Notes under the pieces: generated by a model
What the model was told of the DNA's origin: nothing
The model's database searches: none
Seen by the model: only the letters and a program-made list of their open reading frames with translations
NCBI RefSeq assembly: GCF_000785535.1
Contig: NZ_CP007595.1
Coordinates: forward strand, 2,936,439 to 3,000,438
Source: Arthrobacter sp. PAMC 25486
GTDB taxonomy: Bacteria > Actinomycetota > Actinomycetes > Actinomycetales > Micrococcaceae
DNA length: 64,000 bases
Direction of reading: 5' to 3'
In this document: piece after piece, positions 1 through 64,000 of the stretch
Layout: every line of letters begins with the position of its first letter
Position numbering within the stretch: position 1 is the stretch's first letter
Position numbers and translations under genes: made by a program

Positions 1-2373
1 GAAGCGCCTCAGCCGTAGCGAGTTCGCCACCACCAGCACGGAGCTGGCGGCCATGGCGGCCCCGGCGATCATCGGGTTCAGCAGGCCCAACGCTGCCACC
101 GGGATGCCGATGGCATTGTAGAAGAAGGCCCAGAACAGGTTGGTCTTGATCGTGCCCAACGTCTTGCGGGACAGGGCTATGGCCGTGGCCACCTGGCCCA
201 AATCGCTGCCCATGACCGTCAGATCGGCGGCCGCAATGGCAACATCCGTGCCGGAACCCATGGCGATGCCGAGGTCGGCCTGCGCCAGTGCGGCGGCGTC
301 GTTCACGCCGTCGCCGGCCATGGCGACCGTGGCGCCTTCCTCCTGCAGCTTCTTGACGGCCTCGACCTTGCCCTCTGGCAGGATCTCCGCATAGACATCC
401 TCGGCGGCAATACCGATGGCGGCAGCAACCTGCGCGGCCACGGCTGCGTTGTCACCGGTCAGCAGGATGGGGCGCAGGCCCAGTTCCTTTAGCTTGGCGA
501 TGGCCTCCTTGGACCCGGCCTTGATGGTGTCCTTGAGGGCGATCAGTCCGGCAGCTTCACCGTCCACGGCCACCCAGATGGCTGTGGTGCCGCGCTGCTG
601 CTGGTCCAGCAATGCTGCCCGTGCCGCAGCGGAAAGTTCGACGGCGTTCTCCTCCAGCCAGCCTGCCCGGCCAGCCAAAACGGTGCGCCCCTCGATGACG
701 GCACGGACGCCGCCGCCCGGTGCCGACATGAAGTCGGACAGTTCGGGGAGGGTGCCATTTTCGCCGGCCTGTTCGTCCGCTTTTTCGCGGGCGTGGGCTG
801 TGATGGCGTGGGCGATGGGGTGTTCGCTGTGGGATTCCACGGCCCCGGCCAGTCGCAGGAGTTCGGCGGCCGGCACCTGGGTGAGGGGTACGACGTCGAC
901 CACTGAGAGGCGGCCCTCGGTGACGGTGCCGGTCTTGTCGAGCAGGATGGTGTCGACCGTGCGGGTGTCCTCGAGGACCTGCGGGCCCTTGATGAGGATG
1001 CCCAGCTGGGCGGCGCGGCCGGTTCCGGTCAGCAGGCCAACCGGCGTGGCCAGGCCCAGGGCGCAGGGGCAGGCGATGATCAGGACGGCGACGGCGGCCG
1101 TGAAAGCGGCTTGGATGTCGCCGGTGGTCAGCAGCCAGAGGGCGAAGGTGATGACCGCGATGACGAGCACGATCGGCACAAATACCGCACTGATCCGGTC
1201 CGCGAGCCGGGCGATGGGGGCCTTGGCTGCCTGCGCGGCGCTGACCAGCTTGCCCATTTGGGCGAGCGTGGTTTCGCTGCCGACGCGCGTGGCCCGCACG
1301 AGGAGGCGGCCGGAGGTGTTGATGGTCGCGCCAGTGACGGTGTCATCGACGGTGACGTCGACGGGCAGGGACTCGCCCGTGATCAGTGAGGTGTCGATGG
1401 CGGAGGTGCCGTCGGTGATGACGCCGTCGGTGGCGATCTTCTCGCCGGGGCGGACCACGAAGATCTCATCCACGGCAAGGTCGGCCGCCGGAATTTTGAC
1501 CTCGACGCCATGGCGCAGGACGGTTGCTTCCTTGGCGCCCAGGCTGAGCAGCGCCTTGAGTGCATCGCCGGCCTTCGCCTTGGCCCGTGCCTCCAGGTAG
1601 CGGCCCAGCAGCAGGAAGGTCACGACGACGGCCGAGACCTCGAAGTACAGCGGGGCGTGGCCGGAAATGGAGCTGCCATGGGCCGTCATCATGGGATCTA
1701 GGCCGAGTTCCACGGCGGAGAACAGGAACGCTGCGCTGACGCCGATGGAGACCAGCGTGTCCATGGTCGAGGCGAAGTGGCGGGCGTTGATGGCTGCGGC
1801 GCGGTGGAACGGCCAGGCCGCCCACGTCACCACGGGCAGCGTCAGGATGCCGGCAACCCAGCCCCAATGCGGGAATGCCAGGGCCGGGAACATGGAAACG
1901 AGGAAGACCGGGATGGTCAGGATCGCGGCCAGGATCAGGCGCGGGCGCAGCGTGGACGCCGTGCCGCCGTGGGCCATGTGGTCCTCGTGGTTTTCTTCGT
2001 GGCCGGCATGCTCGCCGTTCATGTGTCCGCCCGGCGCGGAGCCGCCTTCTTGGGTGGCACCCGGGTGGGAACCGTGCCCAAGGTGCGGGCCGGCGTCGTG
2101 CTTAACGGCGGGCTTGGCGGGAGGATTCTTCAGCGTGGCCCTGTAGCCGGTGGCCTTGACGGTGTCGATGATTTGCGCATCTGTTATGCCGGCGGGGACC
2201 ATGACCTGGGCTGATTCCAGCGGCAGGTTCACGGAAGCGCTGACGCCTTCGAGTTTGCCCAACTTGCGCTCAACCCGGCTGACGCACGAGGCACAGGTCA
2301 TGCCTTCGATGTCGATCTCGACCATGCGGGGGCCGGGTGTGGCGGTTTGGGACAAAAAATCTGAGGCGCTCAT
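1..2373 (-). CDS. copA: Copper-translocating P1B-type ATPase, C-terminus cut by window edge
   Basis: Membrane pump that exports Cu(I) at the expense of ATP. 791 codons are visible and the frame is still open at base 1, so the last residues are missing. An N-terminal HMA domain has the GMTCASC metal site (Cys27, Cys30). It is followed by an unusually His-rich linker (roughly residues 80-135), then membrane helices, the CPCALG transport motif, the DKTGT phosphorylation site, and GDGVNDAAAL near the end. The ATG at 2373 follows an AAGGAG ribosome site. It is the last gene of csoR-copZ-copA, 39 nt after copZ. The CPC motif and the HMA site make copper the expected substrate; silver is also possible. 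Confidence 0.95.
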   Translation of the reverse strand, partial: MSASDFLSQTATPGPRMVEIDIEGMTCASCVSRVERKLGKLEGVSASVNLPLESAQVMVPAGITDAQIIDTVKATGYRATLKNPPAKPAVKHDAGPHLGHGSHPGATQEGGSAPGGHMNGEHAGHEENHEDHMAHGGTASTLRPRLILAAILTIPVFLVSMFPALAFPHWGWVAGILTLPVVTWAAWPFHRAAAINARHFASTMDTLVSIGVSAAFLFSAVELGLDPMMTAHGSSISGHAPLYFEVSAVVVTFLLLGRYLEARAKAKAGDALKALLSLGAKEATVLRHGVEVKIPAADLAVDEIFVVRPGEKIATDGVITDGTSAIDTSLITGESLPVDVTVDDTVTGATINTSGRLLVRATRVGSETTLAQMGKLVSAAQAAKAPIARLADRISAVFVPIVLVIAVITFALWLLTTGDIQAAFTAAVAVLIIACPCALGLATPVGLLTGTGRAAQLGILIKGPQVLEDTRTVDTILLDKTGTVTEGRLSVVDVVPLTQVPAAELLRLAGAVESHSEHPIAHAITAHAREKADEQAGENGTLPELSDFMSAPGGGVRAVIEGRTVLAGRAGWLEENAVELSAAARAALLDQQQRGTTAIWVAVDGEAAGLIALKDTIKAGSKEAIAKLKELGLRPILLTGDNAAVAAQVAAAIGIAAEDVYAEILPEGKVEAVKKLQEEGATVAMAGDGVNDAAALAQADLGIAMGSGTDVAIAAADLTVMGSDLGQVATAIALSRKTLGTIKTNLFWAFFYNAIGIPVAALGLLNPMIAGAAMAASSVLVVANSLRLRRF

Positions 2374-2412
2374 GGCGCTCCTTAATGTGTTGGCGGCCTA
2401 ATCGTTGGCGGG

Positions 2413-2649
2413 TTAGGCGTTGTTGGCGACGACGAGGTATCCGGCCTCGGCAACGGCCTCGGAGATTTCCGCGGGGTCGAGGGTCAGCGTGGAGGTGATG
2501 GTGACCTCGGAGATGCCTCCGGTGTTGAGAATTACGGCGACGTTTTCCACGCCCTTGAGTTCGGTCAGTTCCTCCGTGACGGAGCTGACGCAATGCCCGC
2601 AGGTCATACCGGAAACGTTGACGGTGGTGGTGTGGCTGTTGTTGCTCAT
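2413..2649 (-). CDS. copZ: Copper chaperone, HMA domain
   Basis: A 78-residue single-domain cytosolic protein with the heavy-metal-associated fold and the GMTCGHC Cu(I) site (Cys17, Cys20). Proteins of this family carry Cu(I) to the N-terminal domain of CopA and can exchange it with the CsoR sensor. The start at 2649 gives the usual family length. The open frame extends further upstream only through the csoR coding region, so the longer reading was rejected. It lies 4 nt after csoR and 39 nt before copA, which implies co-transcription and copper induction. Confidence 0.93.
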   Translation of the reverse strand: MSNNSHTTTVNVSGMTCGHCVSSVTEELTELKGVENVAVILNTGGISEVTITSTLTLDPAEISEAVAEAGYLVVANNA

Positions 2650-2653
2650 GCGG

Positions 2654-2968
2654 CTAGCTCCTGAGTAGGCGGGATATGGCGGCGGTTGCTTCGGCGACCT
2701 TGTCGGAGACGATCTCCGGGTTGCCGGTTTCCTGTGATTCATGGGCTGCGTTGACCACACAATGTGCGATGTGGTCTTCGAGCAGGCCGATGCTGACGGC
2801 GTGCAGGGCCTTGTTGACAGCGGCCATTTGGGTGAGGATGTCGATGCAGTACTTGTCTTCCTCGACCATCCTGGCGATGCCGCGGACCTGGCCTTCGGCG
2901 CGCTTGAGGCGACGCAGGTAGGCCTGCTTTTCTTCGGAGTATCCGTGGGTATGCTCTGCTGTTTCCAT
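2654..2968 (-). CDS. csoR: Copper-sensing transcriptional repressor CsoR
   Basis: A 104-residue all-helical DUF156 repressor. The Cu(I) ligand pattern is complete: Cys41, His66 and Cys70 have the same spacing as Cys36-His61-Cys65 of the Mycobacterium tuberculosis protein. In this family Cu(I) binding releases the operator. First gene of csoR-copZ-copA. The ATG at 2968 has no ribosome site but sits 6 nt after a TAAATT -10 hexamer, so the transcript is probably leaderless. Two CsoR-type boxes in and beside that promoter indicate autoregulation. Confidence 0.95.
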   Translation of the reverse strand: METAEHTHGYSEEKQAYLRRLKRAEGQVRGIARMVEEDKYCIDILTQMAAVNKALHAVSIGLLEDHIAHCVVNAAHESQETGNPEIVSDKVAEATAAISRLLRS

Positions 2969-2974
2969 GACTTC

Positions 2975-3020
2975 AATTTATACCCCCATAGGGTATGTGT
3001 CAAGTACCCCCAGGGGGTAT
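2975..3020 (-). promoter_or_regulatory. csoR promoter with two CsoR operators
   Basis: On the minus strand, -35 TTGACA is at 3003-2998 and -10 TAAATT at 2980-2975, with a 17-bp spacer. The spacer is filled by operator 1 (2980-2996, ATACCC...GGGTAT, an interrupted palindrome). Operator 2 (3005-3019, TACCCCCAGGGGGTA) is a perfect odd palindrome just upstream of the -35. Both match the C/G-tract dyads known for CsoR. The distance from the -10 to the ATG at 2968 implies a leaderless mRNA. Confidence 0.85.
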
Positions 3021-3190
3021 TTGGCGTGGGTGTGCTTCGCTGAGAACTGGGTTAATCTGCCGTCTTCCGATGGCTTTTCCGGCAAAATGCCCCGTTTTGG
3101 AGGCATGCGCCCGGCCGACGCGGCCCTGCCGCGTAAGTTACCGGCGGGAAACCCTTGATGTGTGGTGGCTGCGGTGGTCGACTTTAACCC

Positions 3191-4333
3191 ATGGAAAATA
3201 GCGAAGCACCAGACGGCATTCGTCCAGGTGGCACCCACTTGCTGGCCGTGGGCACCAAGAAGGGGCTGTGGCTGGGCACGAGCCCGGACCGTGAAAATTA
3301 CAGCTTTACCGGGCCGCATTTCTTGATGCAGGAGATTCCCAGCATCGGCATCGACACCCGGGGCGGCCGCACCCGCATCCTGGTCGGGCTGCGCAGCGAG
3401 CACTGGGGCCCCACGGTAGCGCACTCGGACGATCTTGGCGCCACATGGCAGGAACCGGAACATGGCGCCATCACGTTTCCGCCGGACACCGATACCGCGT
3501 TGGAGCGGGTGTGGCAGATCCAGCCTGACTCCGACGGCCGGCCGGGCATGGTGTGGGCCGGATGTGAGCCCATTTCCGTGTGGAAATCCACGGACGGTGG
3601 CGAGCATTTTGAGCTCAACCGAGGACTCTGGGACCACCCGCACCGGTCCGAATGGGGCGCCGGCTTTGGCGGTGCCGCGGCACACACCGTCCTGCCGAGC
3701 CCCGCAGACCCCAACACCATCCACGTGGCCATGAGCACGGGAGGTGTTTACCGCAGCGTTGACGGCGGGGTCTCGTGGGAGCCCCGAAACAAGGGAATTG
3801 GCGCAACTTTCCTGCCCGAGGAGACTCCGGAATTCGGCCAGTGCGTCCACAAGGTGGCCCGGGACCCCAACCATCCCGAGGTTCTGTTTGCGCAAAACCA
3901 CGGTGGCGTCTACCGCAGCGGCGACAATGGCGACTCCTGGGACTACATCGCCCGGGGCCTGCCGGCGGACTTCGGCTTCACGGTACTCACCCACCCGCGC
4001 CGCTCCGGAACCGCCTGGGTCATTCCCATCAAGGCCGATGCCGAGCGGATTCCCCCAGATGGGCAGCTTGCCGTGCACAGGACGGACGACGGCGGCCAGT
4101 CCTGGACACGCTTGGCCGACGGCCTGGCGCAGCCCGAGTTTAATGTGGTGCTCAGGGATGCTGCGGCCGTGGACACCGCGGAACCTGCCGGTTTGTACTT
4201 CGGCACCCGCGGCGGAACCGTGTATGCCAGCGCCGACGAGGGCGCACACTTCGTCCCAGTCCTGAACCAGCTGCCGGACGTGCTGTGCGTCCGTGCCGCC
4301 GTCGTGGCTGCCCAGGTCACGCAGAATGGGTGA
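3191..4333 (+). CDS. Asp-box (BNR) beta-propeller protein, exo-sialidase-like
   Basis: A 380-residue protein with about six Asp-box motifs (S/T-x-D-x-G-x-x-W/F). Examples are SDDLGATW, KSTDGGEHF, RSVDGGVSW, RSGDNGDSW, RTDDGGQSW and ASADEGAHF, spread along the whole chain as in sialidase or sortilin-type propellers. It has no signal peptide, so it is likely cytosolic. The sialidase arginine triad is not obvious, and the automatic label exo-alpha-sialidase should not be read as a function. Its stop overlaps the start of a MoaD/ThiS-like gene by 8 nt, so the two products are probably made together. No clear ribosome site precedes the ATG. Confidence 0.8.
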   Translation: MENSEAPDGIRPGGTHLLAVGTKKGLWLGTSPDRENYSFTGPHFLMQEIPSIGIDTRGGRTRILVGLRSEHWGPTVAHSDDLGATWQEPEHGAITFPPDTDTALERVWQIQPDSDGRPGMVWAGCEPISVWKSTDGGEHFELNRGLWDHPHRSEWGAGFGGAAAHTVLPSPADPNTIHVAMSTGGVYRSVDGGVSWEPRNKGIGATFLPEETPEFGQCVHKVARDPNHPEVLFAQNHGGVYRSGDNGDSWDYIARGLPADFGFTVLTHPRRSGTAWVIPIKADAERIPPDGQLAVHRTDDGGQSWTRLADGLAQPEFNVVLRDAAAVDTAEPAGLYFGTRGGTVYASADEGAHFVPVLNQLPDVLCVRAAVVAAQVTQNG

Positions 4334-4613
4334 AGTGACGATGCTGGTGCCGCGCCTGCTGCAGCCGCTGGTCGGCGACAGTGCAGAGCTGCGCCTGGAC
4401 GTGGGCGAAGGCGCTTTGTTGGCGGAATTGCTGGACGCGGTGGCCGGGGAGTATCCGGTCTTTGGCCGCCGGCTGCGCGACGAAACCGGTGCGCTGCGCC
4501 GCTTCGTGAACATCTACCTCGACGGCGATGAGGTGCGTCGGCTCTCAGGGCTCGATACACGCGTCATCGCCGGCCAGGAGCTGATGGTCATCCAGTCCGT
4601 GGCCGGCGGCTAG
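4326..4613 (+). CDS. MoaD/ThiS-family beta-grasp protein
   Basis: 95 residues ending in Gly-Gly, the tail that is adenylated and thiocarboxylated in MoaD, ThiS and related sulfur carriers. The sequence LRLDVGEGALLAELLDAV near the N-terminus and the final ELMVIQSVAGG fit the ubiquitin-like fold. The ATG at 4326 overlaps the end of the upstream propeller gene by 8 nt, while ATG 4341 is a shorter alternative. No molybdopterin or thiamine synthesis gene lies nearby, so its role with the propeller partner is unknown. Confidence 0.8.
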   Translation: MGEVTMLVPRLLQPLVGDSAELRLDVGEGALLAELLDAVAGEYPVFGRRLRDETGALRRFVNIYLDGDEVRRLSGLDTRVIAGQELMVIQSVAGG

Positions 4614-4638
4614 CTTTCTGCCAGCCCTCCCTGGCACC

Positions 4639-5145
4639 CTAACGCTCGATCACATACGGGGTGATTTCCCCGACGCTCACTCGGATACGCGGGGGCCGGC
4701 GGCCGATGAAGTCTTGTCCTTGAACGACTCCAAGGACCTTGGTGGACACCGCCACGCGGGCAAAGATCAGGATTGCGACAACCACGACAAGAACACTAAA
4801 CACCCAAAGAACCAGTAACCAGATCGAGCTGGACGCCACGGCCCAGAGCCGTTCGAAGGCAGCGGTGCTGAGTCCCAGCGCTGCGATGATCGCTGTAAAT
4901 GCGAACTCTGCACGGCGTCGGACAACCTCAATGCCGCCTGATTCAGACCTTAAACGTTCACTGTAAGTGTCCAGAGCCAGGGCGAGATTTCGTTTCGGAG
5001 CCTTATCTATCCATTTCGTATCGGGCGGCCCTTCGCGCGGCGGCCATACCCTTCTCCCTGCGAAGAGCCTCAAAGCTGTACTCGCGACCACCCCTGCTTC
5101 GACTGTGGCCAGTCGCGCCCTCTCACGAAGCTTCGTCTTGTTCAT
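4639..5145 (-). CDS. Hypothetical membrane protein, two helices
   Basis: 168 residues. The first 80 are charged and soluble, followed by two hydrophobic segments (about 82-98 and 105-130), with a short soluble tail. No family recognised. The ATG at 5145 has a GGAAG site 7 nt upstream and overlaps by ATGA the stop of a 41-codon reading frame, suggesting translational coupling. It is the last gene on the minus strand before the convergent MoaD-like gene. Base composition is lower in GC than the flanking operons. Confidence 0.6.
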   Translation of the reverse strand: MNKTKLRERARLATVEAGVVASTALRLFAGRRVWPPREGPPDTKWIDKAPKRNLALALDTYSERLRSESGGIEVVRRRAEFAFTAIIAALGLSTAAFERLWAVASSSIWLLVLWVFSVLVVVVAILIFARVAVSTKVLGVVQGQDFIGRRPPRIRVSVGEITPYVIER

Positions 5146-5267
5146 GCAACTTCCAGCAGCAGATCTGCAATGGCTACCGCGACAGCTGTGCCGATCGTCT
5201 GTCTCCAGTCCTGGCTTGAGTACCCAATGCTGAGCTCACTCACGATCTCTATTGCACCGCTCGTCAC
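5142..5267 (-). CDS. Possible small protein coupled to the downstream membrane protein
   Basis: A 41-codon frame from GTG 5267 to TGA 5142. It starts VTSGAIEIVSELS and ends in a hydrophobic run (GTAVAVAIADLLLEVA) that could be a short membrane helix. An in-frame stop lies five codons upstream of the GTG. The stop codon shares ATGA with the start of the next gene, the usual sign of a real two-cistron unit. The ribosome site is weak (GGGA). No homologue recognised. It could be spurious. Confidence 0.4.
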   Translation of the reverse strand: MTSGAIEIVSELSIGYSSQDWRQTIGTAVAVAIADLLLEVA

Positions 5268-5305
5268 GATCCCACGACAGAGCTACACCACCCTCACAAA
5301 GGTCG

Positions 5306-6004
5306 TTAATCGTGTCCGATCTGTACCGATCTGGCGGTCACTGGGGGGATGCCGATATCTTCAACGTCATGGTTCTCGCAGGGGATCTTGGTGACGCTGG
5401 CGCGTTCGATGCGCTTCAGTAGGAACCATCGGATTTCGTTCCTCAGTCTGCACCAGCCGATCAGATACCAGCGCCCCTCTCTGAAAGCGAAGATAACGGG
5501 CTCAACGTCACGGGTGGTTGTGTTCCCATTAGCCGAGGTGTAGCGGATACGCACAACCAGCTGCTCGGCCATTGCTTGCTCAAGAGCGGAGCTGATCGCC
5601 CGTGCAACGGGCGAATCGGCGTTGACCCAGATTCGACGGGCGAGTTCGTCCGCCTTCATACGGGTTCGAGGGTCCAGCACATCCACAATCTTCCGAATGC
5701 CAGCTGCGGCGAGGTCCGCATAAGGCGCATCGGGGGCAGCGGTAACAGCGGCAAGCAGGGCGACTGCTTGCGCCGGCGTCAGGGTAATTGGCGGGAGGTT
5801 GGATCGTCCAGCCAGACCATACCCGCCGCCAGGCCCCGGACGCGACCAGATTGGCGTGCCGCTGTTCTCAAGCGCATCCAGGTCTCTCTTAATCGTGCGG
5901 ACGGACACACCGAACTCGTTCGCCAGCCAGTCAGCTGTGCACCCGCGAGAGCCACTACGTCGCAGCATTTCTGACAACGCGTGAAGCCTCTCCGTCCGCT
6001 TCAT
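5306..6004 (-). CDS. YafY-type transcriptional regulator, HTH plus WYL domain
   Basis: 232 residues. A DeoR-like winged helix occupies about residues 1-60 (SVRTIKRDLDALENSG recognition region) and a WYL ligand-sensing domain begins near residue 145. The YLIGWCRLR stretch is typical of that domain. These proteins bind DNA and respond to a bound ligand or nucleic acid. It is transcribed divergently from the alpha/beta hydrolase at 6081, the obvious candidate target. The 76-bp gap carries a direct repeat. Confidence 0.9.
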   Translation of the reverse strand: MKRTERLHALSEMLRRSGSRGCTADWLANEFGVSVRTIKRDLDALENSGTPIWSRPGPGGGYGLAGRSNLPPITLTPAQAVALLAAVTAAPDAPYADLAAAGIRKIVDVLDPRTRMKADELARRIWVNADSPVARAISSALEQAMAEQLVVRIRYTSANGNTTTRDVEPVIFAFREGRWYLIGWCRLRNEIRWFLLKRIERASVTKIPCENHDVEDIGIPPVTARSVQIGHD

Positions 6005-6019
6005 CTCACCACACCCCTC

Positions 6020-6037
6020 GCCATAATCGTGCCATAA
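6020..6037. promoter_or_regulatory. Direct repeat in divergent WYL/hydrolase promoter
   Basis: GCCATAA occurs at 6020-6026 and 6031-6037, 11 bp start to start (one helical turn), in the short gap between the WYL regulator and the hydrolase. The position suits an operator controlling both genes. This assignment is inferred from position only. Confidence 0.35.
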
Positions 6038-6080
6038 ATAGTGACATGCAGTTGTCCAAACCTACTGCGAGGATCTTGGT

Positions 6081-6806
6081 ATGACAACTAAAAGGACTAA
6101 CCCGAAAATCATCCTGGTCCCTGGCCACTGGCTGGGAGCCTGGGCCTGGGAAGAAGTACTGGAGAAGCTGACGGCCCATGGGCTGCGAGCTGTTCCGCTG
6201 ACTCTGCCTGGCCTAGACCAAACGGACCCTGAACGATCCTCCAGGACGCTTGACGAACAGGCTGCAACAATCGAGCAAGCCGTGATTGCTGATGGTGAGC
6301 CGACGGTAATCGTGGCACATAGCGGCGCCAACGCACCGGTGAGTCTCGTAGTTGATCGGCATCCTGAGTTGGTTCGCCGGGTGATCTGGGTCGATAGCGG
6401 CCCGGTCGCCCCCGGCACGGCTTTCGCTCCTGACTTCCCCGAAGACACGGAGGGGCTTCCGCTGCCCCCCTTCAACGTACTGGGCGAGCAAGCCAGCCTT
6501 GACGGTCTAGACGCCGACACTCTCGAACGGTTCCGAAATCGTGCCGTTTCGGAACCGGGCCCTGTGTTGCGCCAGGCCGTGGAACTCCTCAACGACGCAC
6601 GCTTTGAGGTGCCGACCACTCTCGTGTGTTGTTCGATCCCGAGTTCGCAGGTGATGGAACTCGTTGAAGCAGGCCATCCAATGTTCGCTGAGGTCGCAAA
6701 CCTCAAGAAGGTCGACTATATCGATCTCCCAACGGGCCATTGGCCTATGTGGAGCCGCCCTGATGATCTGGCTCAGATCATCGCAGAAGCTTCCGCAACC
6801 GACTGA
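6081..6806 (+). CDS. Alpha/beta hydrolase
   Basis: 241 residues, the size and fold of small esterase or salicylate-esterase-like hydrolases. LVPGHWLGAWAW forms the oxyanion region. The nucleophile is Ser81 in AHSGAN, a Gly-poor variant of the nucleophile elbow, and the catalytic His is in GHWPMWS near the C-terminus. No signal peptide, so cytosolic. Substrate unknown. It is divergent from a WYL regulator and is followed within 6 nt by a 16-bp hairpin. Confidence 0.88.
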   Translation: MTTKRTNPKIILVPGHWLGAWAWEEVLEKLTAHGLRAVPLTLPGLDQTDPERSSRTLDEQAATIEQAVIADGEPTVIVAHSGANAPVSLVVDRHPELVRRVIWVDSGPVAPGTAFAPDFPEDTEGLPLPPFNVLGEQASLDGLDADTLERFRNRAVSEPGPVLRQAVELLNDARFEVPTTLVCCSIPSSQVMELVEAGHPMFAEVANLKKVDYIDLPTGHWPMWSRPDDLAQIIAEASATD

Positions 6807-6811
6807 CTGTC

Positions 6812-6846
6812 GTGCGAGGGGCCAGCCTATGGCTGGCCCCTCGCAC
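6812..6846 (+). terminator. Perfect 16-bp hairpin after the hydrolase gene
   Basis: Arms at 6812-6827 and 6831-6846 are fully complementary around a 3-nt loop (TAT). It begins 6 nt after the stop codon. There is no T-tract on either side, so termination may be weak or factor-assisted, or the hairpin may act as an mRNA 3' stabiliser. Confidence 0.6.
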
Positions 6847-7030
6847 GCTCGAAAATCAAACCGCGTTGTGGCTGCAGCGACTCGTAGCGAGTTGCGACGC
6901 CAGCCGTTCGCCTCTGCGCCTCCGCCTGGCTGCACCGATCAACCGCGTCATGCTCTCAGCCCGGAAGACCCTTCTTGGCTGTCCTTTCAGCGCCGATGAT
7001 GGACCCAAGCTTTCTCCATTTCGAAATTAC

Positions 7031-7433
7031 ATGCTAGATCAAGCCAATACTGAAGGAGATTACGCGACTCTCAACGAGCGAACCATTAGCCGCTATCTCC
7101 CGATTGCACCGATCGCTTTCGACCGCGTGAAGTTCATTGTGATTCGTGGTGGTAGACGGGCTCGGATTTCTAGTGGGTTCGGGTCTCGTCATGTTCAACT
7201 CAGGGGACGTCGTTGTGCTCGCCGCGAATACACTCTGCGGTGCAGAACCGGAGGGCTATGTAACAACGACAACCCTGTACCTGGACCATGACTATGTGAT
7301 CGATCAGGTGTTCTGGCAGTACGCCGCGCACTTCAAGGGTCGTTTAGCTGCCAGCGACATCCTTGCTACGAACTATGCGGAGCCGGCGCAGGCTCGGCCG
7401 GTTCGAGAAAATCGAAGCCCGGCGAGCCTCTAG
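7031..7433 (+). pseudogene. AraC-type regulator relic, N-terminal domain only
   Basis: The frame starting at ATG 7031 reads MLDQAN and then IAPIAFDRVKFIVIRGG. The similarity then moves to another frame near 7150-7180, continuing as GDVVVLAANTLCG, VTTTTLYLDHDYVIDQVFWQ and ATNYAEPAQ, before a stop at 7431-7433. Together these match the cupin-like N-terminal half of a family of actinobacterial AraC regulators, as I recall it. The two C-terminal HTH motifs are absent. The gene is therefore frameshifted and truncated. Confidence 0.6.
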
Positions 7434-7677
7434 CAACGCGATCAAGAAGCCACCACAGGAAACCGTAACCATCGCCCGACGAGTTCTTGACCTCGTATGG
7501 ACTGCAAAACACGTACAGACGGAGCTCTTCTCGCCGGCGGGGCGAGCCATCGCTCGCTCATGTCCGGGACCATGCGCAGGAACGCCCGAACACCTGCAGC
7601 AAGGGCGTCGGTTGCGACCATCCAGGGTGTGAGCGAGCGTCTGCGAAAAGTGACCCTTATGTGAGCGAGCGACGGTG
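7434..7677. other. Non-coding scar with a 12-bp direct repeat
   Basis: No convincing gene. TGTGAGCGAGCG is repeated at 7628-7639 and 7660-7671, 32 bp apart, immediately before the polyol operon ends. With the broken AraC gene alongside, this could be the edge of an old insertion or deletion. Confidence 0.3.
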
Positions 7678-8727
7678 TTAGGGGTGGACCACGGCCTTCA
7701 GCGCGCCGGGGTTGGCGCCGGCCGTGAGCGCCGCCTCGACGTCTGCAAGGCCGTGCGTTGAGGTGACAAGCCCGTCGAGATCCACCTGTCCGGAGGCTGC
7801 CAATGCGATGGCCGTTGGCCACGTATTCGCGTAGCGGAATGTGCCCGTGATCGTGAGCTCCCGGCCCTGCACCAACGGCACGGGCAGGGCGATCGTATCG
7901 GTGCCCATGCCCACCAGGACGCAGCGTCCGCGCGGGGCCAGGCGCTCCAGCCCGCCAAGGATGGCGCGTTCGGCGCCGCTGGCATCGATGAACACGTCGA
8001 ATACAGGCTCAACGGGAGGCTGTTCGGCGGCCGTGAAGGTATGCGCTGCACCGTATGTTTCCGCAATTTCGAGGCGTTCAGCACGCACATCCGTCAGCGT
8101 GACGGTCGCCCCGGCCAGCTGGGCGACCTTCGAGATCAGCAGACCGATGGGGCCGGCTCCGGCGACCAGCACCTTGTCGCCAAGCTGGATCCGGCCGGCC
8201 GCCCGTGCGGCAAGCGCCACGCTGAGCGGCTCCAGCAGTGCAGCGGCATCGTCCGAAACACAGTCTGGAACAGGGTGGCAAAAAGCCGCCGGGTGTACTG
8301 CATATTCAGAAAACACCCCGTCGATGGGTGGCGTGGCAAAGAACCGCACGCCCGGGTCCAGGTTGTAGCAGCCAGCCAGCGACTGCTTCGACAGCGGGTC
8401 CGGAATGCCAGGCTCGAGGGAGACGCGCTGACCCGCCGTGCGGTCCGTGACCCCCGTCCCGAGTGAAACAATGACGCCGGCGGGCTCGTGGCCCAGCACT
8501 AGCGGAGAATCGACCACAAAGCTGCCGATCCGGCCCTCCGTGAAGTAATGGGTGTCGGACCCGCACACCCCCACCGAGGTGATGCGCACCAACACCTCGC
8601 CGGGGCCAGGTGTGGGTACGGGGCGCTGCTCGATGCGCAGCTCGCCCTGCCGGACAAGGACCGAGGCCGTCATTAAGTCCGGGAGCGAGGATGCGGGGGG
8701 CGCTGTCTTAGTGTTGCGCTGTGCCAT
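7678..8727 (-). CDS. Zinc-dependent polyol (sorbitol/L-iditol-type) dehydrogenase
   Basis: 349 residues, medium-chain dehydrogenase family. The catalytic zinc region is GVCGSD (Cys55) with GHE (His80, Glu81), and a later EPLSVAL glutamate is also typical. The NAD site is AGAGPIGLL. The four-cysteine structural zinc loop is absent, as in sorbitol dehydrogenases. Likely reaction: NAD-dependent oxidation of a sugar alcohol to a ketose. It is the last gene of the ABC importer operon, 4 nt after the second permease, and so probably acts on the imported polyol. The exact substrate (sorbitol, xylitol or galactitol) is not readable. Confidence 0.88.
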   Translation of the reverse strand: MAQRNTKTAPPASSLPDLMTASVLVRQGELRIEQRPVPTPGPGEVLVRITSVGVCGSDTHYFTEGRIGSFVVDSPLVLGHEPAGVIVSLGTGVTDRTAGQRVSLEPGIPDPLSKQSLAGCYNLDPGVRFFATPPIDGVFSEYAVHPAAFCHPVPDCVSDDAAALLEPLSVALAARAAGRIQLGDKVLVAGAGPIGLLISKVAQLAGATVTLTDVRAERLEIAETYGAAHTFTAAEQPPVEPVFDVFIDASGAERAILGGLERLAPRGRCVLVGMGTDTIALPVPLVQGRELTITGTFRYANTWPTAIALAASGQVDLDGLVTSTHGLADVEAALTAGANPGALKAVVHP

Positions 8728-8731
8728 GTTT

Positions 8732-9604
8732 CTACTTCACCGCGCCCATCGAGAGTCCGCGGACGAGCTGCTTCTGTGCGACCCAGCCGGCGATGACCAC
8801 GGGCAGTGAGGCCAGTACCGAGGCGGCTGACAGCTTGGCCAGGAACAGGCCTTCGCTGGTCATTTGGGAAACCAGAAATACCGGCACCGTGGCTGCGTTG
8901 GCGGCTGTGAGGTTCAGGGCAAAGAAGAACTCGTTCCAGGCAAAGATCACGCAGATCAGGGCCGTGGCCGCCAGCCCGGGGGTGACCATGGGGATCAGGA
9001 TGGTCCGCAGGGTCTTGATGAGCCCGGCACCGTCCATGGACGCGGCCTCGAGTACTTCGGCCGGGACTTCCTGGAAGAAGGAACGCATCATCCACACGGC
9101 AATCGGCAGGTTCATGGCCGTGTACAAAATCACGAGCGTGCCAATGTTGTCCAACACCTTGAGCTGCCCGGCGATCACGTAGATGGGCATGATCACAGCC
9201 ACGACGGGAAGCATTTTGGTGGAGATGAAGAAGAACAGCACATCCGAGGTTTTCTTCACGGGCCGGATGCTCACCGCATAGGCGGCCGGCACGGCCAGAA
9301 GGACGACAAGGATGGTTGAGACACCCGTGGCGATCAGCGAATTCAGGAAGTAGGCGCCCGCGCCGTTGCTCAGCACCGCCTCAAACTGTTCGAAGGTGGG
9401 GGCGAAGAAGAACACCGGCGGGTTCGACGCCGCAGCCGATTCGGGCTTGAAGGCCGTCATGACCAGCCAGATCACCGGGGCGAAGAAGACAAAGGCGAGC
9501 ACCCACGTAACTGTGGTGATGCTGGAACCGGTGAAACGCCGTCGTGCTTCACGGGACTTCCGTTCGGCGGAAATGGGGGCGGGGGGAGTGATGGTGGTGG
9601 TCAC
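8732..9604 (-). CDS. Carbohydrate ABC transporter permease, MalG-like
   Basis: 290 residues with about six membrane helices and the cytoplasmic EAA loop (EAASMDGAG followed by LIP) that docks the ATPase. It is the second inner-membrane subunit of a CUT1-family importer, 3 nt after the first permease gene and 4 nt before the polyol dehydrogenase. No ATPase gene occurs in this operon. Confidence 0.92.
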   Translation of the reverse strand: MTTTITPPAPISAERKSREARRRFTGSSITTVTWVLAFVFFAPVIWLVMTAFKPESAAASNPPVFFFAPTFEQFEAVLSNGAGAYFLNSLIATGVSTILVVLLAVPAAYAVSIRPVKKTSDVLFFFISTKMLPVVAVIMPIYVIAGQLKVLDNIGTLVILYTAMNLPIAVWMMRSFFQEVPAEVLEAASMDGAGLIKTLRTILIPMVTPGLAATALICVIFAWNEFFFALNLTAANAATVPVFLVSQMTSEGLFLAKLSAASVLASLPVVIAGWVAQKQLVRGLSMGAVK

Positions 9605-9607
9605 GGC

Positions 9608-10555
9608 TTAGTCCTTTGCGTCAAAGCTGCGGAAGATCAGGCGGAGGGCGAAGGTGGCGATGATGATGGTGGCTATAACAACCACAACGCCCATCGCGGC
9701 TGCCTGGCCAATGTCGAAGCCCAGGAAGGCCCGCTGGTAGATGTAGAACGGCAGGTTGGCGCTGGCGGTGCCCGGCCCGCCCGCGGTCATGAGGTAGATC
9801 TGGTCGAAGGTGTTGACCACGTAAATGGTGCCCAGCAGCACGCCCAGCTCAATGTAGCGGCGCAGTTGGGGGAGGGTGACCCAGATGAACGTCTTCGTCC
9901 ATCCGGCACCGTCGATCTGCGCGGCCTCGAGGACATCCTTCGGCTGGGACTGCAGGCCGGCCAGCACCAGCAACATCGTGAACGGGGTCCATTGCCAGAC
10001 CAGGGCCATGAGGATGGAGATGATGGGGTGCGACGCCGTCCAGTCGACCGGCGGGATGCCCACCAGTGAGATGACCCAGTTCACCAGGCCGAAGCTCGGG
10101 TTGAGCATGGAGATGCTCCATAGGGTGGCGCCGGCGACGGGCATGATCAAAAACGGGGTGATGAGCATGGTGCGCACTACACCCTGGCCGCGGAACTTGC
10201 GGTCGAGCAGGAGGGCGAAAATGATGCCCAGGATCATGGCAAGGAACACGCAGCCGAGCGTGATGACGATGCTGTTCAACGCCGAGCTGCGGAAGGTGGA
10301 GTCAAGGAAGATGTCCACATAGTTCGCCAGTCCGATGAACTGGTTGCCGTCGGGGCGCAGCAGGTTCCAGTTGCGCAGCGAGTACCAGATGGTGACCAGG
10401 AAGGGCAGCTGCGTAATGATGATGGTGAAGATCAGGGCCGGCAGGAGCGGGCCGCGGCGGCGCCAGCCTTCCGCCCTGGACATGCCGGAGCTGTCCTTGG
10501 CGCTCTTGCGGCCGTGTTGTTTGAGGTTGTGCTTGTCAACCAGCGTGGTAGCCAC
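9608..10555 (-). CDS. Carbohydrate ABC transporter permease, MalF-like
   Basis: 315 residues. A basic cytoplasmic N-terminus is followed by six predicted helices and an EAA loop (EAAQIDGAGW, then VTLPQL). First permease of the polyol importer. Its start shares a base with the last base of the binding-protein stop codon, so translation is probably coupled. Confidence 0.92.
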   Translation of the reverse strand: MATTLVDKHNLKQHGRKSAKDSSGMSRAEGWRRRGPLLPALIFTIIITQLPFLVTIWYSLRNWNLLRPDGNQFIGLANYVDIFLDSTFRSSALNSIVITLGCVFLAMILGIIFALLLDRKFRGQGVVRTMLITPFLIMPVAGATLWSISMLNPSFGLVNWVISLVGIPPVDWTASHPIISILMALVWQWTPFTMLLVLAGLQSQPKDVLEAAQIDGAGWTKTFIWVTLPQLRRYIELGVLLGTIYVVNTFDQIYLMTAGGPGTASANLPFYIYQRAFLGFDIGQAAAMGVVVVIATIIIATFALRLIFRSFDAKD

Positions 10556-11943
10556 TACTTGCCTCCTTCTTGGTATGACTGGGCAACGGGCTCGGCGTAC
10601 AGCTGGGCCTGCTTAAGTGCTTCGTCAACTGATTTTTGTCCGGCAATGGCGGCCGAGATTTGCTGGCTCACCCGGGTGCCCAGGTCCTGGAATTCCGGGA
10701 TCCCCACAAATTGCAGGCCCGGGTAGGGGACGGGGTTGACCATGCTGGTGGATTGCTTGGCGCTGTACATGGCGTCAAGGGTGGGTTTGGCGTAGGCCTT
10801 GGCGACGGCTGCGTATTCGGGGATCTCATACGTTGACTGGCGGCTGCCGGGAGGGACGCGTTCCCAGCCGATCGTGTTGCCGACCAGCTTGATGTAGTCC
10901 TTGTTCGTCATCCAGGAAATGAAGTCCCAGGCGGCGTCCTTGTGCTTCGTTGTGGTGGGGATGGCCAGCGACCAGCTGTAGAGCCAGCCTGCCGACTCCG
11001 TGTTTTTCACGGGGGCCGGGGCGTACTGCGACTTGCCGGCCACCAGGGAGGATGCGGGGTCCTCAATGCTGGAAACCATGGCCGTGGCGTCGTACCACAT
11101 GGCCGCCTTGCCCTGGCTGTAGCGGGTGATGCAGTCGCCGTAGCCGCTGGTTGCGGCGCCAGGTTGGCCGGCGTCGTGCAGGAGGTCCACATAGTCGGTG
11201 ACGGCGGCGTTGACCTCCGGTGTGTTCAGCTTGGCGTTCCAGCCCATGTCGAACCATTGGCCGCCGTACGTGTTGATGACGGTGCCGAGCGGGGCCATGA
11301 CCTCGCCCCAGCCGGCCAGGCCGCGCAGGCAGATGCCGGCAAAGTCCTCGTCCGGGTTGTTGAGCTTGCGGGCGATGGTGCCGATTTCATCCCAGGTGGG
11401 GTGTTCCGGCATGGTGATGCCGGCTTCCTTGAACAGGTCCTCGCGGTACACGAGAAAGGAGGACTCGCCGTAGAACGGGACCGAGTACATGTCATCCTGG
11501 TAGCTGAGCGCATCCTTGATGGTGGGGATGAAGTCGTTGGTGTCGTAGCCCTCCGTGGCGTCTGCGAGGGGCTGGAGATTTTCGATCCAGCCGTTCGCCG
11601 CCCACATTTCGGTTTCATAGTTGGAGATCATGACGACGTCGAACTCGCCGCCGCCGGTGGCCACCGAGGCGGTGATCTTGGCGCGGGCCTCATTCTCGGG
11701 CAGTGTCACGAACTTGACGTTGACGTTGGGGTGCTTGGCCTTGAAATCGGCCTGCAGGGAGATGGCGTCCTTCATCTGCGGGTTGGCCACAATGGCCACC
11801 ACCAGGGTGTCTTGGGCGGCGCCGGCCGGGGCACAGCCGCCCAGTGCAAGGGTGGCTGCGGCTGCGATGGCGAGCCAGGCGGCGGCTTTTGCGCCTGTTC
11901 TGGGCCGTTGTGCTTTCGCGGCACGGAGGGGTGGGAACTTCAT
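10555..11943 (-). CDS. Sugar/polyol-binding lipoprotein of ABC importer
   Basis: 462 residues. It has a basic N-terminus, a hydrophobic stretch and the lipobox LALGGC with Cys37 as the lipidated residue, then a family 1 solute-binding fold (for example AYAKPTLDAMY in the C-terminal lobe). It captures the substrate outside the membrane for the two permeases downstream. A GAGAG element lies before the ATG. It is transcribed divergently from the SorC-type regulator, whose putative operators fill the gap. Gene order resembles the mannitol/sorbitol/arabitol mtlEFG set of Pseudomonas fluorescens. Confidence 0.92.
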   Translation of the reverse strand: MKFPPLRAAKAQRPRTGAKAAAWLAIAAAATLALGGCAPAGAAQDTLVVAIVANPQMKDAISLQADFKAKHPNVNVKFVTLPENEARAKITASVATGGGEFDVVMISNYETEMWAANGWIENLQPLADATEGYDTNDFIPTIKDALSYQDDMYSVPFYGESSFLVYREDLFKEAGITMPEHPTWDEIGTIARKLNNPDEDFAGICLRGLAGWGEVMAPLGTVINTYGGQWFDMGWNAKLNTPEVNAAVTDYVDLLHDAGQPGAATSGYGDCITRYSQGKAAMWYDATAMVSSIEDPASSLVAGKSQYAPAPVKNTESAGWLYSWSLAIPTTTKHKDAAWDFISWMTNKDYIKLVGNTIGWERVPPGSRQSTYEIPEYAAVAKAYAKPTLDAMYSAKQSTSMVNPVPYPGLQFVGIPEFQDLGTRVSQQISAAIAGQKSVDEALKQAQLYAEPVAQSYQEGGK

Positions 11944-11973
11944 TGGTCACTCTCAATCTTGTCGCTCATTTGA

Positions 11974-12045
11974 GAGCATGATCTTGCTCATTTGTTAAGT
12001 GACTCTAGTCATATATACTCGTTTGAGCAAGAGCGAATGCTCAAA
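11974..12045. promoter_or_regulatory. Divergent promoter with SorC-type operators
   Basis: An inverted repeat TTTGAGCA (12022-12029) / TGCTCAAA (12038-12045) with an 8-nt spacer lies just after a plus-strand -10 TATACT (12014-12019). A second, weaker copy, GAGCA (11974-11978) / TGCTC (11985-11989), lies nearer the binding-protein gene. Shared half-sites on both sides suggest the adjacent regulator represses itself and the importer operon. Confidence 0.65.
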
Positions 12046-12069
12046 TGTTTCTTTTTAGGAAGGCGCACC

Positions 12070-13026
12070 GTGCCGGAAATATCCCACGAGGAGCTGCTTG
12101 CCCGCATCGGGCAGGCTTATTACCTGGACAACCAGTCCAAGGTTGAAATCGCCACCGAGCACGGAATCTCACGGTTCCAGGTGGCCCGATTCCTTGACGA
12201 GGCGCGTGCTGAAGGCATTGTTCACATTGAAATCCGCCGCCCCGGTGCCACAGTGGAGATCGACGCCGAGGCGCTTGCCGCCGCTCTCGGGCTGCACCGG
12301 GTGGTGGTCGTCAAGACGCTCGGCGACGATTTCCGCCAGCGTGACCTGCAGGCCCACGCCGTGGCCGACGAACTCATGGCTGCGGCACGCACGGGCATGA
12401 CGATTGGCATCTCCTGGTCCCGCACCCTCGACCTGGCCGCCCGGCATGTCTCGGAGTTGCCTAAATGCAACATCGTGCAGCTGGCCGGTGCCCTGCCCGC
12501 GGCCGGCAGCGGAGGAAATCCCCTGGAGCTCATTCAGCGCCTCGGCCGGGTGGGTGGTGGCCGGACCTGGCCCATGTGGGCGCCCCTCGTGGTGGACAGT
12601 GCGGCCACTGCCGCGGGCTTGCGGCGCCAACCGGAAATCGCCGACGCCATGCGCAAGGCGGATTCCCTGGATCTGGCCGTCGTGGCCATCGGTGCGTGGG
12701 CGCCCAACCTCTCAACCGTGTGGGACCGGGTGGACAACGCCGTCCGGCAAGATGGCATCCGCAAGGGGGCCGTGGCTGAATGTTCCGGCAGGCTGATCGC
12801 CGCTGACGGAACGGCCGTGCAGGCAGAACTTGATGCCCGCATCCTCTCCGTCACGGTCGAGCAGCTGCAGCGCACCCCCAAGGTCATCGCCGTTGCCCAG
12901 GGTGCGGTTCGGGCGGAAGCCGTGCGGGCCTGCATCGCGGCCGGAATTGTCCATACTCTGGTGCTGGATGAATCCCTCGCCCTTGCACTGCAGGCTCATG
13001 CCGCCAGTCATGGGGTGTCCGCATGA
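12070..13026 (+). CDS. SorC/DeoR-family sugar-binding transcriptional regulator
   Basis: 318 residues from GTG 12070, chosen because AGGAAGG lies 7 nt upstream. An upstream in-frame ATG would add 26 unconserved residues and overlap the operator. The N-terminal HTH (YYLDNQSKVEIATEHGISRF) and the C-terminal sugar-phosphate-binding domain (GMTIGISWSRTLD onwards) are typical of SorC regulators, which respond to a phosphorylated or free sugar. It lies between the importer operon and xylulokinase, overlaps the latter by ATGA, and most likely controls the whole polyol locus. Confidence 0.9.
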   Translation: MPEISHEELLARIGQAYYLDNQSKVEIATEHGISRFQVARFLDEARAEGIVHIEIRRPGATVEIDAEALAAALGLHRVVVVKTLGDDFRQRDLQAHAVADELMAAARTGMTIGISWSRTLDLAARHVSELPKCNIVQLAGALPAAGSGGNPLELIQRLGRVGGGRTWPMWAPLVVDSAATAAGLRRQPEIADAMRKADSLDLAVVAIGAWAPNLSTVWDRVDNAVRQDGIRKGAVAECSGRLIAADGTAVQAELDARILSVTVEQLQRTPKVIAVAQGAVRAEAVRACIAAGIVHTLVLDESLALALQAHAASHGVSA

Positions 13027-14504
13027 GCGGCGCGCAGACGGCGGGCTCGTCGGCGCCCGACTCGCCAATTCCCGGCTCACCAGTGCCCGGCTCGACGGCG
13101 CCCGGCACTCTGGTGGTGGGTGTTGACTCCTCCACGCAGTCCTGCAAGGTGGTGGCCGTGGATATTGCCACGGGTGCCCAAGTGACCGCCGGTTCGGCCA
13201 CACATCCGGATGGCACCTCTATCGATCCGCGCCTGTGGACAGCAGCGCTGGCCGAGGCCTGGGATGCGGCTGGAATTGCAGGGCTGGGCGACCGTGTTGT
13301 GGGCGTCGCCGTTGCGGCCCAGCAGCACGGCATGGTGGGTGTGGACGGGGCCGGTGTGCCGGTCCACGACGCCCTGCTGTGGAACGATGTGCGCAGTGCC
13401 GACGATGCTGCCCGCATGGTTGCTGAGCTGGGTCCCGAGGCATGGGTTGGCGCCGTCAACATACTCCCCGTCGCTTCTTTCACACTGACAAAACTCGCCT
13501 GGTTGGCACGTTCGCAGCCGGATGCGGCCGCCAGGCTGGACACCGTGGGCCTGCCCCATGACTGGCTCAACCTGCAGCTTTCGGGGTCGTGGTCCACCGA
13601 CCGCAGCGACGCCTCCGGCACCGCCTACTTCGACCCGGTTGCCAACAAGTACCGGACCGAACTACTGGAACAGTTCTTCGGCGCCGTGCCGTCCCTGCCG
13701 CAGGTGCTCGCGCCCAACGAAAGCGCCGGGCAGCTGCTCCCGCGCTGGGGCTCGAGTGCCGCCGTCGTCGGTGCCGGCATGGGTGACAACGCCGGTGCGG
13801 CACTGGGCCTGGAACTGGCGCCGGGGGAGGTGGCGGTCTCGATCGGCACTTCGGGCACGGTGTTCACCGTCTCGGAGACGGCCGTGCATGACGTATCGGG
13901 GCAACTCGCGGGCTTTGCCGACGCCACGGGGCGGCACCTGCCCCTGCTTGCCACGATCAATGCGGCCCGCGTCATGGCGGCCGGGGCTGCCATGCTCAAC
14001 GTTGACCTGGCCGAGTTCGACCGGCTTGCGCTCGCCGCCGCACCCGATGCCGACGGCCTGACGCTGATGCCCTACCTCGACGGCGAACGCACCCCGAACC
14101 TGCCCGACGCCACCGGCACGCTCGTTGGCATGACCCGGGCGAACATGACGCCGGAGAACCTGGCCCGCGCCTCGGTCTTGGCCGTTGTGAACTCACTGGC
14201 CGACGCGCTTGCTGCGCTGACCTCCTTCGGTGTGCCCGTGGAGCGGGTGCTGCTGATCGGCGGCGGTGCGAAGTCGCGGGCGCTGCGTGAGGCGGCCGCC
14301 ACGGTGTTCGGCGTGCCCGTCGACGTGCCCGAGCAGCGTGAATATGTGGCACTTGGGGCTGCCCGCCAGGCCGCCTGGGCCGCAACCGGCGAACTGCCCG
14401 TCTGGGGCCGGCGGATTGAGAGGTCCTTCATGCCCGACGGCGGATGGGGCGCCCTGGTGCGCGAGCGGTACGCCACCGCACGGAGGACTGTCTACGGGGT
14501 GTAG
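13023..14504 (+). CDS. xylB: Xylulokinase (FGGY kinase)
   Basis: 493 residues. Phosphorylates D-xylulose to D-xylulose 5-phosphate. The FGGY fold is evident from GVDSSTQSCKVV near the start, the substrate segment QQHGMV, ALLWNDVR, MGDNAGAALG, IGTSGT and the C-terminal LIGGGAKS. The first 28 residues are a low-complexity Pro/Ser/Gly extension not needed by the family, so the true start could be later. The ATG overlaps the SorC regulator stop (ATGA). With the dehydrogenases nearby it completes a D-arabitol or xylitol to pentose-phosphate route. Confidence 0.92.
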   Translation: MSGAQTAGSSAPDSPIPGSPVPGSTAPGTLVVGVDSSTQSCKVVAVDIATGAQVTAGSATHPDGTSIDPRLWTAALAEAWDAAGIAGLGDRVVGVAVAAQQHGMVGVDGAGVPVHDALLWNDVRSADDAARMVAELGPEAWVGAVNILPVASFTLTKLAWLARSQPDAAARLDTVGLPHDWLNLQLSGSWSTDRSDASGTAYFDPVANKYRTELLEQFFGAVPSLPQVLAPNESAGQLLPRWGSSAAVVGAGMGDNAGAALGLELAPGEVAVSIGTSGTVFTVSETAVHDVSGQLAGFADATGRHLPLLATINAARVMAAGAAMLNVDLAEFDRLALAAAPDADGLTLMPYLDGERTPNLPDATGTLVGMTRANMTPENLARASVLAVVNSLADALAALTSFGVPVERVLLIGGGAKSRALREAAATVFGVPVDVPEQREYVALGAARQAAWAATGELPVWGRRIERSFMPDGGWGALVRERYATARRTVYGV

Positions 14505-14564
14505 CCAACGTCCCGGCCGGTGGGGCGGTGGTTGGCTTGCCACGTCATGGGTGGACGGGTTGGG

Positions 14565-16061
14565 CTACCGGCCCAGTGCTACGAGCTCTGCCACGGCCGC
14601 GCGGGCGCCGCGGGTGTGCAGAGTGTCGAGAGTGCGCAGGTACGCCTCCGTGAAGCGCTGGTTGTCCACGAGGTCGCCAAAGACGTCGCGGTTGCGCAGG
14701 AACGCCAGCTTGTCCTCATGCTGCTTCGCCGCGGCGGCCATGAGCGGCTCCTTGAGCTGGTCAACCACGGTGATGGGTTCACCGTTTTCGTCCGTCCCCT
14801 CGGCATACCGGGCCCAGGAGGCGACGATGCCGGCGGAACGGGAGATCCCGCCGTCGTTCCCGGAATTGCCGTTCCCCAGGTTGATCCAAACCACCGGGAT
14901 GAGCCACTTGGGGATCCGGTCCGAGCTCTCGGCGCAGAGGCGGGCCAGGGTGTCGCGCACGTGCTCGTTGGCGAAGCGCTCGATGAGGGTGCGCTTGTAG
15001 AGCGGCAGATCGACGCCGGGCAGCGGGGCGAGTGCGGGCGTGCCCTCGAGGTCCATGTAGTCGAGCAGGAACTGCACGAACAGCGGGTCCTGGGCGACCT
15101 CGTGCGCGTACGTGTAGCCGGCCAGCGTGCCGAAGTAGCAGAGTGCCTGGTGGCTGGAGTTGAGCAGGCGCAGCTTCATGAGCTCGTACGGCTCGACGTC
15201 CTCAACCACCTGCACGCCGGCGTCCTCGAACGGTGGGCGGCCAAGCGTGAAGTGGTCCTCGAGGACCCATTGTTCGAACGGCTCGCACACCACCGGCCAC
15301 TGGTCCATGACGCCAAATTCCTTGGCGATGGCGCTGCGGTCCTCATCCGTGGTGACGGGCGTGATCCGGTCCACCATGGAGTTCGGGAATGAGACGTTTT
15401 CGCGCATCCAGGCGGCGAGGTCCGGATCTTTCAGTTCTGCGAAGGCTGTGAACATTTTCTTTGCGACGTCGCCGTTGCCCTGGATGTTGTCGCACGACAT
15501 GACCGTGAACGGCGCAATGCCCCGGGCGTGACGGCGGGCCAGTGCCTCCGTGACGAGGCCGAACGTGGTGCGCGGGGCCGCTCCGGGGGTGAGGTCGTGG
15601 ATGACGTCCGGATTCTCCGCGTCGAATTCGCCCGTGACGTGGTGGAAGTTGTAGCCGCCCTCCGTCACGGTGAGCGAGACGATACGGGTGTCGGGGGAAG
15701 CCATCTTTTCAATGACGGCCTCCGGATCCGCCGGAGCGAACAGGTATTCCGTCATGGAGCCGATGACGCGGGCCTCGCGGCGGCCGTCCGGATGCTTCAG
15801 AAGCATCGTGTACAGGCAGTCCTGCTCCGCCATGACGCGGGCCATTTTCTCGTCGTGGGGCAGCACGCCAACACCGCAGATGCCCCAGTCGAGGGCCTTG
15901 CCGGCATTCATGAGCCGGTCCACGTACATGGCCTGATGCGCGCGGTGGAAGCCGCCCACACCAAAGTGCACGATGCCAGTTTTCACGGCGCTGCGGTCAT
16001 AGCTGGGAACCGCGACGGATTCCGGCAGGTGGGCGAGGCTCTCGGCATTGAGTTGCGGCAT
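14565..16061 (-). CDS. Mannitol/D-arabitol 2-dehydrogenase, long-chain polyol family
   Basis: 498 residues from ATG 16061, which has a perfect AAAGGAG site; longer reading upstream was rejected. Long-chain polyol dehydrogenases oxidise mannitol to fructose and D-arabitol to D-xylulose with NAD. FGVGGFHRAHQ forms the nucleotide site. The catalytic Lys-Asn-His triad is visible in KLRLLNSSH (K-x4-N-x2-H). It converges on xylB and supplies its substrate when arabitol is used. It has its own promoter region to the right. Confidence 0.92.
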   Translation of the reverse strand: MPQLNAESLAHLPESVAVPSYDRSAVKTGIVHFGVGGFHRAHQAMYVDRLMNAGKALDWGICGVGVLPHDEKMARVMAEQDCLYTMLLKHPDGRREARVIGSMTEYLFAPADPEAVIEKMASPDTRIVSLTVTEGGYNFHHVTGEFDAENPDVIHDLTPGAAPRTTFGLVTEALARRHARGIAPFTVMSCDNIQGNGDVAKKMFTAFAELKDPDLAAWMRENVSFPNSMVDRITPVTTDEDRSAIAKEFGVMDQWPVVCEPFEQWVLEDHFTLGRPPFEDAGVQVVEDVEPYELMKLRLLNSSHQALCYFGTLAGYTYAHEVAQDPLFVQFLLDYMDLEGTPALAPLPGVDLPLYKRTLIERFANEHVRDTLARLCAESSDRIPKWLIPVVWINLGNGNSGNDGGISRSAGIVASWARYAEGTDENGEPITVVDQLKEPLMAAAAKQHEDKLAFLRNRDVFGDLVDNQRFTEAYLRTLDTLHTRGARAAVAELVALGR

Positions 16062-16093
16062 GGTGGCGCTCCTTTGAACGTGATCTTCATCCC

Positions 16094-16131
16094 ACTGTAT
16101 CAAACGAGCGTGGTAGGTGTTCTCATATGAG
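16094..16131 (-). promoter_or_regulatory. Probable promoter of the polyol dehydrogenase
   Basis: A minus-strand -10-like TACAGT lies at 16099-16094, and the perfect 10-bp palindrome CTCATATGAG at 16122-16131 sits about where an upstream operator would. The CTCA/TGAG half-sites resemble the SorC-type elements at 11974-12045, so the same regulator may act here. The -35 is not clear. Confidence 0.35.
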
Positions 16132-16232
16132 CGTCGCGTTGTTTTGTGTTGACGATCGCTGCGCCGCCGGGTGCAGGGGGCTATATTGGCCAGTATCCGA
16201 TAGATAGACAACCTGCTGCAGGAAGGTCTGAC

Positions 16233-17981
16233 ATGGCCAAGGAACTTGCCACCCAACTCATCGAACAACTGCAAGCCGCCGGTGTGCGGCGCATCTACGG
16301 GATTGTGGGCGACAGCCTGAACCCATTGGTGGACGCGGTACGGAAAACCGGTGGCTCGGCCAACGGCGGCATCGACTGGATCCACGTCCGCCATGAGGAG
16401 GCCGCGGCGTTTGCGGCCGGCGCCGAGGCTCAGCTGACAGGCGAACTGGCCGTGTGCGCAGGGTCGTGCGGACCCGGCAACCTGCACCTGATGAACGGGC
16501 TGTACGACGCCAACCGCACCGGCGCGCCGGTGCTGGCCATCGCCTCGCATCTGCCCAGCGTGCAAATTGGCAGCGACTTCTTCCAGGAGACCCACCCGGA
16601 CAGGCTCTTTGGCGAATGCTCAGTGTACTCCGAGCTCATCAGCACCTCGGACCAGGCGCCAAGGGTCATGAACAACGCCATCTCGCATGCCGTGGGCCTG
16701 CGCGGGGTGGCCGTGGTGACGCTGCCAGGCGATATTGCCAGCCTCCCGGCCACTGCGCCGTCGCCCCTGCAACGCCCCGTGCGCCCGGCCAGCCTGGTCC
16801 CGGCACCCGAAAGCGTGGCGGAGCTCGCTGATGCCATCAACCAGGCTGAAAAGATTGCCATCTTTGCCGGCGCCGGCGTCCAGGGAGCCCACGCCGAAGT
16901 CATAGCCTTGGCTGAACTGCTCAACGCCCCAATTGGGCACAGCCTGCGCGGCAAGGACTTCATCCAGTACAACAACCCCTACGACATTGGGATGACGGGC
17001 TTGCTGGGCTACGGGGCCGCCGCGGAAGGCATCGCCGGTGCCGAGCTGCTGATCTTGCTGGGCACGGACTTCCCCTACGACCAGTTCCTGCCAGACACAC
17101 GTACCGCCCAGGTGGACAGGGCGCCGGAGCATTTGGGCAGGCGCACCGACGTTGACATTGCCGTGCACGGTGACGTGCTGCCAACCCTGGCGGCCCTCAT
17201 CCCGCTCGTGGCGGCCAAGGAGGATGCAAAGTTCCTGGAGCAAATGCTGAAAAAGCACGACAAGCTGATGAACAAGGCAGTTGGCGCCTACACCCGCAAG
17301 GCTGACAAGCTGGTGCCCATCCATCCTGAGTATGCGGCCTCGCTGCTGGATGAAATCGCCGCAGAGGATGCCATCTTCACCGCCGACACCGGCATGTGCA
17401 ATGTGTGGACCGCCCGCTACATCAACCCGCTGGGCACGCGGCGGCTGATCGGTTCCTACCTCCACGGCTCGATGGCCAACGCCCTGCCGCAGGCCATCGG
17501 CGCACAGGCTGCCCACCCCGGCCGACAGGTCATTTCCGTGTCCGGTGACGGCGGGCTGTCCATGCTGCTGGGTGAACTGATCACGGCTGCCGCGCACAAG
17601 CTGCCCATCAACGTTGTGGTTTTCAACAACTCCACGCTGGGCATGGTGAAACTGGAAATGCTTGTTGACGGGATGGCCGATTTTGGTGTTGACGTTCCTG
17701 ACACGAACTACGCCGCCATCGCCACGGCCATGGGATTCCACGCCGTGCGCGTCACCGACCCCGCAGGTATTGCCGACGCCTACCGTGCCGCGTTCGCCCA
17801 CGACGGCCCGTCGCTGGTGGAACTGGTCACCGACCCCAACGCCCTGTCCATCCCGCCCAAGCTCAAGGGCGCGCAGGTGCTTGGTTTTGCCACGGCCATG
17901 TCCAAGGTGGTCCTGAACAGGGGCGCGGGGGAAGCGGTCAGCATGGCACGCAGCAATCTGCGCAACATTCCGCGCGGCTGA
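16233..17981 (+). CDS. poxB: Pyruvate dehydrogenase (quinone) / pyruvate oxidase
   Basis: 582 residues, close to the 572 of Escherichia coli PoxB. A peripheral membrane flavoenzyme that decarboxylates pyruvate to acetate and CO2 and passes electrons to quinone. Three ThDP-family domains are seen: the N-terminal Pyr domain with the catalytic Glu in VRHEEAAAFAAG, a central FAD domain, and the PP domain with GDGGLSMLLGE...NN for Mg-ThDP binding. The ATG at 16233 follows CAGGAAGG. It is followed 25 nt later by a DUF1304 gene, possibly co-transcribed. Confidence 0.93.
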   Translation: MAKELATQLIEQLQAAGVRRIYGIVGDSLNPLVDAVRKTGGSANGGIDWIHVRHEEAAAFAAGAEAQLTGELAVCAGSCGPGNLHLMNGLYDANRTGAPVLAIASHLPSVQIGSDFFQETHPDRLFGECSVYSELISTSDQAPRVMNNAISHAVGLRGVAVVTLPGDIASLPATAPSPLQRPVRPASLVPAPESVAELADAINQAEKIAIFAGAGVQGAHAEVIALAELLNAPIGHSLRGKDFIQYNNPYDIGMTGLLGYGAAAEGIAGAELLILLGTDFPYDQFLPDTRTAQVDRAPEHLGRRTDVDIAVHGDVLPTLAALIPLVAAKEDAKFLEQMLKKHDKLMNKAVGAYTRKADKLVPIHPEYAASLLDEIAAEDAIFTADTGMCNVWTARYINPLGTRRLIGSYLHGSMANALPQAIGAQAAHPGRQVISVSGDGGLSMLLGELITAAAHKLPINVVVFNNSTLGMVKLEMLVDGMADFGVDVPDTNYAAIATAMGFHAVRVTDPAGIADAYRAAFAHDGPSLVELVTDPNALSIPPKLKGAQVLGFATAMSKVVLNRGAGEAVSMARSNLRNIPRG

Positions 17982-18006
17982 CGCCAAACGCTTAAGAAGG
18001 ATTCCT

Positions 18007-18393
18007 TTGCTCAGCGCAGCACTTATTTTCGCCGGACTGGCTGCACTGGTGCACGTTTACATCTTCGTGTTGGAATCGCTGCGCTGGACGGCGGAGAGTA
18101 CCAGGACGACGTTTGGGACGTCCGTTGAGCAAGCCCACGCCACGAGGGAACTGGCCTTCAACCAAGGCTTCTACAACCTGTTCCTTGCCGTAGTGGCGGT
18201 GGCCGGCATACTTGCCGCGGCTTCCGGGCACCATGGCGTGGGTGCGGCGCTGGTGCTGGCCGGCTGCGGCTCCATGCTTGCCGCCGGACTCGTCCTCCTC
18301 ATTTCATCACCTAAGAAGGCCAGGGCGGCCCTGGTGCAGCTCGCGTTCCCGCTGGCCGCCGTCGTTCTTGTCCTTGCGTGGCTGGCCATTTAG
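18007..18393 (+). CDS. DUF1304 family membrane protein
   Basis: 128 residues beginning with TTG 18007 behind AGAAGGA. Four hydrophobic helices and the family pattern (ALVHVYIFVLES, FNQGFYNLFLA) identify DUF1304, small inner-membrane proteins of unknown function. It probably shares a transcript with poxB. Confidence 0.88.
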   Translation: MLSAALIFAGLAALVHVYIFVLESLRWTAESTRTTFGTSVEQAHATRELAFNQGFYNLFLAVVAVAGILAAASGHHGVGAALVLAGCGSMLAAGLVLLISSPKKARAALVQLAFPLAAVVLVLAWLAI

Positions 18394-18462
18394 GCCCGTC
18401 GATCCCTTGCCCGGTGCCCCGAACGGGCATAGCGTTGAAGGACATCCAAGGGGGTGGCTCAA

Positions 18463-18654
18463 ATGGAAATTCACCTGTGGTGGATCAATATGGAACTGCC
18501 GGCCAAGCAGTGGCTACGAGAAAATACAGAGGCTGCAGCGGTGCCGGACCACGTCGCGGTGGCTGTTGAAGCTGCCGGCGGTGCCCTGAGTGACGGGACG
18601 CTGACGCAGCGGGAGTGGGATTTTATAGTGACCCAGTCCGAGTTTGTTGACTGA
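18463..18654 (+). CDS. Small hypothetical protein
   Basis: 63 residues from ATG 18463, preceded by AGGGGG about 9 nt away. GTG 18454 would add three residues. No family recognised. It is rich in Trp, Ala and Glu with no signal or membrane segment (WWINMELPAKQWL, then TLTQREWDFIV). It has the same strand and close spacing as DUF1304. Confidence 0.5.
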   Translation: MEIHLWWINMELPAKQWLRENTEAAAVPDHVAVAVEAAGGALSDGTLTQREWDFIVTQSEFVD

Positions 18655-18758
18655 CGCTTTTTCCAAGCACGACGGCGGCACGCGCCCGCCGCTGCTGTGG
18701 CACCCTGCGCCCGGTTGGCCCATGCCCGCCGTCGGCGCTGGCACCCCGGAACCAGGGC

Positions 18759-19769
18759 CTATTGGTTGGCGAGGACAAGCGCCGTCGTCAACAATGCGGT
18801 AAGGGCGACAAAAGGCAGGCACATGAGCACGTGCAGCAGCTTGTGCTCCTTCAGAATGGCCGCAAACTCCCGCAGGAATGCGCTGGGAAGGAAGTAACCA
18901 GCCGTCGGCGAGCCAACCACCTGGGCGTCGATCCCCAGCTTGCGCGACAGCAGGGCTGCGCGGAGCACATGATAGTTGTTCGTGACCACCACCAGCGGGC
19001 CGGTTCTGCCGTGGTCGCGGGCAATGGCCGCCGAGAATTGCAGGTTTTGGGCCGTGTTTGCGGCGTGCTCCTCCGCCGCAACATGCTCATCCGGAGCCCC
19101 AGCATGGACCAGGTATTCCGCCATGGCAGCACCCTCTGAGCGGGATTCGTCCGGGCCCTGCCCGCCCGAAGGGATCAGCAATGGAGCATCCGCGGGAGAT
19201 GCCTCGCGGTAAACCTCCAGACCCTTGTTCAGTCGGGAGCGCAGCAGCGGCGGCACCTTGCCGTTGATGATTTGTGAGCCAAGGATGACAACGGCGGACG
19301 GCGTGATGCTGTGCACCATCTTCCCGTAGACGGCTGCATAGGACAGGAAGACCACAAACACCACGCCAAAATAGCTGCACAACAGGAACATCAGCGCCGC
19401 CACGCCAATGGCCACCGTATTGAGGGTGAGCACCAGTGCGAAGGCTGCAACGGGCAGTGCCAGCAGGGCCAGGCCGGCAACAAGGGACAGCAAATTGCCC
19501 ATGCTGCGCCCCTCCCTCCGCAGCATGGTCACGCCATTGGCGATCAGGAATCCGGCCAACACCACAACGGCCAGCGGCGTCAGGACCAGGATGCCCAGCG
19601 TGATCCACTCGGTCCAGGGGAACCACTGGGAGAGAACCTCGGCCAGCCCGGCCAGCGCAAACCAGCACGCAGCCACCAACACGATGCCGTTGCGGAGCAT
19701 CCGCGGGTCCTTGCGGCGCAAATAGACATAGACGCAGCCCAGGACCGCGGCAAGGATCAAGGAGAACAT
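18759..19769 (-). CDS. YdcF/ElyC (DUF218) family membrane protein
   Basis: 336 residues. Five or so hydrophobic helices occupy the first 150 residues, then a soluble DUF218 domain (VILGSQIINGKVPPLL, IPSGGQGPDES, VVVTNNYHVLRAALLSRKLG), ending in another helix. Family members are linked to envelope carbohydrate metabolism; the precise reaction is not known. It is transcribed alone, divergent from rlmN. Confidence 0.85.
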   Translation of the reverse strand: MFSLILAAVLGCVYVYLRRKDPRMLRNGIVLVAACWFALAGLAEVLSQWFPWTEWITLGILVLTPLAVVVLAGFLIANGVTMLRREGRSMGNLLSLVAGLALLALPVAAFALVLTLNTVAIGVAALMFLLCSYFGVVFVVFLSYAAVYGKMVHSITPSAVVILGSQIINGKVPPLLRSRLNKGLEVYREASPADAPLLIPSGGQGPDESRSEGAAMAEYLVHAGAPDEHVAAEEHAANTAQNLQFSAAIARDHGRTGPLVVVTNNYHVLRAALLSRKLGIDAQVVGSPTAGYFLPSAFLREFAAILKEHKLLHVLMCLPFVALTALLTTALVLANQ

Positions 19770-19973
19770 GATTTCAGCCTATGCGATCCCACGCCGCCCC
19801 CGCATGCCACCAGGGGCGGAAAACGCGGAGCCTCCTGTGCAACCACGGTGGGAGGTGCGAGGGCAGTGGACGGAGGGGCCGCCGTCGTACCGGCCATGCG
19901 GACAACGGGCAGGGCGGGCCGGAATGTGATGTTGGCAGCCAGGACGGGACAGAACCGCGGTCCGTAGGCGACA

Positions 19974-21242
19974 ATGGAAAGGATGACTTCCCCCAAAAAC
20001 GCCCCCAGCCCCGCCGCCGCAGAAACCGATGCCGCCGCCCCAAAGTCGCGCCCTGCCCGCCGCGCGGCCCAGGTCATGCCTGCCACCGAGGGCTGGAAGC
20101 AGGCCAAGGACCCGGGTGGGCGCCCGCTGCTGCAGTTCAAGTCCCCGCGCGTGTCCCAGCCTCCGGTGCACCTGGCCGACCTGACGCTGCCCGAGCGCGA
20201 GGCAAAATTCAAGGAGATGGGCCTGCCGGCATTCCGCGCCAAGCAGCTCTCTGTGCACTACTTCCAGCACTACACCACTGATCCCGAACTGATGAGCGAC
20301 CTGCCCAAGGACCGCCGCGCCGAGATCACCGAGACCATGTTCCCGAAGCTGCTGACCGAGGTCAAGCGCCTCACCACGGACAACGGTGACACCATCAAGT
20401 TCCTGTGGCGCCTCTTTGACGGCTCGCTCGTGGAGTCGGTGCTTATGCGCTACCCCGGCCGCGTGACCCTGTGTGTGTCGAGCCAGTGCGGCTGCGGCAT
20501 GAACTGCCCGTTCTGCGCCACGGGCCAGGCCGGGCTGACCCGAAACATGTCCACGGCGGAGATCCTGGACCAGATCGTGCAGGCCAACCGGGTCATCGCC
20601 GAGGGCGGGCTGGGCAACCTGCGCCGCGACGGCGGACACGACGCCGAGCGCGTCACCAATATTGTCTTCATGGGCATGGGCGAGCCCCTGGCGAACTACA
20701 AGCGCGTCATGAACGCCGTGCACCGCATGGTCGCCGAGGCGCCCGAGGGCCTGGGCATGTCCGCCCGTGGCATCACCATCTCCACCGTTGGCCTGGTCCC
20801 GGGCATCAACAAGCTGGCCGAGGAAGGCGTGGCCGTCACCTTTGCGCTGTCCCTGCACGCGCCCGACGACGAACTCCGCGACGAGCTGATCCCCGTCAAT
20901 GACAAGTGGAAGGTGGATGACGCCCTCGACGCCGCCTACAACTACTACAAGGTCACCGGCCGCCGCGTGTCCATCGAGTACGCGCTGATCAAGGACATGA
21001 ACGACCACCCCTGGCGCGCCGAGCTGCTCGCGAAGAAGCTCAACCAGCGCGGCCGCGGCTGGGTGCACGTGAACCCGATCCCGCTGAACCCGACCCCCGG
21101 TTCCATCTGGACCTCCTCCGAGCCGGAAGTCATGCGGGAATTCATCAACACGCTGATCGACAACGGCATCCCCACCACGCTGCGGGACACCCGCGGCAAG
21201 GAAATTGACGGAGCCTGCGGGCAGCTCGCCGCCACCGAATAA
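19974..21242 (+). CDS. rlmN: 23S rRNA (adenine-2503-C2) methyltransferase / dual-specificity RlmN
   Basis: 422 residues. A radical-SAM enzyme that methylates A2503 of 23S rRNA and, in some species, A37 of tRNA. The cluster motif is in CGMNCPFC (C-x3-C-x2-C), followed by MGMGEPLAN and STVGLVPGI, with the conserved C-terminal Cys in IDGACGQ. The first 35 residues are an unconserved Ala/Pro-rich extension. ATG 19974 and ATG 19983 are both possible and neither has a good ribosome site, so a leaderless start is possible. A strong terminator follows. Confidence 0.95.
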   Translation: MERMTSPKNAPSPAAAETDAAAPKSRPARRAAQVMPATEGWKQAKDPGGRPLLQFKSPRVSQPPVHLADLTLPEREAKFKEMGLPAFRAKQLSVHYFQHYTTDPELMSDLPKDRRAEITETMFPKLLTEVKRLTTDNGDTIKFLWRLFDGSLVESVLMRYPGRVTLCVSSQCGCGMNCPFCATGQAGLTRNMSTAEILDQIVQANRVIAEGGLGNLRRDGGHDAERVTNIVFMGMGEPLANYKRVMNAVHRMVAEAPEGLGMSARGITISTVGLVPGINKLAEEGVAVTFALSLHAPDDELRDELIPVNDKWKVDDALDAAYNYYKVTGRRVSIEYALIKDMNDHPWRAELLAKKLNQRGRGWVHVNPIPLNPTPGSIWTSSEPEVMREFINTLIDNGIPTTLRDTRGKEIDGACGQLAATE

Positions 21243-21289
21243 CGAGTGGCGCCTGCTGATGGCGCGCCTGACTGAAGCGGCACTGACGC

Positions 21290-21327
21290 AAGAACGACGC
21301 CGGAACCTGGGTTCCGGCGTCGTTCTT
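21290..21327. terminator. Bidirectional intrinsic terminator after rlmN
   Basis: Arms at 21290-21307 and 21310-21327 are complementary over 18 positions with almost no loop, with T-rich sequence on the right and A-rich sequence on the left. It lies between the convergent rlmN and the small membrane-protein gene and can serve both. Its core AACGACG.CGGAAC recurs in the terminator at 44329-44358. Confidence 0.85.
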
Positions 21328-21347
21328 TGGGTTAAGCGGTGGCTGGG

Positions 21348-21593
21348 TTAGGGGATGTCGGTCAGGGTTTTCTCGACCGCGGCAAGGCGCTTGTCGAGAG
21401 AGTCCAGCTTGCCGAGCAGTTCGGTGCTGACGGCGGTGTTTTCCTTGACCACTTCACGCAGTTCCGACGCTCCGCCGAGTTCCACCTGACGCGTTTTGGC
21501 GTTGGCCCGGGCAATGACGATCTGGTAGGTGATGCCGCCGATGATGCCAATGATTGCGATCCAGGCCCACCACGGTACGAATTCGAGTCCCAT
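21348..21593 (-). CDS. Small membrane protein with coiled-coil tail
   Basis: 81 residues: one membrane helix (about 8-28) followed by a heptad-rich helical tail ending in LLGKLDSLDKRLAAVEKTL. No family name recognised. The ATG at 21593 is one base past the stop of the ArsR-type regulator upstream, so translation is coupled. A membrane partner controlled by, or controlling, the regulator is plausible but unproven. Confidence 0.7.
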   Translation of the reverse strand: MGLEFVPWWAWIAIIGIIGGITYQIVIARANAKTRQVELGGASELREVVKENTAVSTELLGKLDSLDKRLAAVEKTLTDIP

Positions 21594-21594
21594 G

Positions 21595-21924
21595 TCATTT
21601 ACCGCTTTCTTGTTTAGGTTCAGTGTCGGGCGCATCCAGCGGTCCGACGGCTGCCATGATTGCAGCCGGGTCAATGGTGAGTTTGAACGGCACGACCTCG
21701 AAGTACTTCAGGGCCTTGCCGTCGGCGGAGAGCTCCAGCCGGCCGGCAAGGTAGCCGGCCTCCTCGAGTCGCTGTAGGTGCATGTAAAGCAGTGGACGCG
21801 ACATTCCCAGACGCCTGGCCAGTTCGCTCACGTGGAGCGGTTCGACCGATAGCGCTGCGATGATGCGGTAGCGCGTGGGGTGGGCAACTGCCGTAACCTT
21901 CGCGATCTCTTCTTCCAATGACAT
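21595..21924 (-). CDS. ArsR-type winged-helix transcriptional regulator
   Basis: 109 residues from ATG 21924, chosen because AGGGGGTG sits about 7 nt upstream; a GTG six codons earlier is the alternative. The winged helix is clear (HPTRYRIIAALS, then VSELARRLGMSRPLLYMHLQ). No metal-binding cysteines are present, so it is not a classical metal sensor. An imperfect palindrome around GTAAATAATTAC lies just upstream near 21947-21958 and may be its operator. Co-transcribed with the small coiled-coil membrane protein. Confidence 0.85.
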   Translation of the reverse strand: MSLEEEIAKVTAVAHPTRYRIIAALSVEPLHVSELARRLGMSRPLLYMHLQRLEEAGYLAGRLELSADGKALKYFEVVPFKLTIDPAAIMAAVGPLDAPDTEPKQESGK

Positions 21925-22024
21925 TTCTGCACCCCCTTTCACCTGTCAGTAAATAATTACACATGAAGGTATGGATGCGCAAGGGTTATTTTTGTACGGG
22001 CCACCGGGCGTTCGGGGGCGGGTG

Positions 22025-22681
22025 CTATTTGGCCTTCGCCACGGCCACATAGGCGGTGGTCGAACCGGGCTCAATCTCTGTCCGCCCGGCATCCTGGATG
22101 ACAGGGCCGGCCGATTTGCGGGCGCCCTTGCGGAACTCCTTCGCCGGCAGCTCGAGGACGCCGAGGGGGAAGCCGTCGGCAGCCCACGCCTCCACCACGG
22201 CAGGCTTGGATTCCAGCAGCCAGGCAAAGAGTGCATGTGCCGCCTGGGCCGCGGCCTTGCCCGTGGACATCTCCAGGGACGCGTTCAGCACAATGCTCAG
22301 CGGCGCAGGCGGCAGCGGCTCCCCGGGAGGCAGCTGCGTGCCGGACACCTGCAATTTGGCCAGCAGCTTGGGCAGTTCGGCGGCGGGCATGGGCGGCAGC
22401 CCCACGGCCGAGGCCTCACCCACGGTGGCGAGGACGTGTTCGGGGAAGGCCCCAAGGACCTTGGCGAACATCTTGGCGTCGGCCCGCCTGACCGTTTTGC
22501 CGAACGCACCGGAGGCCCACTGCCGCCAGTCGGGATTTTCGGGGTCTCGCAGGAAGGCCTGGACGGACGCCAGTGCCGCCGCAGCAATTCCATGCTGCTC
22601 GCCGGCTGGTTCCTCCCGGTCGACGAGCAAAATGATGGGCTGGATCAGTTCCTGCTGGGTGCGTTCGGTAGATTCACTCAC
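22025..22681 (-). CDS. Peptidyl-tRNA hydrolase, Pth2-like
   Basis: 218 residues from GTG 22681. The C-terminal half carries the Pth2 pattern (LNASLEMSTGKAAAQAAHA, GVLELP). This family cleaves peptidyl-tRNA released from stalled ribosomes, rescuing the tRNA. The N-terminal half is less conserved and makes it longer than archaeal Pth2 (about 120 residues). The start is not certain because the ribosome site is weak. It is divergent from an aminotransferase gene. Confidence 0.75.
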   Translation of the reverse strand: MSESTERTQQELIQPIILLVDREEPAGEQHGIAAAALASVQAFLRDPENPDWRQWASGAFGKTVRRADAKMFAKVLGAFPEHVLATVGEASAVGLPPMPAAELPKLLAKLQVSGTQLPPGEPLPPAPLSIVLNASLEMSTGKAAAQAAHALFAWLLESKPAVVEAWAADGFPLGVLELPAKEFRKGARKSAGPVIQDAGRTEIEPGSTTAYVAVAKAK

Positions 22682-22773
22682 CCCACAAGGGTATCGGCAG
22701 CGGCGTGTGACAAGCTGGAGTTTGGTCCCACGCTTCCACCGGCCGTCCACACCCGCCTTATTGAAGGATCCCC

Positions 22774-23985
22774 ATGCGCACACCACTCACCGTTGCTGCC
22801 CGTGCCAAGGTGGCGCCCTTTGCCGTCATGGACATTCTGCAGCGGGTGGCAGATATGCGTGCCGCCGGCCGTGACGTGATTTCCTTGTGCGCCGGCGAGC
22901 CGAGCGGGGGAGCGCCCAGTGCGGTTTCAGCTCGGGCCGCCGCGCTGCACTTCGCCGGCACACCGCTGACGTACACGCCCACGCTGGGCATTTCCGGGCT
23001 GCGCCAGGCCATCGCCGGGCACTACAAACGCTGGTACGGCCTGGATGTTCCCGCCCGGAATGTTGCCGTCACCACCGGCTCGTCCGGGGCGTTCATGCTG
23101 GTATTCCTTGCCGCCTTCAACCCCGGCGACAGGGTGGCTTTGGCCCGCCCCGGCTACCCCGCCTACAAGAACATCCTGACCTCCTTGGGCATTGAGGTCA
23201 TCGAGCTCGACGCCGGAGCAGACTCCCGCTTCCAGCCCACCCCGGCGATCCTCGACGCGGCGGTCGCCAAACATGGCCCGCTGGCGGGCTTGATGCTGGC
23301 CTCGCCGGCCAACCCCACCGGGACCATGGTTTCCCGGGCGGAACTGGCAGCCCTCACCGACTGGTGCGGCGGCAACGGCGTGCGGCTGATCAGCGACGAA
23401 ATCTACCACGGCATCACCTACCCCGCCCCAGGCAACTCGGATCCGAAGGGCGTGTGCGCCTGGGAACTGGACCGGTCCGGCGTCGTAATTTCCAGCTTTT
23501 CCAAGTACTGGGGGATGACGGGATGGCGGCTCGGCTGGGCGATTGTGCCCGACGACCTCCTCCAAGGCGTGGACGCGCTGGCCGGCAATGTGGCCCTGTG
23601 CCCTCCGGCCCCGGCGCAAATGGCGGCACTTGAAGCGTTCAGTGAGCAGGCCTACGCGGAGGCCGACGCGGCTGTTGCCGAGTTCGCCCGCACCCGCGAC
23701 TACGTCCTGTCCAACGTTGCGGGCCTGGGCTGGACGGATGCCGCCCCGGCCGACGGCGCCTTCTACTACTACGCCAACCTTGGCCCTGCACTGGCAGGTT
23801 TCGCCGACTCCCGCGAATACTGCGCGGCGCTGCTGGAAGCCGAGGCCGTGGCGCTGGTGCCGGGCGCCGACTTTGACGGGGTTGGCGGGCTCGCCACAGT
23901 TCGCTTGAGCTTTGCGGCAGGGTACGACGCCGTCCGTGAGGCCTTGGTGCGGATCGAAAGGTTCCAAGCGGCCCAGGCAGTGTGA
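22774..23985 (+). CDS. Class I/II PLP-dependent aminotransferase
   Basis: 403 residues. The fold-type I pattern is complete: TTGSSGAFMLVF, SPANPTGT, SDEIYHG, and the PLP lysine in SFSKYWGMTGWRLGW. Related to aspartate/aromatic aminotransferases; the donor and acceptor cannot be read from sequence. GAAGGAT precedes the ATG. It appears monocistronic, with the convergent thioesterase ending 22 nt later. Confidence 0.88.
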   Translation: MRTPLTVAARAKVAPFAVMDILQRVADMRAAGRDVISLCAGEPSGGAPSAVSARAAALHFAGTPLTYTPTLGISGLRQAIAGHYKRWYGLDVPARNVAVTTGSSGAFMLVFLAAFNPGDRVALARPGYPAYKNILTSLGIEVIELDAGADSRFQPTPAILDAAVAKHGPLAGLMLASPANPTGTMVSRAELAALTDWCGGNGVRLISDEIYHGITYPAPGNSDPKGVCAWELDRSGVVISSFSKYWGMTGWRLGWAIVPDDLLQGVDALAGNVALCPPAPAQMAALEAFSEQAYAEADAAVAEFARTRDYVLSNVAGLGWTDAAPADGAFYYYANLGPALAGFADSREYCAALLEAEAVALVPGADFDGVGGLATVRLSFAAGYDAVREALVRIERFQAAQAV

Positions 23986-24007
23986 CGCGGCGTTGGGTGC
24001 CGAGCGG

Positions 24008-24433
24008 TTATCCGGCCGGCTTCAGGTGGGTGGTGGGGACCCGGTCGCGGTCGTAGGTGATGGAATCAAAGCCGTGCGGTGCAGGCTTGTGGTCCGGCCC
24101 CAGGTTCACGAACACAACCTTTTCAATGGTGAGGATGGATTCGCGCGTGAACATGTTGCGCACTTCCGCGCGCATGGTCAGCGACGTCCGGCCAAAGTGA
24201 GTTGCAGTCAGGCCCATCTCGATGAGGTCCCCCAGGACGGCCGACGAAACGAAGTTCATTTCAGACATGTACTTTGTCACGGCCATGCCGTTGCCGAGCT
24301 GGACGATGGCATAAATTGCTGCTTCTTCGTCAATCCAGCGCAGCAGGCTGCCGCCAAAGAGGGTGCCGTTGGCATTGAGGTCCTCGGGACGGACCCATTT
24401 GCGGGTGTGGAAGGTGATATCGCCGTTGCTCAT
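24008..24433 (-). CDS. Acyl-CoA thioesterase, hotdog fold (YciA-like)
   Basis: 141 residues from ATG 24433. The hotdog signature NANGTLFGGSLLRWIDEEA contains the catalytic Asn and acidic residue regions of YciA-type hydrolases, which release free acids from acyl-CoA in the cytosol. A much longer open frame upstream overlaps the promoter of the divergent gene and was not used. Confidence 0.88.
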   Translation of the reverse strand: MSNGDITFHTRKWVRPEDLNANGTLFGGSLLRWIDEEAAIYAIVQLGNGMAVTKYMSEMNFVSSAVLGDLIEMGLTATHFGRTSLTMRAEVRNMFTRESILTIEKVVFVNLGPDHKPAPHGFDSITYDRDRVPTTHLKPAG

Positions 24434-24644
24434 GGACTTCAATCTACCGTTCAGGTTCTCGTGGCGGGGTCGCTTTGTCCGCGGGAACACACCATGTTTT
24501 GTGCCACAGGGCGCTGGCAAATAGCGTGACCGGACATTCGTTCCTCCATAGGCGCGGTGGGAATCGTGGTTGTCCACAAAATCCAGGGAGGCCCTTTCTT
24601 GCAGGCAGCTGAACTGGGAGATTGAATTCATGGAAAGGAAAACC

Positions 24645-25103
24645 ATGGATCACTACAGTGGTGCCGAGAACGCTGAAAATGGCGGGCCCGGAGCGCCTGA
24701 CGAAGACGTTGACCGAATCTTCATGGAACTGGCCGGCAGCCTCATGGTGCCGTATCAAAACGAGTGCATGATCTGCTTTTTGATGCGGGCCATGGTGCTG
24801 CTGGAACCCGCCGGATTCGCCATGACGGACACATACCGGAAATTCAACGCGCCGCGAGCCACCAAACTTGGTGCACGACTGGTGCGGATGGGCGTCTATG
24901 GCGACTGCCGGCTGTTGCAAGCCGGCGTGATGGTCAACGATGCCCTTTGGGATGCGGAGTGCTGCCCCGATTGCGGCATCCCGTATGCGGTGCCGGATTG
25001 CCTGGAAGTGCGGCGGGGATCGACTCAGCCTTGCAAGCTCTGGCGGTGGCGGCAGGATGTGGCACGTGAGATGTTTGACGCCTGGCTGGACAACCGGATT
25101 TAG
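24645..25103 (+). CDS. DUF2695 family protein
   Basis: 152 residues. The N-terminal part resembles DUF2695 (LMVPYQNECMICFLMRAM), a short Cys-containing actinobacterial domain of unknown function. Later Cys pairs (ECCPDCG) suggest metal binding. ATG 24645 is preferred to 24630 because GGAAAGGAAA lies just ahead of it. It ends before a hairpin shared with purB. Confidence 0.65.
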   Translation: MDHYSGAENAENGGPGAPDEDVDRIFMELAGSLMVPYQNECMICFLMRAMVLLEPAGFAMTDTYRKFNAPRATKLGARLVRMGVYGDCRLLQAGVMVNDALWDAECCPDCGIPYAVPDCLEVRRGSTQPCKLWRWRQDVAREMFDAWLDNRI

Positions 25104-25125
25104 GCTCGAGTGTTGCCAAAACGAG

Positions 25126-25168
25126 GGCGGCACCCACGCTGCGCTGTACGCGCAATCCGGGTGCCGCC
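25126..25168. terminator. Hairpin between DUF2695 gene and purB
   Basis: GGCGGCACCC (25126-25135) pairs with GGGTGCCGCC (25159-25168), and the loop has a smaller GCGC pairing. It is placed between two convergent genes, so it may terminate both. No strong T-tract. Confidence 0.55.
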
Positions 25169-25202
25169 GTCGAACATTCCCCAAACAGGAACTCCCTGGG
25201 AA

Positions 25203-26645
25203 TTACTTGCTCAGGTGGTCCACCAGGGACTCGGCGATACCGATGTACTTGCCCGGGGTCAGGGCCAGCAGGCGTGCCTGCGCATCGGCGGACAAGCCCA
25301 GGCCGGAGACGAACTCCTGCATGCGGGCGGCGTCCACGCGGTGGCCGCGGGTCAGGTCCTTGAGACGCTCGTACGGGTCCTCCATGCCTGCAACACCGGC
25401 AATGGCCTCGGCGCGCATGACCATCTGGATGGCCTCGGCGAGAACTTCCCAGTTGTGGTCAAGGTCGTCGGCCAGAACGGCTTCTGCCGTGTCCAGCCGG
25501 CCCAGGCCGCCCAGGACGTTGTTGATGGCCAGCAGGGAATGGCCGAACGCCACACCGATGTTGCGCTGGCTGGAGGAATCGGTGAGGTCGCGCTGCCAGC
25601 GGCTGGTCACCAGGGTTGCGCCCAGGGTGTCCAGGAGGGCGTTGGAGATCTCCAGGTTCGCCTCGGCGTTTTCGAAGCGGATGGGGTTGACCTTGTGCGG
25701 CATGGTGGATGAGCCGGTGGCGCCCGGAACCGGCACCTGTGCGAAGTAGCCGATGGAAATGTAGCTCCATACGTCCGTGCACAGGTTGTGCAGGATGCGG
25801 TTGAAGCGGGCCATGTCGGCGTAAAGCTCTGCCTGCCAGTCGTGGGATTCGATCTGGGTGGTCAGCGGATTCCACGCCAGGCCCAAACCCTCGACGAAGT
25901 TCTTGGCAACGTCCTGCCAGTCCGCCGCGGGGACGGAGGCGTAGTGTGCCGCGTAGGTTCCGGTGGCGCCGTTGATCTTGCCCAGGAACTCGGTCTTGGC
26001 GATGCGGTCCAGCTGGCGGGTCAGGCGGAAGGCCGTGACGGCGAGTTCCTTGCCCAGCGTGGTGGGCGTGGCGGGCTGGCCGTGCGTGCGCGAAAGCATG
26101 GGGACTGCGCGGTTCAGCTCCGCCATCTCGGCAATCTTGGCAACGAGTGCGCGCGCTGCAGGCAGCCAGACGTCCTCGACGGCACCCTTGACGCCCACGG
26201 CGTAGGAGAGGTTGTTGATGTCTTCGCTGGTGCAGCCAAAGTGGACCAGCGGCTTCAGACGCTCCAGGCCCAGGGCAGCCAGGCGGTTGCCGATGAAGTA
26301 CTCCACAGCCTTGACGTCATGGACCGTGACCTTTTCAATGTCGGCCAGTTCCGTAACGGACGTCGCATCGAATTCGGTCACAATGGCGCGCAGGCCTGCC
26401 TGCTGCTCAGCTGTCAGCGGCTCGGTGCCCGGAAGCACGTTGTTGCTGGTCAGGTGGATGAACCACTCAACTTCAACAGCTACCCGGTCACGGTTCAGGG
26501 CTGCCTCGGAGAGGTAATCAACGAGCGGGGAGACTGCGCCGGCGTAGCGGCCGTCCAAGGGGCCCAGGGCGATGCGCTCGGAGGAAGCGGCCAGTGACAG
26601 GCGGCCGGAAGGGATGCGGGCTGTGGCATTTGCGGAATCAGACAT
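25203..26645 (-). CDS. purB: Adenylosuccinate lyase
   Basis: 480 residues. Splits SAICAR and adenylosuccinate, releasing fumarate, at two steps of purine synthesis. The fumarase/aspartase signature GSSTMPHKVNP is present, with SRTHGQPATPTTLGKE for the catalytic His and TSEDINN upstream. Length and start are normal for the family. It is a single-gene unit transcribed away from the WXG-like pair. Confidence 0.96.
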   Translation of the reverse strand: MSDSANATARIPSGRLSLAASSERIALGPLDGRYAGAVSPLVDYLSEAALNRDRVAVEVEWFIHLTSNNVLPGTEPLTAEQQAGLRAIVTEFDATSVTELADIEKVTVHDVKAVEYFIGNRLAALGLERLKPLVHFGCTSEDINNLSYAVGVKGAVEDVWLPAARALVAKIAEMAELNRAVPMLSRTHGQPATPTTLGKELAVTAFRLTRQLDRIAKTEFLGKINGATGTYAAHYASVPAADWQDVAKNFVEGLGLAWNPLTTQIESHDWQAELYADMARFNRILHNLCTDVWSYISIGYFAQVPVPGATGSSTMPHKVNPIRFENAEANLEISNALLDTLGATLVTSRWQRDLTDSSSQRNIGVAFGHSLLAINNVLGGLGRLDTAEAVLADDLDHNWEVLAEAIQMVMRAEAIAGVAGMEDPYERLKDLTRGHRVDAARMQEFVSGLGLSADAQARLLALTPGKYIGIAESLVDHLSK

Positions 26646-26774
26646 GGCCCAATTCTTTCATGAACCGCCAATTCCTCCACAGCCGCGGCCGGGACGGTGA
26701 AAATCCACAAATCGGCGGGTGCGTCTGGCGGAGCGCCCTTCCGCTTTCTAGGCTGAGTGCAACAGGGGGGTTCG

Positions 26775-27230
26775 ATGAGTTATTCGATGGGAACTGGGTG
26801 GGAGCCGGCGGCTGGCAACGCCGGCGCTGGTGCACGCACCGGCCCGTGTCCCGAATCCGTGGCGGTGGTGGCCCAGAGGCTCGCCGCGCTCGCCGGGGAA
26901 CTGGAGGGCGTTCGGCTGCAATTGGGTGCCGTGGAGACACCGGAATGGCGCTCGCCCGCAGCTGCTGCGTTCCTGACGTCACTCACTGACTTGAATGTGG
27001 CACTCGCAACAGCGGTGAAGGCATTTGAGGAGGCAGCGGGGGACGTTGGCAGCTACGGCCTGCACCTGCGCGCCAGCTCCCTCGCCAACGGTTGCTTCAG
27101 CCCGCTGGGTGCAGGGAGTGGCGCCGGATCCGGTGCTGGGCAGGCCATTGGCGCGGCTCCGGGGTTTGGGCTTGGTGTGGGACCGGGCCCAGTATTTGGC
27201 GGCCTGGGCACAGCTGGCTGGGGGCCATGA
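26775..27230 (+). CDS. WXG100-like small helical protein
   Basis: 151 residues from ATG 26775 behind CAGGGGGG. The first 100 residues are helical, with a central W-x-S turn (ETPEWRSPAAAAFL) like that of WXG100 or ESX substrates. The last 45 are Gly/Ala-rich and low-complexity. No signal peptide. It lies 3 nt before a larger protein with a similar helical N-terminus and an enzyme domain, an arrangement seen for type VII-secreted partners. No secretion gene is in the window. The assignment is inferred from architecture. Confidence 0.55.
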   Translation: MSYSMGTGWEPAAGNAGAGARTGPCPESVAVVAQRLAALAGELEGVRLQLGAVETPEWRSPAAAAFLTSLTDLNVALATAVKAFEEAAGDVGSYGLHLRASSLANGCFSPLGAGSGAGSGAGQAIGAAPGFGLGVGPGPVFGGLGTAGWGP

Positions 27231-27233
27231 ATC

Positions 27234-28850
27234 ATGGCATCTGAGTCAGAAGGGGAAACCACGTTCAGCCGCAGCGGCGGGGCAGGGTCCATCAGCTACA
27301 CCTTGGCGGAAATCGCTGAGGCTGGTGCCGGGATCGCCAGGCTGGCGCAACTCGTGGAGCCATTGCTCGACAGGTTGCAATCTGAGCGGGTGTGGCTAGG
27401 CGACGCTGCCCAAACAGCCTCGGATTACCCCTACGGGGCGCTGGAATCCATGCAGCATGCGTTGTGGGTGGGGCGGCAGGCACAGATACAGGCTGTGAGT
27501 TTGGCACGAAAGCTTGCACAGGCTGGCGACAGCTATGCGGGCGCTGAGGCGCGCACCGCAACATTAACTGCACAGAACGGCAGGGTCGCTGCACTCCAGG
27601 ACGGCCTGGCCACATGGGGGTGGGGGGCGCTGGCTGCCGTGAAACTGCTGGCCGACGCAACCGCCTGGATGCGGCAGGCCAAGGACAAGGGGTTACGGGA
27701 CGGTGTCGAGGACCTGCTCAACAATGGTGCCGCCTACGCTGCCGGAGCTGCCGGCCCCCTTGTGGCGATGAGCTACCTGATCTCGCAGCTGCGACCACAC
27801 GACGCGGCAAAAGCCGGCATCCAACCGGCCAAGGCGGCCCGGTCTTTCCTTGACGCGGCAGGAGTGGCCCGCCCCGGCCACCTGACCATGCGGCCCGTCC
27901 CGGCGGAGGAATGGAACAAGGAAGCCAGGCAGTGGCCGCCCGGCCATGCCGTGGCAGATCCGTCACAAGGAGAACCATGGACCACAGCGGCAAGCATTTC
28001 CGTCATGCTGGCAGAAACCCAAGCAGCCTACTCCTACCCGCCGGGATCCATCGGTGTTCTCCAGGTTGTCCGGCCGGACGGCTCGCCGGCGTGGGTGGTG
28101 AACCTGCCCGGAACGGAAGACTGGTCCACCCTTGACAGCACCAACCCCTTCGACATGGAAGGGAACCTGGAAGGGCTCACGGCCGAACACATGGAAGCAT
28201 ACAAGCAGCAGCACGTTGTGGTTCAGGACCTCATCAAGCAGGCGCTCGCCGCGTCCGGCGCCCTGCCGGACGATGAAGTGCTCATCACCGGCCACAGCGG
28301 TGGCGGCATCCACGCCGCTGCTGCCGCGGCAAGCCCGGAGTTCCTTAACGAGATCAATGTCAAGATGATCGTGATTGCCGGGGCGCCCGCCAAGAATCTG
28401 GATGTGGCGGAGGGCGTCTCGGTCCTTGCCCTGGAAAACGAGAACGACATTGTCACCGCCGCGGATTTTGGTGCTCCTGCTGCCACCGCAAACTGGGTCA
28501 CCGTCACCTCGCACCGGCCAGCTGCTGCCGGAAGCGGCGATGTGGGAACTCTGGTGAAAGAAGCCCACGCCATCGAGAATTACGTGAGCGACGCCGTCGC
28601 ACTTGAATCAAGTGACATCCCTGCCGTGCTCACCTCACAGCAAACACTGGCGGCATTCCTGGGGGTCGGTGTCGGAGCCGTGGTGCAGGCAAGAAAATTT
28701 GTGTATCAAGGCAGGGACGTCGACGAGGATGCCAAAAATAAAGGCAGGACGGTCACTCGTGCCCCTAGTGCGGGTGGCCCTGACGCCCTGAAACAAGGCG
28801 GAACAGGCGCCTCGAAGCTGGACAACCCCGTCGCGCCGGGACCGCAGTGA
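27234..28850 (+). CDS. Alpha/beta hydrolase with helical WXG-like N-terminal domain
   Basis: 538 residues. Residues 1 to about 200 are long helices resembling ESX-type delivery domains (ERVWLGDAAQTASDYPYGA). The second half is a lipase-like domain with the nucleophile elbow GHSGGG (Ser355), preceded by VVNLPGTEDW, and a possible Asp in LENENDIV. The tail is low complexity. No Sec signal. With the small WXG-like partner 3 nt upstream, it is best explained as a secreted or surface lipase/esterase exported by a type VII system. A cytosolic hydrolase is the alternative. Confidence 0.6.
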   Translation: MASESEGETTFSRSGGAGSISYTLAEIAEAGAGIARLAQLVEPLLDRLQSERVWLGDAAQTASDYPYGALESMQHALWVGRQAQIQAVSLARKLAQAGDSYAGAEARTATLTAQNGRVAALQDGLATWGWGALAAVKLLADATAWMRQAKDKGLRDGVEDLLNNGAAYAAGAAGPLVAMSYLISQLRPHDAAKAGIQPAKAARSFLDAAGVARPGHLTMRPVPAEEWNKEARQWPPGHAVADPSQGEPWTTAASISVMLAETQAAYSYPPGSIGVLQVVRPDGSPAWVVNLPGTEDWSTLDSTNPFDMEGNLEGLTAEHMEAYKQQHVVVQDLIKQALAASGALPDDEVLITGHSGGGIHAAAAAASPEFLNEINVKMIVIAGAPAKNLDVAEGVSVLALENENDIVTAADFGAPAATANWVTVTSHRPAAAGSGDVGTLVKEAHAIENYVSDAVALESSDIPAVLTSQQTLAAFLGVGVGAVVQARKFVYQGRDVDEDAKNKGRTVTRAPSAGGPDALKQGGTGASKLDNPVAPGPQ

Positions 28851-28880
28851 AGGTCACGCCGGGACAGTCGCAAAAAGGGA

Positions 28881-29309
28881 TCAGGCGCGTGAGCCCGTGC
28901 GGCCCAGGCTTCCGGCAATCATGGAAACGATGCTGATGATCAAGGCAGCCAGAATGGCGGTCCAGAAAAAGTCATCAATCGTAAAGCGAATGGGGGTGAA
29001 ACTGCTGGCCCAGGCGGTCAGCCACAGCATGGCAGCGTTGATGACCACCGTGAACAGCCCCAGGGTCAAAATGGTCACAGGCAGAGACAGCAACTTCACG
29101 ATGGGCTTCACCAGGGCATTGACAATGCCGAAGACCAAACCGATGAAGAGGTATGCCAGCACCGTATTAACGGTGTCCGCGGTGCCTTCGGATCCGGCAA
29201 TGCCTTCACCCACTACGGAGGCCGGTGCAATGTGGAATCCGGGCAGGATCCAGCTGGCAACCCACAAGGCCAGGGCGTTGACGACAACTTGAATAATGAT
29301 TCTTCCCAT
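28881..29309 (-). CDS. Phage-holin-4-type (PF04020-like) membrane protein
   Basis: 142 residues from ATG 29309, with four membrane helices. The pattern NALALWVASWILPGFHI, then GLVFGIVNALVKPIVKLLSLP identifies the widespread bacterial membrane family named after phage holin 4. Members in chromosomes are not known to be lytic and are common in actinobacteria. No phage genes lie nearby. It is divergent from the HisC-like gene. Confidence 0.85.
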   Translation of the reverse strand: MGRIIIQVVVNALALWVASWILPGFHIAPASVVGEGIAGSEGTADTVNTVLAYLFIGLVFGIVNALVKPIVKLLSLPVTILTLGLFTVVINAAMLWLTAWASSFTPIRFTIDDFFWTAILAALIISIVSMIAGSLGRTGSRA

Positions 29310-29374
29310 GTATCCATAGTTCCACACACTGGGCAGCATCCCTTGTGCCGACGGTACTGTCATAAGCTTGTTGC

Positions 29375-30496
29375 ATGATCGAGATGAATGCCTCCGCCCA
29401 TGCCAATGTGCAGCCACGCCCAGTAGTGGGCCGCCTGCCCAAATATGCGGCAGGGAAGCCGCCGGAGTCAGTGGCCGGGCTGGAAAGCTTCAAGCTCTCT
29501 TCCAATGAGAACCCTTTGGGGCCGGTCCCCGCTGTCATGGATGTGTTGCGTGGAGCCATTGACATCCACCGCTACCCGGACAGCAGCTGCACCCTTCTCC
29601 GCAACGCCCTGGGCAAGTTTCTGGACGTCCCCGCCGACGACATTGTCACTGGTGCCGGCAGCCTCGGCGCGCTGAACCAGATTCTCGCCGCCTTCTCAGG
29701 GCAAAATGAGAACGGCGTGCAGGACGAGGTGGTCTACGCTTGGCGGTCCTTTGAGGCGTACCCCATTTGCGTGGGACTGGCCGGCGCCAGAAGTGTGCAG
29801 GTACCGGTGCGCTCCGACGGCAGCCATGACCTGGACGCCATGGCGGCCGCCGTCACAGAACACACCAAGGTGGTGCTGCTGTGCACACCCAACAATCCCA
29901 CGGGTCCGGCCCTGCGCACGGGTGAAACTGAAGAGTTCATTCGTAGCATCCCGAGCAATGTGGTGATTGTCATCGATGAGGCATACCAGGAATTCGTTCG
30001 TGCCGGGGACGCCGTCAACGGTGTGGAATTGTACCGAAAATATACCAACGTCATGGTGTTGCGGACATTCTCCAAGGCGCATGGACTGGCGGGCCTGCGG
30101 GTCGGCTATTCCATTTCACAGCCGGAGATCACCCAATATTTGCGGGCTGCGGCAACGCCATTCGCCGTCTCCGGCATTGGTGAAGAAGCCGCCGTCGCCT
30201 CGTTGGAAAACTACGACCAGGTTGTGGAAAGAGTACAAAGCCTGGTGGATGAACGCACGCGCGTCCTGGCGGGCCTGGCGGAACTCGGCTGGGACGTTCC
30301 GGACGCACAGGGAAACTTCGTGTGGCTGGAATTGGGTGCCAATTCCCAAGAGTTTGCCGCGTTGGCGCAAAGCCATGCCCTCTCATTGCGCGCCTTTGGT
30401 GATGAGGGAGTGCGCGTCAGTATTGGCGAAGTGGCGGCCAACACTCGATTCCTGGAGATCTGTGCAGCCTATACAAAAGAGCCACGACGTTCCTAG
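29375..30496 (+). CDS. HisC-like histidinol-phosphate/aromatic aminotransferase
   Basis: 373 residues. HisC subfamily features: LSSNENPLGP near the N-terminus, CTPNNPTGP, DEAYQEF and the PLP lysine in RTFSKAHGLAGLR. Members make histidinol phosphate or transaminate aromatic amino acids. No other histidine genes are present and the next genes degrade 2-oxoacids, so a role in amino-acid breakdown or a broad-range aromatic transaminase is as likely as histidine synthesis. ATG 29384 is an alternative start. Confidence 0.85.
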   Translation: MIEMNASAHANVQPRPVVGRLPKYAAGKPPESVAGLESFKLSSNENPLGPVPAVMDVLRGAIDIHRYPDSSCTLLRNALGKFLDVPADDIVTGAGSLGALNQILAAFSGQNENGVQDEVVYAWRSFEAYPICVGLAGARSVQVPVRSDGSHDLDAMAAAVTEHTKVVLLCTPNNPTGPALRTGETEEFIRSIPSNVVIVIDEAYQEFVRAGDAVNGVELYRKYTNVMVLRTFSKAHGLAGLRVGYSISQPEITQYLRAAATPFAVSGIGEEAAVASLENYDQVVERVQSLVDERTRVLAGLAELGWDVPDAQGNFVWLELGANSQEFAALAQSHALSLRAFGDEGVRVSIGEVAANTRFLEICAAYTKEPRRS

Positions 30497-30556
30497 CCAT
30501 TAACAAAGGCACGGTTTGCGGGCCTGTACCGATACAGTGGTAAATCGAAAACGTAT

Positions 30557-30598
30557 ATATATGCGCCCTGCGGAATGCATTCCCTTGGGGGCATATAT
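30557..30598. promoter_or_regulatory. 42-bp dyad upstream of the 2-oxoacid dehydrogenase operon
   Basis: Outer arms 30557-30568 (ATATATGCGCCC) and 30587-30598 (GGGGGCATATAT) pair at 11 of 12 positions. Exactly on the same centre is the perfect palindrome GGAATGCATTCC (30572-30583). The element ends 64 bp before the E1-alpha start. The nested symmetry suggests a high-affinity operator for a dimeric or tetrameric regulator; an mRNA leader hairpin is the alternative. Confidence 0.6.
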
Positions 30599-30661
30599 CA
30601 GTACCAACGAGTCGAAATGGGAGCCTGGGTTCCCTTGAGGTTCGGCAGACGAGGAGACAGC

Positions 30662-31927
30662 ATGGGCAACGCCCCGCACGCTGCAAGTGGCACCGCTGGT
30701 GAAACATCATCAGTCCCGGAAACAGCACGCTCTGAAGGTCAGGCGGCACTGCGCCCGCAGGCAGGCGACTCCGCCGGCGTCCTGCAGAACACCACTGTGG
30801 GGCCGAACGATGCGGTCCAGCTCCTCGACGAACACGGGGCACTTCACCACGAAGCAACCTTCAGCCCGTACATCCAGAACCTGGATGCGGACGTTTTGCG
30901 CGGCTTCTACCGGGACATGGCCACGGTGCGCCGCTTCGACACCGAGGCAACCGCGCTGCAGCGCCAGGGTGAACTTGCCTTGTGGGTGCCCGTCGTGGGC
31001 CAGGAAGCAGCCCAAATCGGCTCCGGCCGGGCCATGAACAAGGCCGACTATGCCTTCCCCACCTACCGTGAACACGGCGTGGCCCTGACGCGCGGGCTGG
31101 ATCTGGCGGATCTGCTGAAGCTGTTCCGCGGCATCTCCAACGGTGGCTGGGACCCGCGCGAAACCAACTTCCACCTCTACACGCTGGTCCTGGCGGCCCA
31201 GGTGCCGCACGCTGTGGGATACGCCATGGGCATCAGCCGCGACCTGGCAGCCGACCCGACAACCGAGCCGGCCGCCGTCGTTGCCTACTTTGGTGACGGC
31301 TCAAGCAGTGAAGGGGACGTCCACGAATCGATGGTGTTCGCCGCCTCGTACGACGCCCCTGTAGTATTCTTCTGCCAGAACAACAACTGGGCCATCTCCG
31401 TCCCCTTTGAAGTCCAGTCCAAGATTCCGCTCGTCAACCGTGCGGGCGGCTACGGCATCCCGGGCATCCGTGTTGACGGCAACGATGTTCTGGCCGTGTA
31501 CGCCGTGACCCAGTGGGCGCTCGAGCATGCCCGCAGCGGCCACGGCCCGGTCCTGATCGAGGCCTCAACGTACCGGATTGGCGCACACACCACCGCCGAC
31601 GACCCCACCAAGTACCGCATGAGTGCGGAAGAGGAACTCTGGAAAACCCGAGATCCGCTACAGCGTCTCGAGACGTACCTGCGTGCTGAAAACCTTGCCG
31701 ACGACGATTTTTTTGAGCAGGTAAAGAACGACGGCGACGAACTGGCTGCCCATGTCCGTCGCGCCACGCTGGCGATGGGCGGGGCGGACATTCGCCAAAA
31801 GTTTGCCACGGTTTACGCACAGGCCCACCCGCTGGTGGCTGAAGAGCTGGCCTGGTTTGAAAATTACGAGGCCTCCTTCGCGGACGCCGACACCAACAAC
31901 TCGCAGACCCAGGGCGGTGCCGCATGA
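30662..31927 (+). CDS. 2-oxoacid dehydrogenase E1 component, alpha subunit
   Basis: 421 residues from ATG 30662, which has GAGGAGA upstream. The thiamine-diphosphate motif is in YFGDGSSSEGD...NNWAIS, and GYGIPGIRVDGND is typical of E1-alpha. With the next two genes it forms a branched-chain 2-oxoacid (or pyruvate-type) dehydrogenase that makes acyl-CoA. Full length and E2 type point to branched-chain acids, which in this group feed iso/anteiso fatty acids. The first 45 residues are variable. No E3 gene follows, so lipoamide dehydrogenase must come from elsewhere. Confidence 0.9.
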   Translation: MGNAPHAASGTAGETSSVPETARSEGQAALRPQAGDSAGVLQNTTVGPNDAVQLLDEHGALHHEATFSPYIQNLDADVLRGFYRDMATVRRFDTEATALQRQGELALWVPVVGQEAAQIGSGRAMNKADYAFPTYREHGVALTRGLDLADLLKLFRGISNGGWDPRETNFHLYTLVLAAQVPHAVGYAMGISRDLAADPTTEPAAVVAYFGDGSSSEGDVHESMVFAASYDAPVVFFCQNNNWAISVPFEVQSKIPLVNRAGGYGIPGIRVDGNDVLAVYAVTQWALEHARSGHGPVLIEASTYRIGAHTTADDPTKYRMSAEEELWKTRDPLQRLETYLRAENLADDDFFEQVKNDGDELAAHVRRATLAMGGADIRQKFATVYAQAHPLVAEELAWFENYEASFADADTNNSQTQGGAA

Positions 31928-32898
31928 GCACAATGACCATTGCCAAGGCCATCAACGAAGGCCTGCGCGCCAAACTGGCCAACGATCCCAAAAGCTTTCT
32001 CATGGGTGAGGACATTGGCTCCCTGGGCGGCGTCTACCGTGTCACCGAGGGCCTGAAAAAGGAATTCGGCGCCCACCGCGTCATGGACACACCGCTGGCC
32101 GAATCAGGGATCATCGGCACGGCCATCGGCATGGCCCTGCGCGGCCACCGCCCCATCTGCGAGATCCAGTTTGACGGCTTTGTGTTTCCCGCCTTCAACC
32201 AGATCACCACACAGCTGGCCAAGATCCGCACCCGCTCCGACGGCCAGCTCAGTGCACCCGTGGTCATCCGGATCCCGTATGGCGGCGGCATTGGCTCCAT
32301 CGAGCACCATTCCGAGTCGCCTGAAGCGTTGTTTGCCCACACGCCGGGGCTGCGCATCATCACACCCTCCAACGCGAACGACGCCTACTGGATGATCCAA
32401 CAGGCCGTTGAGTGCCAGGACCCGGTGATCTTCTTTGAACCCAAGCGCCGCTACTGGCTCAAGGGCGAGGTGGACACCGAGAACAGCCCCGGCGACCCGT
32501 TCAAGGCTCATGTTGTCCGTGCAGGCAGCGACGCCACACTGGTGGCCTATGGTCCGCTGGTACCCGTGGCGCTGGCCGCAGCCAACGCCGCCGCGGAGGA
32601 CGGGCACAGTGTCGAGGTCATTGACCTGCGCTCCATTTCTCCGATCGACTTCGACACTGTTGAAGCATCCGTAAACAAAACCGGGAGGCTCGTTGTCGCC
32701 CACGAAGCCCCCACCTTTGGCGGCATCGGCGGAGAAATCGCCTCCCGCATCAGCGAACGCTGCTTCTACTCACTGGAAGCGCCGGCCATCCGGGTGGGCG
32801 GATTCCACATGCCCTACCCTGTGGCCCGCGTTGAAGAGCACTACCTGCCGGACATCGACCGCATGCTGGAGGCGTTGGACCGCGCCTTCGCATTCTAG
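31924..32898 (+). CDS. 2-oxoacid dehydrogenase E1 component, beta subunit
   Basis: 324 residues. The start overlaps the alpha-subunit stop by ATGA. Transketolase-like Pyr domain ([20 protein letters not shown], with the catalytic Glu region [14 protein letters not shown]) and a C-terminal domain ([15 protein letters not shown]). It forms the alpha2beta2 E1 that decarboxylates the 2-oxoacid and acylates the lipoyl group of E2. Confidence 0.93.
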
Positions 32899-32909
32899 GA
32901 AGGCCCACC

Positions 32910-34376
32910 ATGTCTACCCTGAATTTATTCAATCTGCCCGACGTCGGAGAGGGCCTGCTGGAGGCTGAAATCGTCTCCTGGAAGGTCAAGCCGGGCGATG
33001 TCGTTGCCGTCAACGACGTCATTGTGGAGATTGAAACTGCCAAGTCGATCGTGGAACTGCCCTCGCCGTACGCGGGAGTGGTGGCCCAGTTGATGGTTGC
33101 TGAGGGGGATACCGTGGATGTGGGCAAGCCCATCATCGCCATCGGTTCGGACGCTGCTGTAACGGCCCCTGTCACGCCGGCGGCCCCCGAAGCGCCTGCC
33201 TCCACGTCTCCTGCAACCGATGGTGGCGAAGTGATGAAGCCGCTGGTTGGTTCAGGTCCCAAGGCCGACGCCGTCAAGCGCCGCCCGCGGATGGGCTCGG
33301 CTTCCGCCGTGCCCGGCCAGGCTGCCCCTGCCGCAGCGACCGCTGCCGCGCCGGCCCCAGTGGTGCCCGCCCCGGCTGCGCCTCCCGCTGTTGTTGCCCC
33401 AGCGGCAACTCCGGCACCCGGCCAGGATTCGGCGTCGAGCATGATCGGCAAGGCAGCAGCCACAGCCAACCGCATGGTGGCAAAGGCAAACCGCGTGCTG
33501 GCGAAACCGCCGGTGCGCAAGGCCGCGAAGGATCTGGGCATCAACCTCAGCGAGGTTTTTGCCACCGGCCTGCGCGGGGAAGTGACCAAGAAGGATCTGC
33601 TTAGCTACCAGGACCAGCGCACCGCCGAACAAGATGGTGCCGGCACGTTCTGGGCTCCCGCCACCGGCACTGGGCTGGCCGACGACCCCCGTGTGGAGCG
33701 CATCAAGGTCAAGGGTGTGCGCAAGGCGACGGCCAAGGCCATGGTGGAAAGCGCGTTTTCCGCTCCGCATGTCAGCATCTTTGTCGACGTTGACGCCTCC
33801 CGGACCATGGAATTTGTGAAGCGGCTGAAGGTCTCACGCGACTTTGAAGGCATCAAGGTTTCGCCCCTGCTGATCCTGGCCAAGGCAGTTATTTGGGCCG
33901 CCGCACGCAACCCCTCGGTCAATGCAACGTGGACCGGCGATGAGATCATCATCAAGCACTTCATGAACCTTGGCATCGCGGCCGCCACGCCCCGCGGGCT
34001 CATGGTGCCGAATATCAAGGATGCCCAGAACCTGTCCCTGAAGGAACTGGGGATTGCGTTGAACTTGCTCGCCACCACCGCCCGGGCCGGCAAGACGCAG
34101 CCCGCTGACATGCAGGGCGGCTCGCTGACGGTGACCAACATTGGTGCGCTCGGCATCGACACGGGAACGCCCATCATCAACCCGGGTGAGGTGGCGATCG
34201 TGGCGTTCGGCACCATTAAGCAAAAGCCGTGGGTGGTGGATGGCGAAGTGGTTCCGCGCTGGATCACCACGCTGGGTGGTTCCTTCGACCACCGTGTCGT
34301 GGACGGGGACCTCTCCGCCCGCTTCATGGCCGACGTTGCTGCCATCATGGAGGAACCCGCGCTCCTGCTGGACTGA
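32910..34376 (+). CDS. Dihydrolipoamide acyltransferase (E2)
   Basis: 488 residues, 11 nt after E1-beta. One lipoyl domain with the modified Lys45 in [11 protein letters not shown], an Ala/Pro linker (about 85-195), an E1/E3-binding domain ([15 protein letters not shown]), a second flexible segment, and the catalytic domain ending in [11 protein letters not shown] with the active-site His. The core of the complex transfers the acyl group to CoA. It is the last gene of the operon. A single lipoyl domain is usual for branched-chain E2. Confidence 0.93.
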
Positions 34377-34826
34377 CTGCCCTGAAAAGTAGCCTCAATC
34401 CACTGATCTGATTTGGGGAGCGGCTGAATCATATTTTTTGACGGTTTGACGGTTTGACGGTTTTGGGCTGCCACTCAGTCCCGCCGTGGCCGCTGTGCGG
34501 CCATCCAAGCATTGGCACGGAATAATGCCCGGGGTAAGGGGTGGGTGGAGGATCTTGCCCTCGTCTTCTTCGCCAATGTCGGCTAGGTCGAGGGCCAGCC
34601 TGGGGACCTTACGTAAACAGGCCAGTACTGCGAACTGGCAGCCCACCACGCTCGATCCGGCGTCGACGGTGCCCAAATTTCCTTCATGGTTTTCCCAGCG
34701 TCCTGGGAAGTGCCCGTTGGAGGCCCATTCCCAGCCGCTCCAACCCCACGGTGCTGGTAAGGAACTCACGCGCCACACTGTCTCGACAAGGTTCACGATC
34801 TGTAATTTAGCTGTCGACACGTGCCT
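34377..34826. other. Non-coding stretch with a short tandem repeat
   Basis: No supportable gene. GTTTGACG-type 8-bp units are repeated about three times at 34439-34464, shortly after the E2 stop. A minus-strand open frame covers 34395-34820 but has no ribosome site or recognisable domain. Composition drops in GC toward the transposase relic on the right. This is probably the border of an insertion. Confidence 0.4.
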
Positions 34827-35515
34827 TTAGTCGGCCGCGATGAAGGCTCGTGCGGCGGCCAGGACGGCCGGCCCGGCCTCGTGCAGCGGGCCTTCGCGCC
34901 GCAGCAGGCGGTCGCGTGCTTGCCATCCGTAGTGTTGCTCGACGATGACGGCGCCGGCGAGCCGGAGCAAGCAGGGCTGCAGCGTTGGGTTGGGCGACGG
35001 CGGTGCGGATGATCGAGCCGACCATGTCCTGGGATCCTTTGGGTGGACCGCGAGCACGTCGGGCATGAAATGGACCCGGCACCGCTGCCAGCCCGCACCT
35101 TGGAACCCTGTGGCGATGGCCTTCTTCAAGCCACTGTGGGCATCGGATATCGCCAGCATCACTCCACATTTCACTCCATCGAGTCCACGGGTTTTCATCG
35201 AGCGCAGGAACGCGGCCCAGAACCCTTCGTGCTCGCTGTCGCCGAGATCGAAGCCCCCCACTTCCCGGCGCCCGACACGGGCCCTGCAGTAGGTCGCGTC
35301 ATGGAACACGTACGGGTAGTCCACGGCCGAGAGGTCACGGTCCCCGAAAGCGCCTACTTCATGATCGAGGGCAGGGTCAACGGGCCGGCACCGATGAACG
35401 CGGTGGCCTCGGCCTCGATGAGCTGCTGGTACAGGGTTTCGGTCGTTGTACGGATCCGGTCGGAGACATAGGTGAGTTTAAGTTGGCCAAGCAGGTCGAA
35501 CAAGGCAGACTGGCC
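34827..35515 (-). pseudogene. IS256 (mutator) family transposase relic
   Basis: Minus-strand fragments in more than one frame. Near 35515-35380 an N-terminal segment reads LFDLLGQLKLTYVSD and LYQQLIEAEATAFIGAGP. It jumps directly to the catalytic part DYPYVFHDATYCRARVG, GDSEHEGFWAAFLRSMK, GVMLAISDAHSGLKKAIA and GWQRCRVHFM near 35320-35060, and then a frameshifted GSQDMVGSIIRTAVAQP. The first two Asp of the DDE triad are there. An internal block and the whole C-terminal third are missing, so it is inactive. Confidence 0.8.
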
Positions 35516-35789
35516 TGGAGCCGTCGTGGTGTGTTTGTGTCCTTTGTGAGTAACTTTGATCGGTTCTCACTGACCATCGCACGATGGCTCTTCACATCGG
35601 ACATCCGACGCCCAGCAACCGGGAACTACGCCACCCCATGGGACGCAACCTGAGCCCCTATAAGTGACTAATAAAATCAGGTCTTTCCTGCGAGGCAATT
35701 TTGACATGCATTTGACGTGTGTGTAGCGTCGATCGTGTTGTGCGTAACACCGCATGACCATTGAATTTACCTTGGGAAAGAGGGCAGTG

Positions 35790-36353
35790 ATGTCGCGAAA
35801 CCAAATAAAAGCATTGTCGGTAATTGCACTGGCGGGAGCCATGTCGTTAGGTTCCGTCGCTCCGAGCATGGCTTCTGATCAAGGGACAGCCGCTCCGGTT
35901 TCGGCAGTTCAGGGATCTGACCTGAAGTATTACGAACTCAACGAGCACCAATTTGGAATTAGTAGCACTGATTACCAGTTCGAAGTATCGGGCGAAGGCA
36001 CGGCCGTGGCCACCCTCAAATCAACTGGCAGCCAGGAAGTACTGCCTGCACAAGCCCTTGGAGTCGACGGTGCTGCTGTGGATCTGGTCTACGCAGAAGT
36101 GGGCGACGGCTCTCTGGTAGTCTCAGCGGCAACTCCCCCCGGTGAGATGGTTGCTTCCCGTGGCGTAGCCCAGTGCGCACTCGGAACTGTGGGTGCGACA
36201 GGAGCCGGTGCACTTGCCGGCGGTCTCGGCGGAGCGGCCATCGGGACAGTAACGCTGCCCATCGTGGGCACCGTTGGAGCAGGATTGGTCGGGACCATCG
36301 GTGGGGGTCTCTTCGGGGGAATGACCGGCGCGGCCGCTTCCTGCTTCGGGTAA
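35790..36353 (+). CDS. Secreted glycine-zipper protein, bacteriocin-like
   Basis: 187 residues from ATG 35790 (AGAGGG upstream). A Sec signal peptide occupies residues 1-28 (hydrophobic core IALAGAMSLG, cleavage after SMA). Residues 29-128 form a soluble, acidic beta-rich region. Residues 129-187 are a hydrophobic glycine-zipper hairpin framed by Cys129 and Cys185 (GAGALAGGLGGAAIGTV, then VGAGLVGTIGGGLFGGMTG). This matches the design of pore-forming peptide precursors, with the toxin at the C-terminus. No family recognised by name. A small two-helix membrane protein follows after 53 nt. Base use is lower in GC than the neighbours and transposase/resolvase relics flank it, suggesting transfer. 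Confidence 0.65.
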   Translation: MSRNQIKALSVIALAGAMSLGSVAPSMASDQGTAAPVSAVQGSDLKYYELNEHQFGISSTDYQFEVSGEGTAVATLKSTGSQEVLPAQALGVDGAAVDLVYAEVGDGSLVVSAATPPGEMVASRGVAQCALGTVGATGAGALAGGLGGAAIGTVTLPIVGTVGAGLVGTIGGGLFGGMTGAAASCFG

Positions 36354-36406
36354 AGTGGAGAAGCTGTTTGCTGTCTTAATGAGAGCCAAGAAGGAGATGT
36401 TCACGA

Positions 36407-36607
36407 ATGAGCGGCCTAAATAAATTTACTCAACTGCACACCGTTGCGATCCTTTGGGTCTTAACCCTCATGACGGTCTTACTTTTTCTGGCGCTCGAAT
36501 TTTCGCCACTTTACATCATTATCTGCGCAGGTCCGCTAGCGCTCGTAAGCTTTCTGATATCAATAGCCTATCTACGGCAACGTAATGTTGGCCGTCCAAG
36601 AATGTGA
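36407..36607 (+). CDS. Small two-helix membrane protein, possible immunity protein
   Basis: 66 residues with a very good ribosome site (AAGGAGATG) ahead of ATG 36407. Two membrane helices (about 14-31 and 34-52) and a short basic tail (YLRQRNVGRPRM). No family recognised. Its position right after the bacteriocin-like gene, its size and its topology are those of many bacteriocin immunity proteins. That role is inference. A hairpin follows at 36626. Confidence 0.6.
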   Translation: MSGLNKFTQLHTVAILWVLTLMTVLLFLALEFSPLYIIICAGPLALVSFLISIAYLRQRNVGRPRM

Positions 36608-36625
36608 CCAGGTAATTCGGTATGT

Positions 36626-36662
36626 CGTGCTGGTCGGAAGTGAAATCTTTTCGGCCAGCACG
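36626..36662 (+). terminator. Hairpin after the bacteriocin-like pair
   Basis: CGTGCTGGTCG (36626-36636) pairs with CGGCCAGCACG (36652-36662) through 11 pairs including one G-U, with a 15-nt loop. It starts 18 nt after the stop. There is no T-tract, so its strength is uncertain. Confidence 0.5.
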
Positions 36663-36746
36663 CGACTGAGGTTCGAAGCTGAATTGGTAAAATGACTAAT
36701 AGTCAACTAACCAATAGCAATTTCTATAAACTTGGACCAGGTGTGA

Positions 36747-36900
36747 CTAATCCGAGAGTCTTTCTGGGCGTATGTAGCAGGTAGCCCGCGACATGCCAAG
36801 ATTGCGAGCCACCTGAGCGGCCGGTTCACTGCTATCCGCCCGGCATATCACCGGCACCAAGCCAGTCGCTGAGAGAAGGTTCTGCTCGGCAAAGGAAACT
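36747..36900 (-). pseudogene. Serine recombinase (resolvase) HTH relic
   Basis: The minus strand reads EPAAQVARNLGMSRATCYI followed by RPERLSD and a stop at 36747-36749. This is the C-terminal helix-turn-helix of resolvase/invertase-type recombinases. The catalytic domain is absent, and the sequence before residue ADSSEP is not recognisable. Marks a former mobile element beside the bacteriocin-like genes. Confidence 0.55.
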
Positions 36901-37049
36901 GCCACGGCCACCGGGGTGTGGAAAACGAACAGCTACCATGTGCTCATTCTCTGGTGGAAAATACGCTTTAGGCAACCTCCGTTTCCTCTAAAAGACGGGC
37001 ATTTCGTGTTTAAGCCGTTGGACCAACAACCAAATCGGTGGATCACGTT

Positions 37050-38375
37050 TTATGCGGCGGCGATGGCCTGCGCCAGCACCGGTGCCAGGCGCTTGACGCC
37101 TTCGGCCAGAGTTGCCGGCGGCACGGCGCTGAATGCCAGGCGCAGCTTATTGCTGGGTCCTCCGGCGGCTGAGAACGCTGCGCCTGGGACAAACACCACA
37201 CCCGCGTCGATGCCCTTGTGCAGCAGCGGGTAGGTGTCGATCCCCTCGGGCAGCGTCAGCCAGACGAAGAAGCCGCCTTCCGGGCGGGTCCAGGAGACGC
37301 CGTCCGGCATGTGTTCCTCGAGCGCGGCCAGCAGTGCCGCGCAGCGCTCGGCGTACAGGGCCCGGTAGGTGCTGACCTGCCCCTGCCAGTCGTAGTTGCG
37401 CAGGTATTCGCTGACCAGCAGCTGGTTGAAGGTGGGCGGGCACAAGGTCACGGCTTCGCTGGCCAGGTAATAGCGCTGCTTGAGGTGCGCGGGGACCAGG
37501 GCCCAGCCAATGCGCAGGCCCGGGGCGAAGATCTTGGAGAATGAGCCCAGGTACAGCACGTCGTCGGGGTTGGCCGAGCGCAGGGGCTCCGGCAGAACGC
37601 CGTCGAACTTTAGCAGACCGTAGGGGTTGTCCTCCAACACCAAAATATTCGCCTCACGGCATATGTCCACAATTTCCTGCCGGCGTTCCGGTGCCAGCAT
37701 CACGCCTGAGGGGTTGTTGAAGTTCGGGATCGTGTACAGCAGCTTGATCTTTTTGCCTTCGGCCTGCAGGGCGGTGATGCGCTCGCGCAGCAGCGACGGG
37801 ACGATGCCGTGCTCGTCACCCACCACCGGCTGCACATCCACCTCGTAGGCTTCGAAGGTGTTCAGTGCGCCAACGTAGGTGGGATCCTCGAGCAGGATCA
37901 CGTCACCGGGATCGCAAAAAACCTTCGCCGCAACATCCTGTGCGGACTGCGAACCGGCCGTGATGACAACATTGTCGGGGTCGGCGTCGAGAATCCCCTC
38001 GGCCGCCATGACCTCGCAGATCTGGGTGCGCAGTTCCAGGGTGCCCTGTCCGCCGCCATATTGCAGCGCCTCAAGGCCGTGCTCGGCAATGATGGAGGCG
38101 GCGGTGGCGGCCAGCCGGTCAAGCGGCAGGGACTGCAGGTAAGGGTTTCCGCCGGCCAGCGACACCAGGCCGGGCTGCATGGAAATTTCAAAAACGTCGC
38201 GCACGGCCGACTGCTTGATATTCGCGGCCCGGGCCGACAGGAGCGACTCATGCCTGTGCGGCGCAGCCTCACCCGCCGGCCCTGACGACGGACCACCGGC
38301 CCGGTTCAGGGCGTCGACGGCTTCTTCGGACAGGGTTTCGGCGGCGGCATTGGCGCCGGAGGCTGTAATGTTCAC
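37050..38375 (-). CDS. PLP-dependent aminotransferase, 2-aminoadipate/LysN type
   Basis: 441 residues from GTG 38375. Residues 45-440 match fold-type I transaminases of the KAT-II/2-aminoadipate group: LVSLAGGNPYLQSLPLD, ALQYGGGQGTLELR, TIPNFNNPSG, LEDNPYGLL and the PLP lysine in YLGSFSKIFAPGLRIGW. The MocR DNA-binding part is not present, so it is an enzyme. The N-terminal 45 residues are variable and the start is not fixed by a good ribosome site. Substrate cannot be read. Confidence 0.85.
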   Translation of the reverse strand: MNITASGANAAAETLSEEAVDALNRAGGPSSGPAGEAAPHRHESLLSARAANIKQSAVRDVFEISMQPGLVSLAGGNPYLQSLPLDRLAATAASIIAEHGLEALQYGGGQGTLELRTQICEVMAAEGILDADPDNVVITAGSQSAQDVAAKVFCDPGDVILLEDPTYVGALNTFEAYEVDVQPVVGDEHGIVPSLLRERITALQAEGKKIKLLYTIPNFNNPSGVMLAPERRQEIVDICREANILVLEDNPYGLLKFDGVLPEPLRSANPDDVLYLGSFSKIFAPGLRIGWALVPAHLKQRYYLASEAVTLCPPTFNQLLVSEYLRNYDWQGQVSTYRALYAERCAALLAALEEHMPDGVSWTRPEGGFFVWLTLPEGIDTYPLLHKGIDAGVVFVPGAAFSAAGGPSNKLRLAFSAVPPATLAEGVKRLAPVLAQAIAAA

Positions 38376-38433
38376 GTGCTCAGGATATAACGTTTGTTGC
38401 TAAATAGGCATCAAAAGTTTTTCTACGTGTGCC

Positions 38434-39069
38434 TCACTTCAGGCTCAGGGCCTCGGCCATCGGTATTCCGTTGATCGTGATCTCAATGGGGAATCCGGCA
38501 GCCTGCTGGGCCGTGAGTAGAAGTTGCAGTTGCGCCCGAGGAATGTCGCACTCGCCGGCCAGCTGCAAGGTGCCTTCCAGATCCACGATGATGGGGTTCC
38601 CGGACCTGTCGACCGACTTCACGGTGAGATCCGACTGCCACAACGCATTCCGCAATCCTGACTCGCCAACTTCCATGTCGTGGTTTTCCAGCAACGTCCG
38701 CAACGCCGCCTCAACCGGGTCGGTGAAGCTGATGGCGGGGCTCGTCACGCCCACAGTGCTGTCGCCGCAGCCAAATTCCGGACCCGATACTCCGCCGTCA
38801 CCCACGGCAACGTAAACCACGGTGACCGATGCGAGGGTGGGCAGGACGGTGGGGTCCCCGCTTGATTCGGTCGCCGTTGGTGTGGTTGGTGGGATGCTCG
38901 ACGGCGGCGCCTGGGTGGGACTTGTTGCGTCACCAGTGGCGGGGCTGCTGGCAGAGGAAACGGCCGGCAAGTTTGTGCCGCCCTCAGTTGCTGTACCCCC
39001 ACAACCGGCCAGCGTGAGTGCTGCGGCGGCAAGAAGTGCCACCATTGACGACTTTCTCATGGTCTCCAT
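38434..39069 (-). CDS. GerMN-domain lipoprotein
   Basis: 211 residues from ATG 39069 (CAGGAG upstream). A lipobox LTLAGC (Cys23) is followed by a Ser/Thr/Pro linker and then a GerMN domain (TVVYVAVGDGG, DPVEAALRTLL, VDLEGTLQ). GerMN domains occur in surface lipoproteins such as LpqB and in spore proteins; the function is probably envelope-related binding. Monocistronic. Confidence 0.85.
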   Translation of the reverse strand: METMRKSSMVALLAAAALTLAGCGGTATEGGTNLPAVSSASSPATGDATSPTQAPPSSIPPTTPTATESSGDPTVLPTLASVTVVYVAVGDGGVSGPEFGCGDSTVGVTSPAISFTDPVEAALRTLLENHDMEVGESGLRNALWQSDLTVKSVDRSGNPIIVDLEGTLQLAGECDIPRAQLQLLLTAQQAAGFPIEITINGIPMAEALSLK

Positions 39070-39189
39070 GACACTGCTCCTGTAATTTCTGCCGGCCGTT
39101 CCGCCGTATCTACAAGCTACGGTGGAAGGTGCGGTCCCGGCAGTGCTTGGGCGCAAAGGGGACGCAACTGCAATCTGGTCGCGGGCAGG

Positions 39190-40635
39190 TCACGGCTGGA
39201 ACGGAGTCTGGCCGTCCCCGCCAAAGCGGCCGTCCCGGTGTTTTTCAAGGGCATGTCCAGGGTCCCCACTGCCCAGCAGACTGCGGGTCAGCGCCTCGGA
39301 GTCGGCCATCAACTGGGCAGTGGCGTCGTTGAGGTGGCCGTCCCCGGGGGTGGTGCCGGTGAGGGAGGCGGCGACCACCGCGCGTCGGACAAGTTCCTTG
39401 GCGAACGACGCCGTTGTGCCTGCCGTCAGTGCCGCTGCCGCCGTCAACGCGTCCGTTGAGAAGGCAAGGCCGTGGGAGTAGAGGCGCAGCAGAGCCGCCC
39501 GTTCATGTTCGGACGGTAGCGGGATCTCCACGGCCAGGTCCACCCGGCCGGGGCGCTGGGCCAAGGCCCGCTCGAGCATGTCGACGCGGTTCGTGGTCAG
39601 TACAAACGCCACGTCGGAGTCGGCGTCCAACCCGTCCATGGCGTCCAACACCTCAAACAGCAGTGGCTGCGGACCGTGGCCAAAACTCCTGTCCTCGGCG
39701 ATGAGGTCGCAATCCTCCATGACAACAATGGAGGGCGCCAGGGCGCGGGCCATCGTGGCGGCCTCCGAGATGCGGGCGAGGGAGCCGCCTGAGAGGAGGA
39801 TCGCCGTCGTGCCTTCGCTGCGGCTGAGCAGGTAACGCACGGTGTGAGTTTTGCCCGTTCCGGGCGGGCCATAGAGCAGAAGTCCACGCTTGAGGTGCTG
39901 TCCATGGGCGCTCAGCGCAGCCGCAGCCCGGCCAATGCCAAGCGTGTGCTCTTCTACCCGCCCGAGGACACCGTCAGGCAAGATGACATCGCTGCCCGAC
40001 AGCTCCGGGCGCGCAATGAAGCTCACCCCGGCGATGCTGGGCCCGTAATCACCGGCGGCAAGTGAAATGACCTGGCCCTTGAAGATGCTGCGGCTTTCCA
40101 TGCCCAGGCGCAGCTCCGCCAACATTCCGGCCGCCGTTGCGGGGTCGGCGGCCAGGACTTCAAGGCTCGCGAGCTGGCGGCCAAACTGTGGATTGGCGCC
40201 ACGCTGCAACACCGCGACGGGGTCGCCGCCATGCCTGAACAGCCGCAACCCAAGGGCAACAACCTGGCGCTGTTCCGCCGGACCCACCGCCACGTTGCTG
40301 TAATCAGGCTGGGCCAGGGGGATGTTTGACCACGTGAGCGCATTTTGGATCATGTCACTCAGTGACATGTGGTTGCGCTGGTCGCCGCCTCCGATGCCCA
40401 GCAGCCGGCTGTCCGGGTCCGCCGCGGCCAATTCCGAGAGCAGAATGTCCGCATCGACCAGGCGGTGGGAGGGGATCTCTTCCAGCACAACACTGAGCAT
40501 GCCCGGCGGTGAACCCAAGTGGCTTTCCAGCTCCTCAAGCAATTGCCGGCCGTTGGGAACGGCCGTCATTTCCTTTTGGGCCAGCCCCACCAAGGCGCTG
40601 AAGTCGGACACAAATTTCCCCAGGGTATCGTCCAT
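39190..40635 (-). CDS. AAA-family ATPase
   Basis: 481 residues. The ATPase module is in the C-terminal half: Walker A GPPGTGKT, Walker B IVVMEDCDLI, sensor LTTNRVD and arginine-finger region RPGRVDLAVEIPLP. The N-terminal 200 residues are a distinct unknown domain. The module resembles Cdc48/ClpX-type remodelers. It sits 51 nt downstream of a gene for an excisionase-type HTH protein and may share its transcript. Target unknown. Confidence 0.85.
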   Translation of the reverse strand: MDDTLGKFVSDFSALVGLAQKEMTAVPNGRQLLEELESHLGSPPGMLSVVLEEIPSHRLVDADILLSELAAADPDSRLLGIGGGDQRNHMSLSDMIQNALTWSNIPLAQPDYSNVAVGPAEQRQVVALGLRLFRHGGDPVAVLQRGANPQFGRQLASLEVLAADPATAAGMLAELRLGMESRSIFKGQVISLAAGDYGPSIAGVSFIARPELSGSDVILPDGVLGRVEEHTLGIGRAAAALSAHGQHLKRGLLLYGPPGTGKTHTVRYLLSRSEGTTAILLSGGSLARISEAATMARALAPSIVVMEDCDLIAEDRSFGHGPQPLLFEVLDAMDGLDADSDVAFVLTTNRVDMLERALAQRPGRVDLAVEIPLPSEHERAALLRLYSHGLAFSTDALTAAAALTAGTTASFAKELVRRAVVAASLTGTTPGDGHLNDATAQLMADSEALTRSLLGSGDPGHALEKHRDGRFGGDGQTPFQP

Positions 40636-40686
40636 GGGCTGACACTAGCAGAAGAGCGTTCGGGTCGGACTGGATGGGCTGGCTGC

Positions 40687-41067
40687 TCAGCGGGCTTGAT
40701 CTGCTGTTTTTTGGCGCTCCACCCAGGCCATGATGTCCTGGCGGCGGATGCGCCTGTGGGAGCCCCTGTATTGCACGGCAATCTCACCCCGGTCGGTGAG
40801 ATTGCGCAGGAAGGTGTGGGAGATGCCCGCCAGTTCGGCCGCCTGTGAGGTGGTGAGCAGTTCGGAAATGCTTGCAACGCTCACGGCGTCCCCGCGCGAG
40901 AAACGCAGCAGCAGGTCGTGGACTGCTTCCTTGGCGCCAGTACCCAGCCTGTGGGCCGTGCCATCGACAAACACCGTCACGTCGTCGCTGTCCGAAAGGG
41001 CGCGGACCAGGAATGCTTGTTCGGCCGGGTCCAAGGGGGAGCTGACTTTGGGAGCATCTAATGTCAT
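40687..41067 (-). CDS. Excisionase/MerR-type helix-turn-helix protein
   Basis: 126 residues from ATG 41067. The C-terminal HTH (LLTTSQAAELAGISHTFL, GSHRRIRRQDIMAWVE) is the excisionase class, also used by antitoxins of PIN-type modules. The N-terminal half has SDSDDVTVFVDGTAHRL. No PIN toxin follows; the next gene is an AAA ATPase. A TACTAT -10 ends 7 nt before the ATG, so the mRNA is probably leaderless. ATG 41076 would be an alternative start. Confidence 0.8.
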   Translation of the reverse strand: MTLDAPKVSSPLDPAEQAFLVRALSDSDDVTVFVDGTAHRLGTGAKEAVHDLLLRFSRGDAVSVASISELLTTSQAAELAGISHTFLRNLTDRGEIAVQYRGSHRRIRRQDIMAWVERQKTADQAR

Positions 41068-41074
41068 GGAACAC

Positions 41075-41095
41075 ATAGTAACCCGGCAGTATGGT
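41075..41095. promoter_or_regulatory. Back-to-back leaderless promoters
   Basis: A minus-strand -10 TACTAT (41080-41075) lies 7 nt before ATG 41067, and a plus-strand -10-like TATGGT (41090-41095) lies 7 nt before ATG 41103. Neither gene has a ribosome site. The two -10 elements are 9 bp apart, so the two polymerases cannot bind together. Confidence 0.5.
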
Positions 41096-41102
41096 TGGCC
41101 AC

Positions 41103-42155
41103 ATGACACAAAGCATTCGCACCGCACTTCTGGGGTTTGGCCTGGCAGGCAGTGTCTTCCACGCACCATCGCTGGCGTCGCTGGAGGCGTTCAGCCTCGA
41201 CGTCATCGTCACCTCCGATCCGCACCGCCAGGCCGCGGCCCGGCGCGCCTGCCCTCAAGCAGCCGTTCTCACGCGCCAGGAATGGGCTGCTGCCGGAAGC
41301 CACAACAACATTGATCTCGTCGTGGTGGGAACACCTCCGGCCACCCACGTCCCACTGGCCACGGCCGCCGTCGAGCACGGTTGTTCCGTTGTTGTAGACA
41401 AGCCCTTTGCCCTCTCAAGTTCGGAAGGGGACGCCTTGCTCGCCTTGGCAAAGGAACGCGGAACACTGCTGAGCAGCTACCAGAACCGGCGGTGGGATGG
41501 CGAATTCCGCACCGTGCAAAAGCTGCTCGCCGACGGAGCGCTGGGCCAGGTCCACCGCTTTGAATCCCGGCTGGAACGCCACCAGCCCCTCATCACCAAG
41601 GAATGGAAGGCCCAGGCCACGGCGGCTGACGGGGGAGGGCTGCTCTTTGACCTAGGCACGCACCTGATCGACCAGGCGCTGCTGCTGTTCGGCCCGGTAG
41701 TGCGTGTGTACGGGGAGCTCAACGCCCGTCGCCCCATGGAATTGACGGACGACGACGTCTTCATCGCCCTTGAACATGGCAGTGGTGTCATCTCCCACCT
41801 GTGGGTGAATGCCAACGTTGCACAAAACGGCCCCCGGCTGCGCGTCCTTGGTTCGAAGGCGGCGTACGTCAAGCGTAGTGCTGACATTCAGGAAGCCCAG
41901 ATTCAAGCCGGCATCCACCCGGGCATGCCCGGCTACGGGGTGGACCCGGAAGAAGCATGGGGCCTGCTCGGATCCGACGGCGCCACCGTGGCTGTGCCCA
42001 CCGAACGGGGCGATTTTTCCTGCTTTTACGAACTGCTGGCCGCAGCAATCCTTGACGGCGGGCCGGTCCCCGTGGACCCGGCCGACTCGGTGGCCGGGCT
42101 GCGCATTATTGAACAAATTCGTGCGGCTCATGTGGAACGCACGGCTGGCACGTAA
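41103..42155 (+). CDS. Gfo/Idh/MocA-family NAD(P)-dependent oxidoreductase
   Basis: 350 residues from ATG 41103; a GTG/ATG four codons earlier is possible. The Rossmann fingerprint LLGFGLAGSVFHAPS, the VVDKPFAL catalytic Lys, and the later DLGTHLIDQAL with its His are as in inositol or sugar dehydrogenases of this family. Probably oxidises or epimerises a sugar or polyol. It is followed after 57 nt by an MFS transporter that may import its substrate. Confidence 0.9.
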   Translation: MTQSIRTALLGFGLAGSVFHAPSLASLEAFSLDVIVTSDPHRQAAARRACPQAAVLTRQEWAAAGSHNNIDLVVVGTPPATHVPLATAAVEHGCSVVVDKPFALSSSEGDALLALAKERGTLLSSYQNRRWDGEFRTVQKLLADGALGQVHRFESRLERHQPLITKEWKAQATAADGGGLLFDLGTHLIDQALLLFGPVVRVYGELNARRPMELTDDDVFIALEHGSGVISHLWVNANVAQNGPRLRVLGSKAAYVKRSADIQEAQIQAGIHPGMPGYGVDPEEAWGLLGSDGATVAVPTERGDFSCFYELLAAAILDGGPVPVDPADSVAGLRIIEQIRAAHVERTAGT

Positions 42156-42212
42156 GCTGGGCGAACACACAATGCGGCAATCATCTGCCCATCTGGGGAG
42201 GCTGAGGACACG

Positions 42213-43487
42213 ATGACCCACAAGGAAACTGCCGGACACCAGGGGGTGCAGCCGCCGAGCCTGGCGCTCGCCGAACCCACGGTCAATGTGCGCCATCGCT
42301 GGACCACCTCCATTGTGCTGGTCAACGTGGGCATCAATGCCGCGTTCTTCGGCCCCATCCAGGTCCTGTTGGGCCAGCAGGCCGCCGATTTCAGCGAAGC
42401 TGACAAGGAAGGAATTCTGGCACTCGTCACCGGTGCTGGCGCCGCGGTTTCCCTCGTGGCGAATCCCCTTTTTGGCACCTTCAGCGACAGGACAACCTCC
42501 CGCTTCGGCCGCCGGGTCCCCTGGGTGTTCATCGGCGCACTGCTGGGCACCATCGGCCTTGTGGGGTTGGCCGGCGCACCCACTGTGGCCGCCATGACCC
42601 TGCTGTGGTGCCTGGTGCAATTGGGCTGCAACGGCGCTCTTGCGGCGACGACGGCGGCCATCCCCGACCAGGTGCCGGTGCGCCAGCGCGGCAGCATTGG
42701 TGGTCTCGCCTCGATGGGGACGGTGGCCGGCATCCTGGTCGGTGCCGCGATAGCCGCCGTGGTGGCAGGGAACTTCTCCCTTGGTTTCATCATCTGTGCC
42801 GTCGCCCTGATTGTGGGCATGGTGCCGTACCTGTTCTTCTCCAACGACCCTGTCCTGGATGCGAAGGACAGGCCTGCCTTCACCTGGCCCGCTTTTTTCA
42901 CGGGCTTTTGGATCTCTCCGCGCCGCTACCCTGACTTTGCCTGGGCCTGGATCACGCGTTTTCTGGTCAATGTGGGAAACCACCTGGTCACCTTGTACTT
43001 GCTGTTCTTTCTGACCGACGCCGTTGGGTTCGAGAACCCGGAATTTGGCGTGCTGATCCTCACCGGCATCTATGCGGTGCTGACGCTGATTACCGCCGTC
43101 ATTGGCGGGCGCTGGACCGACAAGGTGGGCAAGCGCAAACCCTTTGTCATTGTTTCCTCCGGCATCATTGCCCTGGCCGCACTGATCCTCGCGTTCTTCC
43201 CCACCTGGCCCGGAGCGTTGACGGGAGCCGCAGTCCTTGGCATCGGCTATGGCGTGTATTTGGCCGTCGACTTTGCCCTGCTTACCCAGGTCCTGCCATC
43301 GGCTGCGAACCGCGGAAAGGACATGGGCGTGATCAACGTGGCGAATTCACTGCCCCAGGTTATTGCCCCGATCATCGCGTGGCCGCTCGTCACCATTTTG
43401 GGTGGCTACGTCACGCTGTACGTGGTGGCGGCCGTCATCGGATTGCTGGGTGCATTCTTCGTGGTGAAGATCAAGGGCGTCGATTAA
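42213..43487 (+). CDS. MFS transporter
   Basis: 424 residues with about twelve membrane helices. GTFSDRTTSRFGRRVPWVF is the conserved loop 2-3 motif, and GGRWTDKVGKRKP is its copy in the second half. Closest in style to sugar or glycoside:cation symporter-like MFS members. Substrate unknown. Probably an operon with the oxidoreductase upstream. Confidence 0.88.
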   Translation: MTHKETAGHQGVQPPSLALAEPTVNVRHRWTTSIVLVNVGINAAFFGPIQVLLGQQAADFSEADKEGILALVTGAGAAVSLVANPLFGTFSDRTTSRFGRRVPWVFIGALLGTIGLVGLAGAPTVAAMTLLWCLVQLGCNGALAATTAAIPDQVPVRQRGSIGGLASMGTVAGILVGAAIAAVVAGNFSLGFIICAVALIVGMVPYLFFSNDPVLDAKDRPAFTWPAFFTGFWISPRRYPDFAWAWITRFLVNVGNHLVTLYLLFFLTDAVGFENPEFGVLILTGIYAVLTLITAVIGGRWTDKVGKRKPFVIVSSGIIALAALILAFFPTWPGALTGAAVLGIGYGVYLAVDFALLTQVLPSAANRGKDMGVINVANSLPQVIAPIIAWPLVTILGGYVTLYVVAAVIGLLGAFFVVKIKGVD

Positions 43488-43512
43488 GGCAGGAAAATGT
43501 GACGAATGTCAG

Positions 43513-43547
43513 TGACACTGTGTCATTAAGATCTTGACACAGTGTCA
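43513..43547. promoter_or_regulatory. Two tandem 13-bp palindromes upstream of heme oxygenase
   Basis: TGACACTGTGTCA (43513-43525) and TGACACAGTGTCA (43535-43547) are each perfect odd palindromes, 22 bp centre to centre (two helical turns). Together they also form a long inverted repeat. The second overlaps a consensus -35 TTGACA (43534-43539). The layout is that of two operators for a TetR- or GntR-like dimer. A terminator for the MFS gene is possible but explains the paired palindromes less well. Confidence 0.65.
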
Positions 43548-43562
43548 CCATCCTTGATTAGC

Positions 43563-43581
43563 TAAGGTTACCGTTACCTAA
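43563..43581. promoter_or_regulatory. DtxR/IdeR iron box
   Basis: TAAGGTTACCGTTACCTAA; its reverse complement fits the 19-bp DtxR/IdeR consensus (TTAGGT...ACCTTA) at nearly all defined positions. It lies 15 bp before the heme oxygenase start and over the likely -10/+1, so iron-loaded repressor would block transcription. Confidence 0.8.
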
Positions 43582-43595
43582 TCATGGAGTTACTC

Positions 43596-44291
43596 ATGTC
43601 CGCACCCGCAGTTGAATCCGTAGTGTCCGAAATTCCCGCCGCCTTGTCGCAGGAGCTCAAGAGCCACACCGCAGCAGCACACATGGCCGCTGAAGACTCC
43701 ACGTTTGTGGCGGAGCTGATGGGTGGCTCCCTGGATGCGCCGGCATTGGTAAGCCTGCTGGACCAGAGCCTCATCATTTACCGGGCACTGGAAACAGCGC
43801 TGGCAGCCCACACAGACCATCCCCAGCTGGGGGGATTCATCGACCCGAAGCTGGCGCGCGTCGCTGCCTTGGAAGCGGACATGGCCTACCACCACGGCGA
43901 GGATTGGGAAGCGCAACTTGCCGACGGCCGCATCGTGATCGTGCCCGCCACCCTCGCCTACGCCGACGTCCTGTCCACCATGGGCCGCGAATCCATCGAG
44001 TTCCTGCTGGCCCACCACTACGTGCGCTACCTGGGTGACCTCTCCGGCGGCCTGATCATCCAGCGCATGGTCCAGCGCCACTACGGCATCGCCAGCGAAG
44101 GCCTGAACTTCTACGCGTTCGATGAGATCACCAAACCCAAGCCGTATAAGGACGCCTACCGCGAACTCCTTGACAGCACCGATTTCAGCCGCGTGCAGAA
44201 GGACAACATCCTGAACTTTGCGGCCGAGTCCTTTGAGCTTAACCGCGCCGTCTTCGTCGATCTCGACGCCGCACGCAAGGCCGCTGCCTAG
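43596..44291 (+). CDS. hmuO: Heme oxygenase, HmuO type
   Basis: 231 residues from ATG 43596 behind GGAG. Opens heme to biliverdin, CO and ferrous iron. All-helical family with the proximal heme ligand His29 in SHTAAAHMAAED and the distal-helix motif YLGDLSGGLIIQR. A cytosolic iron-scavenging enzyme. A DtxR/IdeR box and two palindromic operators in the promoter imply induction by iron shortage plus a second signal. No heme uptake genes lie in the window. Confidence 0.95.
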   Translation: MSAPAVESVVSEIPAALSQELKSHTAAAHMAAEDSTFVAELMGGSLDAPALVSLLDQSLIIYRALETALAAHTDHPQLGGFIDPKLARVAALEADMAYHHGEDWEAQLADGRIVIVPATLAYADVLSTMGRESIEFLLAHHYVRYLGDLSGGLIIQRMVQRHYGIASEGLNFYAFDEITKPKPYKDAYRELLDSTDFSRVQKDNILNFAAESFELNRAVFVDLDAARKAAA

Positions 44292-44328
44292 CCGGTATTT
44301 CGGCGGCTGACCACCCGTAAAGCCAAGA

Positions 44329-44358
44329 ACGACGGCGGAACCCAAGTTCCGCCGTCGT
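44329..44358 (+). terminator. Hairpin terminator after heme oxygenase
   Basis: A perfect 13-bp stem (44329-44341 with 44346-44358) and a CCAA loop, 38 nt after the stop. The stem AACGACGGCGGAAC resembles the rlmN terminator. The right arm is also the first element of the tandem repeat that follows. Confidence 0.75.
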
Positions 44359-44620
44359 ACCCCAACCGCTCCCAGACCTCGCAAGCTCGGCCCGGGGCCC
44401 TCGCCGTCGTTCCCCAACCGCTCCCAGACCTCGCAAGCTCGGCCCGGGGCCCTCGCCGTCGTTCCCCAACCGCTCCCAGACCTCGCAAGCTCGGCCCGGG
44501 GCCCTCGCGGTCGTGGGCCCGGAACTGCTGCGGGACCTCGCAAGCTCGGCCCGGGGCCCTCGCGGTCGTGGGCCCAGAACCGCTGCGGGACCTCGCCGTC
44601 GTGGGCCCAAAAAACCGCGG
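44351..44620. repeat. Tandem array of 52-55-bp units
   Basis: Three near-identical 52-bp units (44351-44402, 44403-44454, 44455-44506), one 55-bp variant (44507-44561) and a partial fifth (44562-44594), then remnants to about 44620. All full units share the core ACCTCGCAAGCTCGGCCC plus GGGGCCCTCGC. The segment between cores differs between the first three and the fourth. Located between convergent hmuO and a DUF2079 gene, with no reading frame of its own. Confidence 0.85.
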
Positions 44621-44643
44621 GAGCGTTCAGGGCTATTGATTGA

Positions 44644-46086
44644 CTACTTTTGCCGGGCCACCTGGTAGCGGGAATCGGCAAATACGGTTTCATAGCGGGT
44701 GCCGGGGAAACGCTGTTGCGCCTCCGCAGCCGCGGCGGTGGGGGCAAGGCCGGGGCGGGCCGAAACGTCGATGAGCACATACTGCGGTGGCGGGTTTTCA
44801 TTGCCGATCCAGTAAACCTCCGAGCGGTCAACGAGGTAGCTCATGAGGGAAATGTCGGTCTCAACTGTGACCCCGTCGGGCACTGCGGCGAGGGCGTTTT
44901 CCGAGGAAGCCACCGTGGTGAGGGGGAAGTGCCGTGAAGGATCAAGGAGGCTTCCCAATGCGTACTGGCTGCTCAGCACCACCGAAATGAGCAGGATTCC
45001 GGCACCCAGAAGTCGCCGTAAACGGGCTGAGTCAAGGACCCTCCGGCGGGACAGGGCATCGATGGCGGCGGCAAAAACAACTGGCATGAGCACGGCACTA
45101 TACTGCCAATCCTGACCCCAGTAGACGGGCAACTCGGACAGGAAACGCCACGCCAAAGTTGGTAGAACTATCAAGGCCAGGGGTGAAAAAAGGCACAGCC
45201 CGGCCGTGATGGCCACCAGCAAAAGCACCGTGACAACCTTGTCAGGATAGAAAAATGAGAGCGGGTCGCTGAGCAGCCCGCCAATGTTGAGCTGGCTTTC
45301 ATAGGCCCATTGGGAGCCCGGATTCAAAGCCGGCAGGATCACCTTCGTGGTCAGCACGAACCAGCCAGCCCCCCACGCTGCAAGCCACAGGCCCGCGGTG
45401 GTGTGGACGCGAAACGCCATGACGAGGCCAATCGTCAGGACCGTCAGGCCCAGGTCCTCCTTGACGAACACCAGCAGGGCAGCCCAGATCCAGGCTGCGC
45501 GCCACCGCCCATCGAGTAGCGCCGTGAGCGAGAGCGCCAGCAGCGGCACGGCGAAGGCGATCTCATGGAACTGTGAGTCAACGGCCGATTGCAGGCCCCA
45601 GCTCAGTGCGTAGCCGATGCCGATGCAGACGCCGGTGAATCTGCCGAGCCGTTTGATGGCAAAGTGCGTGATGACCGCAACGGAAACGGCGAACAACACA
45701 TTTTGGACCACCAGCAGGGTGAACGCGTGGGGGAATACCTTGTAGATCGGGCCCAACACCACCAGCAACGGGTGGAAGTGATCGCCCAGGAGGTTGTAGC
45801 CCTCACCCTTCAGGCTCACGATGGGTGGCTGGAAGTTTGCATAGGCCTTGGCCAGTTGGGTGAAGATCCCCAGGTCCCAGGAACGAATGGTGAAGCTCTG
45901 CCATTGCAGCCACGAGAACAACGAATACAGCGCCAACGCCATGGCGCCCGCCAGTCCGGCAAGGCTAAGCGGCGATGCTGCTGCACGGCTGAGTGCGGCT
46001 GCACGTTGGAACGCGGCAGGCCAGCCGGGCCCGGAGGGGGCCGGCCCTGCTGATGCCTGGGGGTCGGGCTTCTGCACTGTGGTCAC
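44644..46086 (-). CDS. DUF2079 polytopic membrane protein
   Basis: 480 residues, about nine to ten membrane helices. RSWDLGIFTQLAKAYA, LLGDHFHPLLVVLGPIYK and DSQFHEIAFAVPLLAL identify DUF2079, a glycosyltransferase-like membrane family of unknown substrate (GT-C fold suspected). It ends next to the repeat array. It is divergent from the DUF456 gene. Confidence 0.85.
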   Translation of the reverse strand: MTTVQKPDPQASAGPAPSGPGWPAAFQRAAALSRAAASPLSLAGLAGAMALALYSLFSWLQWQSFTIRSWDLGIFTQLAKAYANFQPPIVSLKGEGYNLLGDHFHPLLVVLGPIYKVFPHAFTLLVVQNVLFAVSVAVITHFAIKRLGRFTGVCIGIGYALSWGLQSAVDSQFHEIAFAVPLLALSLTALLDGRWRAAWIWAALLVFVKEDLGLTVLTIGLVMAFRVHTTAGLWLAAWGAGWFVLTTKVILPALNPGSQWAYESQLNIGGLLSDPLSFFYPDKVVTVLLLVAITAGLCLFSPLALIVLPTLAWRFLSELPVYWGQDWQYSAVLMPVVFAAAIDALSRRRVLDSARLRRLLGAGILLISVVLSSQYALGSLLDPSRHFPLTTVASSENALAAVPDGVTVETDISLMSYLVDRSEVYWIGNENPPPQYVLIDVSARPGLAPTAAAAEAQQRFPGTRYETVFADSRYQVARQK

Positions 46087-46182
46087 AGGGAAAGTCTAGG
46101 CCGCAGGCCCGGCAGGGCTGACATTGAGAAAGCTGCGCCGCGGCGGTGCAGCCTCTTCGAGTGGAAGTGGCATCATTGCAGC

Positions 46183-46683
46183 ATGGATGCACAGATTATT
46201 TGGACCATTGTTTGCGGGTTGGCCATCATGGTCGGCGCAGTCGGCATCATCGTCCCGGTGCTGCCCGGCAGTATTTTGATTGGCATCAGCCTGCTGGTCT
46301 GGGCGCTGACGACGGGATCCACGTTGGGGTGGGTTGTCTTTGGTGTCGGCATTGTCTTTGTTGCCGCAGGCATGGCCTCCAGCGCAGTGCTGACCGGCCG
46401 GGCCATGAAGAAACAGTCCATTCCCGGCAGGTCGGTGGTTATTGGGCTGCTGCTGGGAATCGTTGGGTTCTTCGTGATCCCGGTGGTGGGGCTGCTGGTG
46501 GGCTTTGCCCTGGGCCTGTTTCTCTCCGAGCTCGCCCGGCAGAAGGATGCACGTGCAGCGGTGTCCTCGTCCATGGCCGCCATCAAGGCGACGGGATTGG
46601 GAATCCTTGCCGAATTTGGCTTCGCCTCGCTGGCTGCGGGGACGTGGGGACTTGGCGTCCTGATCCATTTCCTGAATCGCTAG
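46183..46683 (+). CDS. DUF456 membrane protein
   Basis: 166 residues with four hydrophobic helices. The glycine-rich pattern GIIVPVLPGSILIGISLLVWA and a helix around VVGLLVGFALGLFLSEL are DUF456. Function unknown. A weak 7-bp stem (46697-46703 with 46721-46727) after the stop may serve as terminator for it and the convergent neighbour. Confidence 0.85.
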   Translation: MDAQIIWTIVCGLAIMVGAVGIIVPVLPGSILIGISLLVWALTTGSTLGWVVFGVGIVFVAAGMASSAVLTGRAMKKQSIPGRSVVIGLLLGIVGFFVIPVVGLLVGFALGLFLSELARQKDARAAVSSSMAAIKATGLGILAEFGFASLAAGTWGLGVLIHFLNR

Positions 46684-46737
46684 ACATGAACGGGCCGGAG
46701 TCGTCCGAGGAACGCCCAAGCGACTCCATCACGAAAG

Positions 46738-47223
46738 CTAAGGCATCTCCATCACTACATTGATGCCCGCCATGCGGCCGCCACAACGTTCGTTGCCGGA
46801 GACGCGTGTCCAATTCAAGGCCGCTGACTCGGTTGCGAGTACCTTGCCGTTGTGGTCGTAAACACTGAAGTTGACCGCATTGGGCGGCTGCGCGCCAACG
46901 TTCAACAGCCAGGTTCCGTCCTTCTGCTGGGTCAGGGAGCGGGTGTTCTCCACTGAATGAAGGGCAGCAGCGGCCGCGGATGTGCCGGGCGCCACGGGCA
47001 CACACTCGGCACCGGAGCACGCACTGACTGCCGCGGCGTGGGTCATGCCGTTGAGGTTGCCTGCCAATGAGAGCGTGAGCTGGTTATCCCAGTTGGGGGA
47101 GGGACAGGCTCCGCCATCACGGTCGAGGACTATGGCCCCGATGACGAATGCCATGCAAAAGGCGGCGACCAGGGGAACCAAAACAAGTTCCACGCGACGG
47201 CGAGTTGTTGGAGCGGCAGACAT
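46738..47223 (-). CDS. Hypothetical secreted or membrane-anchored protein
   Basis: 161 residues. An uncleaved-looking membrane helix (about 11-33) follows a basic N-terminus, then an extracytoplasmic domain with five cysteines (ACPSPNW, SACSGAEC, ERCGG) that could form disulfides. No family recognised. Confidence 0.65.
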   Translation of the reverse strand: MSAAPTTRRRVELVLVPLVAAFCMAFVIGAIVLDRDGGACPSPNWDNQLTLSLAGNLNGMTHAAAVSACSGAECVPVAPGTSAAAAALHSVENTRSLTQQKDGTWLLNVGAQPPNAVNFSVYDHNGKVLATESAALNWTRVSGNERCGGRMAGINVVMEMP

Positions 47224-47348
47224 GCGCTCATGCTATCGAAGGATCCTGACTGTTTCCCGCAAGCCTTTCTGCTGCCAGGCAGCCCTCAAAACCGGCCGCG
47301 AAAGCCGCTGCGTCCAGGAAGAATACCAATCGCCATTAGGATCTGAAC

Positions 47349-47936
47349 ATGGCTTCCGAGATCTCCGCCCCATCCCAGCCGAGCTATCCCTTCAGTCACA
47401 ACGGCATCCGGCTGCGACCCGTCACCGAGGCAGATGCGCTGGCCGTGAATGCCTATAGGTCACTCGCCGAGGTTGCCCGCTATCTGCCGCACCCGCCCCA
47501 CACCATGGCCGACACCGTGCTGACCATGGCCTCGATGGCATCACAAAAGGAGCTGTCCACGCCCGGCCAGTGGCTTGATCTCGCGGTGGAGCATGGCAAT
47601 TCCGCGGAAGTCGTGGGTGAGGTGCTGCTGAAGTGGGATGTCGCCAATCCGCAGCGAGGAGAAATCGGGTTTGTTTTCAGCCCCAAGGTCCAGGGCCGGG
47701 GGATCGCCCATGCCGCCTGCGCCGCCGCCCTGAACATCGCCTTCAACCATTTCGGCTGGCACCGGGTGGAGGGGATTTGCGATGACAGGAATGAAAAGTC
47801 TGCCGCACTCATGACCCGTCTCGGAATGCGGCGTGAGGCAACGTTTGTGGAAGCGGACTGGAGCAAGGATGAATGGATCACCCTGCGCCACTACGCCATT
47901 CTCAACCGCGAATGGCCTGCCGAAGATGCGTCCTGA
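47349..47936 (+). CDS. GNAT-family N-acetyltransferase, RimJ-like
   Basis: 195 residues. The RimJ/RimL subgroup of GNAT: IRLRPVTEADALAVNAY at the start, the acetyl-CoA loop in SPKVQGRGIAHAACA, and the C-terminal RVEGICDDRNEKSAALMTRLGM. Transfers an acetyl group to an N-terminus or small amine; the target is unknown. The last 11 nt overlap the GntR regulator start. Confidence 0.88.
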   Translation: MASEISAPSQPSYPFSHNGIRLRPVTEADALAVNAYRSLAEVARYLPHPPHTMADTVLTMASMASQKELSTPGQWLDLAVEHGNSAEVVGEVLLKWDVANPQRGEIGFVFSPKVQGRGIAHAACAAALNIAFNHFGWHRVEGICDDRNEKSAALMTRLGMRREATFVEADWSKDEWITLRHYAILNREWPAEDAS

Positions 47937-48675
47937 GGTGAGCCAAAGGCAACCGCCACGTTCGACGTCGGCCCTGGGGAAAGGCGGGCACGTCACCGAA
48001 AGTGCGCCCACCCTCAAACGCGCCCATGCCGGCAAGGGGGCAGCGGATTGGCTGCGGGCGGCCATTTTGGGTGGTCAACTGCGGCCGGGGACGAAGCTGT
48101 CGGAGCAGTCACTCGGTGAGACGCTGGGCGTTTCGCGGAACACCCTGCGCGAGGCGTTTGCCGTGCTGGGTGCGGAGCGGATTGTCACGCGCATCCCCAA
48201 CAGGGGCGTTTTCGTGGCCCAGCCGTCGCGGGCTGATGTGCAGGAAATGTACCGGATTCGGTGCATCCTGGAGCCTGCGGCGTTGCTGCAGGAGCGCACG
48301 CCGGCGGCCGGGGCCACCATCGAGCCGGAGCTCGCCGCGGCGGTGCAGCAGGGCCTGGCTGCGCGCGAACGGCACGACGTGCCGGGAATGGCCGCGGCAA
48401 ACCAGCAATTTCATGCCCTGGTGGTGGCCCTGGCGGGGAGTTCGCGGTTGGACACCCTGATGGCTCATGTTCAGTCGGAGATGCGGCTGGTGTTTCATGC
48501 CATGGCCGCGGATCCCGCATTCCACGCACCCTTCAGCAGCCAAAATGCCGAGATTTTAGCCCTGTGGCGTCATGGCCAGCGTGCGCAGGCAGCAGCCAAT
48601 TTATCGAACTATCTCGCCGCCGCGCAGGAGCAGGTGCTGGCGGCCATGCCACATGAAAGCGGACGATTCTCATGA
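47926..48675 (+). CDS. GntR-family regulator, FCD subgroup
   Basis: 249 residues from ATG 47926, overlapping the acetyltransferase end; GTG 47938 is an alternative. A winged helix (LSEQSLGETLGVSRNTLREA) is followed by an FCD ligand domain with metal/ligand residues (MYRIRCILEPAAL, ANQQFHALVVALAG). FCD regulators often sense small carboxylates. Its stop overlaps the thioesterase start by ATGA; the D-lactate dehydrogenase nearby is a possible target. Confidence 0.9.
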   Translation: MRPEVSQRQPPRSTSALGKGGHVTESAPTLKRAHAGKGAADWLRAAILGGQLRPGTKLSEQSLGETLGVSRNTLREAFAVLGAERIVTRIPNRGVFVAQPSRADVQEMYRIRCILEPAALLQERTPAAGATIEPELAAAVQQGLAARERHDVPGMAAANQQFHALVVALAGSSRLDTLMAHVQSEMRLVFHAMAADPAFHAPFSSQNAEILALWRHGQRAQAAANLSNYLAAAQEQVLAAMPHESGRFS

Positions 48676-49163
48676 CCCAGCAACAGGACAAGCACGACGG
48701 CGGGACGCACCTCACGCTCCAGGTTCCCATGCGCTGGGGAGACATGGATGCCTACGGGCACATCAACAATGTGGAGGTGCTGCGCATCCTCGAGGAGGCC
48801 CGAGTGCACGCGTTTGGGCCACCGGCAGGGACGGGACTGCCGGGGGTGGAAGTGCCCCAGCCCATCTTCTCCGAGCTGGCTGCTGACGTGCAGGCATTGG
48901 TGGTCGAGCACCGGGTCAAGTACCTGACGCCGCTGAACTACCGCAACATCCCGGCCCGCGTGGAGCTCTGGATCAGTGCCGTGAAGGGTGCCAGCTTTAC
49001 CGTGGCCTACGCAATTTTTGATCCGGTCGACGAAACCAAGTGCGTCATCGCCGAGACGGTGCTGGCGTTCTTTCACGAACCGAGCGGCATCCTCGTGCGG
49101 CTAACAGCGGAGAAGAAGGCGCAATTGCTGCCACTGCGGGGACCGGCCAACTTCAAGGGGTGA
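48672..49163 (+). CDS. Acyl-CoA thioesterase, 4HBT hotdog
   Basis: 163 residues. MRWGDMDAYGHINNVEVLRILEEAR is the 4-hydroxybenzoyl-CoA thioesterase signature with the catalytic Asp in GDMDAYGH. Hydrolyses an acyl-CoA in the cytosol. It overlaps the GntR gene by ATGA. Its 3' end overlaps the tail of the truncated rraA frame on the other strand. Confidence 0.9.
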   Translation: MTQQQDKHDGGTHLTLQVPMRWGDMDAYGHINNVEVLRILEEARVHAFGPPAGTGLPGVEVPQPIFSELAADVQALVVEHRVKYLTPLNYRNIPARVELWISAVKGASFTVAYAIFDPVDETKCVIAETVLAFFHEPSGILVRLTAEKKAQLLPLRGPANFKG

Positions 49164-49439
49164 TCCCGGGGCGAAAGCGCGGCTACTGTCCACCGCAGAC
49201 TGGGCGATCATGTCCCCCATCAGCGCGGTTAGCCGTGAACCGCCGTCGTCGACCAGCAGGACGGCGCCCCGGCCGGGCGTCGTCAGCGTTGCCTTCACCA
49301 GTCCGTTGCCGCCCAGGCATTGAATGGTGCGGGCCGGCCCGCTGAAGGTCGCAATCGCGCCAAAGTCCCGAAACTGCACCGAAACGGAGGCCAGTTCGGG
49401 GCCGTGCAAGTCATAAAGGTCTGCAGTGGCGATGCTCAT
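49101..49439 (-). pseudogene. RraA-family gene, C-terminal half missing
   Basis: From ATG 49439 (GGGAG ribosome site) the protein follows RraA/HMG-aldolase-like sequence for about 78 residues: DLYDLHGPELASVSVQFRDFG, IQCLGGNGLVK, LVDDGGSRLTALMGDM and IAQSAV. It then becomes unrelated sequence that overlaps the thioesterase gene and stops at 49101. Family proteins are about 160 residues, and the second half of the active site is lost. It looks like a deletion joined to the thioesterase. Confidence 0.7.
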
Positions 49440-49574
49440 GGTGCTCCCAACGCTGGAGATGATGTTTGGCCCAGCATAAAGTGAAATACTCGTGGAACGC
49501 GAGAGCGCAAGCCAGCGGACGCACCATTGATGGCATTCCGCCTCGATGGGCCAGGGGAATGCAAAGGGGCAAAA

Positions 49575-52460
49575 ATGTCGGCGCAGACAGGCGTGGATGA
49601 CGGAATCTCGGCAGCATTGAGTGGCGTGGTGCGCCAGGAAATTGCTGCGGCCATGGGACGCCCGGAACAGACCCGCACGGGCGCCCTTGACCGCCATGCC
49701 AATGCCCACGATGCCTCGCACTTCCTGCTGATCCCGCAGGCCGTGGCCGTCCCCGCAAACGCCGCAGAAGTGGGCGCGCTCATGAGGATCAGCGCCGCCC
49801 GCGGACTGCCCCTGACCCTGCGCTCCGGCGGCACAAGCCTGAGCGGACAGGCCGTCAGCGGAGGACTGCTGGTGGATGTGCGCAAGAACTTCCGTGCCAT
49901 TGACGTGCTCGACGGCGGGGCACGGGTCCGCGTGCAACCGGGGGTTACGGTGCGGGAGCTGAATGCGAGGCTGCTGCGCTTTGGCAGGAAGTTTGGACCC
50001 GACCCGGCCAGCGAAGCGGCATGCACGATTGGCGGCGTCGTGGCCAACAACTCCTCCGGCATGGCGTGCGGCACCACCGACAACGCCTACCGCACGCTGG
50101 AATCACTGACCCTGGTGCTGCCCAGCGGCACTGTCATCGACACCGGCGCCCCAGATGCCTCGGCACGCCTGCGCGCCCTGGAGCCCGAACTGTTCAAGGG
50201 CCTGGGTGAACTGGCCGAGAGGGTGCGCAGCAATCCGGTCTCCCGTGCCACCGTTGAGGCGCAGTTCGCCATGAAGAACACCATGGGCTACGGACTGAAC
50301 TCGCTGCTGGACTTCGAGGACCCCGTGGACATCCTGGCCCACCTGGTCATCGGCAGCGAAGGCACGCTGGGGTTCGTGGCGGAGGCCGTGTTCCGGACGG
50401 TGCCGCGGCTGGCCCATGCCACATCCGGGCTGCTGGTGTTTAAAAATCTCGAAGCCGCCAACACGGCCCTGCCCGCCCTGGTGGATAGCGGCGCCGCAAC
50501 CATTGAGCTCATGGACTCGCTCTCGCTCAAGGTGGGACAGCGGCTCACACAGGTGCCCGGCGTCGTGCGTGGATTGCATGTTGAGCAGCAGGCGGCGCTG
50601 CTGGTGGAATACCAAAGCGGTGACCCGAACGAACTGGCAGGGCACCACGCCCAGGCTGTGGCGCTTGCCGGAACGCTGGGGCTGGACGAGCCGGCCGAGT
50701 TCAGCTCGGATGCCTTGGTCCGGGCTGAGCTGTGGCACCTGCGCAAGGGCCTGTACACGTCGGTGGCCGGGGCGCGCCCGCAGGGCACCACCGCACTGTT
50801 GGAGGACGTGGTGGTTCCGGTGCCCGCACTGGCCCGGACCTGCCTGGAGTTGAACACCCTCTTTAATAAGTACAGTTATGCTAATTCCGTCATTTTTGGG
50901 CACGCCAAGGACGGCAATATCCACTTCATGCTCACCGACAAGTTCGCCAGCAAGGACGAGCTGGACCGCTACTCGGCCTTCACCGAGGACATGGTGGATG
51001 TGGTGCTCGGCGAAGGCGGCTCGCTCAAGGCCGAGCACGGCACTGGCCGTGTCATGGCACCATTTGTGCGCCGCCAGTACGGCGCTGAGCTGTACGCGGT
51101 GATGCGCCGCATTAAGGAGCTATGCGACCCCGCCGGCATGCTCAATCCGGGCGTCATTCTCGACGAGGATCCTGTAGCGCATCTGCGCCATATCAAGGCG
51201 GCGCCGCCGGAGGTCGACCCGGAAGTGGACCGCTGCGTCTCCTGCGGCTACTGCGAACCCGTGTGCCCCAGCAAGAACCTGACGCTGACCCCGCGCCAGC
51301 GCATTGTCACGCTGCGCGACATGGAGGCGGCCCGCCACGACGGCAACACGGCCCTGGCGGAGGAGCTCGCCAAGGACTACGACTACGCCGGCGTTGACAC
51401 CTGCGCAGTGGATGGCATGTGCCAGACCGCCTGCCCCGTGGACATCAACACCGGCACATTGGTCAAACACCTGCGCACCAAGGCTGCCGGCAAGATTGAA
51501 AACGGCGTGTGGGGGACGGCCGCCAAGCATTGGGGCGCCGTCACCCAGGGGGCCGGGCTGGCACTGGGCGTCGCCGCGAAGGTGCCGGCCGCCGTCGTGC
51601 AGCCGGCAAACAAGCTGGGACGAAAGATCCTTGGTGCGGACACGCTGCCGCTGTACTCCTCCGAACTGCCTGCGGGAGGTGCGGCTCGACGGCGGCCCGC
51701 ACCTTTGGAGGAGCCGGCGGCCGTGTATTTCCCCGCCTGCGTGAACGTGATGTTCGGGCCTGCGGAGGCCGGCTCGGCCGGTGTGCAGGCGAGTTTTGAG
51801 CAGCTGTGTGCGGCCGCCGGGGTGGAACTGCTGGTGCCGGAGGGCATTTCCGATGCCTGCTGCGGGACGCCGTGGTCGTCGAAGGGCATGGCCGCCGGCT
51901 TGGCGCAGATGCATGAACGGACACTGAAGCTGCTGCGCGAGGCTACGCGCGACGGCGAGCTGGACGTCATTTGCGACGCCTCCAGTTGCACCGAGGGTTT
52001 GCTGCACACGATCGAAAGCGAAGTCCTGGCGGTCGGGCAGAGGCCGTTGCGGGTGGTGGATGCGGTGGAGTTCACGGCGGAGAAGCTGCTGCCGCTGCTG
52101 GGCGGGGGCTGGGAGAAATTGGAGTCGATGGCACTGCACCCCACGTGCTCGTCGGTTCGCATGGGCCTGAACCCCGCCCTGGTTCAGGTGGCGGAGGCGG
52201 CGGCGGATTCCGTGCAGGTGCCGGACAACTGGGGCTGCTGCGGCTTTGCCGGGGACCGCGGCATGCTGCACCCGGAACTCACGGCCTCAGCCACGGCTGC
52301 ACAGGCCGGGGATGTAGCGGCGATGGACGCAATCGTGCATGCCTCCTGCAACAGGACCTGCGAACTTGGCATGACACGGGCCACGGGGCAGGACTACCGG
52401 CATGTGCTGGAAATCCTTGCCGACGCCGTTTCCGCCCCGGTTCGCGTAACAGGAGGGTAA
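49575..52460 (+). CDS. D-lactate dehydrogenase-type fusion: FAD oxidase + Fe-S/CCG domain
   Basis: 961 residues from ATG 49575 (AAAGGGG upstream). Order: FAD_binding_4 (about 40-230, RSGGTSLSGQAV, ASEAACTIGGVVANNSSGM), FAD-oxidase C domain (to about 535, IFGHAKDGNIHFM), two 4Fe-4S sites (CVSCGYCEPVC and CAVDGMCQTAC), then GlpC-like CCG domains (DACCGTPW and NWGCCGFAGDRG). GlcD/GlpC fusions oxidise D-lactate or D-2-hydroxy acids and pass electrons to quinone. Likely a membrane-associated D-lactate or D-2-hydroxyglutarate dehydrogenase. It is transcribed alone, divergent from the rraA relic. Confidence 0.9.
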   Translation: MSAQTGVDDGISAALSGVVRQEIAAAMGRPEQTRTGALDRHANAHDASHFLLIPQAVAVPANAAEVGALMRISAARGLPLTLRSGGTSLSGQAVSGGLLVDVRKNFRAIDVLDGGARVRVQPGVTVRELNARLLRFGRKFGPDPASEAACTIGGVVANNSSGMACGTTDNAYRTLESLTLVLPSGTVIDTGAPDASARLRALEPELFKGLGELAERVRSNPVSRATVEAQFAMKNTMGYGLNSLLDFEDPVDILAHLVIGSEGTLGFVAEAVFRTVPRLAHATSGLLVFKNLEAANTALPALVDSGAATIELMDSLSLKVGQRLTQVPGVVRGLHVEQQAALLVEYQSGDPNELAGHHAQAVALAGTLGLDEPAEFSSDALVRAELWHLRKGLYTSVAGARPQGTTALLEDVVVPVPALARTCLELNTLFNKYSYANSVIFGHAKDGNIHFMLTDKFASKDELDRYSAFTEDMVDVVLGEGGSLKAEHGTGRVMAPFVRRQYGAELYAVMRRIKELCDPAGMLNPGVILDEDPVAHLRHIKAAPPEVDPEVDRCVSCGYCEPVCPSKNLTLTPRQRIVTLRDMEAARHDGNTALAEELAKDYDYAGVDTCAVDGMCQTACPVDINTGTLVKHLRTKAAGKIENGVWGTAAKHWGAVTQGAGLALGVAAKVPAAVVQPANKLGRKILGADTLPLYSSELPAGGAARRRPAPLEEPAAVYFPACVNVMFGPAEAGSAGVQASFEQLCAAAGVELLVPEGISDACCGTPWSSKGMAAGLAQMHERTLKLLREATRDGELDVICDASSCTEGLLHTIESEVLAVGQRPLRVVDAVEFTAEKLLPLLGGGWEKLESMALHPTCSSVRMGLNPALVQVAEAAADSVQVPDNWGCCGFAGDRGMLHPELTASATAAQAGDVAAMDAIVHASCNRTCELGMTRATGQDYRHVLEILADAVSAPVRVTGG

Positions 52461-52571
52461 GTTCGCGCACGTTTAGGCCTAAACACGGGCAGTTGTGGCT
52501 AAAGTAGGGGACAAGATATGGCGTCAGTACGCAATGTGCTGGTGTTTCGAAGCAAGCAAAGGATGAAACAA

Positions 52572-52997
52572 ATGGCTGGAATCATCATTGTCGGCGTAGA
52601 CGGCAACTCAACGTCCATGAAGGCTGCCCGCGTTGCCGCGGAACTAGCCAAGGCCACCGGGCGCACCCTGCGCGTCGTGACCGCGTTCGGCGAAGACAAG
52701 ACCGAAAAGGTTGCCATCGGAAACGACGAGTGGTTCCTCTCAACAGCAGACGAGGCAGAGCGTGTTGCTCAGCGCGTCGCGGAAGAGCTGAAGATCAGCG
52801 GCGTCAAGACCGAGTACTCCTCGGCACTGGGCAAGCCCGCCGACGTCCTGCTCGAAGAAGCCACCAAGCTCAAGGCTGAACTGATCGTTGTTGGCAACGT
52901 CCGCATGCAGGGCCTGGCTCGCGTGCTGGGATCGGTTGCAAACGCTGTTTCACACAACGCCCCGTGCGACGTGTACATCGTGAAGACCGACGGCTAA
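52572..52997 (+). CDS. Universal stress protein, UspA-like
   Basis: 141 residues from ATG 52572, chosen because AAAGGA is correctly spaced. Single Usp domain (GIIIVGVDGNSTSMKAARVA, ELIVVGNVRMQG). The nucleotide motif is atypical: the second glycine position is Arg and the last gap is short (GNVRMQGLARVLGS), so ATP binding is uncertain. Followed by a strong terminator. Confidence 0.85.
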   Translation: MAGIIIVGVDGNSTSMKAARVAAELAKATGRTLRVVTAFGEDKTEKVAIGNDEWFLSTADEAERVAQRVAEELKISGVKTEYSSALGKPADVLLEEATKLKAELIVVGNVRMQGLARVLGSVANAVSHNAPCDVYIVKTDG

Positions 52998-53010
52998 TTA
53001 TTGTTGTTTG

Positions 53011-53047
53011 CAAAACCCCCGCGGCGCCTGGCGTTGCGGGGGTTTTG
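53011..53047 (+). terminator. Intrinsic terminator after the universal stress gene
   Basis: CAAAACCCCCGC (53011-53022) pairs with GCGGGGGTTTTG (53036-53047), a 12-bp stem, followed by TGTTTTT. It also lies 38 nt before the end of the convergent ABC permease gene and can act on both strands. Confidence 0.85.
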
Positions 53048-53085
53048 TGTTTTTGGGCGGCACGGGGATGCGTGAAGGGTGCCGC

Positions 53086-54213
53086 TCACGGGACCCGGAG
53101 TTCCTTGATGGGGTCTCGCCAGGCGGCGCCGATCGCAGGGAGGATGGAGGCCGCCAGGCAGGTGAACAGGGTGAGAAGCCCGACGGCGACCAGGTACCCC
53201 AGGCCGGGGACCGGCGAGTTTGTGCCTGCCAGGAAGGTGACGGCTCCAACGGTACCGAGGATAATTCCGGTGGTGGAGACGAGCGCTGCCTGGCCCAGGA
53301 TGAGGCCCATCACCAAGGAGCGTGAGGCGCCGAGCGCGCGGCGGCGTCCGTAGTCCTTGCGCTTGATCATCATAAGCCCGGCTTGAATCGCGGCGACCAA
53401 AACGGCGCTGAGGGCCATGGCGCCGGCAACCATGGATTTTTGGAAGCTGCCGAATTGGCTCGAGAGCAGTCCCGCGAGGTCGGCGAGCTGTTGGCTGGTG
53501 CTCACGCGGAGGTCGTTGGGGTTGTCGCCGACGAGGATGCCGGTGACGATTTTCGTCAGCGCGGCCACGGACGCGGCGTCGGAGGCCGTGACCACCACGG
53601 CAGTGGCGTTGCCGGCCTCGGCGAGGGGCCGGGGGACCACGGCGAGGGGTTCCAGGAAGGCGAGGGCGTCGGGGACCCGCAGGCCCACGGCGGCGGAGTA
53701 GGACGTGCCGGCGGCGGTTTCCACGGCGATGGTCCCGTCCACGGCGCCGATGGTTTTCCCGGCTTGTTCCGACAAGTACAGCACGGAGCCGCTCAGCTCG
53801 GTGGGTTCCTGCGGCAGCGTGCCGAGTCCGAGTTCTGCCGGGGTGTCGGTGTAAAGGGAGCGGACGGGAAGCTTGGTGCCGTAGGTGATGGCCTGGACGT
53901 CGTTGGCGGGTCCGACGGCGGTGAGCTCGGCAACGTTGCCCAATCCGGCCAGGGCGTCGATTGCCTGCGCGTCAAAGGGGGTGCCGCTGGCGGAGGAAAA
54001 CACCAGGGTGCGGGCCCCGGCCGAGTCCAGCGACTCCGTCAGCGCGGTCCGCATTCCCTCGGACTTCCCTGCGGTGAGCAGCACGATCACGCACATGCCC
54101 GCCACGATGATCACGGACAAGATTGAGGCGGCCTTGTACGCGACCATGGAGGCGAAGCTCTCCCGCGCCAGCGCCCGGAACCCCCGCAGCGCAGAGCCTT
54201 GGGTGGCGGTCAT
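53086..54213 (-). CDS. ABC transporter permease, FtsX/MacB type
   Basis: 375 residues from ATG 54213. One helix near the N-terminus (about 27-50), a large extracytoplasmic domain, then three helices at the C-terminus, with RRRALGASRSLVMGL as the cytoplasmic FtsX element. Last gene of the export operon; its start shares ATGA with the ATPase stop. Such permeases act in mechanotransmission or in extrusion of peptides and lipoproteins rather than in import. Confidence 0.88.
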   Translation of the reverse strand: MTATQGSALRGFRALARESFASMVAYKAASILSVIIVAGMCVIVLLTAGKSEGMRTALTESLDSAGARTLVFSSASGTPFDAQAIDALAGLGNVAELTAVGPANDVQAITYGTKLPVRSLYTDTPAELGLGTLPQEPTELSGSVLYLSEQAGKTIGAVDGTIAVETAAGTSYSAAVGLRVPDALAFLEPLAVVPRPLAEAGNATAVVVTASDAASVAALTKIVTGILVGDNPNDLRVSTSQQLADLAGLLSSQFGSFQKSMVAGAMALSAVLVAAIQAGLMMIKRKDYGRRRALGASRSLVMGLILGQAALVSTTGIILGTVGAVTFLAGTNSPVPGLGYLVAVGLLTLFTCLAASILPAIGAAWRDPIKELRVP

Positions 54214-54899
54214 AGTTTCACCACCCGGTCCGCAAGACTGACGACGGCGGGATCGTGCGTTGCGACGATGACCACCCCTCCCGCTTGGGCGTGGGCGTGC
54301 AGGGCGGTGGTGACGATCCCGGAGGATTCGGCGTCGAGGTTTCCCGTGGGCTCGTCCGCCAGCACAATCGAGGGGTTGTGCAGCAGCGCCCGGCACAGGG
54401 CGATCCGCTGGGCCTGCCCGCCGGAGATCTGCCCGGGCTTATGGGTGGCACGTTCGGTCACCCCAAACTGTTCCAACAGTTCCATGGCCCGCGGTGTGCG
54501 GGACTTCTTCGTCTCGCCCCGGTACAGGCAGGTCTCCAACACGTTGTCGAGCACGGTGCGGGTGGGGTCCAGTGCGGAGTCCTGGAACACGAAACCGTAG
54601 GCCGAGGCACGCAAGGCGGCCCGTCCGGCGTCGTTCATGGCAGAAGCATTGGTGCCGGACACGGAAACGTGGCCCGCACTGGGTTTGAGCATGAGGCCCA
54701 GTAAGTAGAGCAGGGTGGATTTGCCGCGGCCGCTGGGACCGGTCAGGATGGTCAGCTCGCCCGGGTGGAAGTCCAGGGACAGGCCGTTGAAGAGTTCCTC
54801 GGTGCGCGGGAATGCGAAGCTGAGGTCCCGGATGGACAGCCCCGTGCCGGGGGTGAAAACGGAAGTGCCCGTGTCGGTCCCGGCGCTTGTGTCGGTCAT
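54210..54899 (-). CDS. ABC transporter ATP-binding protein, MacB/LolD class
   Basis: 229 residues. Walker A GPSGRGKST, Q-loop FVFQDSALDPTRTV, signature SGGQAQR, Walker B IVLADEPTGNLDAES and switch His in THDPAVV. GNLDAES is typical of the LolD/MacB export class. The start at 54899 overlaps the adaptor gene stop by ATGA. Confidence 0.93.
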   Translation of the reverse strand: MTDTSAGTDTGTSVFTPGTGLSIRDLSFAFPRTEELFNGLSLDFHPGELTILTGPSGRGKSTLLYLLGLMLKPSAGHVSVSGTNASAMNDAGRAALRASAYGFVFQDSALDPTRTVLDNVLETCLYRGETKKSRTPRAMELLEQFGVTERATHKPGQISGGQAQRIALCRALLHNPSIVLADEPTGNLDAESSGIVTTALHAHAQAGGVVIVATHDPAVVSLADRVVKL

Positions 54900-56059
54900 G
54901 GTTTTGGGGCTGCCGGCGCCCACAACTGGATGACGGTGCCGGCGTCCACACCTGTCACGATGCTCATGCCCGAGGAGGTCCCGACAACTTCGACGGGCTG
55001 GTCGGTGCCGGATGCCAGCATCACCGAAGTGCCGCCGGAGGCGTTGGTGCGGATCGCCGAGGATGGCACCACCAGCCCTTCCTGGTGCGGGACCAGGGTG
55101 ATTTCCGTGGGGAACAATGCGTCCTTCACCGCCGTGAGTGCCCCGCAGTCCGCCCCGCAGATGGGCGTATCTGTGGCGGATCCGAGCACCAGCAGTTTGT
55201 TGCTTCCGTTGGCCAATTCCCTGATCCCGGAAACCTGGCCCGGCCACCTCGCTTCCCCGTTCTTGATGCTGACCGGAGTTCCCACAGGAATGGTCTGCGC
55301 CTGCTCGTTCGGAACCTCGATGGTGAATTCCGGCACGGCCGAGGCCACGGTCAACACCTTCTCCCCGCCTGCCAGGGTGGCGCCGACGCTGATGATGTCG
55401 GGATCGAACTGAATCCTCGCCGGCAGCCCGGGAGCGAAGATCACGGCCCCGTTTGCTACAGTCCCGGTGTCCTTGGCGCCAATGTCCCTCTGCCACGCCT
55501 TGATGGCCTGGGCAAACACCCAGTCCACCTTGCTGGTCTCCGGGTCCACGCCGTAGCCGCGCTCGGCGAGCATCGCGGCGAGTTGTACGACGTCCGGGCC
55601 TTCCGTTCCCGTGGTGATCTCACGGAACGCCGGGGTGCTCCCTGCGACCAAAGCGACCGGGGCAAGGTCGGCGGCGTAGATCGGATCGCCGGAGACTTTG
55701 GGGTCGGCTACGGGTTCCATGGACGTGACGACGCCCGCGGCGCGGTTGATGCCGGAGGCTTCAGAGCCCCATGCTGCCGCCGCGTTCAACGTGATGGCCT
55801 TGCCAAGGCTGCCTTGCCTCACCGTGAACGTATTCACCACGCTCTGCGCAGTGGTGGCCGGCGGCGGAGTGAAGATCTTCCCCAGCGACCAGCCCGCCAG
55901 CGCAGACACGATGGCCACCCCAATCACCAGAGCAACAATCTTGCCGACGCCGCGTTTTCGCCTCGTGGGCCTGAGCGGCCGGGGCGGCTCGCTTCTGCTG
56001 GGCGCGGATGCGTCCGCCTGCGCGGAATCAACTGTCCTGGCGGAATCCTTGCCGGTCAC
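54896..56059 (-). CDS. Efflux adaptor-like protein with peptidoglycan-binding-like domain
   Basis: 387 residues. A cytoplasmic basic N-terminus, one membrane helix (about 42-62), then an extracytoplasmic membrane-fusion-like protein: VVQLAAMLAERGYGVDPETS resembles a peptidoglycan-binding-1 repeat embedded in the hairpin region, with beta-barrel segments after it (PVGTPVSIKNGEARWPGQVSG). Overlaps its neighbours by ATGA on both sides. Probably links the ATPase/permease pair to the wall or to its cargo. Confidence 0.78.
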   Translation of the reverse strand: MTGKDSARTVDSAQADASAPSRSEPPRPLRPTRRKRGVGKIVALVIGVAIVSALAGWSLGKIFTPPPATTAQSVVNTFTVRQGSLGKAITLNAAAAWGSEASGINRAAGVVTSMEPVADPKVSGDPIYAADLAPVALVAGSTPAFREITTGTEGPDVVQLAAMLAERGYGVDPETSKVDWVFAQAIKAWQRDIGAKDTGTVANGAVIFAPGLPARIQFDPDIISVGATLAGGEKVLTVASAVPEFTIEVPNEQAQTIPVGTPVSIKNGEARWPGQVSGIRELANGSNKLLVLGSATDTPICGADCGALTAVKDALFPTEITLVPHQEGLVVPSSAIRTNASGGTSVMLASGTDQPVEVVGTSSGMSIVTGVDAGTVIQLWAPAAPKP

Positions 56060-56646
56060 AGGGTGTTCGCGTAGTTCAAAGGATCAGGACAGGCCAGGCG
56101 CGCCTCGTCGACGATCGTCTCGCCCGCACTGGATAGCTGCTTCATGGTGTCCAGTCCCCAGGGCGACCACGGCTGATTCTCACCGGGAGCGTCGAATGAC
56201 TCAACGAACGACTGCTCACTGGGGGCATCCGCAACCTGGACCTTGATGTCGCCGAAGATGTCCAGCGCTTCCAAGCACTTGGCGGCTTCAATATTCAGTA
56301 CATAAAGCTTGTGGCGCTGGGCCTCAGTAATTTCGGGCTCGTCATTGAAGCCCAGTTCGTCATAACAATCCCGAATGCCCTGGTAAGCCAGATCCAACTG
56401 ATCTTCCGGCACCTGCTCGTTGCCGAATTTGACGCCGCCCTGAGAGTCGGGGAGAACAGTAAATCCCTTGTCTTTCATGCATGAAACCTGCAGGTGTGCC
56501 TGCTCCATCCGGAAATCAGGATTCAACGCCTTGTAGTCCTTGGCGGATTCAGACTCGGCCGGGCTGCAGCCGGTCATGACCAAGAGCGCCAGCACTGCCA
56601 CGCCTGCGAAGGCGGCGGAAGTGCGGGTAGAGCGGCGGTGCAGCAT
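56056..56646 (-). CDS. Lipoprotein, unknown family
   Basis: 196 residues from ATG 56646, preferred because GGGGGA lies 7 nt upstream; 56652 and 56661 are in-frame alternatives. A lipobox (LLVMTGC, Cys27) and a mature acidic domain with four further Cys (VSCMKDKGF, IRDCYDELGF, AAKCLEALDI, ARLACPDP). First gene of the export operon. As a surface protein it may bind or deliver the exported substrate. Confidence 0.75.
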   Translation of the reverse strand: MLHRRSTRTSAAFAGVAVLALLVMTGCSPAESESAKDYKALNPDFRMEQAHLQVSCMKDKGFTVLPDSQGGVKFGNEQVPEDQLDLAYQGIRDCYDELGFNDEPEITEAQRHKLYVLNIEAAKCLEALDIFGDIKVQVADAPSEQSFVESFDAPGENQPWSPWGLDTMKQLSSAGETIVDEARLACPDPLNYANTL

Positions 56647-56718
56647 GGACATGTCCCCCATCGGCCATTCATTATTGATACCAATTCGACACTACCGGTG
56701 ATTAGCATCACGGTAGAA

Positions 56719-57030
56719 ATGTGTGACGGCGCGGAATCGTCCGAAACTAGGCCTGTGGCATCTCCAGTAGCGCGAGTGATCCGGGCATTTACGCTGCGCC
56801 TTGAGGAAGCCGACGGTGCCCTGGAAGTACTGGCGCGCCACGGCATGGCTGCCAACCTCCGCGACCCACGGCTGCAACCCTGTCCACCGGTGGACTCGGA
56901 GGGTTTAATGAGCAACCCTCCCGGCGAGGCCCAGTCAACTGTGAATGCCAGTTTCTGGAAGCATCTCCCGACCTCAAGATTGAGCGCGCAGATCGACTGC
57001 AGGGTTCCATCGCCAATGCCCCTCCAGTGA
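56719..57030 (+). CDS. Possible hypothetical protein
   Basis: 103 residues if started at ATG 56719. The reading has an ordinary high-GC codon pattern (VARVIRAFTLRLEEADGALEVL) but no ribosome site of note and no recognised domain. It lies between the lipoprotein promoter and the small-peptide terminator. Could be chance; kept because nothing else fills 56662-57041. Confidence 0.25.
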   Translation: MCDGAESSETRPVASPVARVIRAFTLRLEEADGALEVLARHGMAANLRDPRLQPCPPVDSEGLMSNPPGEAQSTVNASFWKHLPTSRLSAQIDCRVPSPMPLQ

Positions 57031-57041
57031 ACGGGGCAAAC

Positions 57042-57098
57042 AAAAAAAGCTGCCGGCGCGATTCGAAAGTCCCACTTTCAAATCGCGCCGGCAGCTTT
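57042..57098 (-). terminator. Very strong terminator of the small-peptide unit
   Basis: Arms 57074-57098 and 57046-57070 form a 25-bp stem on the minus strand with one U-G pair and a GGG loop, followed by a seven-base T-run ending at 57042. It begins 18 nt after the peptide stop codon. Nearly ideal rho-independent geometry. Confidence 0.9.
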
Positions 57099-57115
57099 GC
57101 AAGCCGGATTCCGAC

Positions 57116-57172
57116 TTACAGGCCCAGCGAACGAAGCAGGGCAATGAGGAGATCAAGAAGGTTGGTCAACAT
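57116..57172 (-). CDS. 18-residue leucine-rich amphipathic peptide
   Basis: Reads MLTNLLDLLIALLRSLGL, 18 codons with 9 Leu. A GAAAGGA ribosome site stands 8 nt before ATG 57172, and a 25-bp terminator follows at once. On a helical wheel Thr3, Asn4, Asp7, Arg14 and Ser15 fall on one side with Leu/Ile on the other, a charge-neutral amphipathic helix like phenol-soluble modulins or type I toxin peptides. The surroundings are low-GC and otherwise empty. A leucine-sensing leader peptide is the other reading, but no leucine gene follows. Confidence 0.6.
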   Translation of the reverse strand: MLTNLLDLLIALLRSLGL

Positions 57173-57235
57173 TTTTGCGGTCCTTTCATGTGGAAATCAG
57201 TGTGTGGTCATTTTCGAATGATAGTCGAATTAGCT

Positions 57236-57267
57236 GCAAAACACTTGTCAATGGTCAATTGTTTTGC
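57236..57267. promoter_or_regulatory. Inverted repeat upstream of the small peptide
   Basis: GCAAAACA (57236-57243) and TGTTTTGC (57260-57267) are perfect complements with a 16-bp spacer, which contains a smaller TTGTCAA / TTGACC-type pairing. It lies 64-95 bp before the peptide ATG. The minus-strand sequence TTGACA within it could be a -35. Likely operator for the peptide unit. Confidence 0.45.
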
Positions 57268-57851
57268 CTCCAGCAGTAGAATACTCGAAATTTTATTGAC
57301 TGCAAATTGTTCAGAATCCGTTGCTTCGGCAATGTTACAAGGTTCCGTAACAACGACTGATTGGACTTTTTCGCATCTTCCGCAGTCGTGGGAACGTGGG
57401 CCCGCCAACCGCAAGCATCGAGCGCACGCGCCTGAAACCAGGCGTAGATGCGGGAAGTTCCACTTGTTTGGGCGGCCATCAAGCTTGCCCTTGATGGCGG
57501 ATTAATCAATTGAAATGATTATTGCAAGATTATTAATGGTGGCCTTTTGGATAGTTTATCCGGGCTCCCTTTTGCGCCTGAAAAGATAGCCGTGAGCTTC
57601 CATTGGTGGCAAGCTGTTCGGCTAATAGACTCACCGGTTGGTTAATTTCTCCGGGTATCTTCGGGCGGCACTGCCGTGAAATGCTGCATCGCCGCTTGGC
57701 CATTCGGGTAATTGGCGTTTTGTGTTCCCGTTTGTCCAATCGAAGGGGAAATCTAATCCCCTCAAGTGTGCGCTCGTGAGGTGGGCTGACCTTTTGGGCA
57801 GCCTAGGCTTTTTGGATAATTTTATGGCAAGCAGAGCCAAGGCCATTTGTG
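57268..57851. other. AT-richer intergenic region, no gene supported
   Basis: About 580 bp with frequent stop codons in all frames and lower GC than anything nearby. It holds a GCCATCAAG/CTTGATGGC hairpin (57475-57483 with 57490-57498) without T-tract. A hydrophobic 24-codon frame starts at 57515 without a ribosome site. I see no conserved coding sequence. Probably regulatory or decayed DNA linked to the small-peptide unit. Confidence 0.4.
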
Positions 57852-58016
57852 CTAGGGGAAGGTGAAAAACGCGGTGACAATCCGCTCGAGAAGTGGTGAG
57901 AGTTCTGCCGGGTACGTGCGGGCCGGCCGCACCATCATGGCAAACCAGCCATTCTCGTCCAGCAGCTCCCAGCCCTCACCTGCTTCCTTGAAAGCGGCCT
58001 CGTCCCAGTGCTTCAT
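57852..58016 (-). CDS. Small hypothetical protein after the glycosidase genes
   Basis: 54 residues from ATG 58016, 25 nt after the glycosidase stop on the same strand. Soluble, with many aromatic and acidic residues (AFKEAGEGWELLDENGW, FAMMVRPARTYP). Weak ribosome site. No family recognised. It may be the C-terminal remnant of a longer gene, since the frame is open upstream within the glycosidase. Confidence 0.4.
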   Translation of the reverse strand: MKHWDEAAFKEAGEGWELLDENGWFAMMVRPARTYPAELSPLLERIVTAFFTFP

Positions 58017-58041
58017 TGCGTACCCACGGCTACAACCAGTG

Positions 58042-59316
58042 CTACACGACCACGTCGGTGATGCCGCGGGCGGCGAGGTAGCCGGCGTCGGACGTGGTGG
58101 AGGCGCGGACCAGGGCAGGCTTAGTGCCCGAGGCGGCACGCGCCAGCCAAGACGTGAACAGCTCGCCGGAAGGATCGGCCACCGAGCGGCCAATTCCTGT
58201 GGCCTCGTCCCCCGGTTCGAAGGACAGTGCCGTACTGCGCTGGACCGGGGCCGTGGGGTTGGCCTTCTCGGCGGCAATCAGCTCGGCCAGGCGCAGGCCT
58301 GCGGGCTTGGGGCGGCGGTTCGAATCCAGCAGGCCCAGCGTGTATTCCAGCTCGGGGAAATCGGCCAACTTGCGGCTGACATCGTGAGAACACCACCAGG
58401 TGACACCCCACAGGTTCGGCGTATCCAGCACGGGGCGCAGACTCTGCTCCAGGAAGTCCGCCGCACCGTCGAAGGGAACAGCCGGGTACGGCGCGCCAAT
58501 CTCCTGCAGCCAGATGGGCCGGGCGGGATCGTCGGCGTAGGCGTCGGCCAGTTGGACCAGATAGTCGGCAAACAGCGTGCGTGCCGGGTGCCCCTGCGGA
58601 AACAGGTGCGCCACGGCCACAAACACCCACGAGTGCACCGTGGTGGCATTCCCAAGCGTGGCCGCGTGCCTTGGAGTGACTGGGCAGCTGTCCACAAACC
58701 AGGCGTTGTCGTCAAAGCTGTGCTGGTGCATGCCGGTGGGCCAGGCCTTGCGGGCAGCGGCGAGGAGCGTTTTGAACCACTCGCCCATTTCCACGGGCGT
58801 GGTGAGCTGCTGCTCGGGGTGGCGTTCCACGGCGAACTGGTTCGTCTCGTTGCCCACCGTCATGCCAAGCACATTTTCGCGCGACCCGACCTCGGTGGCC
58901 AGCGCCGTGATGAGCCGCGCCTCGGCCTCAACCACTTCCGGGTCGGTGTAGATGTTGCGGCGGTGCCAGCTGGTCACCCATGCGGGCAGGAAGTCGAAGC
59001 TGGACAGGTGCCCCTGCAGGCCGTCAACCGAAACGTCCAGGCCGAACTCCGCGGCGGCGTCCACCACACGTCCCACATCGGCAATGCCGGCCGGGCGGAT
59101 CAAAGCACGGTTCGGCTGCAGCAGCGGCCACAGCGGGAAAATGCGCACATGGTCCAGGCCCAGCCTTGCGATGGACTCAAAGTCAGCACGCACCGCGTCC
59201 ACATCGAAGTCCTGCCACGAATGGAACCAGCCCTCGCTCGGGGTGTAGTTCACGCCCCAGCGCAGCGGATTCCTCCGGCGGGACGGGACGGATGCCGCGG
59301 GGAAGCGGAGGTTCAT
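58042..59316 (-). CDS. Glycoside hydrolase, GH5-like TIM barrel
   Basis: 424 residues. A (beta/alpha)8 retaining glycosidase of clan A: acid/base Glu in GMTVGNETNQF and nucleophile Glu in IWLQEIGAP, with LGLDHVRIFPLWPLL on an early strand. No signal peptide. Overlaps the alpha-mannosidase stop by ATGA, so it probably works on the same mannose-containing glycans, for example as a beta-mannosidase or mannanase-like enzyme. Exact subfamily uncertain. Confidence 0.8.
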   Translation of the reverse strand: MNLRFPAASVPSRRRNPLRWGVNYTPSEGWFHSWQDFDVDAVRADFESIARLGLDHVRIFPLWPLLQPNRALIRPAGIADVGRVVDAAAEFGLDVSVDGLQGHLSSFDFLPAWVTSWHRRNIYTDPEVVEAEARLITALATEVGSRENVLGMTVGNETNQFAVERHPEQQLTTPVEMGEWFKTLLAAARKAWPTGMHQHSFDDNAWFVDSCPVTPRHAATLGNATTVHSWVFVAVAHLFPQGHPARTLFADYLVQLADAYADDPARPIWLQEIGAPYPAVPFDGAADFLEQSLRPVLDTPNLWGVTWWCSHDVSRKLADFPELEYTLGLLDSNRRPKPAGLRLAELIAAEKANPTAPVQRSTALSFEPGDEATGIGRSVADPSGELFTSWLARAASGTKPALVRASTTSDAGYLAARGITDVVV

Positions 59317-62300
59317 TTAATGGCTTTCTGTAGGCGCAGGGTGAGAATTTGGAAGGGGCGCAGGGTGAGCACCATGGTGGGGTTGCCGCCAACGCCGGTT
59401 GTGTCCGCGGCACCCACGGTGAGGGAAGCGGCGTCGTACGGCTGCTCGAGAAGATTGTTCTCCACGACCGAGGCCACGAGGAACGACGCCGACAGCCTCA
59501 CCTTCGCCCGCGCGCCAAGAGGCTCGTACAGACGTACGATGACGTCGCCGCTGCGGTCGTCGGCCAATTTCACGGCCTCGATCAACGCACCGGAAGAATC
59601 CGTGCTGACGAGGGGCTCGACGTCGGCCGCCGCACCAGGCACGCCACGCCACAGCAGATTGATCTCGTAGCCAGCGGCCACGGCATCTGCCACGTCCGCA
59701 CCCACCACGAGCCCATAACTAAACGTGTGCCAGCCCTGGTCCGTCTCCGGGTCGGGGAAGCGCGGCCCGCGCAGCAGCGACAACCGCACAGTGGTGAAGC
59801 TGGAACCGTTGGTACCGGGGTGTCGAGACACATCATGGCCGTAGGTGGAATCGTTGATGACGGCCGCGCCAAAGCCGGGCTCGCCCACATGCACCCAGCG
59901 GTGCGCGCACACCTCAAAACGGGCGTTGTCCCAGGAGGTGTTCTCGTGCGTGGCGCGCTGGATGTGCCCGTACTGCGTCTCGAAACGGGCGTGGTCCGCG
60001 TGCACGTCGAGCGGGAACGCGGCTTTGAGCAGCGTCTCCTGCTCGTGCCAATCGACCTCATTGAGGACGGTGATGACCTTGGAATCCGGGGCGATGCGCA
60101 CGCGCTGGGTGATGTGCGACTTCCGGAATGAACGCTCAATGGACACGTGCGCCGCACCGTCAAAGATGGCAACCTCGAGCGAATCCAGCTCGCGGATGTC
60201 CGTCACGGTGTTCTTGTAGAACTCGTCAATGTCCCATGCGTCCCACATGTTCGGGAAATCCGCGTGCAGCTGGAGCAGGTTGGCGCCCTGCCCGGCCGGC
60301 ACCAGCTCGCGGTTCGCTCCCACATCCAGGATGGAACTGATGACCCCGTCCGCGCCGAAGCGGACGCTGATGAGCCCGTTATGCACGACGACGTCTGCCC
60401 CGTCCCGCTGCACCGTCACTTCCGTGGTGGCCGGTTCCGGGACACCCGCACTCAGCGGTGCAATGCCGAGGCGCGGATAGGGGGAAGCGTTGAAATGGGC
60501 TATGTCGGTGGCTGGGGCATCCGGCAGCGGTGGTGCCAGCGCGAGCAGCGCCGTGCTGATGAGCTCAGCAAGGTCCTGCGCAATTTGGGCGTACTGTTCC
60601 GCGGCCTCGCGGTGCACCCAGGCGATGGAGGAGCCGGGCAGGATGTCGTGGAACTGGTTGAGCAGCACGAGCTTCCAGATTCGGTCGAGCTCGTCATAGG
60701 GGTAATCGATGAGCCCACGCGCGGCAGCAGTGGCGCTCCATAGTTCCGCTTCGCGGAGCAGGTGTTCGCTGCGGCGGTTGCCCTGCTTCGTCAGCGCCTG
60801 CGAGGTGTACGTGCCGCGGTGCAGCTCAAGGTACAACTCCCCCTTCCATACCGGAGCGTTGGGATACTCGGCCTCGGCCGCGGTGAAGAACTCTGAAGGG
60901 GAGGCGATGGTGACCTGCGGGGAGCCTTCCAAATCGCTGGTGCGCTTTGCCCGGGCGAGCATTTCGCGCGTGGGTCCGCCGCCGCCGTCGCCCCAGCCAA
61001 AGGGCACCAGCGAATTCTTCGCCGCGCCCTTGTCCCGGAAGTTGCTCACGGCGTGCGCCAGCTCCTGCCCGGAGAGTTGGGAGTTGTACGTGTCGACGGG
61101 TGGGAAGTGCGTGAACACGCGGGTGCCGTCGATCCCCTCCCAATTAAAGGTGTGGTGTGGGAACTTGTTGACGGTGTTCCAGGAGATCTTCTGCGTCAGG
61201 AACCACTTGGCGCCGGCCTGCTTCACGATCTGGGGCAGCGCGGCGGAATAGCCGAAGGAGTCCGGCAGCCACACCTCCTGGCATTCGATGCCGAAGTTCT
61301 CCCTGAAAAACCGCTGGCCGTACGTGAATTGGCGGGCCATGGCCTCCGAGCCCACCATGTTGGTGTCGGACTCGACCCACATGCCGCCCACCGGGATGAG
61401 CCGGCCCTCCGCCACGGCCTCCTTGACCTTCGCGAACACCTCCGGCCGCTGCTCCTTCAACCATTCATACTGCTGGGCGGAGGACATGGCGAACTGAAAC
61501 TCCGGGTTCTCCTTTAGTAAATTGACCACGCTCGACGTCGTCCGGGCCACCTTGCGCACGGTCTCGCGCACAGGCCACAGCCAGGCCGAGTCGATGTGTG
61601 CGTGCCCAATGGCCGTGATTTGGTGGGCGCTGGCATTGGCTGGCTGCGCCAGGACGTCGGCCAGCTGCGCACGCGCTACAGACGCCGTGCCCGGTATGTC
61701 GGTGAGGGACACGGCGTCGAGCGCACGTTCCAGCGCATACAGGATGTCCCAGCGGCGCGGATTGCCCAGGTCCAGCTCATTTTGCAGCTGGTCCAGAACC
61801 TCGAAGTCTTGCACCAGCTCCCAGACCTCGGTGTTGAAGATGTTGATGTCAGCCCGGGCCATCGTATAGCGCGGGGCATCCCCGGCCGTGAACTTTTCGC
61901 CCAGTTGGGTGGGAACAAAGGGGTTGTCGGTGAATACGAAGGGGTTGGCGGCCGCCTCAACATAGAGGTCGATGGACTCCCCGCCCTGGGCGGTGCTGCC
62001 GGAGTCAGTGCCAGCCATCGGCACCCAGGTGTTCAGCGGGTTCAACGCCTTCACAGTGGTGCCGTCCGGGCGGTAGACGAGGCCCTCGGCTTGGAATCCC
62101 GGCCAGGACTGGCTGAATCCCAGATCCACCACGAGCTCCACCTTGTGCCCGCGCGCTTCCGGCGGAACGGTGCCGGTGAGATGGATCCAGCTGGTGCCCC
62201 ACGCAGGTCCCCACTGCTGGCCCACGGAGAACGGCTCGTAGCGGACGCGGGCGGCAGCCGCAGCGGACCCGGCCGAAGCGGCAGGAACGGTGCCGGCGGA

Positions 62301-62492
62301 AGGCGGCAGGCCGGCGTCGTCCGTCCCCAGTGAAGGCAGGGCGACCGACGGGTCCACGGGCTCGCCCTGCCCTCCCTCCACATGCCAGGCCGTCAGCTCC
62401 AGCGGGGCAAGTGGGGTGTGGATGGCGGGGATGATCCGCTCCACAAGCACCCGTTTGAGCCGGTTTTGGATGAGCCCGTGTTTGTCGTGCAT
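59313..62492 (-). CDS. Alpha-mannosidase, GH38
   Basis: 1059 residues from ATG 62492 (GGAAGG upstream). Zinc-dependent retaining enzyme that removes alpha-mannose. GHAHIDSAWLWPVRE supplies zinc ligands, and the nucleophile Asp is in GGMWVESDTNMVGSEA. The remaining zinc-site segment is FGWGDGGGGPTREM. The C-terminal beta domains fill about residues 640-1059. Cytosolic, no signal peptide. First gene of a two-gene glycan unit with the GH5-like enzyme. Confidence 0.95.
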   Translation of the reverse strand: MHDKHGLIQNRLKRVLVERIIPAIHTPLAPLELTAWHVEGGQGEPVDPSVALPSLGTDDAGLPPSAGTVPAASAGSAAAAARVRYEPFSVGQQWGPAWGTSWIHLTGTVPPEARGHKVELVVDLGFSQSWPGFQAEGLVYRPDGTTVKALNPLNTWVPMAGTDSGSTAQGGESIDLYVEAAANPFVFTDNPFVPTQLGEKFTAGDAPRYTMARADINIFNTEVWELVQDFEVLDQLQNELDLGNPRRWDILYALERALDAVSLTDIPGTASVARAQLADVLAQPANASAHQITAIGHAHIDSAWLWPVRETVRKVARTTSSVVNLLKENPEFQFAMSSAQQYEWLKEQRPEVFAKVKEAVAEGRLIPVGGMWVESDTNMVGSEAMARQFTYGQRFFRENFGIECQEVWLPDSFGYSAALPQIVKQAGAKWFLTQKISWNTVNKFPHHTFNWEGIDGTRVFTHFPPVDTYNSQLSGQELAHAVSNFRDKGAAKNSLVPFGWGDGGGGPTREMLARAKRTSDLEGSPQVTIASPSEFFTAAEAEYPNAPVWKGELYLELHRGTYTSQALTKQGNRRSEHLLREAELWSATAAARGLIDYPYDELDRIWKLVLLNQFHDILPGSSIAWVHREAAEQYAQIAQDLAELISTALLALAPPLPDAPATDIAHFNASPYPRLGIAPLSAGVPEPATTEVTVQRDGADVVVHNGLISVRFGADGVISSILDVGANRELVPAGQGANLLQLHADFPNMWDAWDIDEFYKNTVTDIRELDSLEVAIFDGAAHVSIERSFRKSHITQRVRIAPDSKVITVLNEVDWHEQETLLKAAFPLDVHADHARFETQYGHIQRATHENTSWDNARFEVCAHRWVHVGEPGFGAAVINDSTYGHDVSRHPGTNGSSFTTVRLSLLRGPRFPDPETDQGWHTFSYGLVVGADVADAVAAGYEINLLWRGVPGAAADVEPLVSTDSSGALIEAVKLADDRSGDVIVRLYEPLGARAKVRLSASFLVASVVENNLLEQPYDAASLTVGAADTTGVGGNPTMVLTLRPFQILTLRLQKAIK

Positions 62493-62638
62493 GTGCGATG
62501 ACCTTCCCGTGGCGGACGGTGGAATGCATTGAACATTCAGTCTAGTGGGGCAGCTTACGCGGGGGTCATAAGCGGGGAGGTTCCGAGCCATGAAGGGCGA
62601 AAATTGCTGGCGCTGTTGCTGCGGGCGCCGTTCGAACT

Positions 62639-62752
62639 GGCGATTACCGGGTGCTGAATCGAATCGATGACGGCCGGCTGGTCATCGTCGTGGTCCAGGC
62701 AGGGCATCGCCGTGAAATGTACCGGGCCCTTGAACCGGCTGTCGCCACTTAA
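62639..62752 (+). pseudogene. RelE/ParE toxin relic, C-terminal end
   Basis: The frame reads GDYRVLNRIDDGRLVIVV, then QAGHRREMYRALEPAVAT and a stop at 62750-62752. GDYRV.. and GHRREMY are the last two strands of RelE-type mRNA interferases with their catalytic residues. The upstream half of the toxin and any antitoxin are absent, and no start codon exists in frame. Remnant of a toxin-antitoxin locus between the mannosidase promoter and the serine hydrolase. Confidence 0.75.
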
Positions 62753-62792
62753 TCAACGCACAGTTGCCCCCTTTTGCTCCTAGAGTGGAGCC

Positions 62793-63932
62793 ATGACTTC
62801 ATCTGCACAGTTGCCGGGCGCCGGCGCATCCCAGGGCCTTGCCGCCGAAAAGTTCGCCCCCGTCAGGGACCTCTTTGACTCCATGCTCGACGCCGACCCC
62901 TCCTACAGCGCGCAGCTCGCCGTGTATGCGGGTGGAGAGAAGGTGATCGACCTGGTGGGTGGTCCGAACTCCTCTGCAGATTCGGTGACGGGCGTGTTCT
63001 CCTGCTCCAAGGGCGTTGCCGCGCTGGCGTTCAGCCTGCTGGTGCAGGACGGGCTGGTGGACCTGGATGCCACTGTTGTAACGTACTGGCCCGAATTCGC
63101 GCAGAACGGCAAGGGTGGCGTGACGGTTTGCCAGCTGCTTTCCCACCAAGCCGGACTGGTGGGTGTGCAGGGCGGCTTTGCCATGGAGGAATACAACGAC
63201 CTGCCCGCCGTTGCAGACCGGCTGGCCGGGTTGGCGCCGATGTGGCGCCCCGGCAGCGGCACCTTCGGCTACCACGCACTGACCATGGGCGTCTTCCTGG
63301 AGGAATTGTGCCGCCGGGTCACGGGCGAACGTCTGCAGGACGTGTACAACCGCCGCATTCGTGTGCCCTTTGCTGCCAGCATGTATCTGGGCCTGCCCGA
63401 ATCCGAGGACCACCGCTACCGCCCCGTGCTCTTCGACGAGGCGCCGGCACCGGCCTTTTTTGACCCGCATTCCATCGCGGGCGTGTCCGGCAATGTCCAG
63501 GCCGGAGAACTCCTCGGCATGCCCAACCTCCGCAGCGTCCGGGGCGAAGGCAGCACCAGCGGGGCCGGTGTGGGGTCGGCCGACGGCCTGGCCCGCGTAT
63601 ATGCCGGCGCCATCACCGGCATCGACGGGCTGCCCGCCTACCTGACCCAAGAGACCATCGCGCTCATGACCGAGGAGCAGGTGTGGGGCGTGGACCGGGT
63701 CTTCGCCGACACCAGTGCCTTCGCCATCACGTTCATGAAGTCCCATCCGCGCATGGACTTCGGCAGCGCACAGGCGTTCGGGCACGAAGGCGCCAATGCC
63801 GCCATGGGCTACGCCGATCCGCTGTACGGGATTGGCTTTGGCTACGTCCCGGCCAAGAACGAGGAGGGCAGCACCGCCGGCCGCGCCCTCCAGCTCAGCG
63901 CCGCCGTGCGGAAGGTACTGCTCGCACCCTGA
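62793..63932 (+). CDS. Serine hydrolase, beta-lactamase/EstB family
   Basis: 379 residues. Class C beta-lactamase-like fold without signal peptide, as in cytosolic EstB esterases. The nucleophile is Ser70 in the SxxK motif SCSK (Lys73), the second motif is around YHALTMG, and a late HEGANAAMGYAD replaces KTG. Probably an esterase or transacylase, not an antibiotic hydrolase. The last 68 bases of the window after it contain nothing recognisable. Confidence 0.88.
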   Translation: MTSSAQLPGAGASQGLAAEKFAPVRDLFDSMLDADPSYSAQLAVYAGGEKVIDLVGGPNSSADSVTGVFSCSKGVAALAFSLLVQDGLVDLDATVVTYWPEFAQNGKGGVTVCQLLSHQAGLVGVQGGFAMEEYNDLPAVADRLAGLAPMWRPGSGTFGYHALTMGVFLEELCRRVTGERLQDVYNRRIRVPFAASMYLGLPESEDHRYRPVLFDEAPAPAFFDPHSIAGVSGNVQAGELLGMPNLRSVRGEGSTSGAGVGSADGLARVYAGAITGIDGLPAYLTQETIALMTEEQVWGVDRVFADTSAFAITFMKSHPRMDFGSAQAFGHEGANAAMGYADPLYGIGFGYVPAKNEEGSTAGRALQLSAAVRKVLLAP

Positions 63933-64000
63933 CACGCGTCTGAGTTGAAAAATGCGCCCGTGATGCCGCCGAGATATCAGTGGCTATAAGCAATATCGGC

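Follow-up and report, generated by a model that had tools for sequence, protein, structure and literature searches.

The feature lies on the minus strand of the window, the 64,000-nucleotide stretch of Arthrobacter sp. PAMC 25486 DNA that was analysed, and centers on an 18-codon open reading frame at 57116–57172 that begins with ATG, ends with TAA, and encodes MLTNLLDLLIALLRSLGL, in which 9 of the 18 residues are leucine. A Shine-Dalgarno (SD) sequence, AAAGGA, is located at 57181–57186, 8 nt ahead of the ATG. Behind the ORF, at 57042–57098, is a hairpin resembling an intrinsic terminator: its 25-nt arms (57046–57070 and 57074–57098) are 96% complementary, are separated by a 3-nt loop, and are accompanied by a run of seven Ts at 57042–57048, three of which fall within the stem. 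The sole pair of the 25-bp stem that is not Watson–Crick is a G–U wobble on the minus strand and a C–A mismatch on the plus strand. On both strands of the window this is the longest uninterrupted stem; the second longest has 19 bp. RNA folding predicts a smaller, 10-bp hairpin (57098–57120, minus strand) spanning the stop codon and immediately preceding the large hairpin, and the predicted peptide transcript folds with a z score of −5.9, none of 200 shuffled sequences being equally stable. Upstream of the ORF, a 32-nt imperfect palindrome, GCAAAACAnTTG-N8-CAAnTGTTTTGC, occurs once in the window at 57236–57267; its 12-nt arms (57236–57247 and 57256–57267) are 92% complementary and 8 nt apart, and it overlaps a −35-like TTGACA. 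The palindrome is a possible operator. A weak candidate promoter on the minus strand (57223–57251), recognized by eye, pairs TTGACA (57251–57246) with TCGACT (57228–57223) across 17 nt; a consensus promoter scan gave no call there. Re-reading of the sequence thus recovers each element named in the preliminary description of this DNA: the inverted repeat, the ribosome site, the minus-strand frame with half its codons for leucine, and the 25-bp terminator with its T7 run.

The unit was also said to lie in low-GC DNA with no other gene. Indeed the GC content from about 57000 to 57899 is 46–53%, against 53–71% in the flanks, and no second convincing ORF was found in that stretch. About 840 bases at 57200–58040 (46–57% GC), which are without a convincing gene and contain an imperfect 26-nt inverted repeat at 57458–57515, separate the peptide unit from a 424-residue minus-strand ORF (58042–59316) that was labelled glycosidase-like by eye and has no Pfam match. 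On the other side, genes for a lipoprotein, an adaptor with a peptidoglycan-binding domain, an ABC ATPase, and an FtsX-like permease occupy 53086–56661 on the minus strand.

Among the 72 SD-bearing ATG ORFs of 12–40 residues in the 64-kb window, the peptide has a leucine share of 50% and the runner-up 23%, and 60 dinucleotide shuffles produced no ORF of 15 or more residues with 40% leucine; the leucine and length thresholds of both comparisons were chosen after the ORF had been seen. A post hoc filter for leucine content and hydrophobicity, applied to 610 distinct SD-bearing ORFs of 14–35 residues in 685 kb of high-GC sequence, was passed only by the five peptides of the family described here.

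Comparative evidence supports the frame beyond its composition. A search of 98 relatives with a 261-base DNA query gave one strong match besides the source itself (G000), in the congener G015 (E = 1.8e-19). The orthologous frame (L008:1519–1575) encodes MLTNLLDIIIALLRSLGL and a stop; it is preceded by AAAGGG and followed by a 16-bp hairpin. The two ORFs differ by nine substitutions, seven of them at third codon positions, and by two residue changes, both Leu to Ile. When substitutions were placed at random, the frame was kept with so few residue changes in 0.57% of simulations, a p-value (about 0.006) that rests on the nine substitutions. A second pair of genomes from another family, G088 and G448, carries a longer version of the peptide; between their ORFs there are 22 substitutions, of which 14 fall at third positions, and eight residue changes, and as few residue changes with an intact frame arose in 0.43% of simulations (p about 0.004). 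The two pairs therefore agree in showing a conserved frame with synonymous-biased changes; the lack of frame conservation in relatives that the preliminary description named as counter-evidence is thus not observed.

These comparisons bear on the proposal that the ORF is incidental and that the transcript works as a small RNA without coding function or as a 3′ element of an mRNA. The very stable predicted structure would suit such an RNA, and since no Rfam family is found in the window, the RNA might be an undescribed one. The synonymous bias in two independent pairs, the conservation of frame and SD sequence, and the divergence of the hairpin sequences where the peptide is kept all argue against this explanation and make it highly improbable.

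The G015 copy occupies the same syntenic interval as the one in the window, flanked by a GH38 alpha-mannosidase at one end and, farther out at the other end, by a Usp gene. The genes adjoining the peptide differ: in the window they are the conserved glycosidase-like ORF, the lipoprotein, and the ABC/FtsX genes, and in G015 an acyl-CoA dehydrogenase. A mannosidase match is present in all 23 genomes of the genus, and the peptide gene is patchy, occurring in 2 of the 23. No leucine-rich SD-bearing ORF of the peptide type was found in the mannosidase-downstream stretches of 20 further congeners, a scan that leaves out G017, which has only a distant mannosidase paralog; the ORF scan also flagged one unrelated 13-residue ORF in G015. 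Similarity to the peptide unit was likewise absent from the 17 congeners in which the interval could be delimited. Because the gene is missing from the orthologous stretches of 20 congeners and is so patchy, it is dispensable. On a tree of mannosidase fragments comprising 21 of the 23 rows (the segment of G019 has no mannosidase match, and G017 has only the paralog), the two carriers are not sisters; two changes are needed, and a single change sufficed in 0% of 200 bootstrap trees. The tree is compatible both with a single ancestral gene that was lost several times and with spread at one site.

A leucine-rich ORF with a terminator directly after it could also be a leader peptide, the hairpin acting as a ribosome-mediated leucine attenuator of the next gene. 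Half of the codons specify leucine, and leader peptides with terminators have been reported in Actinobacteria (PMC1262725); those of ilvB and leuS likewise consist of a short ORF, in which one amino acid is abundant, and then a terminator, and they sit upstream of amino-acid genes. Moreover, when the 3′ arm is withheld, the 5′ arm of the terminator pairs with RNA upstream of the stop codon with a mean probability of 0.52–0.75. The present unit differs from these leaders in three respects. First, the genes downstream vary and none is a leucine or other amino-acid gene: in the window they are a lipoprotein without a Pfam match and the ABC/FtsX genes, in G015 the acyl-CoA dehydrogenase, which occurs without the peptide in 14 of the 20 congener stretches, and beside the longer versions in G088 and G448 they are, by eye, SIMPL-like and lipoprotein-like ORFs. 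Second, no competitive antiterminator is apparent: pairing of the two terminator arms is worth −29 to −46 kcal/mol, whereas the best upstream competitor reaches −12 to −26 kcal/mol and is weaker by 13–32 kcal/mol in all five units. Third, Ile or Val replaces Leu in the relatives, and therefore hydrophobicity rather than the leucine codons is the conserved feature. Together with the absence of any Rfam match in the window, these differences make a classical leucine attenuator very unlikely. Comparative evidence instead points to a real, stand-alone small gene of previously unannotated appearance, as had been proposed, with a conserved frame and its own hairpin and T7 run 3′ of the ORF.

The longer versions are found in another family of the order, where G088, G448, and G450 have 25-residue counterparts that end in LGLLG[SG]LGL-stop and are followed by strong tandem hairpins. 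At the DNA level the G088 match is weak (E = 0.0033 per genome, among 98 genomes). Its ATG frame, MLDPVLGLLDTVLALLLGLLGSLGL, lies between nagB and the next gene, has the same SLGL-stop end, is preceded by a weaker SD sequence, GGGG, and has two strong hairpins on its 3′ side. G448, a congener of G088, encodes MLDTILGLLEPVLSIVLGLLGGLGL adjoining nagB, and the G450 peptide, MLDTILGLIEPVLSIVLGLLGGLGL, was found by profile search. About 30–50 nt 5′ of the G088 ATG (region L009:1570–1640) is a palindrome, CGACATA-N6-TATGTCG, of which G448 (L218:1580–1650) and G450 have imperfect versions; it may be an operator or a 5′ hairpin. Three consecutive hairpins, beyond what a terminator needs, lie 3′ of the ORF in G448 (L218) and G450 (L241).

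Profile searches delimit the family closely. A profile of all five peptides (alignment A4) run against 47 genomes retrieved the five members at E ≤ 1.3e-5, the next match (0.078) lying within a 376-codon frame. A previous profile of four rows, run on 376 genomes of the order, recovered four members and no further credible match, and a five-row profile found only the window in 396 genomes of the phylum, where the next match (3.7e-4) was inside a 134-codon frame. One copy per genome was detected. The alignment keeps a C-terminal L-L-x-x-L-G-L, residue changes among relatives (Leu to Ile or Val) hold hydrophobicity, the SD sequence is retained, and a strong hairpin, not identical in the four relatives to that of the window, stands 3′ of the ORF in all five.

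The 18-mer aligns to the 25-mer with a single gap of seven residues, a length of two helical turns that leaves the polar positions in phase. Against full shuffles, 0 to 5 of 5000 sequences matched as well (p 0–0.001); when the shuffles kept the hydrophobic/polar pattern, p was only 0.03–0.14, and convergence is therefore possible. The 18- and 25-residue groups share a common design, and their common descent is likely on the sequence comparison.

None of the three 25-mers matched a family at E ≤ 10 in Pfam, NCBIfam, PHROGs, or PADLOC, nor did the 18-mer padded with two alanines or the G088 25-mer in Pfam and NCBIfam; PDB sequences had no match to the G448 25-mer. Searches against plasmids and phages came back empty, but a query of this type may be masked by low-complexity filtering. 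Among viral contigs, the peptide pattern occurred in 104 stretches, of which tblastn, a weak test for 25 residues, retained none, and a pattern scan of genome contigs yielded no member among the at least 117 stretches listed, chiefly from AT-rich genomes. A search of the literature found nothing on these peptides, which is no proof of their absence from print. A pattern for the C-terminal tail gave nine matches in eight of 395 genomes of the family, against 19 for the reversed control, three against three in the 23 congeners, and five against 11 in 396 genomes of the order; because the pattern demands Ser at the fourth-last residue and so misses G448 and G450, which have Gly, these counts are lower bounds.

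Several candidates were set aside. Tail-pattern matches outside G000, G015, and G088 lay in frames of 8–99 codons without a comparable hairpin or ATG/SD context. DNA matches in G440 (1.9e-7) and G442 (6.2e-7) fall within coding sequence that has no peptide ORF; profile matches in G672, G919, and other genomes lie inside long frames (G919 judged by frame only); and L246, L254, and L255 contain no ATG/SD ORF of the peptide type.

An amphipathic helix acting on membranes had been suggested for the 18-mer. The helical pattern is borne out: the hydrophobic moment peaks at 99–102 degrees per residue in all five peptides (permutation p 0.0009–0.010). Action on the membrane is a reading of that shape. 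Mean hydrophobicity is 0.92–0.96, and side-chain charge is 0 in the 18-mers and −2 in the 25-mers. The polar stripe of the 18-mer consists of Thr3, Asn4, Asp7, Ala11, Arg14, and Ser15, and that of the 25-mers is largely Gly, Ser, Asp, Glu, and Thr. A length of 18–25 residues leaves no room for a signal peptide. These properties suggest a membrane-seeking helix, possibly self-associating. The explanation that we consider best, and reasonably probable, is that of a stand-alone gene with a short mRNA of its own, which would stop at a strong intrinsic terminator and be translated into the 18-residue peptide; transcription, translation, helix formation, and membrane binding are all deduced from sequence. 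On lipid the peptide would form a single amphipathic helix, with a Leu/Ile face and a narrow face of Thr, Asn, Asp, Ala, Arg, and Ser, and would work by inserting into the membrane or lying on it. Self-association would most likely run along the small/polar stripe, which Gly and Ser line in the 25-residue form. Action on the producing cell, whether regulatory or resembling that of a type I toxin, is a tentative suggestion; action after release, as a surfactant like the phenol-soluble modulins (PSMs), is slightly more doubtful.

TisB, Ibs, and other type I toxins are tiny hydrophobic peptides made from structured mRNA. A toxin of this kind, depolarizing the cell's own membrane and silenced by an antisense RNA, would account for the size and hydrophobicity of the present peptide, its single helix, the stable structure of its mRNA, and its patchy occurrence. 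In contrast to TisB and Ibs, the peptide has a clear polar stripe; it shows no sequence match to any family in the libraries searched, only one copy per genome was found, and no antisense or trans-acting RNA antitoxin was detected, a simple sigma-70 consensus scan, which does not suit every actinobacterial promoter, having placed no plus-strand antisense promoter near the ORF. We judge such a toxin rather unlikely.

The PSMs of staphylococci are short, leaderless, amphipathic helices that gene callers miss for their size, and the likeness to the peptide is drawn here on these features and not on sequence. A secreted PSM-like surfactant or signal peptide would fit the length and the lack of a signal sequence, and the window copy has close behind it, in the same orientation, genes for an ABC transporter set of ATPase and FtsX-like permease. 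That set adjoins the window copy only: it is absent from the G015 interval, no transporter-looking ORF was read by eye beside the G088 and G448 copies, and thus no exporter is conserved beside the gene. The peptides are also neutral or acidic, Leu/Gly-rich, and encoded by a single gene in a different phylum. A secreted role seems improbable, about as much so as the toxin.

Tentatively, the membrane helix that we favor may represent a new Micrococcales family, a minimal amphipathic helix in two forms that differ by seven residues, exactly two turns, with the stripe in register. Self-assembly along the Gly/Ser stripe might tune or permeabilize the membrane, and the tiny units, perhaps under operator control, might be gained and lost rapidly between species. 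Annotation pipelines and protein databases do not handle genes of so small a length, and peptides of this kind therefore go largely unseen in Actinobacteria. The two forms of 18 and 25 residues make up a small, directly synthesizable set with which to ask how little sequence makes a functional membrane helix.

The surroundings of the gene show some regularities of their own. Of the 20 congener stretches, 16 retain the glycosidase-like ORF next to the GH38 mannosidase, whereas the G015 interval lacks it, and in 14 of the 20 the acyl-CoA dehydrogenase takes the place of the genes at 53086–56661. Beside the Usp gene, at 53009–53049, is a 19-bp hairpin; the G002 and G012 intervals contain CCCCCGC-type hairpins that resemble it.
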